Part shown: piece after piece, positions 1 to 64,000 of the stretch | How the letters are laid out: each line of letters starts with the position of its first letter | How positions within the stretch are numbered: the stretch's first letter is position 1 | DNA from: Gemmatimonas groenlandica | GTDB lineage: Bacteria; Gemmatimonadota; Gemmatimonadetes; Gemmatimonadales; Gemmatimonadaceae | Direction: 5' to 3' | Length of the DNA stretch: 64,000 nucleotides | NCBI RefSeq assembly: GCF_013004105.1 | Contig: NZ_CP053085.1 | Span: 2,790,001 to 2,854,000 of the forward strand | Notes under the pieces: generated by a model | Databases searched by the model: none | What the model was told of the DNA's origin: nothing | The model's input: the letters and a program-made list of their open reading frames with translations, nothing else | Position numbers and translations under genes: made by a program

Positions 1-272
1 TCCTTGAGCGTCGCGTCCTCTTCGCTCTTGGTGACCATCACGACGGGCATGGTCGGCAGCATCTCGCGGATGTCCTTGTAGGCATCGAGTCCGCGGGTAC
101 CGGGCATCTGCTCGTCGAGCAGCACCAGATCGTACGGGCGACGTCGCAGCAGCTCGAGCGCGTCGTCCGCGTTCGTCGCCGTCTCGACGCGATAGCCCTT
201 GTCTCCGAGCAGGAGTCGATGCGGCTCGAGAAGCTCCGCTTCGTCGTCCACCCAGAGAATCGTTTTTGCCAT
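1..272 (-). CDS. PorX-like response regulator (N-terminal part, runs off left edge)
   Basis: Only the first ~90 residues are inside the window. They form a CheY-like receiver domain opening with MAKTILWVDDEAELLEPH, with the paired acidic residues (VDDE), the phosphoacceptor Asp in the YDLVLLDEQMPG segment and the conserved Thr in VVMVTKSEED. The ILWVDDE...LLEPH...L.KGY opening and the DE.MPG and TKSEE segments are those of PorX, a receiver domain fused to a PglZ/alkaline-phosphatase-like effector that regulates type IX secretion in Bacteroidota. The effector would lie left of the window and is not visible. I chose the ATG at 272; an in-frame ATG at 281 would add three residues. It is divergent from the gene at 382. 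A stand-alone receiver protein is the alternative. Confidence 0.7.
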   Translation of the reverse strand, partial: MAKTILWVDDEAELLEPHRLLLGDKGYRVETATNADDALELLRRRPYDLVLLDEQMPGTRGLDAYKDIREMLPTMPVVMVTKSEEDATLK

Positions 273-381
273 CAGCGCCATCTAGTAAGGTACCTGAGCG
301 GCGGGACTACGGTCCAGCGGGGTCGCCCCGGCTACCGCGCCGCGCCGCGCCGGACGCAATCGGACGCGTTACATTCGGACC

Positions 382-777
382 GTGCACGCTGAATCCCTTC
401 CCTACGCGCTCGAACCGCTCCGCTTCCCGTTCCCTGCTCTCGCGTCGCTGGCCGGACGCCTGCCGCTGGGTGGCGGACGTGAGGTGGCCCTGGCCGCACT
501 CATGACCGCCCGGTTGGCGCAGGGCGTGATGACCGGCGACGCGCTCCATACCGGTGAGCGGGTCACCCGCGCGGCCGCTGCCAAGGTGTGGCTGGCCTCA
601 CTCGCGCTCCCGGCGACGACGCGCGTTCCGTTTGCCCGCTGCGTCGAGTCCACGACCGGCACCTCGCTGCAGGTGGCGGGTGCGATCCGCAGCCTCGTCG
701 CAGCCGCCGGCACGCATCTCGACGGCCCCTCGGTACAGGAACTCGAGAAGCTCGCGCGCCTGCTCGCGGGCTCATGA
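382..777 (+). CDS. Hypothetical protein, first gene of a two-gene unit
   Basis: 131 residues from a GTG start, Ala/Leu-rich and probably helical, with no signal peptide or membrane segment and no family I recognise. Its stop overlaps the ATG of the next gene (ATGA at 774-777), so the two are very likely translated together. The partner is a DnaB-type RecA-fold protein, so this may be an accessory subunit of it; that is inference from position only. The ~110 bp upstream, shared with the divergent PorX-like gene, should hold both promoters, but no clear -35/-10 pair was found. Confidence 0.6.
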   Translation: MHAESLPYALEPLRFPFPALASLAGRLPLGGGREVALAALMTARLAQGVMTGDALHTGERVTRAAAAKVWLASLALPATTRVPFARCVESTTGTSLQVAGAIRSLVAAAGTHLDGPSVQELEKLARLLAGS

Positions 778-1613
778 CCCACCGCACCGATATCTCGCCG
801 CTGACCCGCGTCGTGGCGCGCCTCGACCGGGCCAGCGTCGGTGATGTCGACCCGGGTCTCGTCCCCACCCGATTCCCGTCGATCGATCGCGCCATCGGCG
901 GTGGGATGCGCCGCGGCGACCTGATCGTCGTCGGCGGAGACGACAGCGCCGGCTGCTCCGCTCTTGGCCTCGCCATCGCCTTGCGCGTGTCCCCTCGTGC
1001 GTTGCTGCTCACCGGTGAAATGCAGGCCGAACGCGCCTACGAGCGCGCCCTCGCGATGGGGGCGAAGGTACCGCTGGAATCGATGCGCCTTGGCGTCGTC
1101 AGCGAGGAAGAACGCGCCCGGCTCGCCACCGTCGCGGTTACGCTACGCGACCGGGCGCCGGTCATCGAAACGATCACGTCCGGCACCATGGCCGCCATCG
1201 ATCGTGCGGTAGAAGCGACGCCCGACGCCTCGTTGGTGGTGGTCGATCCGCTGGAATGCCTGCTGGATCGCGATTCGGGTCGCGACGAAGCACTCGGGTT
1301 CGCGGTGCTGTCGCTCAAGCGACTCGCGCTGCGACGCAATGTGGCGGTATTGCTGACGACACACCTGCCGCAGTTGGATCGCGTGCGCCACGATCGCCGT
1401 CCCCGTCTCACGGATTTCGGATTGGGCGGAGCGATCGGGACCCACGCCGATCTGGTATGGGGGCTGTATCGCGAAGAGCTGTACGAGGCCGATCTCGGGG
1501 TGTCCGGAGCTGCGGAGTTGCTACTGCTGAAGAACCGGGATGGGGCGAGAGGATACATCGATCTGTATTTCGACCAGCGGTACAGCCGGTTCGAGGATGT
1601 ACTCGAGGAGTGA
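774..1613 (+). CDS. DnaB-helicase C-terminal-like RecA-fold protein with altered Walker A
   Basis: 279 residues resembling the C-terminal RecA-like domain of replicative helicase DnaB without its N-terminal primase-binding domain. Collinear DnaB landmarks are the FPSIDRAIGGGMRRGDLIVV entry strand, LLTGEMQAE (DnaB FxSLEM, catalytic Glu, residue 82), the LVVVDPLE Walker B strand, LLTTHLPQL in the place of the sensor LSQLSR, and RRPRLTDFGLGGAIGTHADLVW matching the DnaB RRP.LSDLRESGAIEQDAD segment. The Walker A loop reads GDDSAGCS, so the invariant Lys is Cys61. ATP hydrolysis is therefore doubtful, although nucleotide binding may remain. It overlaps the upstream gene by 4 bp. It could be a KaiC/RadA-like regulator or a structural paralogue of DnaB. 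Confidence 0.7.
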   Translation: MTHRTDISPLTRVVARLDRASVGDVDPGLVPTRFPSIDRAIGGGMRRGDLIVVGGDDSAGCSALGLAIALRVSPRALLLTGEMQAERAYERALAMGAKVPLESMRLGVVSEEERARLATVAVTLRDRAPVIETITSGTMAAIDRAVEATPDASLVVVDPLECLLDRDSGRDEALGFAVLSLKRLALRRNVAVLLTTHLPQLDRVRHDRRPRLTDFGLGGAIGTHADLVWGLYREELYEADLGVSGAAELLLLKNRDGARGYIDLYFDQRYSRFEDVLEE

Positions 1614-1644
1614 AGAGGCGGAGGTAGCCTCCCCGCCCTTTTTG

Positions 1645-2010
1645 ACCCACAACCCAGAACCCATTACCTCGAGCCCCCAGCTCGTAGCCCACAGCGGCTG
1701 TGAGCTGTTGGCTTGAGGTTTGAGGTACTGGGTGGTGGGTGGTGGGTCACCAGCTCAGAAGACCAGAATTCAAGAACCCACAACCCAGAACCCATTACCT
1801 CGAGCCCCCAGCCCATAGCCCACAGCGCCTGTGAGCTGTTGGCTTGGGGTTTGAGGTACTGGGTGGTGGGTGGTGGGTAACTAGGACAGAAGACCAGAAT
1901 TCAAAAACCCACAACCCAAAACCCACGACCCAAAACCCCCAGCCCATAGCCCACAGCCGCTGTGAGCTGTTGGCTTGGGGTTTGAGGTACTGGGTGGTGG
2001 GTTTTGGGTT
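1645..2010. repeat. Three tandem 131-bp palindromic units (ACCCA / TGGGT family)
   Basis: Units start at about 1645, 1776 and 1907. Each has a left arm of ACCCANNACCCAGAACCC-type words, a centre around GCCCACAGC...GCTGTGAGC, and a right arm of GGTACTGGGTGGTGGGT-type words, so each can fold into one long imperfect hairpin. Spacers share CAGAAGACCAGAATTCAA. It fills the gap between the DnaB-like gene and yebC. The same word family recurs at 21884-22011. ORFs reading through it are low-complexity artefacts. Confidence 0.85.
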
Positions 2011-2130
2011 TTCCGTAACGGGAACCAGCCCACCCAGCAGGGCGGCATTTCAACACCCCACCCCCTCTCGGCATTATTTTCCCCGACATCGATTTGGCAA
2101 CACCCATATCCGCATTCACGGGGCAGGGCG

Positions 2131-2874
2131 ATGGCAGGACATAGCAAATGGAAGACGATCAAGCGCGCGAAGGCAGCCACCGACAACAAGCGCGGAGCGC
2201 TCTTCACGCGACTGATCCGCGAAATCACCATGGCCGCCAAGCTTGGCGGGGGTGATCCGGGCGGCAATCCTCGCCTGCGCACCGCCATCGACAACGCAAA
2301 AGCCGTGTCGATGCCCAAGGACAACATCGACCGCGCCATCAAGAAGGGCACGGGCGAACTGGAAGGGGTGGACTACGTCGAAGTGCTCTACGAGGCCTAC
2401 GGCCCGGGCGGCGTCGCGATCATGATTCAGGCGGTGACCGACAACCCCACGCGCACCGTGGCCGATGTGCGGCACAAGCTGTCGCGCAACCATGGCAACA
2501 TGGGCTCCAGCAACTCGGTGGCCTATCTGTTCGAGCGGAAGGGGCAGATGTCGGTGTCGGCCGAGGGCGTGAACGAAGACACGCTCATCGAGGCCGCGCT
2601 CGAGGCCGGCGCGGACGACGTGGTGCGCGACGATACCGAGTTTACGATCACCACCGAGCCCGGTACGCTGCACGCGACGAAGGAAGGGCTCGAGTCGAAG
2701 AAGTACAAAGTGGCCGATGCCGAACTGGCGTGGGTGCCCAAGAGCACCGTCAAGGTGGAAGGCGCGGCGGCCGACCAGCTCATGAAACTGCTCGAAGCGC
2801 TCGAAGAGCTCGACGACGTGCAGAAGGTCGACGCGAACTTCGAGATGGACGACGACGCGATGGCCGAGGCGTGA
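2131..2874 (+). CDS. yebC: YebC/PmpR-family (TACO1-type) translation/transcription factor
   Basis: 247 residues, the usual length for the family, beginning MAGHSKWKTIKRAKAATD, the signature N-terminus. Longer in-frame reading upstream comes from the repeat, so the ATG at 2131 is the start. Other family landmarks include the NPRLRTAIDNAKAVSMPKDN block and the YEAYGPGGVAIMI strand. Family members act in ribosome rescue at polyproline stalls and/or as DNA-binding regulators; which applies here cannot be read from sequence. It overlaps ruvC by 4 bp (GTGA), giving a yebC-ruvC-ruvA order that is widespread in bacteria. Confidence 0.93.
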   Translation: MAGHSKWKTIKRAKAATDNKRGALFTRLIREITMAAKLGGGDPGGNPRLRTAIDNAKAVSMPKDNIDRAIKKGTGELEGVDYVEVLYEAYGPGGVAIMIQAVTDNPTRTVADVRHKLSRNHGNMGSSNSVAYLFERKGQMSVSAEGVNEDTLIEAALEAGADDVVRDDTEFTITTEPGTLHATKEGLESKKYKVADAELAWVPKSTVKVEGAAADQLMKLLEALEELDDVQKVDANFEMDDDAMAEA

Positions 2875-3407
2875 GTCCGTCGCTGGTGCTCGGGATCGAT
2901 CCGGGCACCGCCGTCACGGGGTACGGTGTGGTCGCGTACGACGGCCGCATCGCCACCCTCGTGGAGTGCGGCGTCATCCGCACGACCGCGAATGACCCGC
3001 TGCCCCAGCGTCTACTGGAGATTCACGAAGGCGTCGAGGAGATCCTCGCGCGGCACCGTCCCGACACGATGTCGGTCGAAGACGTGTTCTACGCCAAGAA
3101 TGTGCGCACGACGATCGTCCTCGGCCACGCGCGCGGCGTGATTCTTCTCGCCGCGCAGAAGGCCGCCCTCACGATCTGCGAGTACCCGCCCGCCGAGATC
3201 AAGAAGGCGATCACCGGCACCGGCGCCGCTACGAAAGAGCAGGTGCAGTTCATGGTGGCGCGCCTGCTGCGTCTCAAGAGTGCCCCGCAGCCCGCCGACG
3301 CTGCCGATGGCGTGGCCGCCGCGCTCTGCGCCTGTCTCACGTCGTCGCGACCGAAGCTCCCCGAGCTTCCGCCGATGCGTATTCCTCTCTCCAAGCTCGT
3401 GAAATGA
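2871..3407 (+). CDS. ruvC: Crossover junction endodeoxyribonuclease RuvC
   Basis: 178 residues from a GTG overlapping the yebC stop. It resolves Holliday junctions left by homologous recombination by symmetric nicking, acting with RuvAB. The RNase H-like fold is evident: first acidic residue in VLGIDPGTAVTGYG, second in SVEDVFYAKN, and the C-terminal acidic residues in PQPADAADGVAAALC. The HARGVILLAA helix is also typical. The stop overlaps the ruvA start (ATGA). Confidence 0.95.
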   Translation: MSPSLVLGIDPGTAVTGYGVVAYDGRIATLVECGVIRTTANDPLPQRLLEIHEGVEEILARHRPDTMSVEDVFYAKNVRTTIVLGHARGVILLAAQKAALTICEYPPAEIKKAITGTGAATKEQVQFMVARLLRLKSAPQPADAADGVAAALCACLTSSRPKLPELPPMRIPLSKLVK

Positions 3408-4000
3408 TCGCACTGGTATCCGGCACGCTCGTCCATCGCGAACTCGATCGCGTAGAAATTCTGACGGCGGGTGGTGTGGGCTACGAGTGCCTCATTCCGC
3501 TCTCGGTCTTCGAGTCGTTACCGCAGGAAGGCGGAGCGATTACGCTGCATACGCACCTTGCCGTGCGCGAAGACGCGTGGCACCTGTACGGCTTCTCCGA
3601 TCGCTACGACCGCGCCGTCTTTCAGCGACTGCTCGTGGCCAAGGGCGTCGGCCCGGCACTCGCGCTCGGCATTCTGTCATCGCTCACGCCCGAGCGCGTG
3701 GTCCGTGCACTGCGCGAGAAAGACATCACGACCCTCATGCGCGTGCCGCGCGTGGGTCGGAAGAAGGCCGAGCAGATCATTCTCGACCTGGCCGACAAGA
3801 TGGACACCGTGGGCTCGGCGCCCGCGGCCGCCGGCGCCGCGAAGAGCCCAATCGCCGATGACGCCATCCGAGCGCTCATTGCGCTCGGCTACAACCAGCT
3901 GGAAGCCGATCGCGCCGTGCGGGCGGTGGTGGATGGCGGGGCCGGTGGGGATGTCGGGGCGGTGGTGAGGGCGGCCTTAAGTCGCTTGACTGCGAAGTGA
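3404..4000 (+). CDS. ruvA: Holliday junction DNA helicase subunit RuvA
   Basis: 198 residues, standard length. An N-terminal OB fold (MIALVSGTLVHRELDRVEIL, later GYECLIPLSVFESLP), a central double helix-hairpin-helix region (LLVAKGVGPALALGILS; RVPRVGRKKAEQIILDL) and a C-terminal RuvB-binding three-helix domain (DDAIRALIALGYNQLEADRAV) are all visible. It forms the tetramer that holds the junction and recruits RuvB; ruvB is about 5 kb downstream at 8984 rather than adjacent. Confidence 0.95.
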   Translation: MIALVSGTLVHRELDRVEILTAGGVGYECLIPLSVFESLPQEGGAITLHTHLAVREDAWHLYGFSDRYDRAVFQRLLVAKGVGPALALGILSSLTPERVVRALREKDITTLMRVPRVGRKKAEQIILDLADKMDTVGSAPAAAGAAKSPIADDAIRALIALGYNQLEADRAVRAVVDGGAGGDVGAVVRAALSRLTAK

Positions 4001-4027
4001 GGCGTGGTCGGTGCGCGACGGCGGACA

Positions 4028-4121
4028 CTCACGTGAGTATGGAGTTGTGAGTGAAAGTTTGAAGTTCTGAGTGCAAACTCACGACTCGAAACTTCGACTC
4101 ACAACTTCAAACTCACGTGAG
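4028..4121. repeat. Long hairpin of GTGAGT/GAAGTTT words between convergent genes
   Basis: A left arm (4028-4072) and right arm (4077-4121) pair almost throughout; the outer end is CTCACGTGAG on both sides. It lies between ruvA (+) and the M28 peptidase (-), where a bidirectional terminator would be expected, but there is no T tract and the stem is far longer than a normal terminator. A relative of the same word family is at 47410-47493. Confidence 0.8.
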
Positions 4122-4131
4122 TGCCAGTGGC

Positions 4132-5769
4132 TTACCGCCGGTATTGAGTCGCATCCCGCAGCGGCTTCCCACAACTCGGCACCGTGATCACCTGCCCCGG
4201 GCGGCCACCGGGAATCGGATCGACCAGCACGCGCGAGCTCTTCTCGGCGTCTTCGCTCGCGAGATACACGAACATCGCGGTGAGCGTCGCGTTGTGCTTC
4301 AGATCATCGACAATGATTTTGTCGAACGAGTCGCGGTTCGTGTGCCACGTGCTGTTGCTGTAGTCCCAGTTCAGCGCGCCGAGTCCGACCGCCGGTGCGC
4401 CCCAGCAGCGGAACGACGCATCGTCTGATCCGGCGCCGATACCCGACGGGCCCGAGAGCCGGATGTACTTCGTGAGCTGGGACGGCATCTGGCTCATGTA
4501 CTGCGCCAGGCGCGGTCCATTTTCCGGATGCAGTCCTGGGCCCGTGCTCACCACGCGGCCCGTGCCGTTGTCCTGATTGAAGGCGAACTGCAGTCCCTTG
4601 ATCACTTCGGGATGGTCGGCCGTGAACGAGCCGGAGCCGTTCAACCCCTGCTCCTCTCCGCTCCAGTGACCGACCAGAATCGTGCGCGACGGCTTCGGAT
4701 ACACCGCATGCAGAATGCGCAGCGCTTCCATCATGGTGATCGAGCCCGTCGCGTTGTCGGTCGCGCCCGAGTGCCCTTCCCAGCTATCGAAGTGCGCTGA
4801 CAGGACCACGTACTCGTCGGGCTTCGTCGCGCCCTTGATCTCGGCGATCACGTTGAACACCGGCTTCTCGCCGAGCGCTTCCGATTCGGCCATCACGCGC
4901 ACCTTGGGGCCCTGCTTGTTCTGCGCGAGGCGGAACAGCATGCCGTAGTCTTCGCAGCCCACGTCGAACGTGGGGAGCGCGGCATTGCGCGGCGATCCGA
5001 AGATCTTATTCACGCCCGGATACTGCGAGTAGTTCGACTCGAACACGGCCACCGCACCGGCCGCCTTGAGGTCGCTGTAGAACGTCGGCACGCGCTGCGT
5101 CACGCCCTGATACGTGGCCGACAAATCGCGCTGCATCGAGTCGAGCGACGCCTGCGTGCTCGGCATGGCGAACTCGGCGAGCTGCGACGCCGGACGGCAA
5201 GTAAGACGTGGCGCCGACGCCAGCACGATCTTGCCCTTCACACTCGGCAGCCACGCCGTGAACTCCTCGGGCGACTGATAGGGCTTCACCACCACGACGT
5301 CGCCATCGGCCCACTTGCCCGCCGTATTGCCGCTCCACGACAGCATGTTGATCTCGAGCGCCTTCACGCGCGGCGCCGTGAGCTGCGCGAACGCGGCCCC
5401 ACGCTTCCACGAGTTCCACGTGCCGTACTGTTCCTTGCGCGCCGTCACGCCGAACTGCTTGTAGGTGGCCAACAGCCAATCCTGCGCGCGATTCATATTC
5501 GGCGAGCCGGTCAGGCGTGGGCCCACGGAATCGAGGAGCTGCTGCGCCAGCGTGCCGGCCTGCGACCGCTGCATCCCTTCTTCCCACAGCTTCAGCATGA
5601 CGGGATCGGTGGGCGCTTCCTTCCGCACGTACGACGGCGCCGGATCAACGGGCAACGCCTGAATGTTCTTGGCGACCGGTGCGGGCCCGCGACCGGGCTG
5701 CGCGGACGCCGACGACGTGGCGGACGCCGACGCGGCCAGGAGCAGCGCGAAGACAGAGTATGAACGCAT
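4132..5769 (-). CDS. Secreted M28-family metallopeptidase with PA domain
   Basis: 545 residues with an N-terminal signal peptide (hydrophobic core 6-18, probable cleavage after ASA). The middle part (about 140-290) resembles a protease-associated domain. The catalytic zinc domain shows SAHFDSWEGHSGATDNA (His326, Asp338), SGEEQGLNGS (Glu372/373), SDD (Asp449) and WHT (His476), the five-ligand set of di-zinc M28 aminopeptidases and carboxypeptidases. It probably degrades peptides in the periplasm or outside the cell. The substrate end (amino or carboxy) cannot be assigned. It stands alone, 45 bp from the permease gene. Confidence 0.88.
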   Translation of the reverse strand: MRSYSVFALLLAASASATSSASAQPGRGPAPVAKNIQALPVDPAPSYVRKEAPTDPVMLKLWEEGMQRSQAGTLAQQLLDSVGPRLTGSPNMNRAQDWLLATYKQFGVTARKEQYGTWNSWKRGAAFAQLTAPRVKALEINMLSWSGNTAGKWADGDVVVVKPYQSPEEFTAWLPSVKGKIVLASAPRLTCRPASQLAEFAMPSTQASLDSMQRDLSATYQGVTQRVPTFYSDLKAAGAVAVFESNYSQYPGVNKIFGSPRNAALPTFDVGCEDYGMLFRLAQNKQGPKVRVMAESEALGEKPVFNVIAEIKGATKPDEYVVLSAHFDSWEGHSGATDNATGSITMMEALRILHAVYPKPSRTILVGHWSGEEQGLNGSGSFTADHPEVIKGLQFAFNQDNGTGRVVSTGPGLHPENGPRLAQYMSQMPSQLTKYIRLSGPSGIGAGSDDASFRCWGAPAVGLGALNWDYSNSTWHTNRDSFDKIIVDDLKHNATLTAMFVYLASEDAEKSSRVLVDPIPGGRPGQVITVPSCGKPLRDATQYRR

Positions 5770-5814
5770 CTGAAGTTCTGGTGTTCGGTGAGAAACGAGG
5801 TGCGGAGCGGCGCG

Positions 5815-7466
5815 TCAGGCCCGCGGACTCAATCCATCCACGAGCGACGTGCGATACGCCTTCCACGCCGGCACAAAGCCGATGACGAGGCCCGCACCCA
5901 TGACAACGGCGAGATAGGTCCATTCCGTTGAGCGGAGCGGGTGCAGCGCGAGATGCAACCCGAAGCGCTGTTCGATCGGCCCCTGCGCCACGAACAGGCC
6001 GATGTACACAGCAGCCACGCCGATGATGCAGCCAAGGAACGCCAGCAGCCCACTCTCGAGCACGAGCAGCGAGATGATCATGCGCGGCCCAGCGCCCACC
6101 GCGCGCAGAATCGCCATCTCGCGACGCCGCGCTTCGAGCGACGAGTAAAGCGCGACGAGCATCCCGGTGAGGCCGATCGCCACAGCGAAAATCGCGATCA
6201 CGCGCAGACCGACTTCGGCGCTGCCGATGTTCTGCCACAACTCGCCAAGCGCCACACCGGGAATCACCGCCGTGAGCGGCTCCACCAAGTCGGTGTTCAT
6301 CTCACGCTGCAACATCAGCGCTTCGAACCGGTTCTTGGTCCCGACAAAGAACGCCGTGATCTGATCGTCACCGTGATCATGCGCCGGTTCAGCCGCGACC
6401 GACTCCTTGTCGGCAGGCGCCGTGGCCTTCCGCTCCGCCGCCTTTTGCACCACCGCGGCCGCCTTCACCTCCGGCATCGCACTCGGTGGCGGCTCCGCCC
6501 CCGGCACCACCAACGGCGTCCCCGGCGGAGGACTCGCGCCCGGCAACACCAGCGGCGTCCCCGGCGGCGGACTCGCGCCCGGCATCACCATCGGCGTCCC
6601 CGGTGGCGGCTCCGCCCCCGGCATCACCATCGGCGTCCCAGCAGGCGGTGCCATCGCCGCCGCCCGCTGTTTGTTCGCCGCAATGATCGCCGCCGCCTTC
6701 GCGCTTTTTGCCGCACCCGGCGTCGTCGCGCGTTTGCTGTTGCGCCGTCCCCCCCCCCCCCCCCCCGCCCTGACACCCTCCCTCCTGCTCCCTCCGCCGA
6801 CGCCATCGACGACCCAGCAACGCCAGTCTCAGGCTCATGCATCGCCTCGATCCCGCCGAGCGTCACGTACACCGACCGATCGATCGGCGTGAACGTGCGA
6901 CCCAGAATCCCGACCACATGGAACGGGTGCGCCTCATGACTCGACGTACCGATATCGCGGAGCCCGTGCACCACCACCACCGGCGTACCGATCGTGTAGC
7001 CCAGCTTCTCCGCCACGTCGCTGCCGATCACCACTTCCGTATCCGCGACGGCGGCGCGTCCGGACACGAAGACGATCCGGCCATCCTTGCGGAACCGATA
7101 GCGCTCGTAGAACTCGGGCGTGGTGCCGACTACCCGGAAGCCGCGATGACTGTCGCCGAGGGAGTATGGCACCACCCACTTCACGGCGGGATGCGCCTTC
7201 CACCGCTCCATCGTGGACAGCTTTACCGATCCGGAGGGCGAGCCGATGCCGAACACCGCACTGAGCAACACCTGCAGCGTGCCGCCGCGCGCGCCGACGA
7301 TCAGGTCAACGCCGCGAATCGTGCCGGCGAAACTGTCGCGCACCCCAGCCCGCACATTTTCGATGCCGACCAACAACGTCACGCTGAGCGCGATCGATGC
7401 GACCGTCAGCGACGTCGTGAGCAAACGGCTGCGCAGCGACGTCAGCGCCAAACGCAGCAACATCAT
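5815..7466 (-). CDS. FtsX/MacB-type ABC permease, frame broken at a G18 tract
   Basis: The N-terminal part (from 7466) has a membrane segment followed by a MacB-like periplasmic domain. The C-terminal part (ending 5815) has three membrane segments with the FtsX core EARRREMAILRAVGAGPRMI. They are in different frames, meeting at the 18-C run (18 G in the coding strand) at 6749-6766. One extra base (19 G) or two fewer (16 G) restores a single ~550-residue frame. The C-terminal frame is open right up to the tract (RRNSKRATTPGAAK...). It is either a sequencing error in a homopolymer or real phase variation. A linker with four PPPGTP repeats and an AHDHGDD stretch precedes the core. It is the third gene of the DUF3299-ATPase-permease operon. 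Confidence 0.85.
6493..6648. repeat. Four 39-bp tandem repeats coding for a proline-rich linker
   Basis: In the minus-strand frame of the permease, four 13-residue units PP(P/A)GTP(M/L)V(M/L/V)PGA(E/S) follow one another, then a degenerate fifth begins PPPSAMPE. The repeats lie in the periplasmic loop between the G tract and the FtsX core. Such repeats are prone to copy-number change. Confidence 0.85.
6749..6766. repeat. 18-bp poly-C (poly-G on coding strand) tract
   Basis: Exactly 18 C in this sequence, within the permease gene. It is by far the longest homopolymer I noticed in the window and sits exactly where the permease frame changes. Poly-G tracts of this kind are classic slipped-strand phase-variation sites and also classic sites of sequencing error. 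Confidence 0.95.
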
Positions 7467-7505
7467 CGTGAGTCACTCATCGTGATCCACTCACGCGTGA
7501 TGCAG

Positions 7506-8252
7506 TCATGCGTCGGCCCCGACTTTCGCCGCCCGATTGATCTCCATCAGTTCCACCGTGCGAGAGAACAGCGGCATCAGCGTGTGATCGTGGCTCACGA
7601 ACACGAGCGTGGCCTTGGCTTTTTCACAGGATGCGAACAGCAGCTTGAGGAAGCGTTCACGTCGATCAGTGTCGAGCGCGCTCGTGGGCTCGTCGGCGAT
7701 CACCACCTCGGGACTGCCCATCAAAGCGCGGGCCGCCGCGACGCGCTGCTGTTGCCCCACGCTCAGCTCCGCGATCGGCGAATCGAGATACTGTTCGATA
7801 TCGAGTTGCGACGCGATATCGCGCACGGCGTCGTCGAGCGAACGTCCGCCCAGGCGCGCGAGTCGCGCCGGCTCGAGTCGCACCGGTAGCAGGATGTTCT
7901 CCCGCACCGGGAGATACGGAATGAGGTTGAACATCTGGAACACGTAGCCCAGATGCCTCGCCCGGAACGCGTCTCGCGCGCCGCCCGACATGGTCGAGAA
8001 ATCCTGACCCAGAATGCGCACGCTGCCGCTGGTCGCCTGCAGCACACCCGCAAGAAGGCCGAGGAGCGTGGTCTTGCCACTGCCACTCGGCCCGTGCAGA
8101 AACACCGTCTCGCCGCGGGCGATCGCCAATGAGTCGATGGCCAGCACGTCGCGTCCCTTCTTGTACGAAAATCGCAACGCGGACAGCTCCACCGCCGGCG
8201 TCCCGATCACTGCGGAACCGGCGGGAGCTGCCACGGGGGCACCTTCACTCAT
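7506..8252 (-). CDS. LolD/MacB-type ABC transporter ATP-binding protein
   Basis: 248 residues from the ATG at 8252. All nucleotide-binding motifs are present: Walker A GPSGSGKTT, Q-loop YVFQMFNLIP, signature LSVGQQQR, Walker B VVIADEP and the switch His in VFVSHDH. It would power the neighbouring FtsX-type permease. ATPase-permease pairs of this class act on substrates in or beyond the inner membrane (lipoproteins, peptides, envelope stress) rather than as importers. Its start overlaps the stop of the DUF3299 gene (ATGA), implying translational coupling. In some gammaproteobacteria DUF3299 genes sit with similar ABC genes in zinc-responsive operons, a possible hint of function. Confidence 0.92.
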   Translation of the reverse strand: MSEGAPVAAPAGSAVIGTPAVELSALRFSYKKGRDVLAIDSLAIARGETVFLHGPSGSGKTTLLGLLAGVLQATSGSVRILGQDFSTMSGGARDAFRARHLGYVFQMFNLIPYLPVRENILLPVRLEPARLARLGGRSLDDAVRDIASQLDIEQYLDSPIAELSVGQQQRVAAARALMGSPEVVIADEPTSALDTDRRERFLKLLFASCEKAKATLVFVSHDHTLMPLFSRTVELMEINRAAKVGADA

Positions 8253-8803
8253 TTCGACGAGTAGGGTTCGACCTTGAGTCCTTCCAGCTGGTAGCCCACG
8301 GTGCCGTACGGGCTCTCGACCGAGGCGATCTTGAGACGTCCCGACATCCACACGGCGTCGAACAGGTTGAGCTTGACGGCCTTCTTGCCACCCATCTCCA
8401 CCATGACGATCTGGTTCGGCGGCGGCGGCGGCGTGTGCACGCAGGCGCCGTAGTACGGCACCAGCAGGAACTCAGCGCCCTCTTCCTGGAAGTCGTCGAG
8501 CGGCACAACGAAGCCCGGAATCCGGACCAGCTTGCCCTCGAGCTTCTTGAGCGTGTCGGTCGACTTACCGTTCGTGTAGTCGAGGCCGGCCAGCACGCGC
8601 CAGTCGATATTCACCGCCTCTTCGACGAGCGCCTTCGGCGAAGCTTTCGCTTCAGCCTTCGGGGCCGTCGGCGCCTTGGACACGACAGGAGCGGCCGCGA
8701 CGCGGACAGGCGGCGTGGAGCGGGCGGGCGTGGTAAACGCCGTCGTAGCCAACAGCACGACGGAGATTCCAGCCAGCGAAAGCACAGGTGAACGGCGGAG
8801 CAT
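8249..8803 (-). CDS. DUF3299-family exported protein
   Basis: 184 residues with a signal peptide (hydrophobic core [14 protein letters not shown]) and an Ala/Pro-rich linker. The rest matches the DUF3299 pattern: [14 protein letters not shown], then [23 protein letters not shown] with a conserved Cys and His, and [14 protein letters not shown]. The fold is small and beta-rich; function is unproven. It is first in a three-gene operon with the ABC ATPase and permease, so it is probably a periplasmic partner of that transporter. Confidence 0.85.
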
Positions 8804-8983
8804 GGCGAATCCTGGGAGCAGGACGAACGGGAGCCGACGCGACGACGTCGCGGGTCACTCCCGGAAATTTACGCAATCCGGGCGGGAACGCTGAAGGAAG
8901 CGAACGCGCGAGCGCTGCCGCCGTTCCTGAAAGTACCCCAAGCGCGGCGGCTCGTGCCCAGTCGACACGGTATATTCCGCCTC

Positions 8984-10012
8984 ATGAGCCGCGCCGAGAT
9001 CACCACGCCGGAAGCCCTGGCCGACGAGAGCGTCGTCGAGTTGTCGCTTCGCCCCCAACGCCTGGTCGAGTTCATCGGCCAGAAAAAGGTCAAGGACAGC
9101 CTCGGCATCGCCATCGCGGCGGCCCGCGCACGCAAGGAACCGCTCGACCACACCCTGTTCTTCGGACCGCCGGGGCTCGGGAAGACCACGCTCGCCGACC
9201 TGATGGCCCGCGAACTCGGGGTGAATCTCACCACCACCTCCGGCCCTGCGCTCGAGAAGCCGGCCGATCTCGTCGGCCCCCTCACCAATCTGCGTGAGGG
9301 CGATGTGCTGTTCATCGACGAAATCCACCGCATGCGTCCGATCATCGAGGAGTTTCTCTATCCGGCGATGGAGGACTACCGGATCGACATCCGGCTGTCC
9401 GATGGTCCCAAGGCGCAGACCGTGACGATGAACATCGAGAAGTTCACGTTGGTCGGCGCCACGACGCGACTCGGCATGCTGACCGCACCGCTCCGCGCGC
9501 GCTTCGGCATCGTGCAGCAGCTGGGCTTCTATCCGGTCGACGAACTCGAAGTGATCGTGCGCCGTACGGGCGAAGTGCTCAAGGTGGAGATGGACCCGCT
9601 CGGCGCGCACGAAATCGCCAAGCGTTCGCGCGGCACGCCGCGCGTAGCGAACCGGTTGCTGCGTCGCGTGCGCGATTACGCACAGGTGTGCGCCGACGGC
9701 CGCATTACGCTCGAGGTCGCGCAGGCCGCGCTCGAGCTCAATAACGTCGACCATTTCGGACTCGACGACATGGATGCGCGCCTTCTCAAGTCGATCATCG
9801 AGAAGTTCGACGGTGGGCCGGTCGGGCTCGGCACGATCGCCGCGGCGATTGGCGAGGATCCTGGCACGATTGAAGAGGTATATGAACCGTTTCTGGTTCA
9901 GCATGGCTTTCTGCAGCGCACGCCGCGCGGCCGCGTTGCCACGGCCCATGCATATCGCCATCTTGGCTATGTTCCGCCCATTGGTGCTTTCGAACAACCC
10001 ACCCTGTTCTAA
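8984..10012 (+). CDS. ruvB: Holliday junction branch migration DNA helicase RuvB
   Basis: 342 residues from the ATG at 8984 ([12 protein letters not shown]); the longer upstream frame has no family similarity. AAA+ motor with [11 protein letters not shown], Walker [10 protein letters not shown], Walker [10 protein letters not shown], the sensor segment [16 protein letters not shown], and the C-terminal winged-helix ending in [14 protein letters not shown]. It drives branch migration with RuvA, whose gene lies 5 kb upstream with unrelated minus-strand genes between. A TATATT at 8971 is close to the start, but no matching -35 was found. Confidence 0.95.
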
Positions 10013-10024
10013 GCTCTCCGCAAA

Positions 10025-12274
10025 ATGATCACAATGTTTGGCACGTCGGTGCGAGCCACTCGGCTTGCACTCGTATTGCTTCTGCCCGTCACGCTGGCGG
10101 CGCAGCCGATGGCACCGCAGCCCACACGGCAATCGATCGCGCAGATCGCCGACTCCGTTGCCGCGATCGGCGATACGGCCAGAGCCGTCGCTTTGCTCGA
10201 TTCAGCCGTTCGCCGCGACAAGCGTGACGCGGCGTCGTGGCATCAGCTCGGCTTGCTGTTGTGGAATCAGGCCCGCAGCGCTCGCAATCCTGACATCATG
10301 AAGGATCAGAAGAAGATCCGCATGCTGATTGCGGCCGACACCTCGCTGCGGCTCGCCACGAAGCTCGCCCCCGACAGTGGGCGCTTCTGGCTCAGTCTGA
10401 GTCGGTTCAATCTGCAGTCTGGTGTCTCGACCATGCGTTTCGCGTCGACCGGTCAGGCGCGCGAAGTCATGACGGCGGCTGAGCGCGTAAATGACAAGGT
10501 CATGCTGGCCGAGGCCGCCGACATGGCGGGGATGGGCGCGTGGCGGCGCTACGATGCGCAGGCCAATCGCGGTCTGCCAACCGGCTTCTCGAAGATTGTC
10601 GTTCCAAGTGGCATGGAACGCCGGCTTGCCCGTGACTATGTCAATACGATTGCCAACAAGATCGAGCCGCCCACCGGCGACGCGGATCATGCCGAGGCGC
10701 TCGATCTCTTCTCGCGCGCCGTCGGGGCTGATTCAAGTAATCTGATGTACAGCCGCCACCTGTACATGGCGTACGTGGAGCGCAAACGCTGGACCGATGT
10801 GGTCACGGTTGCGTCGATGCGCGCACGACAGTTCCCGCTCGACTTTCAGTCGCAGCTGGCCCTCGGACTCGCGTACCACCGGCTCGCCAACGAGAAAGGC
10901 GCCACGATCGCCTTCGATAGCGCCTTCGCGCTGATGGACGACAACGAGGCGAATCGATTGAAGAATCTGGTGCGCATCATGCGCCCGCGGCCGCGCGCGA
11001 ACTTGAAAGGAACAGAGCAAGTCGCTGACTCGGCCAGCTGGGCGAGGTTGCCGTCGTCGCAGCGCGAGGGGTTGGAGGCGATGTTCTGGATGATGAGCGA
11101 CCCGCTGGCGCTCACCCAGGAGAATGAATTCCGCCTCGAGTTCCTCGCGCGCGTGGTATACGCCGATTTCCGGTGGACGGTCGACGATCTGAACCTGCGC
11201 GGCGCCGATACCGATCGGGGCGATGTGTACGTGCGGTACGGTCCACCCGATTTTGAGATGACGATTCCCGGCAGCACCACGGACGGCCGCCAACGGCTGG
11301 ACGGAGAAGTGACGCTGTTCTGGGATTACACCAACAGCTTCACGTTCTTCTTCGACCTGAAGCCCGGTTACGCTACGGGACGTCTCGCGTTGTTCGACCG
11401 CGATTACGTGGAGCGGCTGAACGACGTCGCGCCGGTGTCGTTCGCCAACGTACCGGTGACACGACTGCTCGATACGATTCCGATGCGCATCGCCCGGTTC
11501 CGGTCGGGTGCCGACTCGACCGACGCGCTCATCGCCGCGTTGGTACCGATCGATTCGCTGGTGCGCGGAAACGTCCTCGAGCGCGTGCCCGTCGACATCG
11601 ACCTGCGCGTCTTCGATCAGTTCGTTCGCGTGCGGGGGATGGAATCGGATCAGCTCACCTTCGCACGCGACAGCAGCGCAGGGTCGCTCGGGCGCTTGTG
11701 GTCGCGACGGCTTGGCCCCGGCATCAATGTGGTGCGCGTCGAAGCGCTCCAAGGCGACAGCAAACGCGGCGCCCGCGCGATGGCGCGGCTCGACCCGGCC
11801 ACGAACGTCGGCTTCGGCATGAGCGACGTGCTGCTCGGCAACAAGCCGGAACTCCGCAGTGGTGTCGTCACGCCTTCGCGTTGGCGCGACATCGCTATCA
11901 CGCCGAGCGTGGGCAGCTACGCGCGCGGCAGCTCGCTCGGACTGCTCTGGGAGATGTACGATCTGGTCCCGAAGGACGGGCAGACGAAGTACCGCGTGGC
12001 GATCACCGTGGAGCGTGCGGATCGCGACGGCGTGGCCGGATTCACACTGCGCGTGCTCGACAATCTCGGTCGGGCCGTGGGACGCGCGCAGCAGTCCCGC
12101 GATCGCTTCACGATCTCCTTCGATCGGCAGGGCGGCGCGCTGCCGGTGCTGGTGGAATACCTGTCGCTCGATATGACGCAGGCTCCATCCGGCGGCTACC
12201 GCATGCGCGTCGAAGTCACCGACCTCGCCAATCAGAAGAAAACGGCTCGTAATACGGAATTCCGGATACGCTGA
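10025..12274 (+). CDS. Exported GWxTD-domain protein with TPR-like N-terminus
   Basis: 749 residues. A signal peptide (LALVLLLPVTLAAQ) is followed by a helical region rich in paired TPR-like helices (about 35-330). A domain then shows the GWxTD landmarks in altered form: AMFWMMSDPLALTQENEFRLEFLARVVYADFRW and RGDVYVRYGPPD. The C-terminal third is beta-rich. GWxTD proteins are common in Gemmatimonadota, Acidobacteriota and Bacteroidota and are of unknown function. It starts 12 bp after ruvB, so it may share its transcript. An ATG at 10034 is an alternative start. Confidence 0.75.
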   Translation: MITMFGTSVRATRLALVLLLPVTLAAQPMAPQPTRQSIAQIADSVAAIGDTARAVALLDSAVRRDKRDAASWHQLGLLLWNQARSARNPDIMKDQKKIRMLIAADTSLRLATKLAPDSGRFWLSLSRFNLQSGVSTMRFASTGQAREVMTAAERVNDKVMLAEAADMAGMGAWRRYDAQANRGLPTGFSKIVVPSGMERRLARDYVNTIANKIEPPTGDADHAEALDLFSRAVGADSSNLMYSRHLYMAYVERKRWTDVVTVASMRARQFPLDFQSQLALGLAYHRLANEKGATIAFDSAFALMDDNEANRLKNLVRIMRPRPRANLKGTEQVADSASWARLPSSQREGLEAMFWMMSDPLALTQENEFRLEFLARVVYADFRWTVDDLNLRGADTDRGDVYVRYGPPDFEMTIPGSTTDGRQRLDGEVTLFWDYTNSFTFFFDLKPGYATGRLALFDRDYVERLNDVAPVSFANVPVTRLLDTIPMRIARFRSGADSTDALIAALVPIDSLVRGNVLERVPVDIDLRVFDQFVRVRGMESDQLTFARDSSAGSLGRLWSRRLGPGINVVRVEALQGDSKRGARAMARLDPATNVGFGMSDVLLGNKPELRSGVVTPSRWRDIAITPSVGSYARGSSLGLLWEMYDLVPKDGQTKYRVAITVERADRDGVAGFTLRVLDNLGRAVGRAQQSRDRFTISFDRQGGALPVLVEYLSLDMTQAPSGGYRMRVEVTDLANQKKTARNTEFRIR

Positions 12275-12336
12275 CGCACCAAAACGGTCTGGACTGTTGC
12301 GCTCAAGCGCCGATTCGATTGTCTTTCTGCGCTTCC

Positions 12337-13407
12337 ATGACTGCAATGCCTGACTCCATCGACGCGATTCCCCAGCAGGGAACCCGCACCTCCGATTATG
12401 ACTACGAGCTCCCCGAGGAGCGCATCGCGCAGCGTCCCGTCGAGCCGCGCGATGCGAGCCGTCTGCTCGTGGTCGACCGGCGCGACGGCAGCGTGGCCCA
12501 TCGCACGTTCCGCGACATCGCCGAACTGATTCCGGCGGGTGACGCGATTGTGGTGAACACCACCAAGGTGTTTCGCGCGCGACTGCTTGGGCATCGGGAG
12601 AGCGGCGGCCCGGCGGAAATCCTGTTGCTTCGCCCGGTCAACGGCGATCACTACGAAGCGATGATTCACCCGGGCGGCAAGCTGCGGCCGGGTCGCGTGG
12701 TCACGATCGCCCCCGACTTCCGTGTCGAGATCGTGGACACGACGCCGCGTCGCACGCGCATCGTGCGTCTGCACACCAACGGCGACGTGGCCGGTACGAT
12801 CGAGCGGTACGGGCATGTACCGCTGCCGCCCTATATCGAGCGCGCCGACGAATCGGGCGACATCGCCCGTTACCAGACGGTGTACGCCGAAACGGTCGGG
12901 TCGGTCGCGGCCCCAACGGCCGGTCTGCATTTCACCCCTGATCTGCTCGACACGTTGCGCGCGCGCGGTGTCGAAATGGCGCACGTCGTCCTGCACGTGG
13001 GGGCGGGCACCTTCCGTCCCGTCAGCGACGAAGACCCGTCGCAGCACGTGATGCACGAAGAATGGTGTGAAGTCACCAGCGATACGGCGCAGCAGTTGAA
13101 TGCCGTGCGGGCCCGCGGCAATCGCGTGTGGGCGATCGGCACGACCACGGTACGCACGCTCGAAACGGCCACCGATGTGCATGGCGTGCTGCACCCGTTC
13201 AGCGGCGAGACGAACATCTTCCTGCGCCCACCCGCCACGATCCGCGGCATCGACAAGCTGGTCACCAATTTCCACCTGCCGAAGTCCACGCTCATCATGC
13301 TGGTGGCCGCCTTTGCCGGCTACGACCTCACGATGCAGGCGTACCGGACGGCCGTGGCCGAGAACTACCGGTTCTATTCGTACGGCGACGCGATGGTTGT
13401 CGTGTAG
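12337..13407 (+). CDS. queA: S-adenosylmethionine:tRNA ribosyltransferase-isomerase QueA
   Basis: 356 residues from the ATG at 12337; a TTG 18 bp earlier is possible. It transfers and isomerises the ribose of AdoMet onto preQ1 in tRNA to give epoxyqueuosine. Diagnostic segments are YDYELPEERIAQRPVEPRDA, VVNTTKVFRARLLG, the ERYGHVPLPPYI loop, YAETVGSVAAPTAGLHFT, VLHVGAGTFRPV and the C-terminal TNFHLPKSTLIMLV. Next to tgt, which inserts preQ1, so the two form a queuosine unit interrupted only by a hairpin repeat. Confidence 0.96.
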   Translation: MTAMPDSIDAIPQQGTRTSDYDYELPEERIAQRPVEPRDASRLLVVDRRDGSVAHRTFRDIAELIPAGDAIVVNTTKVFRARLLGHRESGGPAEILLLRPVNGDHYEAMIHPGGKLRPGRVVTIAPDFRVEIVDTTPRRTRIVRLHTNGDVAGTIERYGHVPLPPYIERADESGDIARYQTVYAETVGSVAAPTAGLHFTPDLLDTLRARGVEMAHVVLHVGAGTFRPVSDEDPSQHVMHEEWCEVTSDTAQQLNAVRARGNRVWAIGTTTVRTLETATDVHGVLHPFSGETNIFLRPPATIRGIDKLVTNFHLPKSTLIMLVAAFAGYDLTMQAYRTAVAENYRFYSYGDAMVVV

Positions 13408-13426
13408 GCTTCCAGATGCCCGTGGT

Positions 13427-15107
<1,681 letters not shown>

Positions 15108-15114
15108 GGTATCC

Positions 15115-15681
15115 GTGTCGTTGCTCGATATTCACGTCCTGGGTTCGCCGATCCTCCGCCAGGAGACGGAACGGGTCGAGCAGTTCACGCCGGAGTTGCG
15201 GCGGCTCGTGGACGACATGTTCGACACGATGGACAAGGCCAAGGGCGTCGGACTCGCGGCGCCGCAGGTCGGACGGCGTGAACGGCTGGCGGTTGTCGAG
15301 GTGGACGACGCGCGGCTCGTCGTCATCAACCCCGAGATCATCCTGAAGGAAGGCTCGGTGCGCGGCGAGGAAGGCTGTCTCTCGATTCCCGAAGTGTACG
15401 CCGACGTGGACCGGTTCTCGCGCGTGATCGTGCGAGCGCAGGACATCGACGGCATCTGGTACGAAGTGGAGGGCACCGAACTGCTGGGACGGTGCCTGCA
15501 GCACGAAATCGACCACTTGCACGGCCGGTTGTTCACCGACCGTCTCAGTCTGCTCAAGCGTCGCGCCGCGATGCGCGAGTGGGAGTACGAGAAGGCCAAG
15601 TACCCGAAGCTCCTGCGCGTGCTCCCAGTCGGCGATCTGCCGAAAGAGCGCGACGCCACGACATCCGACTCGAAGACATAA
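15115..15681 (+). CDS. def: Peptide deformylase
   Basis: 188 residues from the GTG at 15115, 7 bp after yajC. It removes the formyl group from nascent proteins using a bound metal. All three class motifs are present: GVGLAAPQVG (47-53 region), EGCLSIP with metal-ligand Cys88, and QHEIDHLHG with His130, Glu131 and His134. A charged C-terminal tail extends beyond the usual end. It pairs functionally with fmt, which follows after 18 bp. Confidence 0.95.
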   Translation: MSLLDIHVLGSPILRQETERVEQFTPELRRLVDDMFDTMDKAKGVGLAAPQVGRRERLAVVEVDDARLVVINPEIILKEGSVRGEEGCLSIPEVYADVDRFSRVIVRAQDIDGIWYEVEGTELLGRCLQHEIDHLHGRLFTDRLSLLKRRAAMREWEYEKAKYPKLLRVLPVGDLPKERDATTSDSKT

Positions 15682-15699
15682 CCGGAGACCGCCCCACCC

Positions 15700-16665
15700 G
15701 TGCGCATTCTCTTCTGGGGCACTCCCGACTTCGCCGTTCCGCCGCTCCGCGCGCTGATTGGCGAAGGACACGACGTGGTCGGCGTCGTCACGCAGCCCGA
15801 CAAGCCGCGCGGCCGGTCGCGCACGCAGCTCGACCCGTCGCCGGTCAAACGTGTCGCGCTCGAGGAGGGCATCCCCGTGCTTCAGCCCGAGAAGCCACGG
15901 GGCGACGAGTTCCTCGACGCCATGCGCGCGCTCGCCCCGGATCTGTCGGTCGTGGTCGCCTACGGATGCATCCTGCCCAAGGCCGTGATCGATCTGCCGG
16001 CGCTCGGCACGATCAACATTCACGGCTCGATCCTGCCCGCCCTGCGCGGGGCGGCCCCCATTCAGGCCGCCATTCTCGAAGGCATGTCGGAAACGGGGAT
16101 CACGATCATGCAGATGGTGCCCGCGCTCGACGCCGGCGACATGCTGCATGTGCTGCGCACGCCGATCGGATCCGACGAGACGTACGGTGAGCTGCACGAT
16201 CGGCTCTCCGAACTCGGGGCCCTGGCCATCGTCCAGGCATTGGCCATGATCGATGCGCAGATCATGCAGCCGATCGCACAGGACGACACGCAGTCGACCT
16301 ACGCCTCGAAGATCGATCGCGATATGGCGCGTCTTGATTTCACCTGGTCGGCCGAGCGCGTGTCCCGTGTAACGCGCGCCTTCGATCCACGCCCGGGGGC
16401 GTTCGCCACCCTCCGCGGTGTGGAGACGAAGCTGTTCAGCGTGCGCGTCGTCGGCGACGGCACGAACGACGATCTCGACGAGCCCACATTGGCGAGCCCG
16501 CCGGGCACGGTGCGTTCAGCAAACGACGACGGACTGTTGGTCCGCTGCGGCGAAGGCGCCGTACGATTCATGGATGTCCAACCCAGCGGCAAGCCGCGCA
16601 TGACCGCTGCCTCCCTGGCACGCGGTCGCGGTGTGTCAGTCGGCGATCTGCTCGAGCCCGCGTGA
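15700..16665 (+). CDS. fmt: Methionyl-tRNA formyltransferase
   Basis: 321 residues from a GTG at 15700. It formylates initiator Met-tRNA with 10-formyl-THF. N-terminal FWGTPDFAVPPLRALI, the catalytic region INIHGSILPALRGAAPIQ (Asn, His and the SLLP-like loop) and ITIMQMVPALDAGDML, plus a C-terminal OB domain (IDRDMARLDFTWSAERVSR; FDPRPGAFATL), give full family coverage. It sits in the def-fmt-rsmB order seen in many bacteria. Confidence 0.95.
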   Translation: MRILFWGTPDFAVPPLRALIGEGHDVVGVVTQPDKPRGRSRTQLDPSPVKRVALEEGIPVLQPEKPRGDEFLDAMRALAPDLSVVVAYGCILPKAVIDLPALGTINIHGSILPALRGAAPIQAAILEGMSETGITIMQMVPALDAGDMLHVLRTPIGSDETYGELHDRLSELGALAIVQALAMIDAQIMQPIAQDDTQSTYASKIDRDMARLDFTWSAERVSRVTRAFDPRPGAFATLRGVETKLFSVRVVGDGTNDDLDEPTLASPPGTVRSANDDGLLVRCGEGAVRFMDVQPSGKPRMTAASLARGRGVSVGDLLEPA

Positions 16666-16684
16666 AAAACTGCCCCAGAACCGA

Positions 16685-18031
16685 ATGATGGCCGTCGTCA
16701 ACACGAAGAAGCCGCACAACATGCTGGGCATCACCGAGTCGCGTGCGTCCGCGGCGATGGTGCTGGCCGACCTGCGCAATGGTGCGATGCTCGACGCCGC
16801 CTTCGAACGGTACGTGGCGCCGCTCGATGCGCGCGACCGTCGATGGGTGCAAGAGTTGCTCTGGGGTATGCTGCGCACGCGCAACCGTCTCGATGCGATC
16901 CTGGCCGAACGCGTACGCGGTGGCATCGCCAAGATCGACGTCGACGTAGCCGACTTGCTGCGTCTCGGCGCCTATCAGCTGCTTAGCATGGGGAGCGTGC
17001 CGGCCTATGCCGCCATCGGACAGACGGTCGAACTCACCAAGCGGCGTCACGGTATCGGTGCCAGCAAGCTGGTGAACGCCGTGCTGCGCCGGATCGATCG
17101 CGAACGTGAAACGATCGAACCGCCGGTACCGGGCGAACCGTTGGAAGCGCTGGCACAGCAGTACTCGCATCCGCGCTGGGTGATTTCGCGCTGGGTCGAT
17201 CGCTGGGGCATGGACGCCACCGAGCGACTGTTGGCGGTGAACAACGAGCCGGCGTCGATCACCGTGCGGCCCTATGGCGTGGACCGCGAGCAACTCGACG
17301 GCATGCTCACCGGAGCCGGCGTGACCACGCACGACGTACCGCTGGTGCCCGACTCCATTCGACTCGGGCCCGGCGTCGCACTCACTGAGCTCGGCGCGTT
17401 CAAGCAGGGCGCGTTCTTCGTGCAGGATCCCGCGGCGACGCTCGTGGCGAAGTACGCGTATGTGCCAGAGGGCGGCGTGGTGGTCGACCTTTGCGCCGCG
17501 CCAGGTGGCAAGGCGCTCGAGCTGTCGCGTCGCGCGCGGCTGGTGTTCGCGGCCGATGCCAAGATGGCCCGCGTGGAGCGCATGCTGACTGGCTTTGGCC
17601 GCCTCGACGCCACGAATCTGATTCCCATCGTGTGCGATGCGCGACATCCGGCGATCGGCGAGGCCGATGTCGTGGTAATCGACGTGCCGTGCACGGGCAC
17701 CGGCACCTTCCGCCGGCATCCGGATGCGCGCTGGCGCCTGCGGGTGTCCGATTTCGCCGTGTTGCCGGCGCTGCAGCGCGAAATCTTGCTCGCGGCCGCC
17801 TCGATGGTGAAGGCGGGTGGATTGTTGGTGTACAGCACCTGCTCGCTCGAACTCGAGGAAAACGACGACCAGATCGAGTCGTTTCTCGCGACGCACAGGG
17901 AGTTCACCTTGGAACCGCCCCCGCCGGGCACGGTACCTGAAGACGTGTTGGACAACGGCCTTCTCCGCGTGCTGCCGCAGCAGCACGGTACCGACGGCGC
18001 CTTTGCGGCGCGGTTACGGAGAGCCGTGTAA
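16685..18031 (+). CDS. rsmB: 16S rRNA (cytosine-967-C5)-methyltransferase RsmB
   Basis: 448 residues from the ATG at 16685, 19 bp after fmt. An N-terminal NusB-like RNA-binding domain (SRASAAMVLADLRNGAML...NRLDAILAERV) is joined to a Rossmann methyltransferase domain with the AdoMet loop VVDLCAAPGGKALEL, catalytic Cys in DVPCTGTGTFRRHPDARW, and the second Cys in LVYSTCSLELEEN. It methylates C967 of 16S rRNA. The stop TAA shares its last A with the ATG of the PASTA gene. Confidence 0.95.
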   Translation: MMAVVNTKKPHNMLGITESRASAAMVLADLRNGAMLDAAFERYVAPLDARDRRWVQELLWGMLRTRNRLDAILAERVRGGIAKIDVDVADLLRLGAYQLLSMGSVPAYAAIGQTVELTKRRHGIGASKLVNAVLRRIDRERETIEPPVPGEPLEALAQQYSHPRWVISRWVDRWGMDATERLLAVNNEPASITVRPYGVDREQLDGMLTGAGVTTHDVPLVPDSIRLGPGVALTELGAFKQGAFFVQDPAATLVAKYAYVPEGGVVVDLCAAPGGKALELSRRARLVFAADAKMARVERMLTGFGRLDATNLIPIVCDARHPAIGEADVVVIDVPCTGTGTFRRHPDARWRLRVSDFAVLPALQREILLAAASMVKAGGLLVYSTCSLELEENDDQIESFLATHREFTLEPPPPGTVPEDVLDNGLLRVLPQQHGTDGAFAARLRRAV

Positions 18032-18594
18032 TGGCGGCGGCGAAGAAGCCCGGCACGCGCACGCCGCGTGGCCCCATGTCGAAGACGACGCGCACGTGGC
18101 TCATTCGCGGGGCCGTCGCGGCGCTTGCTGGTCTCATTCTGGGCGGCGCCGGCGGTGTGGTCACCGTGCGCACGCTCGAACCCGGACGCGCGAATGCAGT
18201 GGACTCGGTGCAGGCCGTGCTCGACAGCATCGCCCGCGGCGCGATCCCCGAGCCCACGGCGGCTGAACGCGACGTGGAATCGAAACGCCAAGCCGACAGT
18301 GCGTCGCAAGCCGCGCAGGCGGCCGAGAGCGTCGCCAAGGAAGACGTGCTGTTGCCAGTCCCTGATGTCGTCGGTCTCGAAGAAGGCCCTGCCCGCGATA
18401 AGCTGCTCGAAGCCGGGCTGCTCGTGGGCGACGTGCAGTTCCGCGCCAGCAGCAGCCCAGCCGGCATCGTGCTCGCCACGACGCCGCCCGGCGGCCGTTT
18501 GCTCGCATCGAGCGGCACTGTCTCACTCGTGATCAGCGATGGACGTTCCCCCGCTGACACGCTGTTCACCCCTCAGCTCCATCCGGCTCCATGA
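18031..18594 (+). CDS. Membrane-anchored single-PASTA-domain protein
   Basis: 187 residues. A short basic cytoplasmic start, one membrane segment (AVAALAGLILGGAGGVVTV, about 29-47), a charged helical stalk (about 60-105) and one PASTA repeat (LPVPDVVGLEEGPARDKLLEAGL...PAGIVLATTPPGG) near the C-terminus. PASTA domains bind peptidoglycan fragments or penicillin-binding proteins; here no kinase or PBP domain is attached. It lies between rsmB (1-bp overlap) and rpe (4-bp overlap). A kinase-PASTA gene is often near rsmB in other phyla, so this may be a reduced relative. Confidence 0.85.
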   Translation: MAAAKKPGTRTPRGPMSKTTRTWLIRGAVAALAGLILGGAGGVVTVRTLEPGRANAVDSVQAVLDSIARGAIPEPTAAERDVESKRQADSASQAAQAAESVAKEDVLLPVPDVVGLEEGPARDKLLEAGLLVGDVQFRASSSPAGIVLATTPPGGRLLASSGTVSLVISDGRSPADTLFTPQLHPAP

Positions 18595-19256
18595 CCGTTC
18601 GTATTGCGCCCTCCGTGCTCAGCGCCGACTTCCGCAAGCTTGGGCAAGAGATCGCCATGTGCGACGCCGGCGGTGCTGACTGGATTCACGTCGACGTGAT
18701 GGACGGTCGCTTCGTGCCCAGCCTCTCTTTCGGCGTGAAGGTGATCGAAGCGGCGCGTCGCTCCAGCACGAAGGTCATCGACGTGCACCTCATGGTCGTC
18801 GAGCCCGAGAATTATTTCGACGACTACGTGAAGGCGGGCGCCGATGTGCTCACCATTCACGCCGAAGCCGCCCCGCATCTCGATCGGCAGATTGCGCGCA
18901 TCCAGTCGCTGGGCTGCAAGGCGGGCGTCGCACTCAATCCGGCGACCCCGTTGTCGGTGATCGAGGAAGTCGCGCACATGGTGGACCTGGTGCTCATCAT
19001 GAGCGTCAATCCCGGCTACGGCGGACAGAAGTTCATCGAGTACTCCATCGACAAGATTGCGCGCACGCGCTTGCTGCTCGATCAGGCCGACAGCGACGCC
19101 GTGCTCGAGGTCGATGGCGGCATCTCGCGCGACACGATTCATCGCTGCTGGGAAGCGGGCGCGGACACGTTCGTGGCCGGCAACGCGATCTTCGGCGCGG
19201 CGAATCCGCAGGCCGAGATCGAAGTGCTGCGTGGCCTTTGTGTGGAACAGGTATGA
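18591..19256 (+). CDS. rpe: Ribulose-phosphate 3-epimerase
   Basis: 221 residues, usual length. It interconverts ribulose-5-P and xylulose-5-P in the pentose phosphate pathway. TIM barrel with APSVLSADFRKLG (catalytic Asp), WIHVDVMDGRFVPSLSFG (metal-binding His and Asp), VHLMVVEPE, LIMSVNPGYGGQKFIE and the C-terminal phosphate loop VDGGISRDTIHR...AGADTFVAGNAIF. It overlaps both neighbours by 4 bp. Confidence 0.96.
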   Translation: MTVRIAPSVLSADFRKLGQEIAMCDAGGADWIHVDVMDGRFVPSLSFGVKVIEAARRSSTKVIDVHLMVVEPENYFDDYVKAGADVLTIHAEAAPHLDRQIARIQSLGCKAGVALNPATPLSVIEEVAHMVDLVLIMSVNPGYGGQKFIEYSIDKIARTRLLLDQADSDAVLEVDGGISRDTIHRCWEAGADTFVAGNAIFGAANPQAEIEVLRGLCVEQV

Positions 19257-19804
19257 CCGCGAAACAACAGTGGCTCGTGGTGCTCGGTATCGTGGCTGTG
19301 CTCGTGGGCGGCGCGTTCACCGCCTCGCACTTCCTGAAAGACGAGCTCACCAGCATTTCGGTGGGCTCCGACGCGCCGGGCTTTGCCGCGAAAACGCTTA
19401 CGGCCACGCCGGCCATGAAAACGCTCACGGACTATCGCGGCGAAGTCGTGCTGCTGAACATCTGGGCCACGTGGTGCATTCCGTGCCGCACCGAGATGCC
19501 CAGCATCGAAGCGGTGCATCAGGCGCTCGGACCGAAGGGATTGAAGGTCGTGGCCGTGAGCGTCGATAACGAAGGCGATCAGCAGAAGATCCGCGATTTC
19601 GCGAAGGAGTTTAAACTCACCTTCGAGATGTTGCACGATCCTGACGGTTCGATCCAGAGCATCTACCGCACCACGGGCGTTCCCGAAACGTTCGTGATCG
19701 GGCGTGATGGCGTGATCCGCAAGAAGTGGATCGGCGCGGAAGACTGGAACTCCGAAGGCAATCAGCGACTGCTCACGTCGTTGCTGGCCGAACCGAAGCC
19801 GTAG
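19253..19804 (+). CDS. TlpA/ResA-type membrane-anchored thioredoxin-fold protein
   Basis: 183 residues from the ATG at 19253 overlapping the rpe stop. One N-terminal membrane anchor (WLVVLGIVAVLVGGAF), then a periplasmic thioredoxin fold with the active site WATWCIPCRTEMPS (Cys75, Cys78) and the cis-Pro segment TGVPETFVIGRDG. The KFTLTFEMLHDPDG-like stretch before it is typical of TlpA/ResA proteins, which reduce disulfides in cytochrome c maturation or other exported proteins. No cytochrome genes lie nearby, so the substrate is unknown. Confidence 0.9.
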   Translation: MTAKQQWLVVLGIVAVLVGGAFTASHFLKDELTSISVGSDAPGFAAKTLTATPAMKTLTDYRGEVVLLNIWATWCIPCRTEMPSIEAVHQALGPKGLKVVAVSVDNEGDQQKIRDFAKEFKLTFEMLHDPDGSIQSIYRTTGVPETFVIGRDGVIRKKWIGAEDWNSEGNQRLLTSLLAEPKP

Positions 19805-19908
19805 TGAGCCAGGTCAGTCGGGTGGCGTGGCCGAACGTCGTGCGGGTGCTGTCCGCCATCGTGCTCGCGGTAGCGCTGTGGCTGTACGTGCATGCCGTAC
19901 ATGTCTGA
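19804..19908 (+). CDS. Putative 34-residue single-pass membrane protein
   Basis: A GTG start overlaps the last base of the tlpA-like stop (TAGTG), and the stop overlaps the tsaD start by 8 bp, so it exactly fills the gap in a chain of coupled genes. The product is a short N-terminal stretch followed by one clear membrane helix (VVRVLSAIVLAVALWLYVH). No family recognised. The perfect packing and hydrophobicity argue for a real gene; its size makes chance possible. Confidence 0.5.
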   Translation: MSQVSRVAWPNVVRVLSAIVLAVALWLYVHAVHV

Positions 19909-20986
19909 CACAACGTCTGATATCGCGCCGCGTCGCGTGCTCGGCATCGAGACGTCGTGCGACGAGACGTCGGCCGCCATTGTGTATGGCACACCAACCG
20001 ACATGCGTCTCGAGTCGCTGGTGATTCTCTCGCAGGATGTGCATCGCCTGTTCGGCGGGGTCGTGCCGGAGATCGCGAGTCGTCAGCATCTCACTGGCAT
20101 CGTGCCGGCCGTTCGCACCGCGATGACCGACGCCAACGTATCGTTTGATGATCTCGACGCGATCGCGGTCACGCACGCGCCGGGACTCGTGGGAGCACTG
20201 CTGGTCGGCACGAGCTACGCCAAGGCGCTGGGCTACACGCACAACACACCGGTCGTGCCGGTGCATCATCTCGAGGGGCACCTGTTTGCGACGCTGCTCG
20301 AGCACCCCGAGGCCAAGCCGCCGTTCACGGCGCTGCTGGTGAGTGGGGGGCACACGTTGCTGCTCGATGTGGAAGCATGGGGACGCTATCGATTGCTCGG
20401 TCAGACGCGCGACGACGCCGCCGGTGAGGCATTCGACAAGGTCGCCAAGTTGCTGGGTCTGCCGTATCCAGGCGGCCGTCCGCTCGAGGAGTTGGCGCAG
20501 ACCGCCCAGTCGCCCGTGCACAAGCATCCGCATCGCTTCCCGCGACCGATGCTGCGGAAGTCGGCCGAACCGGGCGACGATGACTACTACGACTGTTCGT
20601 TCAGCGGGCTGAAGACCGCGGCGATGTACGCCGTGCGCGACGCCGAGAAGGCGGGCGTGCTCGACGAGCAACGCGCCAGCATCGCGCGCGGCTTTCAGGA
20701 TGCGCTGATCGAAACGCTGGCCGAAAAGGTGGCGCGCGCGGCGCGACGCCATCGTCGCACGCGGGTGGTGCTGGGCGGCGGGGTGGCGTGCAATCGCGCG
20801 CTGCAGGAGGCGATCCGCGAGCGTGTGGCACCGCGCGGCACCGTGTTCGCGCCGATGCCACGACTGGCCACCGACAACGCCGCCATGATCGCCGCCGCTG
20901 GACTGTTCCGGTTCGAAGCCGGCGAGCGGGCTGATCCGACCATGACTGCGCAAGCATCGCTGCCAATCCCCGGTATCTTTTTGTAA
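19901..20986 (+). CDS. tsaD: tRNA N6-threonylcarbamoyltransferase TsaD
   Basis: 361 residues from the ATG at 19901 (a second ATG at 19892 adds three residues). It makes the t6A modification next to the anticodon of ANN-decoding tRNAs with TsaB, TsaE and TsaC. ASKHA-fold signatures are present: LGIETSCDETSAAIV, VPEIASRQH, the metal site VPVHHLEGHL, LLVSGGHT, GEAFDKVAKLLGLPYPGG, CSFSGLKTA and the C-terminal VLGGGVACNRAL with PRLATDNAAMIA. Complete. Confidence 0.96.
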   Translation: MSDTTSDIAPRRVLGIETSCDETSAAIVYGTPTDMRLESLVILSQDVHRLFGGVVPEIASRQHLTGIVPAVRTAMTDANVSFDDLDAIAVTHAPGLVGALLVGTSYAKALGYTHNTPVVPVHHLEGHLFATLLEHPEAKPPFTALLVSGGHTLLLDVEAWGRYRLLGQTRDDAAGEAFDKVAKLLGLPYPGGRPLEELAQTAQSPVHKHPHRFPRPMLRKSAEPGDDDYYDCSFSGLKTAAMYAVRDAEKAGVLDEQRASIARGFQDALIETLAEKVARAARRHRRTRVVLGGGVACNRALQEAIRERVAPRGTVFAPMPRLATDNAAMIAAAGLFRFEAGERADPTMTAQASLPIPGIFL

Positions 20987-20989
20987 GAC

Positions 20990-21035
20990 GGTAGGGCAAC
21001 TGCACTCCCTACCCCCTACTCCCTACCCCTTACTC
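20990..21035. repeat. Short CCCTAC-rich hairpin remnant
   Basis: GGTAGGG at 20990-20996 pairs with CCCTACC at 21007-21013, followed by further CCCTAC/CCTTAC words up to the lgt-like start codon. It looks like a truncated member of the word-type hairpins found elsewhere in the window. It occupies the place where a ribosome-binding site for the next gene would be expected; none is seen. Confidence 0.5.
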
Positions 21036-21039
21036 CGCT

Positions 21040-21867
21040 GTGCATCCCATCATCCACCACCCCACGGTCTTCAAGTTCGGCTTTCTCGAACTGACCGGAT
21101 TCGGACTCGCCGTCCTCATGGCGTTCGTGATCGCGCAGATCGTCTGTCAGCGTGAGTTCTGGCGCCGTGGACAGAACGCGGAAGCGGAGGCGATGCCAGA
21201 CATCGTGTTGGCGGCGCTGATCGGTACGCTGGTGGGAGCGAAGACGTACTACGTGGCACTCACGGGCGACCCGTCAGCCTTCTTCAGCCGAGGCGGCTTC
21301 GTGTTCTGGGGCGGTTTCATCGGGGCGGTCGCGCTCTGCTACGCCACGATCAAGTACAAGAAGCTGAGCTTCCTGAAGATCGCCGACGTGTGCGGGATCG
21401 GCATCGCCGCGGGCTACGCGGTGGGTCGGACGGGCTGCTGGGCCGTCGGTGACGACTACGGGCGCCCGTTCAATGGGTTCTTCGCCACTCAGTTCCCCGA
21501 GGGCGCGCCGCCGAGCACAGCAGCCGTGATGTCGCAGCAGTTCGGCGTGCAGTTTCCCGCCGGCACCAACATGTCGGATGTGATCGCGGTCTATCCCACG
21601 CAGCTGTACGAAACGCTGATGGGGTTCGTGATGTTCGCGATCCTGTGGCGCTTCCGAAAGCACGCGAATCTGCCGGGCTGGCTGTTCGGCATGTACTGCA
21701 TCGTCGCCGGCATCGAGCGGTTCATCGTGGAGTTCTTCCGCGCGAAGGATGACCGCCTGGTGATGGGATTTTCGACGGCGCAGATCATCGGCATCGCGAT
21801 TCTGACGATCGGGGTGGTGCTGGTGGCAGCGAGGACGAAGCGGAGTGGTCCGCTGGCGACTGCGTAG
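21040..21867 (+). CDS. lgt: Prolipoprotein diacylglyceryl transferase-family membrane protein
   Basis: 275 residues with about seven membrane segments from a GTG start. Lgt attaches diacylglycerol to the lipobox Cys of prolipoproteins. The family arrangement is seen: N-terminal HPTVFKFGFLELTGFGLAVLMAF, the GGFVFWGGFIGAVA helix, the signature region AVGRTGCWAVGDDYGRP, YPTQLYETLMG, and FFRAKDDRLVMGFSTAQI at the C-terminus. The classic G-R-x-x-N-F-x-N-x-E block is altered to GRTGCWAVGDDYG, so a divergent Lgt or a paralogue is possible. Confidence 0.82.
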   Translation: MHPIIHHPTVFKFGFLELTGFGLAVLMAFVIAQIVCQREFWRRGQNAEAEAMPDIVLAALIGTLVGAKTYYVALTGDPSAFFSRGGFVFWGGFIGAVALCYATIKYKKLSFLKIADVCGIGIAAGYAVGRTGCWAVGDDYGRPFNGFFATQFPEGAPPSTAAVMSQQFGVQFPAGTNMSDVIAVYPTQLYETLMGFVMFAILWRFRKHANLPGWLFGMYCIVAGIERFIVEFFRAKDDRLVMGFSTAQIIGIAILTIGVVLVAARTKRSGPLATA

Positions 21868-21883
21868 TTCGCGTTTTTTACAT

Positions 21884-22011
21884 ACCCATTACCCATTACC
21901 CAGAACCCATCACCCCAAGCCAACAGCCCACAGCCTGTTGCGCTTTCCGTTGGGCTGTGGGCTGTGGGCTGTTGGCTTGGGGCTGTGGGTCTTGGGTACT
22001 GGGTAATGGGT
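21884..22011. repeat. Long hairpin of ACCCA/TGGGT words between lgt and feoA
   Basis: The left arm (21884-21934; ACCCATTACCC..., then CCAAGCCAACAGCCCACAGCC) pairs with the right arm (21952-22011; GGGCTGTGGGCTGTTGGCTTGGGG..., then TACTGGGTAATGGGT). It is the same word family as the 131-bp units at 1645-2010. A T-run (GTTTTTTAC) lies just before the left arm, not after the stem, so it is not a standard plus-strand terminator. Confidence 0.85.
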
Positions 22012-22047
22012 TGAAAAGCGGGGAAAAGCCGACTCCACCGCTCCCCA

Positions 22048-22077
22048 TTGCGAACGAGAGCGGGTGATGTGTATACT
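22048..22077 (+). promoter_or_regulatory. Probable sigma70-type promoter of the feo operon
   Basis: TTGCGA at 22048-22053, an 18-bp spacer, then TATACT at 22072-22077. Expected start of transcription is about 22084, ~30 bp before the feoA GTG and directly before the Fur-like palindrome. GTGTAT (22069-22074) and ATACAC (22081-22086) also form an inverted repeat over the -10. Confidence 0.6.
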
Positions 22078-22090
22078 CCAATACACGCTT

Positions 22091-22105
22091 TGAGAACCAT
22101 TCTCA
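22091..22105 (+). promoter_or_regulatory. Fur-box-like operator upstream of feoAB
   Basis: TGAGAACCATTCTCA is a 7-1-7 inverted repeat with six of seven positions paired, and closely matches the TGATAATnATTATCA/TGAGAATnATTCTCA Fur-box form. It lies just after the predicted transcription start and before feoA, where bound Fe-Fur would block transcription. Iron-dependent repression is inferred from the site and the iron-uptake genes it precedes. Confidence 0.75.
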
Positions 22106-22114
22106 TCTAACGCC

Positions 22115-22402
22115 GTGGCCCAGATTCAGCTTCCCACCCTGCAGTCGCCAAACACCTCCGCCGCACGGACAACGTGCGCGTTGAACGCGTGTGCGGCGGG
22201 AACCCGGGTCACCGTCGTCGACATCGAGTGCTCGGGTGACGAGGCCTGCCGTCTGCGCGCCCTGGGCTTTTGCGAAGGCACCAGCGTCAACGTCATCGAC
22301 GCCCGCGATGCCATGCTCCTCGAAGTCCGTGGCACCCGACTCGCGCTGGGCTCAGCCCTCACGGCTGGCATCACCGTTCAGCCCGCCATCGCGCGCGCAT
22401 AG
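22115..22402 (+). CDS. feoA: FeoA-family ferrous iron transport protein
   Basis: 95 residues from a GTG start. The SH3-like FeoA domain runs from about residue 28: VTVVDIECSGDEACRLRALGFCEGTSVNVIDA and the final VRGTRLALGSALTAGITV. It is a small cytoplasmic partner of FeoB needed for ferrous iron uptake. The first ~25 residues are a Thr/Ala-rich extension containing Cys. It is 57 bp upstream of feoB. Confidence 0.9.
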   Translation: MAQIQLPTLQSPNTSAARTTCALNACAAGTRVTVVDIECSGDEACRLRALGFCEGTSVNVIDARDAMLLEVRGTRLALGSALTAGITVQPAIARA

Positions 22403-22459
22403 CGCGACTGGCGAGGCGCCCGACACGCGGCCAACGCGCCGCGTCTGCGTCAGGATCCG

Positions 22460-24645
<2,186 letters not shown>

Positions 24646-24649
<4 letters not shown>

Positions 24650-24792
24650 TGAACCAACTCAACACGCAACTGATCGTCGTCGTGCTGATCGTCGCGAGCG
24701 CGCTGTTCTTCGTCGCGCGACGCGCGTGGCGGTCGATCGCGGCGGCGCGCAAACCGAAGAGCGGGTGCGGCTCCGACTGCGGCTGCGGATAA
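24646..24792 (+). CDS. FeoB-associated Cys-rich membrane protein
   Basis: 48 residues: one membrane helix (LIVVVLIVASALFFVARRAW) and a C-terminal tail GCGSDCGCG with three Cys. The start overlaps the feoB stop. Its size, topology, Cys tail and position match the FeoB-associated Cys-rich protein family, which fills the role of FeoC in many bacteria; metal binding by the tail is likely but unproven. Just downstream, three ~20-bp imperfect repeats containing GATAACGC run through 24782-24830. Confidence 0.85.
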
Positions 24793-24841
24793 CGCAGCGG
24801 CAGATAACGCAGGTGCGGATAACGCGGCTCCGCGAAACCGG

Positions 24842-25549
24842 CTACCGAAGTTCGGCGGCGATTCCCGTCCAGGCGTCATCGGCCGCCGCGAACACACCGC
24901 GTACCGTCTCCACCCATCGCCGCCAATCGGCAATGCGCGTGTCGAGTGCACCGCCGCGCAACGCATCGCCTGCCAGTCCCATGATCTCGATCGCCGCAAA
25001 CACGGGCGCCGCCTCTTCCTCGATGGCCGCCTCGACCGCGCGCTGCTCGGCCGCATCACCAGGCGCCTTGGTGGCCGCAATCTCGGCGATGGCCCGCTCG
25101 ATTTCTTTCGTCAGTGCAGCGGCATCGAGCAACATCACCTGACGCGCCGGATCGCTCACACCTTCCACCGAGCGACGGGCGGCCAGGAATGGCGCAAACC
25201 ATCGATCGTGCGCCGCGATGGGCGTCCCGCGCGACGAGCCGAGGGACTTGAGGCCGCGCGTAAGCTCAGGCATCGCGCAGGCGCGATCGAGTAGCTGTAA
25301 GCCGAGCGGCCGGAGCTGATCGTCGCCGCTGAGTTCCAGCACATCGTTGCTGACCAGGTACACCGTGAGCGATGACGGGCCGCCGGCGATCCCCTCGATG
25401 CCGCTCAGCGACAGTCGCCACGGTGTCGCGTTCTGCCACGCCAGCACCAAAGTCTCCTGGTCTATCGTGACGCTGGCCGACGTGTCGATCTCCCGACCAC
25501 GCACGATGCCGACGACGCGCGCCTGCGCCGTGATGACCGAGGTCATCAA
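24842..25549 (-). CDS. Hypothetical protein (third gene of EamA-HAD operon)
   Basis: 235 residues, no signal peptide or membrane helix. The first ~80 residues look like a beta-rich PH-like or split-barrel module (VTIDQETLVLAWQNATPWRLSLSGIEGI); the rest is helical and acidic/Ala-rich. I do not recognise the family. Its ATG overlaps the stop of the HAD gene, and it is convergent with the feo operon. Confidence 0.65.
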   Translation of the reverse strand: MMTSVITAQARVVGIVRGREIDTSASVTIDQETLVLAWQNATPWRLSLSGIEGIAGGPSSLTVYLVSNDVLELSGDDQLRPLGLQLLDRACAMPELTRGLKSLGSSRGTPIAAHDRWFAPFLAARRSVEGVSDPARQVMLLDAAALTKEIERAIAEIAATKAPGDAAEQRAVEAAIEEEAAPVFAAIEIMGLAGDALRGGALDTRIADWRRWVETVRGVFAAADDAWTGIAAELR

Positions 25550-26238
25550 GCGAGGATCGCCGACACGACGGCGTCGGTGTCGGCGAGGTTGGCGAACACC
25601 GCTGCCGGATTGTGCGCGGCCAGATCCTCGGTGCTGTACCGACCGGTGGCGACGCCGATTGCCCGCACGCCGAGCGAACGTCCGCAGTGAATATCCGCCG
25701 GCGTATCACCGATGATCACAATGCGATCGCCGGCGATATCGAGGCCGAGCAGGTCGAGGGCACGGCGCTGCGCGACGGCCGGCAACTCGGGACGGTCTTC
25801 GTGATCGCAGCCGAAGGCGTTGACGCGGAACTGGTCGAAGTCGACCTGCACGGCCTTCAGCTTGGCGCGTGCCCCCCGCTCGATATTCCCCGTGAGCAAT
25901 CCCAGCGTGACATCGCTCTTGCCGCGCAGTGCGTCGAGCAGCGGTGGTATGCCGTCGCACAACCGGGCCGGCGTTACCCCTTCCCGCGTGAGTTCGCTTT
26001 GGAGGCCGTGCACGTATTCGTTGAGCAAGTCGTCGAGCCGACTGGAGATCGTGGCGTCGGTGAAGCCAGCTTCGCGCATCTGTTCACGCGCGATCTGCCG
26101 GTCGGTTTTTCCGTCGTAACGATAACTGGTATCACCGGTCGTGCCGAACACGCGCAACAAGGCGTTCTCCATGGCGCGGCGGCCAGCGCCGTCGGACCAA
26201 AGCAGAGTGCCGTCGATATCGAACAAAACGAGCTTCAC
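25546..26238 (-). CDS. HAD-family phosphatase (phosphoglycolate phosphatase-like)
   Basis: 230 residues from a GTG that overlaps the stop of the EamA gene. Complete HAD motifs: LVLFDIDGTLLWSDG (nucleophile Asp and acid/base Asp), TLGLLTGN (motif II Thr), and IVIIGDTPADIHCGR (motif IV), with a helical cap between. It probably dephosphorylates a small metabolite such as 2-phosphoglycolate or a nucleotide. In contrast to the HAD at 55044, its catalytic residues are intact, so it could be the real Gph-type enzyme of this genome. Confidence 0.88.
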   Translation of the reverse strand: MKLVLFDIDGTLLWSDGAGRRAMENALLRVFGTTGDTSYRYDGKTDRQIAREQMREAGFTDATISSRLDDLLNEYVHGLQSELTREGVTPARLCDGIPPLLDALRGKSDVTLGLLTGNIERGARAKLKAVQVDFDQFRVNAFGCDHEDRPELPAVAQRRALDLLGLDIAGDRIVIIGDTPADIHCGRSLGVRAIGVATGRYSTEDLAAHNPAAVFANLADTDAVVSAILA

Positions 26239-27197
26239 GAGGTCTGGACTGAGGAGGAAACGGAAGCGGCGCGTGCCACAATGGGTTTGGCGTGCGCGGT
26301 GCGCGACAACAACAGCCCTGCCATGATGAGCGCTGCCCCAAGTATCTGCCACACAGTGGGTCGCTCACCGAGCATGAGCCAAGCGAAGGCGATCGCAACG
26401 ATCGGCTGCAAGTTGCCGTACATCGCGGTACGCGTGGCACCGAGTACGCGTACCCCGCGATAGAAGAGCAGATACGCCACGACCAACGCCCCGATACCCG
26501 CGTAGGTCACCGCGCCCCACTCCACCAGCGACACGGCGCCCCAATCGAGCTTGATGAGATCGGGCAGCGCGATCGAGACCAGCACGAGTGCACCGCTGGC
26601 CATGGTGATCGCCGACAAATGCAGGGGATGCGCCGTCTTCGTGTACGGTTGCAGCAGCACGCTGAACGTGGCCCAGGCGATGCTGCCCAGCGCGATCAAC
26701 CCGGCGCCCAGCATCACATCGCGTCCGCCCTCGAAACCCTGCGCGCTCCCTACCACACACGCCACGCCCAACAGCTGCAATCCAATACCGCTCCATCCAC
26801 GAAGCGGCAGATGTTCGCGTCCCAGCATGCGCGAAATGATCGCGATCCACGCCGGACCGGCCGCAACCACCAGCGCCGCCACGCCGGCACGTGTGCGCGA
26901 CATGCCGAAGATGAAGAACAGCTGATAGACTCCGTTGCCGATGAGGCCGAGCAGCGCCAGCGTGATGATGTCCCGACGCGACGGCAGCTTGTCTCGCACG
27001 AACGCCGCGATCGCGAAGAGGACGATCGCCGCCATCGACACGCGCAGCCCGTTGAACGTGAGCGGCGACAGCGAGCGGAGGCCCGCCTTCACCACGCTGT
27101 AGTTGATCCCCCAGATCAGCGACATCAGCACGAGCCCGAGATCGGTGGTCCCGAAGCCCGGACGGGGTGCAGCAGCTGGAGTCTGAGGCGCAGTCAT
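26235..27197 (-). CDS. EamA/DMT-family transporter
   Basis: 320 residues with ten predicted membrane segments in two repeated EamA halves (first half opening LGLVLMSLIWGINYSVVKAGL; second ending LQPIVAIAFAWLMLGERPTVWQILGAALIMAGLLL). Inner-membrane metabolite exporter or importer; substrate not predictable. First gene of a three-gene minus-strand operon with GTGA and ATGA overlaps. Confidence 0.9.
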   Translation of the reverse strand: MTAPQTPAAAPRPGFGTTDLGLVLMSLIWGINYSVVKAGLRSLSPLTFNGLRVSMAAIVLFAIAAFVRDKLPSRRDIITLALLGLIGNGVYQLFFIFGMSRTRAGVAALVVAAGPAWIAIISRMLGREHLPLRGWSGIGLQLLGVACVVGSAQGFEGGRDVMLGAGLIALGSIAWATFSVLLQPYTKTAHPLHLSAITMASGALVLVSIALPDLIKLDWGAVSLVEWGAVTYAGIGALVVAYLLFYRGVRVLGATRTAMYGNLQPIVAIAFAWLMLGERPTVWQILGAALIMAGLLLSRTAHAKPIVARAASVSSSVQTS

Positions 27198-27267
27198 GAT
27201 CCCCGAAATCTAGGCACCGCGCGAGCAGCGGGTGGAATCCCCGACGTGGGACCGGTACCTTCCCCAC

Positions 27268-27693
27268 ATGCATGTCTCCTTTGCGCTCTTTGCCGACGCG
27301 GCGAATATCTCCCAGGAAGGAAAGCTGAACATCCTGGGCGTGTTCGATGCCGTCCATGTGGGTCAGCTCCCGGCCCTGCACCCCCGCGCCACCTTCGTGG
27401 TCCGCATCAAGGCCCTCCCCAGCGATGCCGGCGATCACGCCATGACGCTGCGCTGGGTCAACCCGCGCGGCGCTGAGCTGTGGGTGTCGAACGCCGAACT
27501 CTCCATCGCGCCGCCACCGCCAGGTACCACCGAGCTCGACATGCCCGTGATCGTGCAGCTCGATCTGCCGCTCGACCTCACCGGCGACTACCGCATGATC
27601 GTGGAACTGCGCGACGAAAAGCGCGGCGAAGCGCTACTGCACGTGAAAGGACAACCGGTGGTTCCGGGAGCGACGGCAGGAATGGTGTCTTGA
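27268..27693 (+). CDS. DUF6941-like small conserved protein
   Basis: 141 residues, soluble, beta-rich. The opening HVSFALFADAANISQEGKLNILGVFD, the central PRATFVVRIKALPSDAGDH and the end YRMIVELRDEKRGEALLHVKGQP match a family of small conserved bacterial proteins of unknown function. The ATG at 27268 is favoured because family similarity starts right there. It is followed by the GCGCTAAGA hairpin with the IS256 element. Confidence 0.7.
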   Translation: MHVSFALFADAANISQEGKLNILGVFDAVHVGQLPALHPRATFVVRIKALPSDAGDHAMTLRWVNPRGAELWVSNAELSIAPPPPGTTELDMPVIVQLDLPLDLTGDYRMIVELRDEKRGEALLHVKGQPVVPGATAGMVS

Positions 27694-27793
27694 ACTGAGT
27701 AGGGGCGCTAAGAGTTAACGGCGCTAAGAATTAGGGGCGCTAAGGTGAGGAGCGCTAAGAATAAACAGCGACACCACCAACTGCGCGGTTCTG

Positions 27794-29139
27794 GGACCTG
27801 TCAGGAATTCTGTGTATGAGTCGTGAGCATCGGGTCACGACGTCGCCACGAGTCGGTCGCCGAAGAGGAGCTTGAGATGTGGGAAGGCCGCGCGCCAGTA
27901 CTTGTCGGGCTTGGCCTTCCACTTCTTGCCGATGTTGCGCAGCGCGAGATAGAGCAGCTTGCCGGCCGCTTCATCACTCGGGAAGTGGCCGCGGGTCTTG
28001 ATCACTTTGCGAATCTGCATGTTCAGGCTCTCGATCGCATTCGTGGTGTAGAGCACGCGGCGGATTTCCAGTGGGTAGGCGAGGGCCGGCGCGATGCGCT
28101 CCCAGTGCCGCTCCCAGATGGCGACGATCGCTGCGTGGCGCTGCCCAAGCGGACTCTCCGCAAAGCGCTGCAAGGCGAGACGCCCAGCCGCCTCGGTGGG
28201 CGCGTGGTAGATCGTCCGCAGCGCCGCCGCGACGAGCTTCCGCTCGGTCCACGACACGTAGTGGAGGCTTTGACGCACGAGATGCACGATGCACTGATGA
28301 ATCACCGTGTGCGGAAACACCGTCTGCAGCGCGTCTGGGAGCCCCGTCAGGCCATCGATCAGCGCGATCAGGATATCGGCCACGCCACGGCCCTGCAGCT
28401 CGCGAAACACGCGGTGCCAGAAGGCGGCGCCCTCGGTTTGCGCGATCCAAAAGCCGAGCACTTCCTTCGTGCCATCCAGCTGCACGCCGAGCGCGAGATA
28501 CACCGCCTTGTTTTGCACGACGCCTTCGTCGCGGATCTTCACGCGCAGCGCATCGAAGGCGACGGCCACGTACGTCGACTCGAGCGGCCGCTGCTGCCAC
28601 GTCTCGACTTCGGCCAGCACCTCGCTCGTGATCGTGCTGATCAAGTCGGGCGAGACCGGGATCTGATAGCGCTCCTCGAGAAACGCCTGGAGCTCGCGCG
28701 TGCTCAAGCCGCGCGCGTACAGCATCAGCACCGTCTCGTCGAAGCCCGGCAAGCGGCGGGCGCCCTTGGGCACAAACTGGGGCGCAAAACTGCCGTCGCG
28801 GTCCCGCGGGATGTCGAGCGCAATCGACCCGCTCTCGGTCAGCAACGACTTCGGGGTAAAGCCATTGCGGGCATTGCCATCCGGCCCGCGCTCCCCGCCC
28901 TCGGGATAGCCCAAGTGATGCGTGAGCTCAGCCTTGAGCACCCGCTCCGCCATCGCCTTCTGCAACTGCCGCCAGACCAGCTGGAAGTCGGCGGAGGTCT
29001 GCACCCCCGCCACCAACTGGTCGAGAATCTCGGGCGTCAGCCCTGCGGGCAGCGGCTCCGCCGCCGCCCGTTTCCGTCGAGCCATAACCACCTCCGTCCT
29101 ACAAGGTTATGACTCATACACAGAATTTCCGACAGGCCC
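27794..29139 (-). mobile_element. Intact IS256-family insertion sequence (1346 bp)
   Basis: Terminal inverted repeats at 27794-27822 and 29111-29139 match at 26 of 29 positions. Perfect 8-bp direct repeats CGGTTCTG flank the element at 27786-27793 and 29140-29147, the target duplication size usual for IS256. It contains one complete transposase gene. Near-identical ends, exact duplication and an intact gene point to a recent insertion. Confidence 0.95.
27835..29085 (-). CDS. IS256-family (mutator-type) transposase
   Basis: 416 residues from the ATG at 29085. A GGAGG ribosome-binding site sits 5-6 bp before it, and the in-frame GTG at 29091 overlaps that site. DDE catalytic residues in the family context: Asp in VAVAFDALRVKIRD, Asp in LIALIDGLTGLPDA, Glu in LYTTNAIESLNMQIRK. 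Also typical are the N-terminal LGYPEGGERGPDGNARNG and the CIVHLVRQSLHYVSW segment. No frameshift or truncation, so it is probably active. Confidence 0.97.
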   Translation of the reverse strand: MARRKRAAAEPLPAGLTPEILDQLVAGVQTSADFQLVWRQLQKAMAERVLKAELTHHLGYPEGGERGPDGNARNGFTPKSLLTESGSIALDIPRDRDGSFAPQFVPKGARRLPGFDETVLMLYARGLSTRELQAFLEERYQIPVSPDLISTITSEVLAEVETWQQRPLESTYVAVAFDALRVKIRDEGVVQNKAVYLALGVQLDGTKEVLGFWIAQTEGAAFWHRVFRELQGRGVADILIALIDGLTGLPDALQTVFPHTVIHQCIVHLVRQSLHYVSWTERKLVAAALRTIYHAPTEAAGRLALQRFAESPLGQRHAAIVAIWERHWERIAPALAYPLEIRRVLYTTNAIESLNMQIRKVIKTRGHFPSDEAAGKLLYLALRNIGKKWKAKPDKYWRAAFPHLKLLFGDRLVATS

Positions 29140-29233
29140 CGGTTCTGAGTACTGAGTCGCAGTTTATTCCTAGCGCCTTTTACTTTAGCGCCCTTTACTC
29201 TTGGCGCAGTTTATTCTTGGCGCCGTTCGCAGT

Positions 29234-29992
29234 TCACAACGCTCGCCGTACGCCCATGCCTTGTTCCTTCAGCCTTGCCGTGAGTTCGCCCTCCGCGTAG
29301 ATCCCTCCGCGTGCGAGCGAGCTGTGGATCATGCCGCCGTTGCCCGTGCCGATGCCGACGTGCGTGATGCGCTTGTCGTCGCGGTCGGAGAAGAACAGCA
29401 GGTCTCCCGGCGCATGCGCTGCGGTCACGTCGTCGCTCACGAGGACTGTGTCCTCCGCCTGCTGCCATGCATCGCGCCGGAGTGGCACTCCGTGCAGGGC
29501 GAAGATCCGCTGCACGAAGCCGGAGCAGTCCACACCCCACGGCGTGACGCCTCCCCACAGGTAGCTGGCACCGGTGAAGAGCGTGAGCGCACTGCGCACG
29601 ATGGCGTCGCGGTCACGCGGAAACTGTGTGGCGCGGGTTGCTGGGTCGATCGCCATGCCTTCGGCCACCTCGTGTCCCGGCGCCACGCGGGCACCGAGCG
29701 GCAGGGCGCGGCGCTGTCCCTCGGCGTCGAGCGTCACGCAGCCCAGCGAGATGCGCCACGTGGCTTCGGTGCCCGTGAACGGCATCAGATAGCCGACGTG
29801 GGTCCAGCCTTCATAGTCATCGGCGCCGCGCACGTGCAGCCAGTCGCCGCGGCCATCCACCAATTGCAGCACTTCACCGGCCAGCAACTGCGAGGTGAGG
29901 GACGCGGAAATCCGCGCATCGCCGAGGAGTGGAGCGATGGCCGAGCGAACGGTGAATCGGTCGGCAGTGGAAAGCGTCAGTGCAGTGCCCAA
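29234..29992 (-). CDS. NlpC/P60-family (C40) peptidase with SH3-like domain
   Basis: 252 residues. One or two bacterial SH3-like modules (about 25-115, with QLLAGEVLQLVDGRGDWLHVR and YEGWTHVGYL) precede a C40 domain with catalytic Cys156 in WGVDCSGFVQ and His211 in ITHVGIGTGNG. Such enzymes cleave D-Glu-diaminopimelate links in peptidoglycan peptides. No signal peptide is evident, so a cytoplasmic role in cell-wall peptide recycling is likely, which fits its place 33 bp after a P1 peptidase. Confidence 0.88.
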   Translation of the reverse strand: MGTALTLSTADRFTVRSAIAPLLGDARISASLTSQLLAGEVLQLVDGRGDWLHVRGADDYEGWTHVGYLMPFTGTEATWRISLGCVTLDAEGQRRALPLGARVAPGHEVAEGMAIDPATRATQFPRDRDAIVRSALTLFTGASYLWGGVTPWGVDCSGFVQRIFALHGVPLRRDAWQQAEDTVLVSDDVTAAHAPGDLLFFSDRDDKRITHVGIGTGNGGMIHSSLARGGIYAEGELTARLKEQGMGVRRAL

Positions 29993-30025
29993 CGGAGGAC
30001 TCTCAGCAAAGGGGAAGACTCGTCG

Positions 30026-31018
30026 CTATGCACGAAGATCGGCCACGCCGGGGATACCGTCGCGACCATGCGCCGTGACGACACCACGTTCGATGGCGCG
30101 CTCGACGGCAGCACCAGCCACGGCTTCAATGCGCGCCAGCGGTACGTCATCGGCACCGGCGAAGCCGGGCAGCGCGTCCAATGGTGACGCGGCGAACAGC
30201 ACGTCGCCGTCGAATGATGTGCCGCACGGCGTGATGCGATGATGCATCGCCGCCGTCGAGGCGCGGGCCAGTTGCGACAGCTGCGCTTTGCTCAGCGGCG
30301 TGCTCACCGCCACGAACACCAGCGTCGTGTTACGACGCACCGACGCCATCAGCGCGAACTCGGCCGGTGCATCCTGTCCACGCAACAGACGTACGGCGTC
30401 GAGAAATCCGCCGTGGCTGTCGCGCGCCCCGGCAATGATTCGGCCCTGTTCGTCGCGTACGTCGCCGAAAGCATTCACCACCGCGAAGGCCGCGGCCAGC
30501 ACCCCGCCGCCTTCAGCCACCCCGAGGCCAACGCCACCTTTCATAGCGGCGGCAGGCCCGACCGCCTTCCCCACCAGCGCGCCGGTGCCGGCACCAACAC
30601 AGCCTTCGGCAATCGACGTGGCCGAGGCCGCGTCGCAGGCCGCGTACGCCATGGCCGCCGTGGGGCGCGCGTCGAACCGGCCCAGTGGCGCCAGATCGAA
30701 GATGACGGCGGTGGGGACGATGGGGACGACGCCACCACCTACCGGGAAGCCGCGTCCCCGCTCTTCCATCCAGCGCATGACACCGGCCGCGGCATCGAGC
30801 CCATAGGCCGAACCACCGGTCAACAAAATGGCGTCGGTGCGATCGACCAGATGGTCGGGGTCGCAGGTCGCGAGTTCGCGCGTGCCGCTCGCGCGTCCCA
30901 GCAGCGCAGCGCTGCAACGGAACGGGGTATCGATACCACGGATCACACTGCATCCGGTGGCGCCTTCATGATCGGTGGCGTGCCCGATCGCCAGGCCGAG
31001 CTGCTCCCAGGGGGTCAT
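30026..31018 (-). CDS. P1-family peptidase (DmpA-like, self-processing)
   Basis: 330 residues. DmpA/L-aminopeptidase family features are the N-terminal GHATDHEGATGCSVI and ILLTGGSAYGLDAAAGVMRWMEERG, the central VGKAVGPAAAMKGGVG, and the autoproteolysis site RRNTTLVFVAV, where cleavage before Thr231 would create the N-terminal nucleophile. Members release N-terminal residues, including D-amino acids, from peptides or process beta-peptides. It lies between the sensor kinase and the C40 peptidase on one probable transcript, starting 9 bp after the kinase stop. Confidence 0.9.
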   Translation of the reverse strand: MTPWEQLGLAIGHATDHEGATGCSVIRGIDTPFRCSAALLGRASGTRELATCDPDHLVDRTDAILLTGGSAYGLDAAAGVMRWMEERGRGFPVGGGVVPIVPTAVIFDLAPLGRFDARPTAAMAYAACDAASATSIAEGCVGAGTGALVGKAVGPAAAMKGGVGLGVAEGGGVLAAAFAVVNAFGDVRDEQGRIIAGARDSHGGFLDAVRLLRGQDAPAEFALMASVRRNTTLVFVAVSTPLSKAQLSQLARASTAAMHHRITPCGTSFDGDVLFAASPLDALPGFAGADDVPLARIEAVAGAAVERAIERGVVTAHGRDGIPGVADLRA

Positions 31019-31027
31019 CCCGGAAAG

Positions 31028-34000
31028 CTAACGCGACTCCTGGATCAATTGGGCCACGCGAGTCTCGAGCTCGAGCAGCGTGAACGGCTTGGCCAGCACC
31101 GGTCGACCCGTCATGCGGATAAAGCGGGATGCGGTCGCGCTGTGTAAGTCGCCCGTCATGAACACGACGCGGCGCGCCTGCTCGATATCCCGCGATTCGA
31201 TCAGTTCGTAGACCTGTTCTCCCGTGAGCCCCTTCATGCGGAGATCCAGCAGAATCAGATCGTAGGAACGGTCGGCCAGCAGATCGAGCGCCTCGGCGCC
31301 ACCCTCGGCCACGTCGACCATGTAGCCCGTGTTCCGCAGGAATCGGCTGATCGCGCTCCGCAGCGTGACCTCGTCTTCGATCAACAACAGCGAGCGCGTC
31401 GCCGACGGTTCCAGCGCAGCCGTCGTTGAACCGTCGGTCGTCGCCGGCGACGCCACCGCTGCCACGACCGGGAACGACAGCGTGAACGCCGCGCCTTCGC
31501 CAGCGCGCGACTGCGCCTCGAGCGAGCCGCCGTGATCGCGTACGATGGCATGCGAAATCGTGAGGCCGAGGCCGCGATTGCCTTTCTCGCTGCGCGTCGT
31601 GAACATCGGCTCGAAAATGCGCGAGAGATGGTGCGACGTGATGCCCGGGCCGGTATCACTCACCTGCACTTCCACGCCCTTTGCGCCTGCGCGCGTGAGC
31701 ACGCGGATGCGACGCTCACCATCGTGACCACTGAGCGCCTCTTCCGCGTTCACGAGCAGATTCGACACGACCTGCTGCAACTGGATCGTATCGCCCAGAA
31801 TCTCCGGCAGGTCCTGCGCGGCGCTGAACTCGACGACGATACCATGCTCGCGCAGTCCATAGCCATGCAGATCGATGGCGCGGCGGATGAGCGCGTTCAC
31901 GTCCACGAGCTTGCGCTCGCCAGCGGTCTGCGGCGCTTCGCCGGTTGTGTCGAGCAGCTGCGACACAATCCGCGAGGCACGGCGCGCCTCTTCGCAAATC
32001 TGTTCGATCGCCCGACGATCCCGAGGGAGCATCGTGGCTGATGTCGCTTGCAACTCGGCCACCGCCAGCAAGCTCGCCAGCGGGTTGTTCAGTTCGTTCG
32101 CCACGCGACTGAGCGACTGCCCCACCGCGGCCATCCGCGCTTGCTGCGCATTCGTCTCGCGCGCGATCTCATCGTTCGTGACGTCGCGGATGATGCCGAG
32201 CGCGCCAACAACTTCTCCGTTCTCGTGAATCGGGGCAGTGGTGATCAATCCCAACCGCGGACCGTTCACGCTCATGAAGCGCATCTGCAAACGCCGGCGC
32301 TGGCCGGCCAGCGTCTCTGCCACCATTGCCAGCGCGGTCGGCCGGTCGGCCGGGTGCACCATCGCGGCGAAGTGCTGCCCGATCACCTCTTCGCGCTGCA
32401 CGCCGGCTTCGTTCAGGAAGCCCGCGTTCACCGAGGTGAAGAGGCCGTTCACGTCGCAGGTGCAAATCGCATCGGTTGCCGCTTCCACGAGTCGCATGTT
32501 CAGCGACTCGGAGCGCTCGCGAGCGCGCGACTCGGCGCGTCGATCGGTGATGTCGTGCAGACAGGCCACCGTGCCCGTGACCTGCCCCAGTTCGAACAAC
32601 GGCGCCGAGCTGACGCGCACCCATCGACGCTCGCCATCAGCCCGCAGCACTTCGCACTCGTATTGCTGACCCTCGCCGTTTCGTGCCAGCTGCTCAAACT
32701 GCTGCACGCTCTCGATCCACTCGGGCGGCGTGAGGTTCGAAACCGCCTCACTCTCGAGATTCGGCCGGCGGAAGAGCATGTGAGACGCCGGATTCGCGAA
32801 GGTGATACGACCGTCGAGATCGGTGATCACGATCGCGTCCGATACGGTCTCGAGCACCTTGCGATGCCGCTCGGCCAGCCGGTGTGAATCCGTCACGTCA
32901 TCGAACGTGATGACACAGCCACCATCAGGGTGCGGCGCCGCGAGCAGCGAGAACAGGCGTCCGGTGGCGTCATCGCGCACGAGTTCGCGTGTGGGCACGC
33001 CTTCCGCGAGGGCATTGGAGATGAACCGATCGACTGCGTTCGCATCGAGCGTGTCGCTGCTGCCCACCAGCGCATCGCGGAAGCGGCGGCCCAGTAGTGC
33101 CGGAATCGTCGTGCCGCACAGCTCCGCCGCCCGTGAGTTGCAGCGGCTCACCGTGAGCGATTCCTCGAGCACCACAATACCACTCGCCGTGCTGTCGAAC
33201 GCCACCTTCCACTCGCGCGTCGCCTTCTCGACTTCCTCGAACAGGCGCGCATTCACGATGGCAACCGCCACCTGATCGGCGAGACGCTGCAGTACCTTGC
33301 CGTCTTCCTGATCGAACGGGCGCTCGCGATTCATGACCGCGATCGACCCGATCGTGCCACGGCCGGTGATGAGCGGGGCAATCACCATGCGCTGAATGGG
33401 CGCGAGGTGCTGCACCATTCGATGAAGCGCGGTTTCGGTGCTCCCTTCGTTCTGGACGATCAGCTCGTTCGACACTACCGAGCGTCCGATCACACTGCCC
33501 GTGAGCGGCAGATGTACGCCGCTGAGCACATCGGCACTACCGATCGATGCGACGATGTGCAGATACTCGCCGGTCCGTAGCGCGACGCAGGCGCCTTCGA
33601 CGCCGAGCAACGAGACGGTATGACGGAGGATCAGCCGCAGGACCTCGCCCAGCCGCAGCGACTCGCCGACGGCGCGCGCCACATCGGCGAGCGCCTCGGT
33701 GGTGCGACGTTCGCGTTCGCTCTCGGCATAGCGACGCGCGTTGGCGATCGCCGTAGCCGCCTGCGAGGCCATCGTGGCCAGCACTTCCTCGTCTTCCGCG
33801 GTGTAGACGTCGGCATGCGTGGAGTGCACGGCCAGAACGCCGAGCAAGCGAATGCCCACGCGCACCGGCACCGCGAGCACCGACGTGGCCGCACCCGATT
33901 CCCCGACCACGTCGTACATCGACAGCGGCGGGATCAGGCCGGCGCGCTCACGGGCCCGGTCGGCGTCGCGATCACCCACGCGCACCGGACGTCCCGTGCG

Positions 34001-34816
34001 CGCCACTTCCGCCACGATCCCTTCGCCCAGACGCACCGGGCCGCGGGCACGTTCGACACCGCGCACGATGCGCAGGCCAGTCGTCAGGATGTCGGCGTCG
34101 AGATCGGGGATCAGCACGGCCACGCCATCGGTGCGCACAGCGAGCTGCACCTGACGCGTGAGTTCGCGCATGATCTCGTGCTCGTCGAGAGAGCGTGTGA
34201 GCGAGGCGCCCGCTTCCTGCAGTCGGAGCAATCGCTCGTGCCGCTGTTCGGCGAGAGCACGCAGCGCGTCGTAGGCGACGCGGGCGGCCAGATGACGCGT
34301 AATCGCACTGATGTCACGTCGGCGGACTTCGCTGGGGCGACGGCCATCGCGTGGTCCCGCCAGCTTCACAATGCCGAGCAGCTCACCATCGGAGCCGCGC
34401 AGCAGCGCGACAATCAGATCGGTGGGCAACCAGGTGTGGCCGTCTCCTGCCGGATGCGCCTCGGCGCCGAAGAATTCGCGGGATACCCACGGATCGCTGC
34501 CGTCCAGCAGGTGGAGATCACCAACGCGAAATCGCTCCAGGTGCGACAGGCGACGACGCCACACAGCGCCCGGCAGGGGCTTGAGGGCGAGTCCGGTCAG
34601 CGATGCCGTTTCCGGCAGTCCAGCCCGCATGACCGAGATCGGATTGAGCGACGCATCGCGCAACGAGATCACCACCCGGTCGAACCCCATGCCTTGCAGC
34701 AGCTCCGCCGTGACGTTCACACGCGCGGCCGTCGACTCGGCGCGATCGATCGCGTCGAGCGACTCCGTCAGCGACAGCGCCGACAGACTGGAGGGGGGAG
34801 GCAGGGTTGGTGACAT
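31028..34816 (-). CDS. Large GAF/PAS hybrid sensor kinase lacking the phosphoacceptor His
   Basis: 1262 residues, no membrane segment. Approximate order: GAF (30-190), GAF (205-365), GAF (385-530), three PAS domains (535-900; SDAIVITDLDGRITFANPAS is the second), dimerisation helices (about 895-960), ATPase domain (about 1000-1125; N-box VSNLLVNAEEAL, G1 DTGPGI, G2 GNRGLGLT), receiver domain (about 1140-1262; Asp1191, Thr1221, Lys1243). The dimerisation motif, normally HELNNPL, reads NELNNPL: position 907 is Asn (codon AAC). It may be a pseudokinase, phosphorylate elsewhere, or act through a partner. It starts 64 bp after tamB. Confidence 0.92.
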   Translation of the reverse strand: MSPTLPPPSSLSALSLTESLDAIDRAESTAARVNVTAELLQGMGFDRVVISLRDASLNPISVMRAGLPETASLTGLALKPLPGAVWRRRLSHLERFRVGDLHLLDGSDPWVSREFFGAEAHPAGDGHTWLPTDLIVALLRGSDGELLGIVKLAGPRDGRRPSEVRRRDISAITRHLAARVAYDALRALAEQRHERLLRLQEAGASLTRSLDEHEIMRELTRQVQLAVRTDGVAVLIPDLDADILTTGLRIVRGVERARGPVRLGEGIVAEVARTGRPVRVGDRDADRARERAGLIPPLSMYDVVGESGAATSVLAVPVRVGIRLLGVLAVHSTHADVYTAEDEEVLATMASQAATAIANARRYAESERERRTTEALADVARAVGESLRLGEVLRLILRHTVSLLGVEGACVALRTGEYLHIVASIGSADVLSGVHLPLTGSVIGRSVVSNELIVQNEGSTETALHRMVQHLAPIQRMVIAPLITGRGTIGSIAVMNRERPFDQEDGKVLQRLADQVAVAIVNARLFEEVEKATREWKVAFDSTASGIVVLEESLTVSRCNSRAAELCGTTIPALLGRRFRDALVGSSDTLDANAVDRFISNALAEGVPTRELVRDDATGRLFSLLAAPHPDGGCVITFDDVTDSHRLAERHRKVLETVSDAIVITDLDGRITFANPASHMLFRRPNLESEAVSNLTPPEWIESVQQFEQLARNGEGQQYECEVLRADGERRWVRVSSAPLFELGQVTGTVACLHDITDRRAESRARERSESLNMRLVEAATDAICTCDVNGLFTSVNAGFLNEAGVQREEVIGQHFAAMVHPADRPTALAMVAETLAGQRRRLQMRFMSVNGPRLGLITTAPIHENGEVVGALGIIRDVTNDEIARETNAQQARMAAVGQSLSRVANELNNPLASLLAVAELQATSATMLPRDRRAIEQICEEARRASRIVSQLLDTTGEAPQTAGERKLVDVNALIRRAIDLHGYGLREHGIVVEFSAAQDLPEILGDTIQLQQVVSNLLVNAEEALSGHDGERRIRVLTRAGAKGVEVQVSDTGPGITSHHLSRIFEPMFTTRSEKGNRGLGLTISHAIVRDHGGSLEAQSRAGEGAAFTLSFPVVAAVASPATTDGSTTAALEPSATRSLLLIEDEVTLRSAISRFLRNTGYMVDVAEGGAEALDLLADRSYDLILLDLRMKGLTGEQVYELIESRDIEQARRVVFMTGDLHSATASRFIRMTGRPVLAKPFTLLELETRVAQLIQESR

Positions 34817-34879
34817 CTGACGCGTAAAGACGAGCGGGCAAAGGCGGTCGAAACAAGATACTGCCCCGTTTGCCAGAAC

Positions 34880-37800
34880 TCAGAAGGTCCAGCTTCTGAA
34901 AAAGTCGATGCCGATCTGCGGCGGCGTCTGCTGGAAGGTGCGGCTTATCCCTAGTCGTCCACAGGCCTGGGCGCTGGAACCCGGCTCGAGACCGAGCGCG
35001 ACGCTGAGGCCACCGTCGAAGCGCCGCTCCACCTTCACCCCGAGCCCCTGGGCAAACAGCGACAAGGCGTCGCCGCCACCCGAGGTCTGGCTGGACAGTC
35101 CGCACAGCCCCGTACTGAAGGTGAAGTATGTATTTCGGGCGATTTGACCGCCCACGCCAACCCGGGTCGAGGCGAGGATGCCCAGGCCATTCTCGCGGAG
35201 ATTGGCGGCATCGCCAGGATTGAGCGCGGTCGGCTCGACCTGAACCACGTCGAACCGACCACCAGCCAACCGGCTCGACAGGTAGCTGCCCGCCAGGCGC
35301 AAGGCGAGGGTGGCGCCCTGTTCGGCGTACGGCGTGCCCAACAACGCGTACGCTGGCTCTCCGGTCACGAGGTAGCTCAACATGTCGCTCTCAGGGAGCG
35401 GCGGGTTGTCGGCACTGGACAACGCCAGCGAGGGACGGTCGATCGTGCCCGCGATGTTCACGCGAATACGAACGTCCTGCCGGTTCGAGTTCGGTCGCGT
35501 CTCGCGGATCGTATGCAGCGCGGTGATGTCGAGCGCGGGCTCGAGATCCGGGTCACCGAAGAAGCGCACGAGTCCGCGTTCGACTTCGAAGCCGGGTCGG
35601 GCGATGCCGAGGTTCAGCTGGTAGGTGCCGCGATCCACCGTCAGCGAGTCGGCCAGCGCGAGCCGCGGCACCTGACCGTCGCGCGAGAGCGCACGCGTCA
35701 CGCGCAGCCCGCCGCCCAGTTTGAGATTCGCTTCCGGTGAGCGCAGCCAGACATCGTCGCCGATACTCACGCGCACGTTGTCGAGCTGCAGATTCTGCAT
35801 GATCGCGCGCGGTGCCGAAGGCAGCAGGCCATTTACGCCGAAGCGGGTGGTGTCGATGATGTCGAGATTGTCGGTGAGATCGAGGGCCCGACGCTGCGCG
35901 AGCGCGCGAATGTAGACGCGTCCGCGATCGATCCGTACCGCGCCCTGCACGCGCGGGGCATCGCGCGATCCGGTCAGTGTGATCGGTGTGGTCGTCGTCA
36001 TTACGATCGACGCGGTGCGCGGCTTGTCGATCGCCTGAAATTCGTTGGCGGCCAGCCGCAGATTGAACGTCGGGTTCGCGATCTCGCGAATTCCGATCGA
36101 GCCACTGATCCCGATCGAGTCCTGCGGCGTGCCACTCGTGGCACCAATCCGGCGAATCAGGATGCTGTCGCCGAACAACCCGATGTCGGCGCGTGCCTTG
36201 TCGAGTCGGATCCCCAGATTGTCGAGCGACAGCGAGGCACTGTCGAGCCGCACTTCACCACGCAGACGCGGACGATCCCATGTGCCGGTGAGCGCGACGT
36301 CGGTGAAGAGCGATCCGCGGGCACGCGTGACATCGGGGAACACCGACTCCAGCAGGGTGAGATCGGTTTGCTGGGTGACGATGCGACCGGTGAGCGGCTC
36401 GTTGATCTGACGCGTGCGGTTGCCGAACAGCGCCAGATCGAGGGGCAACGAGGCGGAGGCCTGCAGTGCCGGCTTTCCACTCAGTCGCAGCGCGCCTTCG
36501 ACGTTGAGGCGCAGCGAATCGTAGTGGGCCGTGGCGAAGAGATCGCCGAAGCGCACGCGACCGGCGACGGCATCACGCAAGTCGACCGTGCCATCGATAC
36601 GCGGCTGTTCACGCGTACCACTCAAGGCGATCGTGGCCGACGCCGTCCCGCGAGAGAGCCCTGAGGTGCGCAGCAGACGACCGATATCGGCGAGCGCGAC
36701 GCGATCCGCATCCACCCGGCCGCTCACGACACCGCCCGCCGCCAGTCCTCCGCGAATCGCGATGCGGCCGGTATCGGTGTGCTGCAGCACCAGTGAGTCG
36801 AGCGAGCCGATCGTGCCGTTCGCGCCGGGCATGAAGCGCAGCATCGCCGGCGCCACCAGCGCGAAGCCACGCGGACGCACCGACGCGCTGTCCACGCGCA
36901 GCGTGAGGGTGTCGACGGTCACGACACTGGAGTCGCCGTTCCGCGCCACGCCACCGGCGATGGCGACGCGCGATTCCGACGACGTGCGCATCTGCACCCC
37001 GAAGCGTTCGGCCAATCCGCCGCGGAGGGTGGATTGCCCCGCCGCCGAGGCGATGTCGATGCCGGCAAAGTTCGCGGAATCCAGCGTGGCGGAGAGGGAC
37101 CCGTTCGCTCCGCGCAACACATCACGTACGGCAAGGTCGACTGATGCGCGCTGTGTGCGCGAGGTGGCCACGACCACATCGCGGGCATCGCCGCGCAGGC
37201 GGAGATCCAGTCCGCGCGAATCGGTCGTATCGATCGAGCCGGAAAGCTGTCCGGACAGTTCGATCGAACCGCGCAGCGTGTCGCCGGCCAGCACGAGGGC
37301 ACGCTTGGTGGAGTCGGTGGGTGACAGCCATGGCCGCAGTCCACCGAGCGAGTCGACGACCATCGAAATCGAGAGCGAATCGCGCCGGGCCTTGGTGATC
37401 CCGAGGCCGCCCTGCGCGGTGAGTCGCACGGCCGAACTCTCGATCGCGAGTGTGTCGGCGCGGACATGCCCGGAGTCGAAGTGCACCACCGCCATGCCAC
37501 CAAACAGCCGCGCATCGGCCACGCGCGAGAACTGGTCCACCGTCGCGCGCAACGACCCACGCAGCGTTTCGATGGTGGATGCGCTCATGTCGACGGTACC
37601 GAGCATGGAGAGTGACGTGATCGGAAACCGGCTGTCGCCGAGCAGATTCTGCAGATTACCGCCGCGCAGACGCCACTGCCCGGTGGCACCCATCTCGGGC
37701 TCGAGCGCGTCGGCGCTGCCGGTGAACGACAGTTCGCCGCCTTCACCAGCGAGCGTCGTCTGCACCTCGAACTTCTCGGCCATGCCCGCCGCCTTGATGC

Positions 37801-39505
37801 GACCCACCGCCGATCCACGCAGTGGCAGCGACGGATACGAGCGCGACATCGTGGTGTACGACAGCGGCACGGCCTGCATGTCGATATCGAACTTCACGCC
37901 TTCGGTGAGCAGCGTGAAATGGCCGTCGCCCGTGAAGCGTGACGGCTGACCCGGGCCGTCCACATGTTCGATGTCGGCCTTGGAGAAGAAGGCGTCATAC
38001 CAGAGGGAATCGAGGCGCATGGTACCGCGCGCGAAGCCATTCAGCTCGGGGAAGAGCGGATTCACGAAGCGCGGCGTGCGCATGTCGAGCTGCTGCAATT
38101 CGAGATCGACGCCCTTCAGAATCGCTTCGGCGGGCGTGAAGATGTCCACGATGCCTCGCACGCGGGCGCGCGAGACTGCACCGGGCACGTGCGCGTCGGC
38201 GAAGCTGAGCTGCGCGTCGTCGAGCTGCCAGTTGGTGACGGGCCCGCCGCGCGCCCGCACCCGGCCCGTGACGTTGCCCTGCCAGTCGTACGGGAACGGC
38301 TCGCCGTTGAACCAGCGCAACAGCGCCGTGTTGGCCGGCAACAGTTCGAGATCGACATCGTTTATCTTGAGCACCGGACCGCCCACGGCGAACGTCATGT
38401 TGCCTTTCAGCCGCGATTTCAGCGCGCGGGCATCCATGTCGCGAAGACCGTACTCGAGGATCGCGAGATTCTTCGGGTCATTCTTGATCGTGATGAAGGT
38501 GCTGCCACCGCCACTCCACGGCAGCGTCTCGTCGATCCACGACATGTCGGCCATCGCCACGCTGTCGCCCTTGAGCTTCACGTCGTAGCGCACCGGCAGG
38601 CCACTGCCCCACACCACTTTGGCGCTACCATGGGCGCCGGAGTTGGCCAGGTTGAAACTCACGTCGTCCATCCAGAGGGAATCGGCGACTTTGCGCACGG
38701 TGCTCTTCATGTTGCGGAACCAGAACGGCGGATAGATCCACACGACGTCCATCTTCTGCATGTCCAGCTTCAGGCCCGCCGAATCAGGATCGGCGATGCG
38801 CGAGCGGCCCAGCGCAAGACCGCCACGCACGAAGCGATACACCCGCACGAAACGGTTGCCGTCGCGGCGCACTTCGCCGTCGAGTCGCGTGAGATTGAAG
38901 GTGAGCGCGCTGTCGCGCTTGGCACCTTTGAGCGTGTCGGACAACACCCATGGCAATCGCGCCGTGAACGTGCCTTCGCGAATCGTGGTCGTGTCGATCA
39001 CGATGTACTCGCCGAAACGGCTCCGCTTATTCGACGCCAATACGCCCTTTCGCCGCAACGCCCGCTTCCAATTCCAGTCGTCGTTGCCGTAGTCGATCAT
39101 CGTGATCGACGGGCGCGTGATCTCGAGCGACTTGATCACGATGCGCCGATCGAGCAGGTCGCGCGGATCGTAGCTGGCGCGTATGGGACCGCTGCTCAGG
39201 AACGGCGTGCCGTCGGCACTACGGATATCGATCGAGTCGATCGTGATATCGGTGAACAGCGTGCCGCTCACCCTGCCCACGTACAGCTTGCCCGGAATGA
39301 TGGCCGATATCGTGGGCACCACGACGCGCATGATGGCCGCACGACCACGATCGGTCTGCGTGAGTACCGCCACGCCACCTACAACCAGCGCGACGATCGT
39401 GAGCAAGACCGCCGCTGTCGCCAGTACCACGGTCCGTCGCCGGATACGGCTCTTACCGCGGGTCGGAGTCTGCCCGACCTCCTCGACATCGCCGTCGCGC
39501 ATCAA
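34880..39505 (-). CDS. tamB: TamB-type translocation/assembly or lipid-transfer protein
   Basis: 1541 residues. A basic N-terminus, one inner-membrane segment (TVVLATAAVLLTIVALVVGGVAV, 25-47), an AsmA-like start (GKLYVGRVSGTLFTDITIDSIDI), a very long beta-helical region of alternating short strands, and a C-terminal DUF490 domain (SYLVTGEPAYALLGT; IGIDFFRSWTF). TamB spans the periplasm and works with TamA/BamA-type barrels in outer-membrane protein insertion or phospholipid transport. Its ATG overlaps the stop of the barrel gene (ATGA), the usual tamA-tamB order. Confidence 0.92.
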   Translation of the reverse strand: MMRDGDVEEVGQTPTRGKSRIRRRTVVLATAAVLLTIVALVVGGVAVLTQTDRGRAAIMRVVVPTISAIIPGKLYVGRVSGTLFTDITIDSIDIRSADGTPFLSSGPIRASYDPRDLLDRRIVIKSLEITRPSITMIDYGNDDWNWKRALRRKGVLASNKRSRFGEYIVIDTTTIREGTFTARLPWVLSDTLKGAKRDSALTFNLTRLDGEVRRDGNRFVRVYRFVRGGLALGRSRIADPDSAGLKLDMQKMDVVWIYPPFWFRNMKSTVRKVADSLWMDDVSFNLANSGAHGSAKVVWGSGLPVRYDVKLKGDSVAMADMSWIDETLPWSGGGSTFITIKNDPKNLAILEYGLRDMDARALKSRLKGNMTFAVGGPVLKINDVDLELLPANTALLRWFNGEPFPYDWQGNVTGRVRARGGPVTNWQLDDAQLSFADAHVPGAVSRARVRGIVDIFTPAEAILKGVDLELQQLDMRTPRFVNPLFPELNGFARGTMRLDSLWYDAFFSKADIEHVDGPGQPSRFTGDGHFTLLTEGVKFDIDMQAVPLSYTTMSRSYPSLPLRGSAVGRIKAAGMAEKFEVQTTLAGEGGELSFTGSADALEPEMGATGQWRLRGGNLQNLLGDSRFPITSLSMLGTVDMSASTIETLRGSLRATVDQFSRVADARLFGGMAVVHFDSGHVRADTLAIESSAVRLTAQGGLGITKARRDSLSISMVVDSLGGLRPWLSPTDSTKRALVLAGDTLRGSIELSGQLSGSIDTTDSRGLDLRLRGDARDVVVATSRTQRASVDLAVRDVLRGANGSLSATLDSANFAGIDIASAAGQSTLRGGLAERFGVQMRTSSESRVAIAGGVARNGDSSVVTVDTLTLRVDSASVRPRGFALVAPAMLRFMPGANGTIGSLDSLVLQHTDTGRIAIRGGLAAGGVVSGRVDADRVALADIGRLLRTSGLSRGTASATIALSGTREQPRIDGTVDLRDAVAGRVRFGDLFATAHYDSLRLNVEGALRLSGKPALQASASLPLDLALFGNRTRQINEPLTGRIVTQQTDLTLLESVFPDVTRARGSLFTDVALTGTWDRPRLRGEVRLDSASLSLDNLGIRLDKARADIGLFGDSILIRRIGATSGTPQDSIGISGSIGIREIANPTFNLRLAANEFQAIDKPRTASIVMTTTTPITLTGSRDAPRVQGAVRIDRGRVYIRALAQRRALDLTDNLDIIDTTRFGVNGLLPSAPRAIMQNLQLDNVRVSIGDDVWLRSPEANLKLGGGLRVTRALSRDGQVPRLALADSLTVDRGTYQLNLGIARPGFEVERGLVRFFGDPDLEPALDITALHTIRETRPNSNRQDVRIRVNIAGTIDRPSLALSSADNPPLPESDMLSYLVTGEPAYALLGTPYAEQGATLALRLAGSYLSSRLAGGRFDVVQVEPTALNPGDAANLRENGLGILASTRVGVGGQIARNTYFTFSTGLCGLSSQTSGGGDALSLFAQGLGVKVERRFDGGLSVALGLEPGSSAQACGRLGISRTFQQTPPQIGIDFFRSWTF

Positions 39506-41742
39506 AACGCCTGCCCGATCCAGATACTCGGATTGAGGCGCCGCAGGAACCCGTCGCCCCGCGTGGGGCGGAAGCTGTTGGGGCAGCCGCCCGCCTCCTG
39601 CTCCGGCGGCGCGCCGTTCGTGCCGGAAGCACTCACCGACAGCCCGTTGCCGGGGCTCACGCAGTACAGCGGCGCCACACCCGCTTGCAGCGGCGCGTTG
39701 TAGTACGCCGCACCCGCCGGCAGGCGATAGCCGTTGTAACCCAGATCCACGCGAATCGCGCCGAATGGCGACGCGATGCGAATGCCCATGCCCGGCGTGA
39801 TCTTCACCGACGGCCCTTCATCGCTCAGCGACGCGGCCCGAGAGGTCGTGCCACGATTCCACAGCTTGCCGGCGTCGGCGAATACGGCAATCTGCAGCAG
39901 CCTCGGCGCGATCGGGCTCGGGAACTGCGCTTCGAGATTGCCGACGATGAGCGTATTGCCACCGGTCGGCACCACGCGCTCGGTGACCGAGTTGGAGTCG
40001 GCGCGGTAAAAGATTTGTCCGTTGATGGTGTCCGTGTCGTAGCGGCTCACGATGTACACCGCCGGCCCGAGTTCATTCTGCCGGAAGCCACGGACCGTGG
40101 TCGGACCGCCCGCGTACAACCGCTCCTGCGGCGGAATGAATCCGCCCGTTCGCGGGGTCGTACCACCACCGTACACCACGCCGCCGCGCAAATGCGTCAC
40201 CAGCGTGGCGCCACCGCGCAACTTGCGATACCACGACACATCACCGGTGCCGCGATTGAACTGCTGAGAACGATCGGAGCCGATCAGCGTACTCGCATGA
40301 CGCACGTTCAACCGAACCGTACTGCCCCCGGTGGGGCGCAACAAGTCGTTCGCGCGTTCGCGCACGATCGAGTACTCCAGTGCGGCCAAACGATTGTTGC
40401 GCTGCAGAAACGTGCGCGATTCGTTGTCGCAGGCATTGAACACCGCGCAGAAGAACGCGGGCTCCGCCTCGGTTCGACCCAGCTCCACCTGGTAGCTCAG
40501 CGTGCTCGGCACGCGGGCAATCGGGAACGGGTCGGTCACCGACAGCGCCCCACCGATCGGCGTGCGACGCAGGAACGCCTTGTACTCGGAGAGCGTGGAG
40601 CTGAACAGCGTGAGCGACGGCACGCGGGCTTGATTGGCGCGCACCGGCTGTCGCACGGTCATCGACGTGTAGTAGTTCAACGTGCGGCTGTACGGATCGC
40701 TGCGCGCCTGTCCCTGACACAGATTCGGCGCGCCATCGAGCGGATCACCGATGCCGATCTTGCTCACGCGTCCGGTCAGTTCGAGACGCTGGGCGAAAGG
40801 CAGGAAGTCACGATCGGTGAGCGAGCCCTGCATGCGGAAGCAATCGAGGGTGGCCCAGCCCAGTCCACCGCGCGCCGCCCAACGATCGCCCTCCACCAGG
40901 CGCACTACGAGGTTGACGATCGAGTCGCCCGTCGGTTGGATGCTGTCGGGCTGCAGATCGACCCGCTGAAAGGCGTCGGTCTGATAGAGATTGCGCTGTG
41001 CATCGATGATCGCGCGCGCCGAATACCAATCACCCGTCTTGAGCGCCATCGCGCGACGGACCGTGGCATCGGAGACGCGCCGATTGTCGTCGCCGGCATC
41101 TACCTCGAGCGCGATACGACCGAGCTTGGCTCGCACACCCGGCACCACCGAGACTTCGACATCAGCCGTGCGCAACACGGTGTTCGTGGTATACGCCACC
41201 AACGCCTCAGCCTGCGGCCAGCCCTTATTGCGCAGTCGTCGTACGAGCGTGTCCCGACCCGCTTCCAGCGCCCCGCGATCGAACACGCCACCAACGGCAA
41301 GCGGAAAATCTTGAGCCGCGTCGCGCACATCGGGGTTGATCTCCAGCCCCCGCAGCGCGAGCGACGTGATGCGCATCGGCTCGCCTTCGCGAATCGTGAA
41401 CGTGATCTCGATCACACCAGGCTTTACCGTGGTGACCGTCGTATCCACCTTCACATCGAGAAAGCCGCGCCGGCGATACAGGGTCTCGAGTCGCTGCACA
41501 TCCCGCGAGATCTCCACGGGGTCGAGGCAGCGCCGCTCGCCGATGACGGGCAAGCCGGCAAAGGACGACGGGGTCGTGGCCACTGTGGCCGCGAGGGCAA
41601 CCGCCGCATATTCGCGATTTCCGGCGAATCTGAGCGCACGCACTTCACGGTCGCCGCGATCGCAGGAAAGATCCTGGGCGGCGGCCGGACGCGCGACCGA
41701 AAGTGTTGCGAGCGCGAAGAGGAGATGGACGAGAGGTCGCAC
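39502..41742 (-). CDS. tamA: BamA/TamA-family outer-membrane barrel protein
   Basis: 746 residues. A signal peptide ends at PAAAQ (about 22). POTRA domains (about 30-300) include YRRRGFLDVKVDTTV and NLYQTDAFQRVDL. A 16-strand Omp85 barrel follows with the lid-lock region RLYAGGPTTVRGFRQNELGP and the final strands GMGIRIASPFGAIRVDLGYN. Paired with tamB, so TamA is the best label, although the number of POTRAs and lack of a separate bamA in view leave BamA possible. An inserted Cys-containing loop (CVSPGNGLSVS...GGCPNSF) lies near the C-terminus. Confidence 0.88.
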   Translation of the reverse strand: MRPLVHLLFALATLSVARPAAAQDLSCDRGDREVRALRFAGNREYAAVALAATVATTPSSFAGLPVIGERRCLDPVEISRDVQRLETLYRRRGFLDVKVDTTVTTVKPGVIEITFTIREGEPMRITSLALRGLEINPDVRDAAQDFPLAVGGVFDRGALEAGRDTLVRRLRNKGWPQAEALVAYTTNTVLRTADVEVSVVPGVRAKLGRIALEVDAGDDNRRVSDATVRRAMALKTGDWYSARAIIDAQRNLYQTDAFQRVDLQPDSIQPTGDSIVNLVVRLVEGDRWAARGGLGWATLDCFRMQGSLTDRDFLPFAQRLELTGRVSKIGIGDPLDGAPNLCQGQARSDPYSRTLNYYTSMTVRQPVRANQARVPSLTLFSSTLSEYKAFLRRTPIGGALSVTDPFPIARVPSTLSYQVELGRTEAEPAFFCAVFNACDNESRTFLQRNNRLAALEYSIVRERANDLLRPTGGSTVRLNVRHASTLIGSDRSQQFNRGTGDVSWYRKLRGGATLVTHLRGGVVYGGGTTPRTGGFIPPQERLYAGGPTTVRGFRQNELGPAVYIVSRYDTDTINGQIFYRADSNSVTERVVPTGGNTLIVGNLEAQFPSPIAPRLLQIAVFADAGKLWNRGTTSRAASLSDEGPSVKITPGMGIRIASPFGAIRVDLGYNGYRLPAGAAYYNAPLQAGVAPLYCVSPGNGLSVSASGTNGAPPEQEAGGCPNSFRPTRGDGFLRRLNPSIWIGQAF

Positions 41743-41791
41743 GTTCTATAGCGTTGAAGCTCACGTGGGATCGCCCCTCAGTCAACCGCAC

Positions 41792-43414
41792 ATGTCATCG
41801 ATTCGCCCGTCACGTTCGTTCTGCTCGCGGCTCTCGCGGCGCGCCATGGTCGGCACGATGGTCTGCACCACACTGGCCAGCACGCTGGCCGGCTGCCGCA
41901 CCGGCGAGGCGACCCCCGACCGTCACGCGCTCATCGACTCACGCGATTGGTATGATCCGCGTTCGCTCGATCCCGCCAAAGCCACCGACGTGCCCAGCGG
42001 CCGTGCCGTGGCGTACCTCTTCGACGGCCTCACCAAATTCACCCCCGCCGGTCAGGTGCAGCCATCGATCGCGCGGTCGTGGGACGTCTCGCCAGACGGG
42101 CTGCAGTACACCTTCCACCTGCGCACCGACGTCCGCTTTCACGACGGCGCGCCGTTGCTCGCACGCCACGTCGCACAGTCGTTCCGCCGCGTGCTCGACC
42201 CAGCCACCAAAGGCGGCACGCTGTGGCCGCTCTACCCGATCAAGGGCGCCCGCGCCTTCGCCGATGGCAAGTCCGATGGCACGGGCACCGCACTCGGCAT
42301 CGAGACGCCCAACGACACGACGGTCGTGATCACACTCGACGAACCGTTCGCGATCTTCCCGAAGCTGCTCGCCATGCCCGTGGCGTCGATCCTGCCCGAC
42401 TCCGTCGGCACCGACTTCAGCGAGCACCCGATCGGCACCGGTCCGTGGAAGCTCGTGGAGTGGAAGCACGACGACTACCTCAAGTTCGCCCGCAACGCCA
42501 CGTACTTCGGCGGTGCCCCATCCATCGACACCTTGATCGCGCGCATCATCCCCGAGCCCTCCACGGCCGTCGCGGAGTTCGAAGCCGGCACGGTCGACAT
42601 TCTCTATGTGCCGGAAGACCAGACGCGTGACTGGGAAGAGACCGACACCAAGAAGGCTACGCTCGTGAGCGCACCCGCGCTGCGCTTGTGGTACATGGGC
42701 GTGAACGTCACCCGCGGCCCGCTGAAAGACGTGCGCGTACGACAGGCGATCGCCCATGCCATCGACGTCCCCACCCTCCTCGCGCAGCTGCTCGCCGGCC
42801 GCGGCACCATCGCCGCCGGCGTGATCCCGCCCACGCTCGAAGGCTTCGACAAGGCGCGGCAGCCGTACGCGTACGACACCCTCGCGGCGCGCAAACTGCT
42901 CGCCGACGCCGGCTACGCCAAAGGCATCGACCTCGAATTGTGGAGCTCACAAACCGCGCCGATGCCGCGCCTCGCGCAAGCGATTCAGGCCTACCTCGCC
43001 ACGGTGGGCGTTCGCATCAAGCTCGTGCAACGCGACGCCAGCTCCATGCGCGCCGCCGCCCGCGCCGGACAGACAGACCTGGTCGTGAAAGACTGGTACG
43101 CCGATTACCCCGACGCCGAAAACTTCCTCTATCCGCTGCTGCACACCGCGAACCGCGGCGCCGGCGGCAACGTGTCGTTCTTCAGCGACGCTACGTTTGA
43201 TCGATTGGTCGACGCGTCACGGCGCGAGAGCGACGCGGCCAAGCGCGCGGTGTTGTATGCGGCGGCGGACTCGGTAGGGTACGCGCAAGTCGGCATGGTC
43301 CCGCTGTTTTTCTACAACGAGGTGTACGCGGTACAACCTTGGGTGAAAGGGTTTGAAGTACCGGTGATTTTCAATGGGCAACGATGGGAAAAGGTTACGA
43401 TAGGGAAGGACTAA
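41792..43414 (+). CDS. Oligopeptide-binding lipoprotein (SBP family 5)
   Basis: 540 residues from the ATG at 41792. A lipoprotein signal peptide ends in the lipobox LAGC (Cys35). The mature part is a periplasmic binding protein of the DppA/OppA class: DPRSLDPAKATDVPSGRAV, LFDGLTKF, WDVSPDGLQYTFHLRTDVRFHDG, GTGPWKLVEW and LPLLHTANRGAGGNVSFF. It delivers peptides or other solutes to an ABC importer. A matching DppB-type permease is at 45246, separated by an inverted-repeat element and a minus-strand GGDEF gene. Confidence 0.92.
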   Translation: MSSIRPSRSFCSRLSRRAMVGTMVCTTLASTLAGCRTGEATPDRHALIDSRDWYDPRSLDPAKATDVPSGRAVAYLFDGLTKFTPAGQVQPSIARSWDVSPDGLQYTFHLRTDVRFHDGAPLLARHVAQSFRRVLDPATKGGTLWPLYPIKGARAFADGKSDGTGTALGIETPNDTTVVITLDEPFAIFPKLLAMPVASILPDSVGTDFSEHPIGTGPWKLVEWKHDDYLKFARNATYFGGAPSIDTLIARIIPEPSTAVAEFEAGTVDILYVPEDQTRDWEETDTKKATLVSAPALRLWYMGVNVTRGPLKDVRVRQAIAHAIDVPTLLAQLLAGRGTIAAGVIPPTLEGFDKARQPYAYDTLAARKLLADAGYAKGIDLELWSSQTAPMPRLAQAIQAYLATVGVRIKLVQRDASSMRAAARAGQTDLVVKDWYADYPDAENFLYPLLHTANRGAGGNVSFFSDATFDRLVDASRRESDAAKRAVLYAAADSVGYAQVGMVPLFFYNEVYAVQPWVKGFEVPVIFNGQRWEKVTIGKD

Positions 43415-44038
43415 CATCGCTAAGAGTCAACTGCGCTAAAAGTCAGAAGCGCTAAGAGTCAACAGCGCTAAGAATTAAGGGCGAAGCTACGAACGGCGTT
43501 GGGATGTGCGTGGTCGCGGGCTTTTGGTGACGGTGGTTGGGCATGGGCGCACTACCGTTCGGCATGCCCAACCACTTCGACCTCCGTGTGTACGACGCGG
43601 CGTGCCAACTCAGCACCGTCGTGATCGACTCCCTCGACCATTGCGAGTGCAACCGCGTGCCCGGGTTGCGGGCGCAGCTCATCAGCTCAGTCGGGTCGAT
43701 CGCCGCGAATACGTCAGAAGGCGCCGGTCGTGGAACGACCGCGCAGTTCCTCAATCAGTTGCGTATCGCCTTGGGTTCTGCCAACGAAACCCGCACGCAT
43801 CTCATGCGAGCACGCAATGAGGCGAGACTGCCGACCAAGCCGTACTTCCTGTGCGATTCGAAAGCACTCGTGACCGCAAGAATGCTGGCGTCCCTCATCC
43901 GCCGAATCGAGGAGGACGAAGCGAGAAAGAAGAACGAGCGCAGTTAGCAGTTCACGCCGTTGATTCTTAGCGCTGTTGATTCTTAGCGCCGTTCACTTTT
44001 AGCGCAGTTAATTCTTAGCGCTGTTAGCAGTTCACTCC
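43413..44038. repeat. GCGCTAAGA inverted-repeat element carrying a four-helix-bundle gene
   Basis: The left arm (about 43413-43482) holds four GCGCTAARAG-type words. The right arm (about 43949-44038) is the inverted copy with words such as ATTCTTAGCGCTG, repeated four to five times. The gene at 43564-43947 fills the loop. The design is that of 23S rRNA intervening sequences, where an S23 gene sits in a base-paired stem, but here it is intergenic. Confidence 0.8.
43564..43947 (+). CDS. Four-helix-bundle (S23/IVP family) protein
   Basis: 127 residues from the ATG at 43564 (other in-frame starts lie upstream at 43543 and 43537). Family landmarks: NHFDLRVYDAACQLSTVVID (first helix), the loop VPGLRAQLISSVGSIAANTSEGAGRGTTAQFLNQLRIALGSANET and a C-terminal RMLASLIRRIEEDE. 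S23 proteins are encoded in rRNA intervening sequences, and the fold is shared with Avd of diversity-generating retroelements; both bind nucleic acid. This copy is between inverted repeats and away from any rRNA or reverse transcriptase gene. Biochemical function unknown. Confidence 0.88.
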   Translation: MPNHFDLRVYDAACQLSTVVIDSLDHCECNRVPGLRAQLISSVGSIAANTSEGAGRGTTAQFLNQLRIALGSANETRTHLMRARNEARLPTKPYFLCDSKALVTARMLASLIRRIEEDEARKKNERS

Positions 44039-45147
44039 GCCCCAACGGCTTTCCCTTTCCCGTCCCGTTTCGCCCGGTACAACGCCGCATCTGCTCTGCC
44101 GAGCCACGCTTCCGCTCCTTCGCTGCCGTGGTACGCTGCGTATCCCACGCTGGCGCTCAGCGCCGGCGCGTCGGTCGCGAACGGCGCTCGTGTTGCGGCG
44201 ATTTGTCCAACGACGCGCTCGGCGAGGCGGCCCGCCACGTTGATATCGGTGTTCGACAGCACCACCACGAACTCGTCGCCGCCGATGCGGCAGATCACGT
44301 CGGATTCGCGCAGAAACACTTTGGCCAGACTGCCCGCGATCGCTTGCAGCGTGGCATCGCCGGCGGAGTGGCCGAAGCCGTCGTTGATCTGTTTCAGGTG
44401 ATCGAGGTCGACCAACACCAGTGACACCGGCGCCCTGTTCAGTGTGTGGAGATGAATGGCGCGATGGGCAGCGCGCTCGAAACACTTGCGGTTGCCGAGA
44501 CCGGTGAGGGGGTCGGTTTCACTTTCGCGTTTGGCTTCCTCGAGCTGCGAACCCAGCTGGTCGATGCGTTCCGCCAGCATCCCGAACGCGACCTGCTGCG
44601 TATCGCGGCGTGAGCGCGCGATGTCGGTGATCGCCGAAATGGCCTGCAGCACTTCGTCTTTCACGGCACGAGTCTCGATCCCGTGAATGGCCGTTTGCAC
44701 GCGCGTGATCTGCACCGACGTGGCCTCGTCAGCCTGCAGATCCGCCTGCGCCACCGTGTGCACGCGCTCCACGCACGCCCACAACGCATCACGCAGATCC
44801 GAGAGCGCCGACTCCACGTAGCGCTTTTCGCGGCGACGATGGTCGGTGAGGGCGCGGGCGGCACCACGGTAGTCGCGCTGCGCCGCGCTCAGCGACGGGA
44901 GACCGCCGGTCTGCGTGAGCGGAATGCCGAGCACCGTGTGACGACGCCACTTCTCCAGCTCCTCGCCCGTTTCACTCGACGAGACGTCGGGCAGATCGAA
45001 GCTTCCCTGGGCGTAGGCCGACAGCACCTGGCCGAACGCGTCGAGCAACGGCGCGATGTCGAAGGCCTCGGCGGAGGACTCTTCGGACGCCACGGGCGGC
45101 GGGGCGGCAGTGACAGCGCGTTCTGAAGTGGAGCGGCGAAAGAGCAT
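44032..45147 (-). CDS. Diguanylate cyclase (GGDEF) with N-terminal helical region
   Basis: 371 residues from the ATG at 45147; an in-frame start at 45198 would add 17. The N-terminal ~215 residues are mostly helical, without membrane segments or a recognised sensor. The C-terminal GGDEF domain is complete: SETDPLTGLGNRKCF, LVLVDLDHLKQINDGFGHSAGD and the active-site RIGGDEFVVV, ending in GRADAALYRAKRDGKG. It should make cyclic di-GMP. The gene is opposite to its neighbours; its end touches the right arm of the four-helix-bundle element. Confidence 0.92.
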   Translation of the reverse strand: MLFRRSTSERAVTAAPPPVASEESSAEAFDIAPLLDAFGQVLSAYAQGSFDLPDVSSSETGEELEKWRRHTVLGIPLTQTGGLPSLSAAQRDYRGAARALTDHRRREKRYVESALSDLRDALWACVERVHTVAQADLQADEATSVQITRVQTAIHGIETRAVKDEVLQAISAITDIARSRRDTQQVAFGMLAERIDQLGSQLEEAKRESETDPLTGLGNRKCFERAAHRAIHLHTLNRAPVSLVLVDLDHLKQINDGFGHSAGDATLQAIAGSLAKVFLRESDVICRIGGDEFVVVLSNTDINVAGRLAERVVGQIAATRAPFATDAPALSASVGYAAYHGSEGAEAWLGRADAALYRAKRDGKGKAVGAE

Positions 45148-45245
45148 AAATCTGACGCAAGAAGGAATCGGCCTGTCCCAGTTGGCAGTGCCGGGCATTG
45201 GTCTAGAGTATCGGCCAGACTCCCGCGGGGATTAATGTTGCTGAC

Positions 45246-46163
45246 ATGCTGTCGCTGCTCGCCCGCCGCCTCCTGCTCTCCTTGCCCACGCTGGCGGGGG
45301 TGCTGGTCGTTGTGTTCCTCCTGCTCTATGTCGCCCCCGGGGATCCGGTGCAGGCCATGGTCGGGGAACGCGCCGACCCGGCCACGATTGCACGGCTCCG
45401 CGCCGAACTCCGCCTCGACGATCCGCTCCCGGCGCAGTTCTTCCATTATGCGAGCGGCGTCCTTCAGGGCGATCTGGGCCGGTCGTACGTGACCAATCGC
45501 CCGATCATCAGCGACATCGCCGAGCGCTTTCCGCGCACGCTACTGCTGGCCACGGCGGCCATGCTGCTGGCCACGATCAGCGGCGTCACCATCGGTGTGC
45601 TCGCCGCCGTGCGCCCCAACGGCTGGTTCGACCGACTCGCGCTCGCCACGACGTATCTCGGGATTTCCTTCCCCGTGTACTGGATCGGCCTGCTGCTGAT
45701 CGTCCTGTTCGCCGTCACCCTCCGCTGGCTACCGGCGTCAGGTTACGGACGGATCGAGTTTCTGATCCTCCCGGCGCTGGCGCTGGGCTCGCGCTCCATC
45801 GCCTACCTCGCCCGCGTCACGCGATCATCCATGCTGGAGGTGCTGGGCGCCGACTTCGTGCGCACGGCCCGCGCGAAAGGACTGACCGAATCCGGCGTGA
45901 TCATCCGCCACGCGCTACGCAATGCGCTCATCCCGGTGATCACCGTGATCGGCCTCGACTTCGGCGCCTACCTCACAGGCAGCATCCTCACCGAAACGAT
46001 CTTCAGCTGGCCGGGCATCGGCCGCTACGTCGTCATGGCGATCTCACGACGCGACCTGCCGGCCGTACAGGGCGCGGTGCTGTTTCTGTCGGTCGTGTTC
46101 GTGCTGGTGAACTTGGTCACGGATCTCGCGTACCAGAAAGCCGATCCGCGGGTGCGGGCGTAG
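45246..46163 (+). CDS. DppB/OppB-type ABC transporter permease
   Basis: 305 residues with six membrane segments. N-terminal LARRLLLSLPTLAGVLVVVFLLL and APGDPVQAMVG, then the binding-protein-dependent permease loop VRTARAKGLTESGVIIRHALRNALIPV, and ETIFSWPGIGRYVV. It forms the peptide importer channel with a DppC partner. Neither dppC nor the ATPase genes follow: the next 190 bp hold a hairpin, then a minus-strand gene. The partner genes must be elsewhere in the genome, or this system is reduced. Confidence 0.93.
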   Translation: MLSLLARRLLLSLPTLAGVLVVVFLLLYVAPGDPVQAMVGERADPATIARLRAELRLDDPLPAQFFHYASGVLQGDLGRSYVTNRPIISDIAERFPRTLLLATAAMLLATISGVTIGVLAAVRPNGWFDRLALATTYLGISFPVYWIGLLLIVLFAVTLRWLPASGYGRIEFLILPALALGSRSIAYLARVTRSSMLEVLGADFVRTARAKGLTESGVIIRHALRNALIPVITVIGLDFGAYLTGSILTETIFSWPGIGRYVVMAISRRDLPAVQGAVLFLSVVFVLVNLVTDLAYQKADPRVRA

Positions 46164-46215
46164 GTCGGGTGAGGGGCCGCGTTGCTGACGGCGCCCTGTG
46201 CTTGGATAGCCCGTA

Positions 46216-46317
46216 GGTTCACGCGAAGAGCGCGGAGGGCCGCGAAGATTCGCGAAGAACAGCAAAGGGGCCTTTCTTCGCGTACCTTCGCGGCCCTTCG
46301 CGAGCTTCGCGTGAACC
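46216..46317. repeat. Hairpin of CGCGAAG words between convergent genes
   Basis: The left arm 46216-46257 and the right arm 46276-46317 are nearly perfect inverted copies, ends GGTTCACGCGAAG / CTTCGCGTGAACC. Both are made of repeated CGCGAAG/CTTCGCG words. It lies between the DppB-type permease (+) and the ferredoxin-NADP reductase (-), where it may terminate both transcripts. Confidence 0.88.
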
Positions 46318-46356
46318 AGCGATCCATCAACGACCCACGAGGCTCGCCAAAAGCAC

Positions 46357-47391
46357 TCAGTCGTCCTTCTGCCCGAACACCGCCAGATTCGACGAGTGCC
46401 CCGGCGCGACTTTCTTGTCGGGATAGATCCAGTGCACAGCCTGATTCACCGCGATCGCCGCTTCGGAGAAGCCCGACGCGATCAGTTTGAGCTTACCGGC
46501 GTAGGTCGTGATGTCACCGGCCGCGTAGACACCGTCTCGGCCCGTTTCCATCGACGTGGACACCTTGATCTCGTCCTTCTCGATGTCGAGGCCCCACTCC
46601 AGTAGCGTGCCGAGGTCGGACACGTAGCCGAGCATCGGGAGCACCGCGTCGCAGGCGATCTCGCGCGTTGCTTTCGTCTTCACGTCCTTCAGTCGCACGC
46701 CGGTGATGCGTTCCGAACCGAAGATCGCGTCGATCTCGTGGAACGTGTGCACTGCCACCTTGCCATCGTTCGCGGCGGCGGCCGCCTGCACTTCCGATAC
46801 CGTGGCCGCGTGCGCGCGGAAGCGGTCGCTGCGATGCACCAGCGTGACCGACTTCGCCTTGTCGCGCAACTGCGCACACCAATCGAACGCCGAGTCACCA
46901 CCGCCGATGATGAGGACATCGCGATCGCGATACGATTCCGGCGTTGACACCAGCGCGTCGACCCCGCGACCGTACCACTCGGCGGCGAACGCCTGCGGCA
47001 GTTTGCGCGGGCTGAAGGCGCCGATGCCGGCGGCGATCACCACCGCGCGCGTCGGGAAACGGTCCGTTTCCGTGACCAGCACGAAGTGCCCGTCCTCTTC
47101 CTCGAGGCCGGCCACGCGCTGACCCAGGTGCGACGGGATGCCCGTCTCCTGGTGAAACTGCTTCGCCTGCTCCGTGAGATTCCGGACCAGATCTTTCGCC
47201 AGCACCCGCGGGTAGCCCGCCACGTCGAAGATGTATTTCTCCGGGTAGAGGGCCGTGAGCTGGCCGCCAAGCTCGGGGAGCGCATCGACGATCTGCGCCG
47301 ACGCGCCGCGCATGCCGGCATAGAACAAGGCGAACAGACCCGTGGGGCCGCCGCCGATGATGGTAAGGTCGCGAATGGGATGGGACGTCAT
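46357..47391 (-). CDS. Ferredoxin/flavodoxin-NADP(+) reductase, thioredoxin-reductase-like
   Basis: 344 residues. Two dinucleotide-binding folds: FAD site LTIIGGGPTGLFALFYAGMRG with the LPELGGQLTALYPEKYIFDVAGYP segment, and NADPH site VLIIGGGDSAFDWC. GVYAAGDITTYAGKLKLIASGFSEAA is the FAD-binding end. There is no redox-active Cys pair, so it is not a thioredoxin reductase but the type 2 FNR (YumC-like) that moves electrons between NADPH and ferredoxin. Stand-alone gene, divergent from the adenosyltransferase. Confidence 0.93.
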   Translation of the reverse strand: MTSHPIRDLTIIGGGPTGLFALFYAGMRGASAQIVDALPELGGQLTALYPEKYIFDVAGYPRVLAKDLVRNLTEQAKQFHQETGIPSHLGQRVAGLEEEDGHFVLVTETDRFPTRAVVIAAGIGAFSPRKLPQAFAAEWYGRGVDALVSTPESYRDRDVLIIGGGDSAFDWCAQLRDKAKSVTLVHRSDRFRAHAATVSEVQAAAAANDGKVAVHTFHEIDAIFGSERITGVRLKDVKTKATREIACDAVLPMLGYVSDLGTLLEWGLDIEKDEIKVSTSMETGRDGVYAAGDITTYAGKLKLIASGFSEAAIAVNQAVHWIYPDKKVAPGHSSNLAVFGQKDD

Positions 47392-47409
47392 TCCGAAAAG
47401 CTAACCAAA

Positions 47410-47493
47410 GTGAGTATGGAGTAGTGAGTCGAAGTTTCGAGTCGGGAGTCCAAACCCACGACGCCAAACTTTTACCCAAAACGCAAGACTCAC
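47410..47493. repeat. Degenerate GTGAGT/GAAGTTT hairpin
   Basis: TGAGTATGGAGTAGTGAGTCGAAGTTTCGAG-like words (left) face CAAACTTTTACCC...AAGACTCA words (right). It is a weaker relative of the hairpin at 4028-4121, with which it shares GAGTATGGAGT-GTGAGT and AAGTTT. It lies between two divergent genes, so it cannot be a terminator for both and overlaps their promoter space. Confidence 0.6.
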
Positions 47494-47509
47494 CGTTTAG
47501 TTTTTCGGG

Positions 47510-48055
47510 ATGAAGATCTACACCCGAGCAGGTGACGAGGGCGCGACCGCCCTCTTTGGTGGCGGCAAGGTCGGCAAGGACCATCCCCGCGTCGAAGCGT
47601 ACGGCGACGTGGACGAACTCAATGCCTCACTCGGTCTGGCGCGATCGATCGATATGATGCCGCGCATCGACGAAGTGCTCGTGCCCGTACAGCGCGATCT
47701 CTTCGCCATCGGCGCGCTGTTGGCGACGCCCGATCATGAGAAGATGAAGGAGCAGCTCTCCAAGGCGCGCATCGACGAGCAGCGGATCGAGGAGCTCGAG
47801 CGGGCCATCGATGCCTGTGAAGCGGAACTGGAGCCGCTGCGCAGCTTCATCATTCCCGGAGGGACGCCGAAGGCGGCGGCGCTGCATGTGGCGCGCACCG
47901 TGTGCCGTCGGGCCGAGCGTCGCGTGGTGCATCTCGCCGCCGATATCGAACTGCCGGCCATGGTGGTGGTGTATCTCAACCGCCTGTCCGATCTCCTGTT
48001 CATGCTAGCTCGGGTCGCCAACAAGCGCGCCGGAGCGGGCGAGGTGACTTGGTAG
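47510..48055 (+). CDS. Cob(I)yrinic acid a,c-diamide adenosyltransferase, PduO type
   Basis: 181 residues starting MKIYTRAGDEGATALFGGGK, the ATP-binding loop of PduO/MMAB enzymes, then VEAYGDVDELNASLGLAR, and the C-terminal RTVCRRAERRVVHLA and YLNRLSDLLFMLAR. It attaches the adenosyl group to cobalamin. A three-layer helical bundle fold is expected. Its stop overlaps the aroB GTG by one base. Confidence 0.94.
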   Translation: MKIYTRAGDEGATALFGGGKVGKDHPRVEAYGDVDELNASLGLARSIDMMPRIDEVLVPVQRDLFAIGALLATPDHEKMKEQLSKARIDEQRIEELERAIDACEAELEPLRSFIIPGGTPKAAALHVARTVCRRAERRVVHLAADIELPAMVVVYLNRLSDLLFMLARVANKRAGAGEVTW

Positions 48056-49161
48056 TGGCAGGCGCGCGCCCCAACGCACTCGACCTGCCGCTGCCGTACC
48101 CGGTGTATGCCCGGGCCGGCGCGCGGCACGCCATCGGGGAGATCGCGCGCCTCGCCGCCCCATCGCATCGCGTCGCGGTCATCAGCGACACCGTCGTCGG
48201 GCGCCTGCACGGCGAATCCATCGCGGCCCAGTTTCCGGCCGACAGCACGCGGCTGTTCACCATTCCTCCCGGTGAGCAGGAGAAGACGCGGGACCGATGG
48301 GCCGAACTGACCGACGCCCTGCTCGAGTGGGGGGCCGGGCGCGATACCACGGTCATCGCCGTGGGCGGTGGAGTCATCGGCGACCTCGCCGGATTCGTGG
48401 CGTCCACCTTTATGCGCGGGCTCCCCGTCATTCAGGTGCCGACCACGTTGCTCGCCATGGTCGACGCGTCGGTTGGCGGCAAGACCGCGGTCGACACCCC
48501 CTTCGGCAAAAACCTCGTCGGCGCTTTTCATAACCCGTCGGCGGTGGTCATCGACCCCGAGGTGCTGGTCACGCTCCCCGCCGACGTGCTGCGCAGCGGA
48601 CTCGCCGAGATGATCAAGCACGGCGTCATCGCCGACCCGTCCTACTTCGACGCCGTCCTCCGCTTCGCCGGTGCCGTCCGTGACCACGGCGCCCAGGCCC
48701 CCGACTTCGCCGCCACGATCACGACACTGATCACGGGCAGTGTCCGCATCAAGGCCGAAGTCGTCGCGGAAGACAGCCGCGAGGGCGGTCTGCGCCAGAT
48801 CCTGAACTTCGGCCACACGATCGCCCATGCCGTGGAGCGGGTGCTCAACTTCGAGCTCCTCCACGGCGACGCCGTCGCGATGGGCATGGTCGCCGAAGCC
48901 CGCATCGCCGAGTCGATCGGCTTGGCCCGAGCCGGCCTCGCCGTCGCCATCGCCGACGCCGTAGAGCGAGCCGGTCTCCCCTCCCGCCTCCCCCCCGGCA
49001 TCAGTCTGGACGACGTCATCGCCGCCACCCATGGCGACAAGAAGGCGCGCGCAGGATCCGCCCGTTATTCCCTCCCCCGCGGCATCGGCGAAATGGAAAC
49101 CGCCGACGGCAAATGGGCCGTCGCGGTTAGCGATGAGCAGGTCCGCTCCGCGCTCAGTTAA
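48055..49161 (+). CDS. aroB: 3-dehydroquinate synthase
   Basis: 368 residues from the GTG at 48055. It converts DAHP to 3-dehydroquinate in the shikimate pathway, using NAD and a metal. Signatures: FTIPPGEQEKTRDRW, VIAVGGGVIGDLAGFVASTFMRG, VPTTLLAMVDASVGGKTAVD, the metal ligand Glu in GLAEMIKHGVI, and two metal-ligand His in NFGHTIAHAVE and LLHGDAVAMGMV. Complete. A hairpin repeat begins at the base after the stop codon. Confidence 0.96.
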   Translation: MAGARPNALDLPLPYPVYARAGARHAIGEIARLAAPSHRVAVISDTVVGRLHGESIAAQFPADSTRLFTIPPGEQEKTRDRWAELTDALLEWGAGRDTTVIAVGGGVIGDLAGFVASTFMRGLPVIQVPTTLLAMVDASVGGKTAVDTPFGKNLVGAFHNPSAVVIDPEVLVTLPADVLRSGLAEMIKHGVIADPSYFDAVLRFAGAVRDHGAQAPDFAATITTLITGSVRIKAEVVAEDSREGGLRQILNFGHTIAHAVERVLNFELLHGDAVAMGMVAEARIAESIGLARAGLAVAIADAVERAGLPSRLPPGISLDDVIAATHGDKKARAGSARYSLPRGIGEMETADGKWAVAVSDEQVRSALS

Positions 49162-49278
49162 GCCCATGGCCCATGGCCCATGGCCCACGGCCCAAAGCCT
49201 GTTCACGGGGCTACGTTTGAGCTATGGGCTTTGAGCTATGGGCTTTGTGCCATGGGCCGTGGGCCATGAGCCGTGGGC
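49162..49278. repeat. GGCCCAT-word hairpin directly after aroB
   Basis: The left arm 49162-49199 (GCCCATGGCCCATGGCCC...AAAGCC) pairs with the right arm 49228-49278 (GGCTTTGAGCTATGGGC...GTGGGC). It starts right at the aroB stop. The stem is imperfect but long; it could terminate aroB, although no T-run follows. Confidence 0.8.
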
Positions 49279-49282
49279 GTTT

Positions 49283-49531
49283 ATGTAGTGGATATCCCAC
49301 ACCCTTACAGCACAGCTCCCTTCCCAACCATGAGACAACCGTCACGTACGTGACATTCAACCCGATCACTGTCGCGATACCGTCCTATAACTGACCCGTA
49401 AATGCTGGAATTACGCGCTCTGCAAAGATTTTCATTGACCGCTCAGTATCCCGCCATTATCGTGGCGTTCCCACCCCCTGACTGGGCCGCGTCTGGACCC
49501 GGTCGATAAGGCACATGTTCGGCGAGGGCGT
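49283..49531 (+). promoter_or_regulatory. Upstream region of the sigma factor gene, with 14-bp palindrome
   Basis: Gene-free region. GTCACGTACGTGAC at 49341-49354 is a perfect palindrome and a plausible operator. TATAAC at 49386-49391 resembles a -10 but lacks a good -35. A second candidate is TTGACC (49435-49440), a 16-bp spacer and TTATCG (49457-49462), which would give a ~65 nt leader. The region is AT-richer than its surroundings, as expected for a promoter. Confidence 0.45.
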
Positions 49532-50440
49532 ATGCAGGCAGCTGCCGCGACCAGGACCACCGAGGCCCGCTCCAAGGGCTTTTTCCGCTCCTCCCCTTCC
49601 ACCGCCTTCGATCAATACCTTCACGACATACAAAAGCTTCCCCTGATCACGGACGCCGCCGAAGAGCGTAGGCTCGCTCGGCTCGCCCAAAAGGGAGATG
49701 AGGCCGCCGCCGAGCGCCTCGTGACTGCGAACCTCCGGTTCGTCATCAGCTACGTGAAGAAGTATCAAGGACACGGCCTCGATCTCTCCGAACTCGTCGC
49801 CATCGGCAACGAGGGCCTCCTCAAGGCGGTCCGCAAGTTCGATCCCGATCAGGGCGTCAAGTTCATCTCCTACGCCGTGTGGTGGGTCCGTCAGGCCGTC
49901 CTCAAGGCCCTGGCTGAGCAGACGCGAAGCGTCCGTATCCCGCTCAACCAGAACTCCCAGCTCATCCGCATGGCCCGCGGCGAGATGGTGCTCAATCAGG
50001 TGCTCAATCGCGAGCCCACTGATGCCGAAATGGCCAAGCTCCTCCAGGAGCCCATCGAGCAGATCCGCAACGCCCGCCAGATCACCAGCACCGAAGTCTC
50101 CCTCGACGCCCCCATCGATCGTCAGGATCGCGAGGCGTCCACCCTCGGCGAACGCTTCGCCGGCGAGACCCACACCGACATCGAAGAAGGCACCGACTTC
50201 CGCCTCATGCGGGAGTTCATCGATCGCGTGTTCAGGAAGTACCTCACGCCGCGCGAACGCAAAATCCTGTATCTGTATTACGGACTCGATGAAGGGGCCG
50301 AAGCCATGACCCTCGAACGCATCGGTGCCCTCATGGGTGTCACGCGCGAGCGGATCCGCCAGATTCGGGAACGGGCATTCGAGAAGCTGCGCGAGTCGCC
50401 CGATGGACGTGCCCTCTCTGGATTCTGGGGCGCCGCCTGA
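49532..50440 (+). CDS. RpoD-family RNA polymerase sigma factor (compact primary-type)
   Basis: 302 residues. It lacks the acidic region 1.1 and the non-conserved insert of E. coli RpoD but has region 1.2 (DQYLHDIQKLPLIT), 2 (VTANLRFVISYVKKYQGHGLDLSELVAIGNEGLLKAVRKFDPDQGVKFISYAVWWVRQAV), 3 and region 4 with the helix-turn-helix MTLERIGALMGVTRERIRQIRERAFEKLR. The same compact form is the housekeeping sigma in Bacteroidota, so this may be the main sigma factor or a group 2 relative. Followed by a clear terminator. Confidence 0.93.
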   Translation: MQAAAATRTTEARSKGFFRSSPSTAFDQYLHDIQKLPLITDAAEERRLARLAQKGDEAAAERLVTANLRFVISYVKKYQGHGLDLSELVAIGNEGLLKAVRKFDPDQGVKFISYAVWWVRQAVLKALAEQTRSVRIPLNQNSQLIRMARGEMVLNQVLNREPTDAEMAKLLQEPIEQIRNARQITSTEVSLDAPIDRQDREASTLGERFAGETHTDIEEGTDFRLMREFIDRVFRKYLTPRERKILYLYYGLDEGAEAMTLERIGALMGVTRERIRQIRERAFEKLRESPDGRALSGFWGAA

Positions 50441-50496
50441 TCTAGGACGCAGAGCGCGGAATCGTCGGTCCAACAGGTGTAGTAGTAGCTTTTCAG

Positions 50497-50538
50497 ACGG
50501 GTGTTCGTATTCCTACGAGCACCCGTCCTGTTTTTTCT
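50497..50538 (+). terminator. Rho-independent terminator after the sigma factor gene
   Basis: ACGGGTGTTCGTA (50497-50509) pairs with TACGAGCACCCGT (50514-50526) at 12 of 13 positions, a 4-base loop, followed by CCTGTTTTTTCT. It separates the sigma gene from the response regulator, and so argues against the longer upstream start of that regulator. Confidence 0.88.
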
Positions 50539-50560
50539 CCCGGTTCTCCTGGAGCTGCTG

Positions 50561-50944
50561 TTGCCTCGCGTACTGATCGTTGACGACGAGCCAGGCATCC
50601 GCTTCGCCTTGAAGCGGTGGTTCGAGCGCCAACACTGGACTGTCTCCGAAGCCGGAGATGGCCAGACCGCCATAACTCAATTGCTGGCGAGTGACGATGC
50701 GAGCGAAAGCCGCGTTGACCTCGTCATTTGCGATCTGCACCTCCCTCTGGTGTCCGGAGAGGAGCTGTTGCGCACACTCATGGACCGACGTCCCGCCGTC
50801 GCCGCTCGCCTGATCCTGTCCACCGGCGATGCCGTCACCGACGCCGCCCCGGGTACCGCACTGGCGATCCACCCGCACGTGTTGCAGAAGCCGTTCGAGC
50901 TCTCGACACTGAAATCCCTCGTCGCCACCGTCGTCAGCGCATAA
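50561..50944 (+). CDS. Single-domain response regulator
   Basis: 127 residues from a TTG at 50561, chosen because GGAG lies 6-10 bp upstream, the receiver fold starts right there (LPRVLIVDDEPGIRF), and any longer start would read through the terminator stem. Phosphoacceptor Asp58 in VDLVICDLHLP, Thr/Ser in LILSTGD, Lys in VLQKPFEL. No output domain. A kinase is not adjacent; it could act with the large hybrid kinase or another partner. Confidence 0.82.
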   Translation: MPRVLIVDDEPGIRFALKRWFERQHWTVSEAGDGQTAITQLLASDDASESRVDLVICDLHLPLVSGEELLRTLMDRRPAVAARLILSTGDAVTDAAPGTALAIHPHVLQKPFELSTLKSLVATVVSA

Positions 50945-50986
50945 GTCGACGAGTTCGTCAGCCGCGCCGCGCCGCTATCTTTCGGC

Positions 50987-52402
50987 ATGCGCGATGCCCT
51001 GCTCGCCACGCTCTCCGCCATCGTCGGCCCTCGCTGGGTGAAATCCCGCGCGCCCGAACTCGTCGCCTATGACGCCGACGGGCTCCCGGGATATCGCGCG
51101 CTTCCCAACCTCGCCGTCTTTCCCGGCACGCAGAGCGAAGTCGTGGCCGTCGTGAAGGCATTGGCCGCCGCCGGTGTCTCGTTCGTGCCGCGCGGTGCCG
51201 GTACCGGACTCTCCGGCGGTGCACTGGCCAATGATGTCGTGCTGCTCGGCCTCAATCGTCTCACACAGATTCTCCGCGTCGATCCGGTAAATCGCATCGC
51301 CGTGGTCGAACCTGGCGTGGTGAACGCAAAACTGTCGCGCGCCGTGGCGCCGTATGGATTACAGTACGCCCCCGATCCGTCGAGTCAGAGCGTGTGCACG
51401 ATCGGCGGCAACGTGGCCGAGAATGCCGGCGGACCGCACTGTCTCAAGTATGGCGTCACGCTCAATCATGTCGTCGAGTGTCTGGTCGTCCTTCCCGACG
51501 GCCGTTTCATTCGCGCGGGCTCGGCCTTCGGCGAGTCCGATGAGTACGACGTGCTCGGCCTGTTCGTCGGCAGTGAAGGCTGCTTCGGCGTCGCGACGGA
51601 AATCACGGTGCGACTCGTGCCGCTGCCCGACAGCGTGCACACGATGCTCGCCGACTTCCCAAGCGTCAACGCCGCCGCGCGCGCGGTGTCACGCATCGTC
51701 GCCACCGGTATCGTGCCTGCCGCGCTCGAGATGATGGACAACGCCACCATTCGCGCCGTCGAAGCCTCGATCTACGCCGCCGGCTACCCCACCGACGCCG
51801 CCGCCGTCCTGCTCTGCGAAGTCGATGGCATCGCCGACGGACTCGACGAAGACGTGGCGATCATTCGCGAGTGCTGCATGGAATCCGGCGCCCGCAACGT
51901 GCTGGTGGCCTCCACCGAAGCCGATCGCGTTCGTCTCTGGCAAGGACGCAAGAAAGCCTTCGGCGCCATGGGCCGTATCGCGCCATCGCTTGTCGTGCAG
52001 GACGCCGTCGTGCCGCGCACACGATTGCCCGATGTGCTCGAAACGATTCACGAAATCGCCACGCGATACGGCGTGCAGGTGTGCAACGTGTTTCATGCCG
52101 GCGACGGCAACCTCCACCCCAACATCCCCTACGACGCCAACGACGCCGACGCCTCCGCGCGCGTCCACGCCGCGATGTCGGAGATCATGCTCGCCTGCAT
52201 CGCCGCCGGCGGCACCATTACCGGCGAACACGGCGTCGGGCTCGACAAGCTCCCGTACATGGAGAGCCTGTTCACCGCCGAATCACTGTCGGCCATGTGC
52301 ACCATCCGCGACGTCTTCGATCCCGACCGGCGCGCGAATCCCGGCAAGGTGGTGCCGGTGCACAGTTGCAAAGAATGGCATCGCGGGGGCAACCGTGCGT
52401 AA
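50987..52402 (+). CDS. glcD: Glycolate oxidase subunit GlcD (FAD-linked)
   Basis: 471 residues. The FAD-binding PCMH domain has FVPRGAGTGLSGGALA and CTIGGNVAENAGGPHCLKYG, and the C-terminal oxidase domain has FHAGDGNLHPNI and GTITGEHGVGLDKL, all typical of GlcD and D-lactate dehydrogenases. With glcE and glcF it oxidises glycolate to glyoxylate at the membrane. First gene of the glc cluster. Confidence 0.93.
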   Translation: MRDALLATLSAIVGPRWVKSRAPELVAYDADGLPGYRALPNLAVFPGTQSEVVAVVKALAAAGVSFVPRGAGTGLSGGALANDVVLLGLNRLTQILRVDPVNRIAVVEPGVVNAKLSRAVAPYGLQYAPDPSSQSVCTIGGNVAENAGGPHCLKYGVTLNHVVECLVVLPDGRFIRAGSAFGESDEYDVLGLFVGSEGCFGVATEITVRLVPLPDSVHTMLADFPSVNAAARAVSRIVATGIVPAALEMMDNATIRAVEASIYAAGYPTDAAAVLLCEVDGIADGLDEDVAIIRECCMESGARNVLVASTEADRVRLWQGRKKAFGAMGRIAPSLVVQDAVVPRTRLPDVLETIHEIATRYGVQVCNVFHAGDGNLHPNIPYDANDADASARVHAAMSEIMLACIAAGGTITGEHGVGLDKLPYMESLFTAESLSAMCTIRDVFDPDRRANPGKVVPVHSCKEWHRGGNRA

Positions 52403-52463
52403 TCACACCGGAAGCAATCCCGGGGCCACGGTGATGAACGCGCGTAATCACACCAGAAGCAAT
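52396..52463. repeat. Two 23-bp direct repeats in the glcD-glcE gap
   Basis: GCGTAATCACACC(G/A)GAAGCAAT occurs at 52396-52418, overlapping the glcD stop, and at 52441-52463, 45 bp apart. A second pair of related words, GAAGCGGTG(C/A)TTCCG, follows near 52491-52530. They fill the 198-bp gap inside an otherwise tight operon. No ORF in the gap looks real. They may be a decayed hairpin repeat. Confidence 0.7.
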
Positions 52464-52600
52464 TTGGAGGCGAACGTGTATTCGACGAGCGGAAGCGGTG
52501 CTTCCGGCGGGCCTCCTCGAAGCGGTGATTCCGCCTGCCCCACACACGTTGGCCCCCAAACAGCTTCCCTCGTGACCTCACACGGTAGCCACCGCGGCTA

Positions 52601-53728
52601 ATGGAGACGTCCGACATCTCCAATGCCATCGCCAGCGCGATCGCCAGCCCCACAGTGGTCCGGGCGGTCGGCTCCGGCACGTGGCTACACGGCGGCCCCG
52701 TGGAGAACGATGCCACTGCCACCGTGGTGAAGCCTCGCGGCGGCGTGATCGAGTACACCCCGGGTGATCTCGTGATCAGTGTGCACGCGGGCACGACACT
52801 GGAGGAGCTCTCGGCGACGTGCGCCGTCAGCGGCCAGATGCTGGCCATCGCCCCGTATGGCTCACCGCGGTCCACCATCGGCGCCGTAGTCGCGACGGCA
52901 ACAGCGGCACCGTTGGCGTACGACGACCTCGCCATCCGCGATCTCGTGCTCGGCCTCACCGTCGTCACCGGAACGGGAGATATCGTGCGCGTCGGTGGCA
53001 AGGTCGTAAAGAACGTGGCAGGCTTTGACCTCGTGCGCCTCAACACGGGCGCGTTCGGAACGCTCGGTGTGATCACCGAGGTCAACCTGCGGTTGCACGC
53101 GAAGCCAAGTATGGATCATGTGGTCACGGGCACGCTGGACGGGTCACCGTGGGATTGGGTACCGCGTCTCATCGCGAACCGTGCCCCGTTGCCGATGTTG
53201 GTGCGACTCGCGCCCGATGAACCGGCGCAACTCTTTGCCCGTTGCACCGGCAATGGTGCGCGCGCGTCGGCGTTGCGCGGCATCATGCAGTCGTACGGCG
53301 TGCGCAATGCGTTTACGGTCGGGCCCTCCGACACCAGCAGCGCCCATGAGCAGGTGCCGATGATCGCCGCGCTGCGTCATGTGCCGGACCACGCATTGGT
53401 GCTACGCATTCGCACCGAGCTGTCCGGTGGGGATGCGATGCTCGAACATGTGCGCAAACTCCTTCCCGACGCCACGCTGCTGTACAATCCGTCGCGTGGA
53501 TCGGTTCGCGTGGTTACGGACCCCGGACACGAAGATGACGTGCTGGTAGAGCAAATTGAGACGCAGTTCGGTCGCACCCCCGTGCACTATTCGCTGGTGG
53601 CGGAACAAGGAGCACCTCCCCGCCACGACACCTCACATGTCCACGCGCCAATCAAGCGCGCCTTCGATCCGCATGGCGTCCTGAATCGCAGACGAGCCAC
53701 GTTCACGCCTAAACCCTACGTTCGATGA
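52601..53728 (+). CDS. glcE: Glycolate oxidase subunit GlcE (FAD-binding)
   Basis: 375 residues. Shorter FAD-binding PCMH protein: AVGSGTWLHGGPVEND, LVISVHAGTTLEELSATCA, GQMLAIAPYGSPRSTIGAVVATATAAPL, and VRVGGKVVKNVAGFDLVRLNTGAFGTLGVITEVNLRL, the classic GlcE centre. It carries the second flavin of the GlcDEF complex. It overlaps glcF by 4 bp (ATGA). Confidence 0.92.
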   Translation: METSDISNAIASAIASPTVVRAVGSGTWLHGGPVENDATATVVKPRGGVIEYTPGDLVISVHAGTTLEELSATCAVSGQMLAIAPYGSPRSTIGAVVATATAAPLAYDDLAIRDLVLGLTVVTGTGDIVRVGGKVVKNVAGFDLVRLNTGAFGTLGVITEVNLRLHAKPSMDHVVTGTLDGSPWDWVPRLIANRAPLPMLVRLAPDEPAQLFARCTGNGARASALRGIMQSYGVRNAFTVGPSDTSSAHEQVPMIAALRHVPDHALVLRIRTELSGGDAMLEHVRKLLPDATLLYNPSRGSVRVVTDPGHEDDVLVEQIETQFGRTPVHYSLVAEQGAPPRHDTSHVHAPIKRAFDPHGVLNRRRATFTPKPYVR

Positions 53729-55047
53729 GCGGCGTGACGTCTGGCGCGTCGACTCCGCCTTCGTGTGCGCTACCCGGCACGCCGTTGGCCCTGGCCAGCA
53801 AAGGACTCGATGCCTGCGTGCATTGCGGCTTCTGCCTGCAAGCCTGTCCCACGTATGTGAATCTCGAAGACGAGAACGATTCGCCGCGCGGGCGGCTCGT
53901 GCTCATGCGTCGCATGCTCGAAGGCGACATCGCGCTCGACGATCCCACGACCGCGCAGCACATCGATCGCTGCCTGGGCTGTCGGGCCTGCGAGACTGCC
54001 TGTCCTTCGGGTGTCCCGTACGGCGATTTGCTCGAAGCCACGCGCGCCACCATGGCCCCAGTGCGCGGCGTGCCGTTCGTGGCCCGCGCCGTGCTTGCCG
54101 TATTCAAGCATCCGGTGCTGCTCCGCACCGCGTTGCTTGGCGCACGACTGTTCCGCGCCACGCGGTTGCCGCAGCTGCTCGCGCAGATCCTGCCGGCACG
54201 GCTCGCGTTCCCCATGGCGATGATTGCGTCCACCACACCGGCCAACTTGCGGTCGAGCGCTGTACGCACGACATCGAGCCGCACGTCCGTCACGCCGCCA
54301 TCGACACCGGCGGTCACGGCGACCTGCCTCACCGGCTGCGTGATGTCAGGCTTGTTTTCGCATGTGAACGACGCGACCGATCGGGTGCTCACGCACAACG
54401 GGTTTCAATTGCAGCACACGCGCGCACAGGGCTGTTGCGGCGCCTTACATGCGCATGCCGGCGATCTCGAGAGTGCACGCGCGCTGGCTCGCATCAACGT
54501 GGCCGCCTTCGAGCAGTCGGGCACCGATGTCATCGCCGTCAACTCCGCTGGCTGTGGCGCGATGCTCAAGCAGTACGGGCATCTGCTGCACGACGATCCC
54601 GCGTGGGCCGCACGGGCCGAGCGCGTCAGCGCGCGCACACGCGACATCTCGGAGTTGCTGGCCACCGTGGGACCCATCGCCGGCACCGCATCGGTGGCAC
54701 TGCGCGTGACGCATGATCCGCCCTGTCACCAGATGCACGCCCAGCGCGTGGTGTCGCCCCCACTGACAGTGTTGCGTGCGATTCCTGGACTCGCGCTCAT
54801 TCCACTCGAAGACGCCGATCAATGTTGCGGATCGGCTGGCATCTATAACCTCGTCGAGCCGGATACCTCCGACGCGGTACTCGCACCGAAGCTGGCACGC
54901 ATCGCCGAGAGTGGTGCCGACTGGGTGGCCACCGGAAACCCCGGGTGCATGATGCAGATCGGTGCCGGCCTGCTGCGCAGCAAGTCGCGCGCGCGTGTCG
55001 TGCATCCCATCGAACTGCTCGACGCGTCGTACGAGCACCGACCATGA
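53725..55047 (+). CDS. glcF: Glycolate oxidase iron-sulfur subunit GlcF
   Basis: 440 residues. Two [4Fe-4S] motifs, CVHCGFCLQACP (Cys31/34/37/41) and CLGCRACETACPSG (Cys83/86/89/93), then two CCG-type domains: QGCCGALHAHAGD and DQCCGSAGIYNLVEP, with the matching TGCV, AVNSAGCGAML and NPGCMMQI cysteines. It passes electrons from GlcDE to quinone. It overlaps the HAD-like gene by 4 bp. Confidence 0.94.
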   Translation: MSGVTSGASTPPSCALPGTPLALASKGLDACVHCGFCLQACPTYVNLEDENDSPRGRLVLMRRMLEGDIALDDPTTAQHIDRCLGCRACETACPSGVPYGDLLEATRATMAPVRGVPFVARAVLAVFKHPVLLRTALLGARLFRATRLPQLLAQILPARLAFPMAMIASTTPANLRSSAVRTTSSRTSVTPPSTPAVTATCLTGCVMSGLFSHVNDATDRVLTHNGFQLQHTRAQGCCGALHAHAGDLESARALARINVAAFEQSGTDVIAVNSAGCGAMLKQYGHLLHDDPAWAARAERVSARTRDISELLATVGPIAGTASVALRVTHDPPCHQMHAQRVVSPPLTVLRAIPGLALIPLEDADQCCGSAGIYNLVEPDTSDAVLAPKLARIAESGADWVATGNPGCMMQIGAGLLRSKSRARVVHPIELLDASYEHRP

Positions 55048-55688
55048 CTGTCGCCGGTGTCGGTCGGGTCACGATCGTGGCATTCGACGGCATCATCGCA
55101 GATACGCTACCACTGCGGGCGAGGGCGCTCGCCGACGCGATGGTGCTCGAGTGCGCGGCAACAGGTGTGGCCATCGACGCCGACGCGTTACGGACCACAT
55201 TGCTGCCGCTGGTGCCCGGGCGCACGTTCTCCGAGAGCATGGCGTCGGCCCTAGCATCAGTACCGGCGTTGCAGCACGATCGCATTCAGCACGATGTCAC
55301 ATTGCACGACATCATCGCGTTGCGAGCGCAGCACGCGTGGGCAGCCACCGTGGCGCACGGCGTACCACTTCACGACGGGGTCCTTGCCCGATTGCAGGCA
55401 CTAGTGGCGCGCGGAGTGCGGGTTGTCTTGCGCAGTGATTCTCAGCGCCGAGAGGTGGAACCGTTACTGCGCCTGGCCGGTCTTGAAGACAGCATGCTGT
55501 TTCTGCGCTGCGCCGATGATGTGCCGCGACTGACCGGTGCTCCGTCGTTGCAGGCCAGCTATGAAGCGATCGCCGTCCGCCTCGAGCGATTGCGGGTTCC
55601 GCGGGGACTTTGTGACGCAGTCGAGGCCTCCGGCGGAACGGCCGCGCTTGCTCTGGGGTTTTCAGCAGCGAGCCGCACGGTACTCTGA
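55044..55688 (+). CDS. HAD-like protein without the catalytic Asp, end of glc operon
   Basis: 214 residues. The fold pattern of phosphoglycolate phosphatase is recognisable (N-terminal motif, helical cap with VPGRTFSESMASAL, VVLRSDSQRREVEPLLRLAGL as motif II), but motif I, normally FDxDGTL, reads VAFDGIIAD. Aligned on Asp15-Gly16, the nucleophile position is Ala13. It is therefore probably not a phosphatase, or has another role such as regulating glycolate use. Its ATG overlaps the glcF stop, so it is made with GlcDEF. A complete HAD phosphatase is at 25546. Confidence 0.75.
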   Translation: MTVAGVGRVTIVAFDGIIADTLPLRARALADAMVLECAATGVAIDADALRTTLLPLVPGRTFSESMASALASVPALQHDRIQHDVTLHDIIALRAQHAWAATVAHGVPLHDGVLARLQALVARGVRVVLRSDSQRREVEPLLRLAGLEDSMLFLRCADDVPRLTGAPSLQASYEAIAVRLERLRVPRGLCDAVEASGGTAALALGFSAASRTVL

Positions 55689-55807
55689 TAGCGACTGACG
55701 TGCGGCATGATGTACCCCGGCGCGTACAGCACGTCACGAAGTTTCAAAGGAGGCCGTGCGTATGTTGCCACAAGCGGTTGGTCCCCGATACCTTCTGTTA
55801 GCTGATC

Positions 55808-55813
55808 TATAAT
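55808..55813 (+). promoter_or_regulatory. Consensus -10 element upstream of ygfZ
   Basis: A perfect TATAAT 20 bp before the GTG start. No good -35 at the right distance (nearest TTGGTC at 55778 is 24 bp away). It is a rare AT-rich island in this high-GC sequence. Confidence 0.45.
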
Positions 55814-55832
55814 AGTGAAGTCTCTGTGAGGT

Positions 55833-56951
55833 GTGCTGTTGTCCAACTCTGACGCGATCTCCCCGAACTTCACGAGCCCGACGCCACCTGACGTGGCGCC
55901 GCCGTCGCTCGTGTATCCGGAGCCGTTGTCAGCCCATGACGCCGAAGCGTTCCTTGATCTGCGACGCGAATCGGCATGGTTCGAGTCGGCTGGCCAGTGG
56001 AGCACGTTTCGTGGACCGAAGGCCGCCGAAGCGTTGAATGGACTCGTCACCAACGACGTCACGCTGCTGCAACCCGGTGAAGGACTGCACGCCGCCGCGC
56101 TGACGCCGAAGGGCAAGGTGCTCTGCGACATGCTCATCTTCCGCATGGACGAAGAGACGTTCATGCTCACCGTGCTCCGCGCCTGCGCGCCGCAGTGGCT
56201 GGCCACGGCCCGCAAGTATGTGAATCCGCGTCTCGCGAAAGTCGAGGATGAATCGGACAAGTGGGCCACGTGGATGCTGTACGGCGCGCAAGCATCGAAA
56301 GCGGTCGCTGCCCTCGGCGGCGCCGCTCACACGGTCGAAGATCTTGGCGACGTGATGATGCAGGGGCTCGCCGAGTGGAAGCTGTGGCAGCATGGGCTCT
56401 GGAACATCGGGCCGGTCAATGTGCGACTCATTCGCGCGCCGCTGATGGGAACGACGCCGGGCTTCATCATCATGGCCGACGCGCGTGACGCCGAGATTGT
56501 GCGCCAGCGCCTCGAGAAGTCGGTGTACCGTCAAGCCACGCGAGCGGTGTGGAACATCGCGCGCGTGGAAGGTGGGCGGCCGGCGTGGGGCCTCGATATG
56601 GACGACAACACGATTCCGCAGGAAGCGAATCTTGATACGCTCGGCGCGATCTCGTTCACGAAGGGCTGCTACACAGGCCAGGAAACCGTGGCGCGTGTCC
56701 ACTTCCGCGGGCACGTGAATCGCCGCCTGCGCGGACTGCTCGGCGCGTCACCAATGCCGCAACACGGGCAGGTCGTGGACGCCACCGGCAAACTGGTCGG
56801 CGATGTGCGCAGCACGGTGATCTCGCCGCGCCTGGGGCCGATCGCGATCGCGATGCTGCGTCGGGAAGTGCAGGCGGGAGACACGGTGATCGTGGAAGGC
56901 ACCGAAGGACCGATCAGCGCCGAAGTGCGCGAACTTCCGTTCCCCGAGTAG
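55833..56951 (+). CDS. ygfZ: YgfZ/GcvT-family folate-binding protein
   Basis: 372 residues from GTG 55833; a TTG at 55839 with GAGGTG 5 bp upstream is equally plausible. The YgfZ hallmark KGCYTGQETVARVHFRGHVNRRLRG is present, with FRGPKAAEALNGLVTNDVTLLQPGEG in the first domain. It is related to the T-protein of glycine cleavage but, with the K-G-C-Y-x-G-Q-E loop, belongs to the IBA57/YgfZ group that helps maintain Fe-S enzymes such as MiaB using tetrahydrofolate. Stand-alone gene. Confidence 0.88.
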   Translation: MLLSNSDAISPNFTSPTPPDVAPPSLVYPEPLSAHDAEAFLDLRRESAWFESAGQWSTFRGPKAAEALNGLVTNDVTLLQPGEGLHAAALTPKGKVLCDMLIFRMDEETFMLTVLRACAPQWLATARKYVNPRLAKVEDESDKWATWMLYGAQASKAVAALGGAAHTVEDLGDVMMQGLAEWKLWQHGLWNIGPVNVRLIRAPLMGTTPGFIIMADARDAEIVRQRLEKSVYRQATRAVWNIARVEGGRPAWGLDMDDNTIPQEANLDTLGAISFTKGCYTGQETVARVHFRGHVNRRLRGLLGASPMPQHGQVVDATGKLVGDVRSTVISPRLGPIAIAMLRREVQAGDTVIVEGTEGPISAEVRELPFPE

Positions 56952-56960
56952 TTCCGAAGC

Positions 56961-57139
56961 TCAGAACTGAGTACTGAAGTTTGCTGAATTCAGACCACTA
57001 TACACGGTCTGATGCCTGGGCTCTGAACACTGGCCACTGGGCCGATGGTAAAGCGCCAGTGTTCAGTGGTCAGAATTCTGGCGTCAGACTTTTTATAGTG
57101 TTCAGAGACGAGCAAACTTCAGTCCACAGTGTCGAGCGT
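56961..57139. repeat. Long hairpin related to the TonB-flanking repeats
   Basis: The left arm (about 56961-57037) and right arm (about 57051-57139) pair; ACTGAAGTTTGCT, TCTGAACACTGG and GTCTGA/TCAGAC words are visible on both sides. The right arm contains GGTCAGAATTCTGGCGTCAGACT and TATAGTGTTC, the words that open the elements at 60391 and 62944. It lies between ygfZ and the terminator at 57196. Confidence 0.82.
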
Positions 57140-57195
57140 ATTTCGTGGAGCGAATTGACAGGTCGTGCTGATTTCTCGTACCGACCCACAACGCA

Positions 57196-57225
57196 AAAGG
57201 CGGGCGACTTTCGTCGCCCGCCTTT
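57196..57225. terminator. Bidirectional rho-independent terminator
   Basis: A perfect 13-bp stem AAAGGCGGGCGAC/GTCGCCCGCCTTT with a 4-base loop TTTC. A-rich before and T-rich at the end, so it works on both strands; it sits between the convergent ygfZ and lipoprotein genes. Confidence 0.9.
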
Positions 57226-57246
57226 CCGTTACTGCAGACCCGAAGC

Positions 57247-57450
57247 TTAGTGCTTGGTCGTGTCGGGAGCCATCGCGCCCGGGGCAGCCATCGCGGCGGA
57301 GTCGGCCGGCGGCGGCGTCATCGCGGCCGAATCCATGGCCGGGGCGGCAGCAGCCGGAGCAGCGGCGGCCGAATCAGCGGCCGGGGCCTCTTCCTTGGCT
57401 GAGCAGGCGGCGAGCACGAGTGCAGCAGCGACGAGAGCGATGCGCTTCAT
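57247..57450 (-). CDS. Small Ala/Pro-rich lipoprotein
   Basis: 67 residues: MKRIALVAAALVLAACSAKEE is a lipoprotein signal with the lipobox LAAC, followed by a low-complexity tail of PADSAA/APAMDSAAM-like units. An ATG further upstream in frame lacks signal-peptide character at its start. Surface or periplasmic anchored peptide of unknown role. A good promoter lies ~95 bp upstream. Confidence 0.72.
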   Translation of the reverse strand: MKRIALVAAALVLAACSAKEEAPAADSAAAAPAAAAPAMDSAAMTPPPADSAAMAAPGAMAPDTTKH

Positions 57451-57544
57451 AGTGTAGGACTCCATACGGTGCGGTGGTTGCGCCGTGCGTCCTGAAAAGC
57501 GCACGGCCCCCCCGGCAGAACGCCGACGGGGATCTAGCGAACAC

Positions 57545-57572
57545 AAGTTATGGCTCCGTGCTCATCTGTCAA
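57545..57572 (-). promoter_or_regulatory. Sigma70-type promoter of the lipoprotein gene
   Basis: On the minus strand TTGACA (57572-57567), a 16-bp spacer and TAACTT (57550-57545). The predicted transcript starts near 57537 and would have a ~87-nt leader containing the inverted repeat CCGTGCG/CGCACGG (57483-57489 and 57500-57506), which might regulate translation. Confidence 0.6.
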
Positions 57573-57708
57573 GGGTGACACCACACCGAGCGCAGTGTTC
57601 CAAACGCGGCCAACCGTTTGTGCCATAACGGTTTCCTTCGCTTCGGGCGTGACGGGAGTAGCTGCACAGGCCGTGGCGTAAGCCTCGTCCCGCCCTTACC
57701 CTTCCGCC

Positions 57709-58848
57709 GTGCTCATCTTCCTCATCCTCGTCGCCGCGACCGCGTTCGGTATTCTGGTTCTCGGGTGGGTGATCTACCCGTCCAGAACCGCGAAAGCTGC
57801 AAATGCGGGCGCGGGTGAGATCGACACCAGCGCGGCTGGGGGTTCGGAATCACCGATCAGCGTGATTCTCGCAACAAGAGAATCTGACGAAGCGATCCTG
57901 CGGCGCATCGATGACCTACGACGCGGAGACTACCCGACCGCGCTGACGGAGATCGTCATCGCGCTCGACGCGACACGATCGAACGGGTTGGACGGCCTGC
58001 GGGAGAAACTGCCCCAGCGTACGCGTGCCGTTCACGGTGCCGTCCCCGGAAAGTCCTCGGCCCTGAACGCCGGGGTTGCCGCGGCTTCGCATGAACTCCT
58101 GTTCTTTGTCGATACGGCGCAGTCGTTCGAGCACGACACGATCTCAAAGCTCGTGAGCGCGGTCCGCACGGACGGCTGGGGCGCCATGACCGCGACGCTC
58201 GCGCCTACGAGCGGCGACGTCCTGATGGATCGCTACTGGTCTCGCGAATTAGCCATTCGTCTAGGCCAGGCAAGGCGGCACAGCATCATCTGCGTGACCG
58301 GCTGCGCCTATGTCATGCATCGACGTTTCTGGCGCGACATGCCCGCAGGATTGATTTGCGATGACCTGTGGAGCACCTACTCGGTCGTGACCAACGGAGG
58401 TCGTGTGGGCATCGTGACCAAGGCCAGAGTCACCGACCCTCGACGCTTTACACGAGACGATGAATACGCGCGCCGACTGCGGACGATGACCGGCATGCTG
58501 CAGTTTGCTCGCTGGTTCCCTGCGGTGCTGAGTCGGCAGAAGAACCCGATGTGGACGGATTTTCTGCTGCACAAACTCACGCGACCGGCCACCCCCGTCC
58601 TCCTGCTCGTCGGCGGCGCCGCTGCATGGGGAGCGATCGCCTTGGCAAGCCCCGTCACGGCATGGGCACTGCTGGCCGCCGGGGTCGCCATCATCGCGCT
58701 CGTCTGGCTCTTGGCTCAGTTCGCGCCGGGGCGATTGGGACAAAGGGCGAAGGGACTCGTGTTCGCACAACGCTTGCTCGTGATGCCGCTCTACGCCATT
58801 GCCCGGGCGGTACGATCGGACTGGGACGTCTGGAAGCCGCATCATTAG
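57709..58848 (+). CDS. Membrane-bound family 2 glycosyltransferase-like protein
   Basis: 379 residues from a GTG start. One N-terminal membrane segment (FLILVAATAFGILVLGWVIY), a GT-A domain (ISVILATRESDEAILRRIDDLR, GAVPGKSSALNAGVAAASHELLFFVD) and two or three C-terminal membrane segments. The nucleotide-sugar Asp pair, usually DxD, reads DTA, but the later acceptor-side acidic pair is present (ICDDLWSTY). Probably an envelope polysaccharide or glycolipid synthase. No polysaccharide cluster is adjacent. Codon use and GC look slightly less biased than in neighbours. Confidence 0.82.
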   Translation: MLIFLILVAATAFGILVLGWVIYPSRTAKAANAGAGEIDTSAAGGSESPISVILATRESDEAILRRIDDLRRGDYPTALTEIVIALDATRSNGLDGLREKLPQRTRAVHGAVPGKSSALNAGVAAASHELLFFVDTAQSFEHDTISKLVSAVRTDGWGAMTATLAPTSGDVLMDRYWSRELAIRLGQARRHSIICVTGCAYVMHRRFWRDMPAGLICDDLWSTYSVVTNGGRVGIVTKARVTDPRRFTRDDEYARRLRTMTGMLQFARWFPAVLSRQKNPMWTDFLLHKLTRPATPVLLLVGGAAAWGAIALASPVTAWALLAAGVAIIALVWLLAQFAPGRLGQRAKGLVFAQRLLVMPLYAIARAVRSDWDVWKPHH

Positions 58849-58922
58849 GTAATGCGCGGGAACCAAGGTCCGGCGGCAGGTGCTAACCATGATACGTCCT
58901 GTTCCTGACTCACTGAGGTTTT

Positions 58923-60380
58923 GTGTCCAAACTCCCCGAGACCCTCGGCGCCCTCAAGCGCTCCGGCTACGCCACGAATCGCCCGAAGTCCGTCAAAGAC
59001 GAAATCCGGCGGAATCTGATCGCGCGCCTGCAGGACGGCGGCCCGCTCTTCCGCGGTGTCCTTGGCTACGAAGACACCGTCATGCCGCAAATCGTGAACG
59101 CGCTCCTCGCGCGCCACAACTTCATCCTGCTCGGCCTTCGCGGCCAGGCGAAGTCGCGTATTCTCCGCGCGCTCGTCACGCTGCTCGACGAGCAGATGCC
59201 CGTGGTCGCCGGCAGCGAAGTGAATGACGATCCGTTCGCGCCGATCTCGAAGTACGCCAAGCAGCTCATCCAGGAACATGGCGACGACACCCCGATCGGA
59301 TGGGTGTCGCGTGATCAGCGCTACGTCGAAAAGCTCGCCACGCCAGATGCCACCATTGCCGACATTATCGGTGATGTGGACCCCATCAAGGCCGCGCGCG
59401 GTGGCCACATCCTCGGCGACGAACTCACGATCCACTATGGCATGCTGCCGCGCGCCAACCGCGGCATCTTCGCGCTGAACGAGCTGCCCGACCTCGCCGG
59501 CAAGGTGCAGGTGGGCTTGTTCAACATCATGCAGGAAGGCGACGTGCAGATCAAAGGCTATCCGGTGCGCCTCGCACTCGATGTCCTGCTCTGCTTTACC
59601 GCCAACCCGGAAGACTACACGGCTCGCGGCAAGATCATCACGCCGCTCAAGGACCGCATCGGCAGCGAGATCATCACGCACTACCCTGAGAGCGTCGAAC
59701 TCGGCGTCGAGATCACGCGTCAGGAAGCGTGGACGAAACGTTCTGACGGCGTGCAGATCCGCGTTCCCGACTTGATCGAGGAAGTGGTGGAGCGCATCGC
59801 CTTCGAAGCGCGCGACGACAAGCGCATCGACAAGCGTTCCGGCGTGTCGCAGCGCATGCCGATCACCGCGATGGAGAACGTCGTCTCGAACGCCGAACAG
59901 CGTGCCCTGCGCAACGGCGATACCGAAGCGGTACCGCGCGTGGCCGACGTCTACGCCGCCCTGCCCGCCATCACCGGCAAGATCGAACTCGAGTACGAGG
60001 GAGAACTCGTCGGCGGCGCCACGATCGCTAAGGATCTCATTCGTCGCGCGTGCGATGCCACCCTGCGTGAACGCGCCGGTGACATCGACGCCGAAGAAGT
60101 GATCATGTGGTTCGACGCCGGCGGCGCCCTGCAGGTGGCCGACGAGATCGCGATGGACCTCGTGCGCCAGGGCTTCGAGACGGTGCCGAGTCTCGTGCAG
60201 ACCGTGATCGCGCTCGGACTCGCCAAGAAGGGCGACGACGCGATGATCGTGGTGGCCTGCGAACTGGTCCTCGAGGCGCTCGTGGCGCGGAGGAAAATCT
60301 CGCGGTCGGACGAAGGGAAGTACGGGCGAGCCGAGCGAGAAGCGCGCCGACCGAAGGGACAGCAGGACTACTTTGGCTGA
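58923..60380 (+). CDS. MoxR/magnesium-chelatase-like AAA+ ATPase
   Basis: 485 residues from a GTG start. Walker A GLRGQAKS (71-78), Walker B strand RGIFALNELPDL with Asn-Glu instead of Asp-Glu, sensor-1 CFTANPEDYT, then a helical domain. The long insert with GWVSRDQRYVEKLATPDATIADIIGDVDP is typical of a Mg-chelatase-subunit-I-like group found with VWA proteins and unrelated to chlorophyll. It is probably a chaperone-type ATPase for a VWA partner; none is adjacent here, because a repeat and the TonB receptor gene follow. Confidence 0.88.
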   Translation: MSKLPETLGALKRSGYATNRPKSVKDEIRRNLIARLQDGGPLFRGVLGYEDTVMPQIVNALLARHNFILLGLRGQAKSRILRALVTLLDEQMPVVAGSEVNDDPFAPISKYAKQLIQEHGDDTPIGWVSRDQRYVEKLATPDATIADIIGDVDPIKAARGGHILGDELTIHYGMLPRANRGIFALNELPDLAGKVQVGLFNIMQEGDVQIKGYPVRLALDVLLCFTANPEDYTARGKIITPLKDRIGSEIITHYPESVELGVEITRQEAWTKRSDGVQIRVPDLIEEVVERIAFEARDDKRIDKRSGVSQRMPITAMENVVSNAEQRALRNGDTEAVPRVADVYAALPAITGKIELEYEGELVGGATIAKDLIRRACDATLRERAGDIDAEEVIMWFDAGGALQVADEIAMDLVRQGFETVPSLVQTVIALGLAKKGDDAMIVVACELVLEALVARRKISRSDEGKYGRAEREARRPKGQQDYFG

Positions 60381-60390
60381 TCACTGAACA

Positions 60391-60664
60391 GCGCTGAACG
60401 GCCCAGTACTGAGTGGTCTGAATTCTGGCGTCAGACTGGGTATAGTGTTCGGAATTCAGCAACGACAGTCCACAGTGCCGAGCGGGTTTCATGGATCTGA
60501 CGATTCACGAGGCCTTTGCTCGGCACTTGGCGTTGGGGAATCCCTGTCCGTCCAGCGGCCCCACACGCAGTAAGGAAATTCTCGAAACTGAGCACTGTAG
60601 CTGCTGAATTCTGACCACTATAAGCAGTCTGACGCCCCAGTTCTCAGTACTGAGTACTGGGCTG
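60391..60664. repeat. ~270-bp inverted-repeat element, copy upstream of TonB receptor
   Basis: The left arm (about 60391-60484) and the right arm (about 60578-60664) are imperfect inverted copies made of CAGTACTGAG, GAATTCTGGCGTCAGAC, TATAGTG and AATTCAGC words. The ~90-bp centre also contains a small inverted repeat (TGCCGAG/CTCGGCA). It fills most of the 366-bp gap between the AAA+ and TonB receptor genes. A near copy lies after the receptor at 62944. Confidence 0.9.
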
Positions 60665-60746
60665 TTTGTTAATCCCACGTTAAGCCCAACACGTCGACCT
60701 TCCCCTGCGTAGTCCGACACCCGCCCATCCCCTACGCACTCCCCTG

Positions 60747-62930
60747 ATGCCTCCTGTTTTTCCCCGCTCCGCACTGATGAGCTTGGCTGCCGGCGCCCTC
60801 GGGCTCTTGGGCCCGAACCTCGCCCAGGCCCAGACCAAGGCCGACTCGTCCGCTCGCCGCGACAGTATTGCGCGCACGCTCGCCCCCTTTGCCGTCCGCG
60901 CCACGCGCAGCACGCAGTCGTCCTTCACGTCGCCGCTCGCGATCACACACATCGACAAGTCGCAGTTTTCGGCGAAGTCGGGTTTTGGACTCAACGACGC
61001 CCTCGGCAACGTGCCGGGTGTCCTCGTGCAGTCACGTTACGGCACCAGTGATGTGCGTATCGCCATTCGCGGCTTCGGCGCGCGTGGCGCGGGCGACCGC
61101 AGCAACGCCGGCACCTCGCGCGGCGTGCGCGTATTGCTCGACGGTATGCCGGAAACAGAGCCGGATGGACGCACGGCGTTCGACAACATCGATCTTGCCT
61201 CGGCCGAAGGGATCGATGTGATCCGCTCGAACGCGAGCGCACTGTGGGGCAATGCGGCCGGCGGCGTGATCAGCGTGTCCACCGTACCGGTGATCGATCG
61301 TCCCTTCTCCACCCTGCAGTACCAGAGCGGGAGCTACGGCCTGCAGCGATACATCGCGCAGACCGGCACCCCCATCGGCACCAAGGGCGGCGTGGCCTAC
61401 GCCACGTTCGTGAATACGAACTTCGACGGCTGGCGCGTGAATTCCGACGCGCGTCGCGTGTTGCTGAACACGGGCATCGTGGCCCCTGTGGGCGACAAGA
61501 CGCAGATGCGCATCCACCTGCTCGGCGCCAACAATCTGTTCCATATTCCCGGCCCGCTCTCGGCCGATGAAGTGGCGGCGAATCCGCGGCAGGCGAACGC
61601 CACCTACAACACGCGCGACGAGCGTCGCTACAATCGCCTCGCCCGCCTCGGTGCCAGCGTGGAGCATGCGATCGACGACAAGTCGAGCGTGTCCGTGGTG
61701 GCGTACATCAACCCGAAGTATCTGCAGCGCTCCGAGCGCGGCACGTTCCGCGACTTCACGCGCTACCACGCCGGCGCCAATGCGGCGTACAATCGTCAGG
61801 ACGTGGTGTCACCCACGTTCACGAATCGCTTCACGGCAGGACTCGATCAGGCCTATCAGGACGGCGCGATCCTGTTCTACTCCTTAAGCGCGACAAACGG
61901 ACGTAGCACCACGGTGCGCGACAATAAGAAGGAAGGCGCGTACAACAACGGCGTGTTCATCGAAGACGAACTCACGCTGAACGACAAGCTGGGCATCACG
62001 CTCGGCCTGCGTGGCGACGCGATCTCGTACTACTACAAGAACTACCTCAATCCGAAAACCGACGCGAGCCGCACCTTTTCGCAGGTCACGCCGAAGGTTG
62101 GCGCGTCGTGGCGCGTATCCAAGACGCACACGCTGTACGCGAACGTCGGAGGTGGTGTCGAAGCACCGGCCGGCAACGAGACGGATCCCGCCAGCACTTT
62201 CGGAACGGACACGGTGACGGCGCTCAATCCGCTCCTCGAGCCGATCCGCTCGTACACCTACGAAGTGGGCACCAAGCAGATTTTCATGGTTGGTGATGGC
62301 TCTGGTGTGGTCAGCAGCGTGTCGTATGACGCCGCTGCCTACCTCACGAACGTCCGCAACGAAATCGTGCCCTACCGCGGTGGACGCTTCTACTTCATGG
62401 CCGGCCGCGCGCGCCGCACCGGTGCCGAAATCGCCGTGACCGCGCTCGCGAAAGGCGACCTGCGCTTCGAGAATTCGCTCACGCTCTCTCGCAACACGTA
62501 CACCGAGTACGTCGTCGACTCCGTGCACTACGGCAAGGCCGGCGCAAAAGCCGACTACAGCGGCAATCGCATCGTCGGGATCCCCGACTGGTTCTACGGC
62601 TCCAACGCCACCTGGGCACCGTCCAAGGCGCCCCTCGGTCTCGCCGCGCAGTTCGGCGTGCAAGGCACCGGCGGCTACTGGGCCGATGACGCCAACGCCG
62701 TGCGCGTCACGGAGTCGCACATCCTCAGCGCCAGTCTGCGCGCCGATCGCCTCGTGCAGGTCGGTGATGCCACCGTGAAGGGATTCCTCACGGTCGAGAA
62801 CCTCGCCGATCGTCGCTTCATCGGCTCGGCGTTCCTGAACCCGGACATCGTGAACGGCAAAGCGCTGGCGTTCGAGCCGGGAATGCCGCGAACGATCATG
62901 CTGTCGTTTTCGGTGACTCGCGGGCGGTGA
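60747..62930 (+). CDS. TonB-dependent outer-membrane receptor
   Basis: 727 residues. Signal peptide ending at about LAQAQ (29). A plug domain with ALGNVPGVLVQSRYGTSDVRIAIRGFGARG and IDVIRSNASALWGNAAGGVISVSTV, then a 22-strand barrel ending in the TonB-receptor style VENLADRRFIGSAF...PGMPRTIMLSFSVTRGR. A short TonB-box-like segment (LAPFAVRATR) follows the signal. It imports a large ligand such as a siderophore, heme or sugar; no transporter genes next to it reveal which. It is flanked on both sides by copies of the same ~270-bp repeat. Confidence 0.93.
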   Translation: MPPVFPRSALMSLAAGALGLLGPNLAQAQTKADSSARRDSIARTLAPFAVRATRSTQSSFTSPLAITHIDKSQFSAKSGFGLNDALGNVPGVLVQSRYGTSDVRIAIRGFGARGAGDRSNAGTSRGVRVLLDGMPETEPDGRTAFDNIDLASAEGIDVIRSNASALWGNAAGGVISVSTVPVIDRPFSTLQYQSGSYGLQRYIAQTGTPIGTKGGVAYATFVNTNFDGWRVNSDARRVLLNTGIVAPVGDKTQMRIHLLGANNLFHIPGPLSADEVAANPRQANATYNTRDERRYNRLARLGASVEHAIDDKSSVSVVAYINPKYLQRSERGTFRDFTRYHAGANAAYNRQDVVSPTFTNRFTAGLDQAYQDGAILFYSLSATNGRSTTVRDNKKEGAYNNGVFIEDELTLNDKLGITLGLRGDAISYYYKNYLNPKTDASRTFSQVTPKVGASWRVSKTHTLYANVGGGVEAPAGNETDPASTFGTDTVTALNPLLEPIRSYTYEVGTKQIFMVGDGSGVVSSVSYDAAAYLTNVRNEIVPYRGGRFYFMAGRARRTGAEIAVTALAKGDLRFENSLTLSRNTYTEYVVDSVHYGKAGAKADYSGNRIVGIPDWFYGSNATWAPSKAPLGLAAQFGVQGTGGYWADDANAVRVTESHILSASLRADRLVQVGDATVKGFLTVENLADRRFIGSAFLNPDIVNGKALAFEPGMPRTIMLSFSVTRGR

Positions 62931-62943
62931 CTGAATACTGACT

Positions 62944-63210
62944 GCGCTGAACAGCCCAGTACTGAGTTGTCTGAATTCTGGCGTCAGACTGGGTATAGTG
63001 TTCGGAATTCAGCAACGACAGTCCACAGTGCCGAGCGGGTTTCCTGGATCTGACGATTCACGAGGTCTCCGCTCGGCACTCGCGCAGGGATATCAACACA
63101 TCCCCGCGGTCGCACACGCAGTAAGGAAATTCTCGCAACTGAGCACTGTAGCTGCTCGACTCTGACCACTATACCCAGTCTGACGCCAGAGTTCAGAACA
63201 CAGAGTACTG
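62944..63210. repeat. ~270-bp inverted-repeat element, copy downstream of TonB receptor
   Basis: Direct-orientation copy of the element at 60391, 2553 bp further on. The first ~110 bp differ at only a few positions. The centre is more diverged, with GTAAGGAAATTCTCG as the next shared block, and the right arm again mirrors the left. It lies between the receptor (+) and the dockerin gene (-). Confidence 0.9.
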
Positions 63211-63237
63211 ATCCGCCCATCCCGCGCCCTTAAGCAG

Positions 63238-64000
63238 TTACTGCTGCTTCCCCACGCAAAGCGCCGCACTCGCCGACCCTACCGCGAACTGCAGAATCGA
63301 CAGCACGTCTCCCGAGTCCAGCGTCCCATTGCAGTTCGCGTCCGCGCGCGGCATCGGGTTTGGCGCGCTGGCGGGCAGCACACCCACCAGCGCCTGTTGC
63401 GCCAGTGATGCATCGAACGCATTCACGAATCCGTCCGCGTTGACATCGCCGCGCAGCACGCTCGCTCCGGTCACGATCGTCGTGGCCCACAGCCCACGAC
63501 CATACGTGCTCGCGTACAGGTTGCCGGTGGCCGCCTGGTACACCAGGTCCAGCACGCGCGCGTTCGGGAATCCCTGATTGGCCGCGCTCCACGACATGCC
63601 GTTGTCGGTCGACTCGTAAATGCCCACGTCGGCTGCAGCGAACAGTCTCGACGTGCCGGGCACCATCACGACCGCGTTGAACGGGATGTCGGGCAGCGAC
63701 CCGCTCAGGTTCGTCCAGTTCGCGCCGAAATCGTCGGAGGCGTACACGTGTCCCGAGCCCGTGCCGGAGTGCGTGATCACGGCGCGCCCGGGTACCGCGG
63801 CATCGGGAGCGATATCGGTAACCGCGCGCAGCGGCAGCGCGCTCGACACCAGCGTGAACGTGGCGCCGGCGTCTTGCGAGAGTTGCACATTGCCGTCGCT
63901 CGTGCCCACCCAGATCACCCGTGGGTCCACCGGTGAAACGGCGAGGCTGGTGATCGTGGCCCCACCGCCTCGTGTGAGATCACCGGTGAGTACGCCCCAC
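63238..64000 (-). CDS. BNR-repeat protein with C-terminal dockerin (C-terminal part)
   Basis: The frame is open to the right edge, so only the last ~253 residues are seen. The N-terminal visible part has BNR/sortilin-type beta-propeller repeats (VWVGTSDGNVQLSQDAGATFT; YASDDFGANWTNLSG; IYESTDNGMSWSAANQGFP). The C-terminus is a dockerin type I pair of calcium-binding loops, RGDVNADGFVNAFDASLAQQ and RADANCNGTLDSGDVLSIL. Probably a large secreted or surface protein, for example a glycoside hydrolase-like propeller; the cohesin partner is not in the window. It ends 27 bp from the repeat at 62944. Confidence 0.85.
   Translation of the reverse strand, partial: WGVLTGDLTRGGGATITSLAVSPVDPRVIWVGTSDGNVQLSQDAGATFTLVSSALPLRAVTDIAPDAAVPGRAVITHSGTGSGHVYASDDFGANWTNLSGSLPDIPFNAVVMVPGTSRLFAAADVGIYESTDNGMSWSAANQGFPNARVLDLVYQAATGNLYASTYGRGLWATTIVTGASVLRGDVNADGFVNAFDASLAQQALVGVLPASAPNPMPRADANCNGTLDSGDVLSILQFAVGSASAALCVGKQQ

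Follow-up and report, generated by a model that had tools for sequence, protein, structure and literature searches.

An S23/IVP gene within an inverted array of tandem words in Gemmatimonas groenlandica and the framing of S23 genes by such arrays in other genomes

The window element and the closest described systems

S23/IVP proteins have solved structures (2GSC, 2RLD) and, to our knowledge, no known function; likewise we know of no established origin for the heptameric intergenic repeats. REP/RAYT families have a partner-plus-dependent structure, in which short copies depend on a protein partner. S23 ORFs have been described within intervening sequences (IVSs) of the 23S rRNA of Coxiella, Leptospira and Brucella. 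According to PMC4990558, the S23 start of the Coxiella IVS is preceded by two or three GACAGAT heptamers, its S23 ORF is decaying and probably not expressed, and the structure of a Xanthomonas S23 protein was reported as a pentameric ring. REPINs are described in PMC3116915. For Xanthomonas, Rehm et al. (PMC4692102) give 70–75 convergent inverted GGGAATC pairs per genome. Searching this paper and a paper on Beggiatoaceae repeats (PMC4679880) we found no mention of an S23 gene, and our search of the open-access literature found no report of a link between S23 and repeats.

The window, i.e. the whole 64-kb stretch of DNA that was analysed, holds what we term an S23 hairpin element. In it an inverted tandem-word array, located in the gap between two gene ends, encloses an S23 gene in its loop (Table 1). 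The first-pass annotation had described the gene as bracketed by inverted repeats of one word, and this arrangement is real. The inverted arms (43402–43483 and 43955–44036) are 82 nt long each, 83% complementary and 471 nt apart, and both are tandem arrays of one 16-nt unit. The word GCGCTAAGA occurs 8 times in the window versus 0.38 times expected. The ORF in the loop matches the profiles TIGR02436 (E 1.5e-18, 67 bits, cut-off 24) and PF05635 (E 2.5e-17, 63.4 bits, cut-off 33.8), and its predicted fold (pLDDT 95.8) is a four-helix bundle matching the S23 structures 2RLD and 2GSC. With profile scores above the curated cut-offs and this fold, the protein belongs to the S23/IVP family. Compared with its orthologues at the same site it shows a dN/dS of 0.14–0.26.

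Table 1. Positions of the window element and of S23-less hairpins of the window
Feature	Position	Strand	Description
Left arm	43417..43483	+	four 16-nt units, starts 43417, 43433, 43449, 43465; GCGCTAAGAxTxAACx pointing inward
13-nt perfect inverted repeat around S23 start codon	43533..43575	+	halves 43533–43545 / 43563–43575
S23/IVP four-helix-bundle gene in loop	43564..43947	+	TIGR02436, PF05635; ATG 43564, stop 43945–43947
Right arm	43955..44036	-	left-arm word, inverted; runs to stop codon of GGDEF gene
S23-less hairpin	27704..29224		window word family; arms 27704–27772 / 29156–29224, units 16-16-15-16
S23-less hairpin	1645..2009		arms resemble L024 S23 element (902.2–902.8 kb)
S23-less palindrome	4026..4123		resembles palindrome beside L023 S23 gene (1977.9 kb)
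S23-less hairpin	21884..22011		arms resemble L024 S23 element
S23-less hairpin	56966..57130		arms resemble L026 S23 element (2497.0–2497.7 kb)
S23-less hairpin	60397..60666		arms resemble L026 S23 element
S23-less hairpin	62957..63210		arms resemble L026 S23 element

On the left, the tandem units begin 2 nt beyond the stop codon of an SBP gene (43412–43414). On the right, the array abuts the stop codon of a GGDEF gene, which is encoded on the opposite strand and ends at 44032. The element had been placed between the SBP gene and a permease gene, which is right; in the window the GGDEF gene also lies between the two. For the perfect inverted repeat around the S23 start codon a function in translational control is possible. 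By eye, its pairing may be kept by related sequences at the window site in two relatives (G015, G024).

The element resembles the 23S rRNA IVSs in that a long inverted-repeat stem carries an S23 ORF in its loop. It differs from them in its location between protein genes (SBP and GGDEF), outside any 23S rRNA gene and with no Rfam match anywhere in the window, in its arms, which are tandem word arrays, and in its S23-less relatives throughout the genome. Furthermore, the S23 ORF of the Coxiella IVS is described as decaying in PMC4990558, whereas the S23 gene of the window is under purifying selection. With the heptameric repeats of Xanthomonas and Nostoc (GGGAATC, GGGGA(C/T)T) and the TAACTGA repeats of Beggiatoaceae and others the element shares short tandem words in intergenic DNA. 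With REP/REPIN sequences and RAYT it shares a protein-coding copy flanked by inverted repeats and many short palindromic copies at gene ends. However, the protein here is S23, which has no enzymatic fold, the arms are arrays of many units, and the words differ between S23 copies.

A RAYT (Y1) transposase could be moving the hairpins as REP or REPIN sequences, or the reverse transcriptase of a DGR, a retron or a group II intron could be copying them, with S23 as a bystander or an Avd-like accessory. REP/RAYT families likewise consist of a partner and dependent copies, and the S23 fold is common to the Avd proteins of DGRs (8UBE and 4DWL, TM ~0.7), a weaker match than to the S23 structures and one at ~10% sequence identity. 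Against this stands that neither a Y1 transposase (PF01797) nor a reverse transcriptase (RVT_1, PF00078) gave a match in this complete genome. Across 61 genomes RVT_1 was present in 6 and Y1 in 21, with no visible relation to the word families. Barring loss of the enzyme or an enzyme of another Pfam family, a RAYT or reverse transcriptase as the driver is largely refuted in this genome, and we regard this explanation as very improbable.

S23 genes are framed by inverted short-word arrays in bacteria and some archaea

We analysed 99 S23 loci from about 40 genomes of Gemmatimonadales by aligning the left flank of each gene to the reverse complement of its right flank. 88% of the loci scored above the 95th percentile of mis-paired flanks. 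Flanking inverted repeats were present at 79 of 94 testable S23 genes (84%) versus 1 of 551 control genes (0.2%; Fisher p 1e-84), the controls being ordinary genes sampled from eight genomes in random stretches of 20 kb. Most of the 12 loci below the mis-paired threshold represent one old shared site without detectable arms.

A second set of 80 named loci spanned many phyla, with Xanthomonas, Acidobacteria, Bacteroidota, Planctomycetes and ANME-1 archaea among them. Here 71% of the 78 testable S23 loci exceeded the mis-paired-flank control. At a fixed score the fraction was 38/69 for S23 loci (55%) in comparison to 3/109 for neighbouring genes (2.8%; p 2e-16). The association of S23 genes with inverted repeats, looked for across genomes after the first-pass annotation had suggested it, is therefore strong and general: S23 genes in bacteria and some archaea are framed by inverted arrays of short words, and the window element is one case of this rule.

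The periodicity of the flanks peaks at 7 and, smaller, at 8, plus multiples of both; period 7 was found in 17–44% of S23 flanks versus 2% of controls. The words vary by locus (AGTTCTC, GGTGAGT, GGGAATC, GGGATAG and others) and outside the window element are usually 7 or 8 nt long. When read inward, the word is preferentially G-rich on the 5' arm (39 versus 2 and 68 versus 9). In four Xanthomonas species the S23 genes are framed by exactly GGGAATC, which is the heptamer of Rehm et al. (PMC4692102). S23 proteins and intergenic word repeats are thereby tied together across many phyla, in a precise pairing of one S23 protein with one word.

S23-less hairpin families in the complete genome

The complete genome (5.18 Mb) contains five S23 genes. 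Every one is either enclosed by long inverted repeats or adjoined by a long palindrome, with words that differ from gene to gene. All five also have matching dispersed hairpins without an S23 gene, which are few for L024. The structure of S23-bearing and S23-less copies, first suggested as an autonomous/non-autonomous family, hence exists for each S23 gene of the genome. In the window alone six S23-less hairpins match the arms of three other S23 genes (Table 1). Long inverted repeats are strongly clustered locally, with ten in the 64-kb window and none in 160 kb of random samples from the same genome. In addition a CCCATGG-word hairpin at 49162–49278 is closer to the S23 arms of L095 from a sister species (G027) than to those of any S23 gene of its own genome.

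The word of the window element is present in 47 paired GCGCTAA words and in eight complete S23-less hairpins genome-wide, as well as in single or far-apart arms. One of the eight is the hairpin listed first among the S23-less features in Table 1, which had been noticed (27692–29236) as a sister of the window element that holds no such gene. It does belong to the same-word family and is a small-loop, S23-less hairpin; its loop, however, is not empty, as it holds an IS256 copy (27793–29140; transposase E 1e-113) with terminal repeats of 30 nt (27793–27822 and 29111–29140) that are 90% complementary. Five of the eight, at different places, show the unit order 16-16-15-16 in both arms. As this order is shared despite differing loops, the hairpins are copies of one design and not independent growths.

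A second family belongs to the S23 gene at 306 kb, for which we found 16 complete S23-less hairpins of ~125 nt at unrelated places. These hairpins and the S23 element have identical sharp ends, AACTGCCAAC...GTTGGCAGTT. To assess whose arms the S23-less hairpins resemble, 29 such hairpins from several genomes were compared with S23 arms from 40 genomes: 12 matched the arms of their own genome first, versus 0.7 expected, and for several more the own-genome arms ranked second or third after those of a sister species. For the ACTCACG family the S23 gene (L026, G000:C1:2497243-2497563) contains an in-frame TAG and the S23-less hairpins are numerous; possibly the S23 protein has just been lost here.

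Three further loci show unusual arms. In two of them, L011:4254-9425 and L014:5360-7952, ordinary genes are located between arms of the GCGCTAAGA word, which are separated by 5 kb and 2.4 kb, respectively; this represents either captured cargo or two half hairpins. At L018:7751-8048 the left arm of an S23-less hairpin consists of ten units in two homogeneous blocks, which points to single units having recently been amplified in tandem.

Such arrays could also arise passively, growing by replication slippage and strand switching, with loops that tolerate insertions and S23 as one of several cargoes. The IS256 copy in one hairpin loop, the far-apart arms around ordinary genes and the visible amplification of units in L018 are all in line with this. 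However, framing is hundreds of times more frequent for S23 than for other genes, which speaks strongly against a passive origin, and independent growth would not give the 16-16-15-16 order in both arms of five hairpins. Likewise none of 13 hairpins from random samples had a gene-sized loop, the longest among the loops listed being 112 nt. We therefore consider passive growth improbable.

The random samples covered 1.16 Mb. Hairpin density was weakly higher where S23 is present, with 11 hairpins in 680 kb of S23-bearing genomes versus 2 in 480 kb, and is a weak marker of S23 content. In two S23-rich genomes (G033, G037) no S23-less hairpins were found in the 280 kb sampled, so that S23-less families are not universal. 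We also considered whether the two arms of one hairpin are corrected against each other and rejected this, as the identity of a hairpin's own arms (0.80) is not above that between hairpins (0.81; p 0.08). Variation thus follows the family and not the single hairpin.

Persistence of sites, change of words and a proposed role of S23

Many of the relatives are incomplete assemblies, which makes an absence of S23 from them uncertain. At the window site, the S23 gene with GCGCTAA-like arms is intact in this genome (G000) and in G015 and G024; it is internally deleted in G025 and reduced to a remnant in G028. Three relatives carry an S23 gene with other words at this position (G020, G027, G022), and three others carry S23-less hairpins (G006, G009, G019). 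In G021 and G008 the element is absent and the SBP and permease genes are directly adjacent; in the relatives with element-free sites the flanks or SBP genes are ~78–80% identical. The first-pass annotation had named presence of the element in all relatives, with no empty sites, as a result that would refute it; the relatives do include sites without the element, as well as S23-less hairpins.

Most of the hairpin sites that we checked are common to relatives, and it is the words that change. GCGCTAA pairs are confined to this genome and six close relatives. In place of GCGCTAA, G020 and G027 carry GGCGTTAG at site H1 as well as at the window site, two positions that we judged to correspond to those of this genome, and G027 does so also beside H6. 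At H1 the hairpins of G022 and G016 consist of words that the S23 elements of the respective genome carry, and G026 has no hairpin. For the 306-kb family, the words at the same sites are of type A in some relatives and of type B in others, type B being that of the S23 arms of G025. Word similarity within a genome is above chance, modestly (p 0.023). Within a lineage, words thus change in parallel across sites, and the sites persist.

The S23 genes themselves are under purifying selection (dN/dS 0.05–0.33). Those at the same site in different species mostly form one clade, with 20 label changes against a minimum of 17 and a shuffled mean of 51, which points to mostly vertical inheritance at shared sites. 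By eye no target-site duplication was seen at the ends of the 306-kb family, and no recent insertion or insertion polymorphism was found among the relatives compared. An element that jumps freely is not supported: same-site S23 genes mostly belong to one clade, target-site duplications were not seen at the family ends, and the fast change is in words and not in positions. An IS/MITE pair was likewise rejected, since the element contains no transposase and no duplication was seen by eye at the family ends.

The mostly vertical inheritance of S23 sites also agrees with a use by the host. In this reading the hairpins at gene ends serve as bidirectional terminators or as sites for RNase III, and S23 is an ordinary protein that binds RNA and is either controlled by such stems or acts on them. 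Duplication and ectopic gene conversion would then account for the families, and no selfish element would be involved. The location of the hairpins fits: 15 of 24 classified ones are placed between convergent genes, stop-to-stop, mostly within ~20 nt of the stop codons. Several loops contain a terminator-like stem, which is kept at the same site in G000 and G014, and stems of rRNA IVSs are cut by RNase III according to PMC4990558. On the other hand, selection for an RNA stem should leave an excess of G.U over A.C among the arm mismatches, and none was observed (43 versus 46; 225 versus 293). For the S23-sense strand this counts against a selected RNA stem, though not decisively, as transcription may run on both strands. 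Host use also leaves unexplained why, across many phyla, it should be S23 that the words of its own genome frame. Taken together we find it a rather unlikely account.

The explanation we favour, with about even confidence, is that the S23 hairpin element represents a partnership similar to REP/RAYT, with S23 acting on its own arms. The multimeric S23 protein would recognise the array of its own word, most likely in the form of inverted DNA. It would thereby help to maintain, correct or copy the hairpins that bear this word, in the way in which RAYT proteins serve REP sequences. The S23-less hairpins would be dependent derivatives. Host recombination or replication enzymes would carry out the maintenance or correction with the help of S23; the making of new hairpin copies must rely on enzymes of the host, given that S23 shows no resemblance to any nuclease or transposase. 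Such elements may be selfish and may be mobile at present. Should S23 act on its words, this would be a system that spreads or corrects repeats without needing a transposase; otherwise the pairing would still be a pointer to the binding target of S23. More tentatively, S23 proteins of bacteria and archaea could in general be dedicated partners of widespread mobile-like hairpin families without transposase or reverse transcriptase. Each would recognise its own inverted tandem word and drive its parallel rewriting genome-wide, and the Xanthomonas heptamers would be one such family.

Against the favoured explanation stand the mostly vertical inheritance of S23 at shared sites, the family ends at which no duplication was seen, the negative result for recent insertion polymorphism, the weak difference in hairpin density and the samples of G033 and G037 in which S23-less hairpins were not found. 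In G014 and G019, both incomplete assemblies, no S23 gene was detected, yet arrays or a hairpin are present, which likewise speaks against it. For three pairs of loci (L067/L078, L068/L091, L045/L064) the S23 gene is flipped between species with respect to conserved flanks, as expected for recombination between inverted arms.

Follow-up and report, generated by a model that had tools for sequence, protein, structure and literature searches.

The gene that directly follows glcF in Gemmatimonas groenlandica encodes a 214-aa HAD-like protein with alanine at the position of the catalytic nucleophile, and we consider it about an even chance that this product is a pseudo-phosphatase retained for a binding or accessory function in the GlcF-YgfZ unit. 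Without its nucleophile a HAD protein forms no aspartyl-phosphate, so that phosphoryl transfer of the HAD type by this protein appears very unlikely. Pseudophosphatases in general keep their fold and have the nucleophile substituted, which is also the combination seen here. The original prediction had proposed a HAD-like protein lacking its nucleophile that is encoded together with the glycolate oxidase GlcDEF; alignments of orthologues support such a non-catalytic protein, since Ala13 was confirmed and a non-acidic residue was found at this position in all 27 orthologues of the genus. The DNA analysed, in the following called the window, is a stretch of 64,000 nucleotides.

The glcDEF-ygfZ locus and the relatives of its HAD-like product

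All genes of the locus are located on the plus strand. The glcD gene (50987..52402), coding for the FAD subunit of glycolate oxidase, was recognized by PF02913 and PF01565 and by GlcD models, whose cut-offs of 568 and 897 it missed with 468-480 bits; glcE (52601..53728) codes for the FAD-binding subunit (GlcE model 147 bits, below the cut-off of 284) and glcF (53725..55047) for the Fe-S subunit (GlcF model 295 bits, below the cut-off of 333). The gene of the HAD-like putative pseudo-phosphatase (55044..55688) starts with an ATG (55044-55046) that overlaps the glcF stop codon (55045-55047) in the sequence ATGA and, with glcD, glcE and glcF recognized upstream, it is encoded with the oxidase as had been proposed. 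It is followed by ygfZ (55833..56951, start codon uncertain), a CAF17/COG0354-like gene of Fe-S cluster maintenance, which gave 91.7 bits with TIGR03317 (cut-off 49). A search at E 10 of the genome, which consists of one contig of 5,179,092 bases, found no second copy of the HAD-like gene. The genes glcDEF and glcB have been reported in Gemmatimonadota, and the passages on glycolate in that report name no HAD gene (PMC10581226); in those parts of the open-access literature that were accessible, no description of such a HAD gene at glcF-ygfZ was found.

Taken alone, the 214-aa protein is marginally HAD-like, with 26.2 bits for PF00702 (cut-off 26.4). The HAD_2 model was passed clearly by the six scanned relatives with Glu or Asp at the nucleophile position (47.6-93.9 bits), and two scanned Ala-type relatives gave no Pfam match at E 0.01. 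The protein is nevertheless a member of the HAD superfamily by fold and homology, because the orthologue series leads from clear HAD_2 proteins to the window protein, all encoded at the same gene position. For five less eroded relatives of the Glu and Asp types, the top NCBIfam match was TIGR02009, the model of the PGMB/YqaB subfamily, with 46.9-108.1 bits; one Ala-type relative gave 20.9 bits, the cut-off of 153 was reached by none of these, and the window protein itself did not match the model at E 1. The nearest solved structure for profiles of the Asp/Asn type (1.1e-27) and the Glu type (8.3e-24) was CbbY, a xylulose-1,5-bisphosphate phosphatase (PDB 4uar, 4uat, 4uau, 4uav), for which the accessible passages of one source describe catalysis on xylulose bisphosphate (PMC10212915). 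The rows of the structure-profile alignment A2 were chosen for Glu, so the invariant Glu of this alignment is no evidence. Compared with CbbY, the window protein has Ala at the nucleophile position, lacks the motif III Lys and has lost motif IV; compared with beta-phosphoglucomutase (beta-PGM) and the PGMB/YqaB proteins, the window's family has mostly Glu or Ala as nucleophile residue, and all scanned relatives score below the subfamily cut-off. Judged by these relatives, the lineage appears to belong to the beta-PGM/CbbY-like branch, which the window protein alone matches weakly.

The structure model of the window protein has a mean pLDDT of 70 with values under 50 for residues 1-13, 160-162, 165-167, and 190-214, and therefore no active-site geometry is claimed for it. 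Against known structures, VIA-align gave beta-PGM as the top row (Z 8.9, rmsd 3.6, 171 aligned), a predicted Gph structure (2hsz) with a Z of 8.7 among the top rows and CbbY with 8.0, and these scores lie little above a Z near 8, which alone can reflect merely a common arrangement. Foldseek found no match to the model at E 0.001 or better, and its top row, the CbbY-type At3g48420, had an E of only 0.013.

Since the gene adjoins those of glycolate oxidase, it might be supposed to encode an active phosphoglycolate phosphatase misread as a pseudoenzyme, and the original prediction had described the protein as Gph-like. Gph represents a related HAD branch which by sequence is not the closest one: the window protein scored 15.0 and 16.9 bits with the Gph models, against cut-offs of 180 and 327, and on these scores its identification as Gph was rejected. 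The catalytic residues are lost as well, and the DxDG motif is intact in three other HAD proteins of the genome, so that the chance of an active Gph is close to nil. Sensing of 2-phosphoglycolate, which had been suggested along with the Gph assignment, likewise finds no specific support. The three other HAD proteins are all the PF13419 matches of the genome, each with DxDG at motif I, and one of them lies inside the window; the best of the three resembles PpaX and Gph and scores below the cut-offs of both. Because DxDG is kept in these three, ordinary HAD catalysis is probably available elsewhere in the cell. At 25651-26229 of the window (L160, minus strand), there is a HAD_2 protein with an intact DIDGT motif (40 bits).

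Residues of the former active site

The residues of the window protein were compared with those encoded in a neighbourhood set of 149 loci, 106 of them with a HAD gene, from the window's genus, other genera of its family (f1), and the sister families f2 and f3. Motif I reads VAFDGIIAD (55077..55103), with Ala13 (GCA, 55080-55082) at the nucleophile position and Asp15 (55086-55088) at position +2, as placed by the alignments. Conservation of Ala13 among orthologues, the check that had been proposed for this gene, was high: Ala is present in 25 of the 27 genus orthologues, Gly in one, Leu in one, an acidic residue (Asp or Glu) in none, and Asp occupies +2 in all 27. As Ala, Gly, or Leu is found throughout the genus, a sequencing error or an accident of a single strain is an unlikely explanation of Ala13. 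In the other f1 genera (64 rows with aligned N-terminus), the nucleophile position is occupied by Glu (53), Ala (6), or Asp (5) and position +2 by Glu (47), Asp (15), or His (2), the motif III Lys is present in 40 of the 64 rows, and motifs II, III, and IV are all retained in 32 of the 53 Glu-type proteins. L072 and L126 were left out of this count and of the tree described below, because their aligned piece lacks the N-terminus. The sister families have Asp as nucleophile, Asn at +2, Ser in motif II, Lys in motif III, and Asp in motif IV, each in 13 of 13 rows, and D-x-N also occurs in two further sister-family loci. An intact DxDG in orthologues, which would have spoken against a non-catalytic protein, was thus found in part: the nucleophile Asp is present in the sister families, but it is accompanied by Asn at +2 in every row.

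The alignment of Ala with the nucleophile is fixed by genus g34 alone, in which LDFDDVLAET, LEFHDLLVDT, and VAFDDVLANT align position for position and Asp, Glu, and Ala occupy one position without a gap. This series bears on the proposal that the protein is still an enzyme by other means, either through a Glu nucleophile in the Glu types or, in the Ala types, through an Asp15 that a two-residue deletion has shifted into place. In favour of this proposal, the 32 Glu-type proteins with complete motifs II to IV and the invariance of Asp15 can be cited. The deletion is ruled out by the gapless g34 series and would also be less simple than an exchange of Glu for Ala, for which a change of one base (GAG to GCG) suffices; moreover, the Ala types lack the motif III Lys and motif IV too, and we know of no HAD phosphatase with a Glu nucleophile. 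Altogether, catalysis by such means is highly improbable. In L070, L145, L149 (g28) and L053, L096 (g34), Asp occurs at the nucleophile position among Glu relatives and the residues of motifs III and IV have already been lost, which makes these rows apparent reversions without restored catalysis.

Beyond motif I, the window protein has retained some active-site positions and lost others. Arg25 (55116..55118) corresponds to Arg in all 85 family rows that were compared (a set without g34 and the two rows lacking the N-terminus) and to His in 13 of 13 sister-family rows. The motif II region comprises R130-S131-D132 (55431..55439), in which Ser131 preserves the motif II hydroxyl; the 27 genus orthologues have Ala (14), Gly (1), or Ser (12) at this position. 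The column of the motif III lysine contains Pro167 (55542..55544) in a loosely aligned region, and Lys is found at the aligned column in none of the 27 genus orthologues. The acidic pair of motif IV is replaced by SG at the two aligned columns, where the alignment is again loose; of the 27 genus orthologues, two have Asp and four have Glu at the second column. Ala-type proteins are also shortened at the C-terminus. Eight residues, D15, G16, R25, R130, D132, R135, D158, and D159 (D158-D159, 55515..55520), do not vary among the 31 Ala-type rows from g1 and g38. According to a comparison of g1 and g38 with the family, performed without g34, R130 and D132 are new invariants of the Ala type and D159 and R135 are old; D159 is present in 13 of 13 sister-family rows, most of which have Glu in place of D158. 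In the HAD topology, residues that follow the core strands line the edge of the active site, and most of the invariant residues follow such strands in the model (E11-13, E126-129, E151-153), which suggests that they are located at the old active-site edge.

Neighbours, losses and selection

The HAD-like gene was matched in 27 of the 30 genomes of the genus, including that of the window. The three genomes without a match are drafts with completeness values of 84, 79, and 70%; G002 gave no glcF match at 1e-40, and the glcF matches of G007 and G017, judged from their positions, apparently lie at contig ends. A clear case of absence was not found in the genus. In all 27 genus loci, ygfZ is located downstream of the HAD-like gene within about 0.9 kb, mostly less than 0.3 kb from the HAD match (about 0.5 kb in L018 and about 0.8 kb in L017). 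On the upstream side, glcF is at most 0.3 kb away in 22 of the 27 loci; in four of the remaining five, this distance is 2.2 to 12.1 kb within one contig, and G003 has glcF on other contigs. Proximity to glcF therefore holds for most of the genus, but ygfZ is the more constant neighbour, and where the unit was split the HAD-like gene stayed with ygfZ.

Outside the genus, no HAD gene lies between glcF and ygfZ in 34 of the 100 f1 loci that could be assessed, some of them from g28, g29, g34, and g36; the sister families lack it at 8 of 19 loci anchored on glcF and at 3 of 5 later ones. Since the gene is missing from many loci, the glcF-ygfZ unit works without it; in general, the HAD-like gene is dispensable across the family and the sister families. 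For these counts, absence meant that the profile matched no frame of at least 110 aa at E 0.001, and L137 was set aside as too short for a decision. Each set contains one neighbour by construction, so that a fair estimate of presence comes from the loci outside the genus: genus loci were found via the HAD protein itself, the other-genus loci via ygfZ (101 of 125 other-genus genomes with a ygfZ match, among them L028, which came via the HAD protein), and the sister-family loci via glcF (L098-L116) or the HAD protein (L029, L030).

Several side observations concern the arrangement of these genes. In genus g5 (L040, L067, L086, L139, and others) and in loci of g7, g8, g32, g35, g39, g44, and g48, ygfZ follows glcF directly or within about 0.3 kb, which makes glcF-ygfZ itself a pair conserved in the order, independent of the HAD gene. 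Gaps of about 830-930 bases that leave room for a further gene are present between glcF and ygfZ in L103 and L111 (sister family f2) and between glcF and the HAD gene in L098, L100, L102, and L108. In G029 (L117, G029:C1:905000-924500), the reverse strand at 15041-16813 carries HAD-like and YgfZ sequences in one open frame of 591 aa. It was considered as a Rosetta-stone fusion and set aside, because its HAD part contains no ATG, GTG, or TTG before motif I; expression as a single protein is putative. Roughly 12 kb separate this frame from glcF in L117; two frames in this interval, of 1094 aa and 469 aa, resemble SusC/SusD on visual inspection.

Selection on the gene was judged from codon positions and from omega (NG86, pairs with dS under 1). 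In seven close genus pairs, three of which lie among three genomes and are thus not fully independent, the pooled changes at codon positions 1, 2, and 3 were 84, 59, and 294 (1409 codons). The median omega was 0.29 in the window's genus (range 0.09-1.43, 28 pairs, one of them at 1.43), 0.19 in g27 (35 pairs), 0.18 in g2 (6 pairs), 0.28 in g46 (10 pairs), and 0.40 in g37 (25 pairs), and it was 0.26 over all 124 pairs; weak constraint was seen in g28 (0.57, 3 pairs), g29 (0.52, 2 pairs), and g38 (0.72, 1 pair). Between the window and L002-L009, omega ranged from 0.18 to 0.33 in the HAD gene and from 0.07 to 0.12 in glcF, and between the window and G025 the HAD proteins share 67% identity, the GlcF proteins 92%, and the YgfZ proteins 85%. 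Hence, the HAD gene is under purifying selection in most groups, which is weaker than that on glcF.

These data have to be weighed against the view that the gene is a relict on its way out, which after loss of catalysis is under relaxed selection and persists only through its conserved operon position. The fast divergence and the C-terminal shortening of the Ala type, the losses in 34 of 100 other-genus loci, the frame of G029 without a usual start codon, and the omega values of 0.5-0.7 in g28, g29, and g38, which come from few pairs, are in line with a relict; the codon-position pattern and the low omega (far under 1) of the closest pairs within the genus, the presence in 27 of 30 genus genomes with the remaining three being incomplete, and the eight invariant residues of the Ala type argue against it. 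We regard a relict as unlikely, albeit as an explanation to be taken seriously.

Order of events and possible functions

A tree of 104 rows was calculated with the motif I columns omitted and rooted on the sister families. The split between the sister families and f1 has a support of 100; as the method was a quick one and several branches are long, the details are soft. By parsimony, the ancestor of the family had Glu at the nucleophile position, Glu at +2, and Thr, Lys, and Asp in motifs II, III, and IV, and the ancestor of the window's genus and g38 had Ala or Leu at the nucleophile position and Asp at +2. Parsimony thus favours Glu as the ancestral state of the family and Ala as a later one. 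Ala is also found within g34; where Asp occurs in g28 and g34, it is located among Glu rows and is likely a reversion. That Asp came before Glu at the nucleophile position is suggested by its near-universal occurrence there in the HAD superfamily. The tree would fit either an Asn at +2 that was present before Glu or one that arose in the sister families alone. A link of HAD and ygfZ older than the window's order was rejected, as neither a HAD gene of this profile nor glcF was found upstream of ygfZ in 15 loci from genomes outside the order; this check covered 15 of these genomes and stretches of at most about 3.2 kb before ygfZ, two of which gave no tblastn match for ygfZ and one of which comprised only 462 bases.

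These states suggest the following course. A HAD protein of the beta-PGM/CbbY type would already have been associated with glcF and ygfZ in, or close to, the ancestor of the window's order. The sister-family forms would have retained the nucleophile and exchanged the general acid/base for Asn (D-x-N); in the family ancestor, E-x-E would have been combined with an otherwise intact active site; and A-x-D, reached in the genus of the window and in one other genus, would have been accompanied by the loss of motifs III and IV. The window protein would no longer be able to form an aspartyl-phosphate and presumably retains the fold and the Arg/Asp-rich former active site (D15, R25, R130, D132, R135, D158, D159).

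With such a site the protein would act by binding, and here YgfZ is the informative neighbour. In the accessible parts of two reports, YgfZ is described as a folate-binding factor for the assembly or repair of some Fe-S enzymes, some of which need it for full activity, and COG0354 genes as often clustered with genes of Fe-S proteins (PMC8593673, PMC3223725); the mode of action of YgfZ on Fe-S enzymes is presented there as still a hypothesis (PMC8593673). Because YgfZ serves Fe-S enzymes and GlcF is an Fe-S subunit, we favour for the HAD-like protein a role as accessory protein that may act together with YgfZ in assembly or repair of GlcF; as second choice, it could be a sensor of an anionic ligand for the GlcF-YgfZ unit.

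In its elaborated form, the sensor proposal assumes that a D-x-N site of the kind present in the sister families bound a sugar phosphate and turned it over slowly or not at all, and that Glu and then Ala turned the protein into a pure binder which reports a metabolite to the oxidase unit. It is suggested by the Asn that all 13 sister-family orthologues have at +2, by structural matches that include solved D10N complexes, namely CbbY with xylulose bisphosphate and beta-PGM with bisphosphates, and by motifs II-IV kept in 32 of 53 Glu types. For beta-PGM, the accessible passages of one report state that D10N mimics the protonated acid/base and cannot transfer the proton (PMC11283535). As the natural D-x-N equals these ligand-trapping D10N mutants of CbbY and beta-PGM, the sister-family forms may be slow or binding-only. 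Against the proposal stands the loss of the motif III Lys and the motif IV acids in the window's genus, which makes a phosphate site of the usual type unlikely there, and a D-x-N trap stage may never have occurred in this lineage, the ancestral +2 residue being ambiguous on the tree; such a sensor seems improbable to us. A related and rather doubtful proposal takes the family-wide exchange of Asp for Glu in an otherwise intact active site as a natural, selected, locked site, perhaps derived from a D10N-type ligand trap as in the sister families; the protein would then be a metabolite-responsive partner of YgfZ and GlcF, with a site rebuilt in the genus (Ala13, Arg130, Asp132) for a new ligand or protein contact.

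For a pseudo-phosphatase kept as accessory protein of the GlcF-YgfZ unit, annotation as HAD hydrolase would mislead in interpreting the glcF-ygfZ locus, and the protein is a specific candidate for a partner of YgfZ. In most cases, a pseudoenzyme is known only as a single end point. The gene described here would represent a HAD pseudoenzyme of which other stages of change are preserved in living relatives, and because intact, Glu-substituted, and Ala-substituted forms occur in one gene neighbourhood across related families, the stages of loss can be compared and each of them can be expressed.
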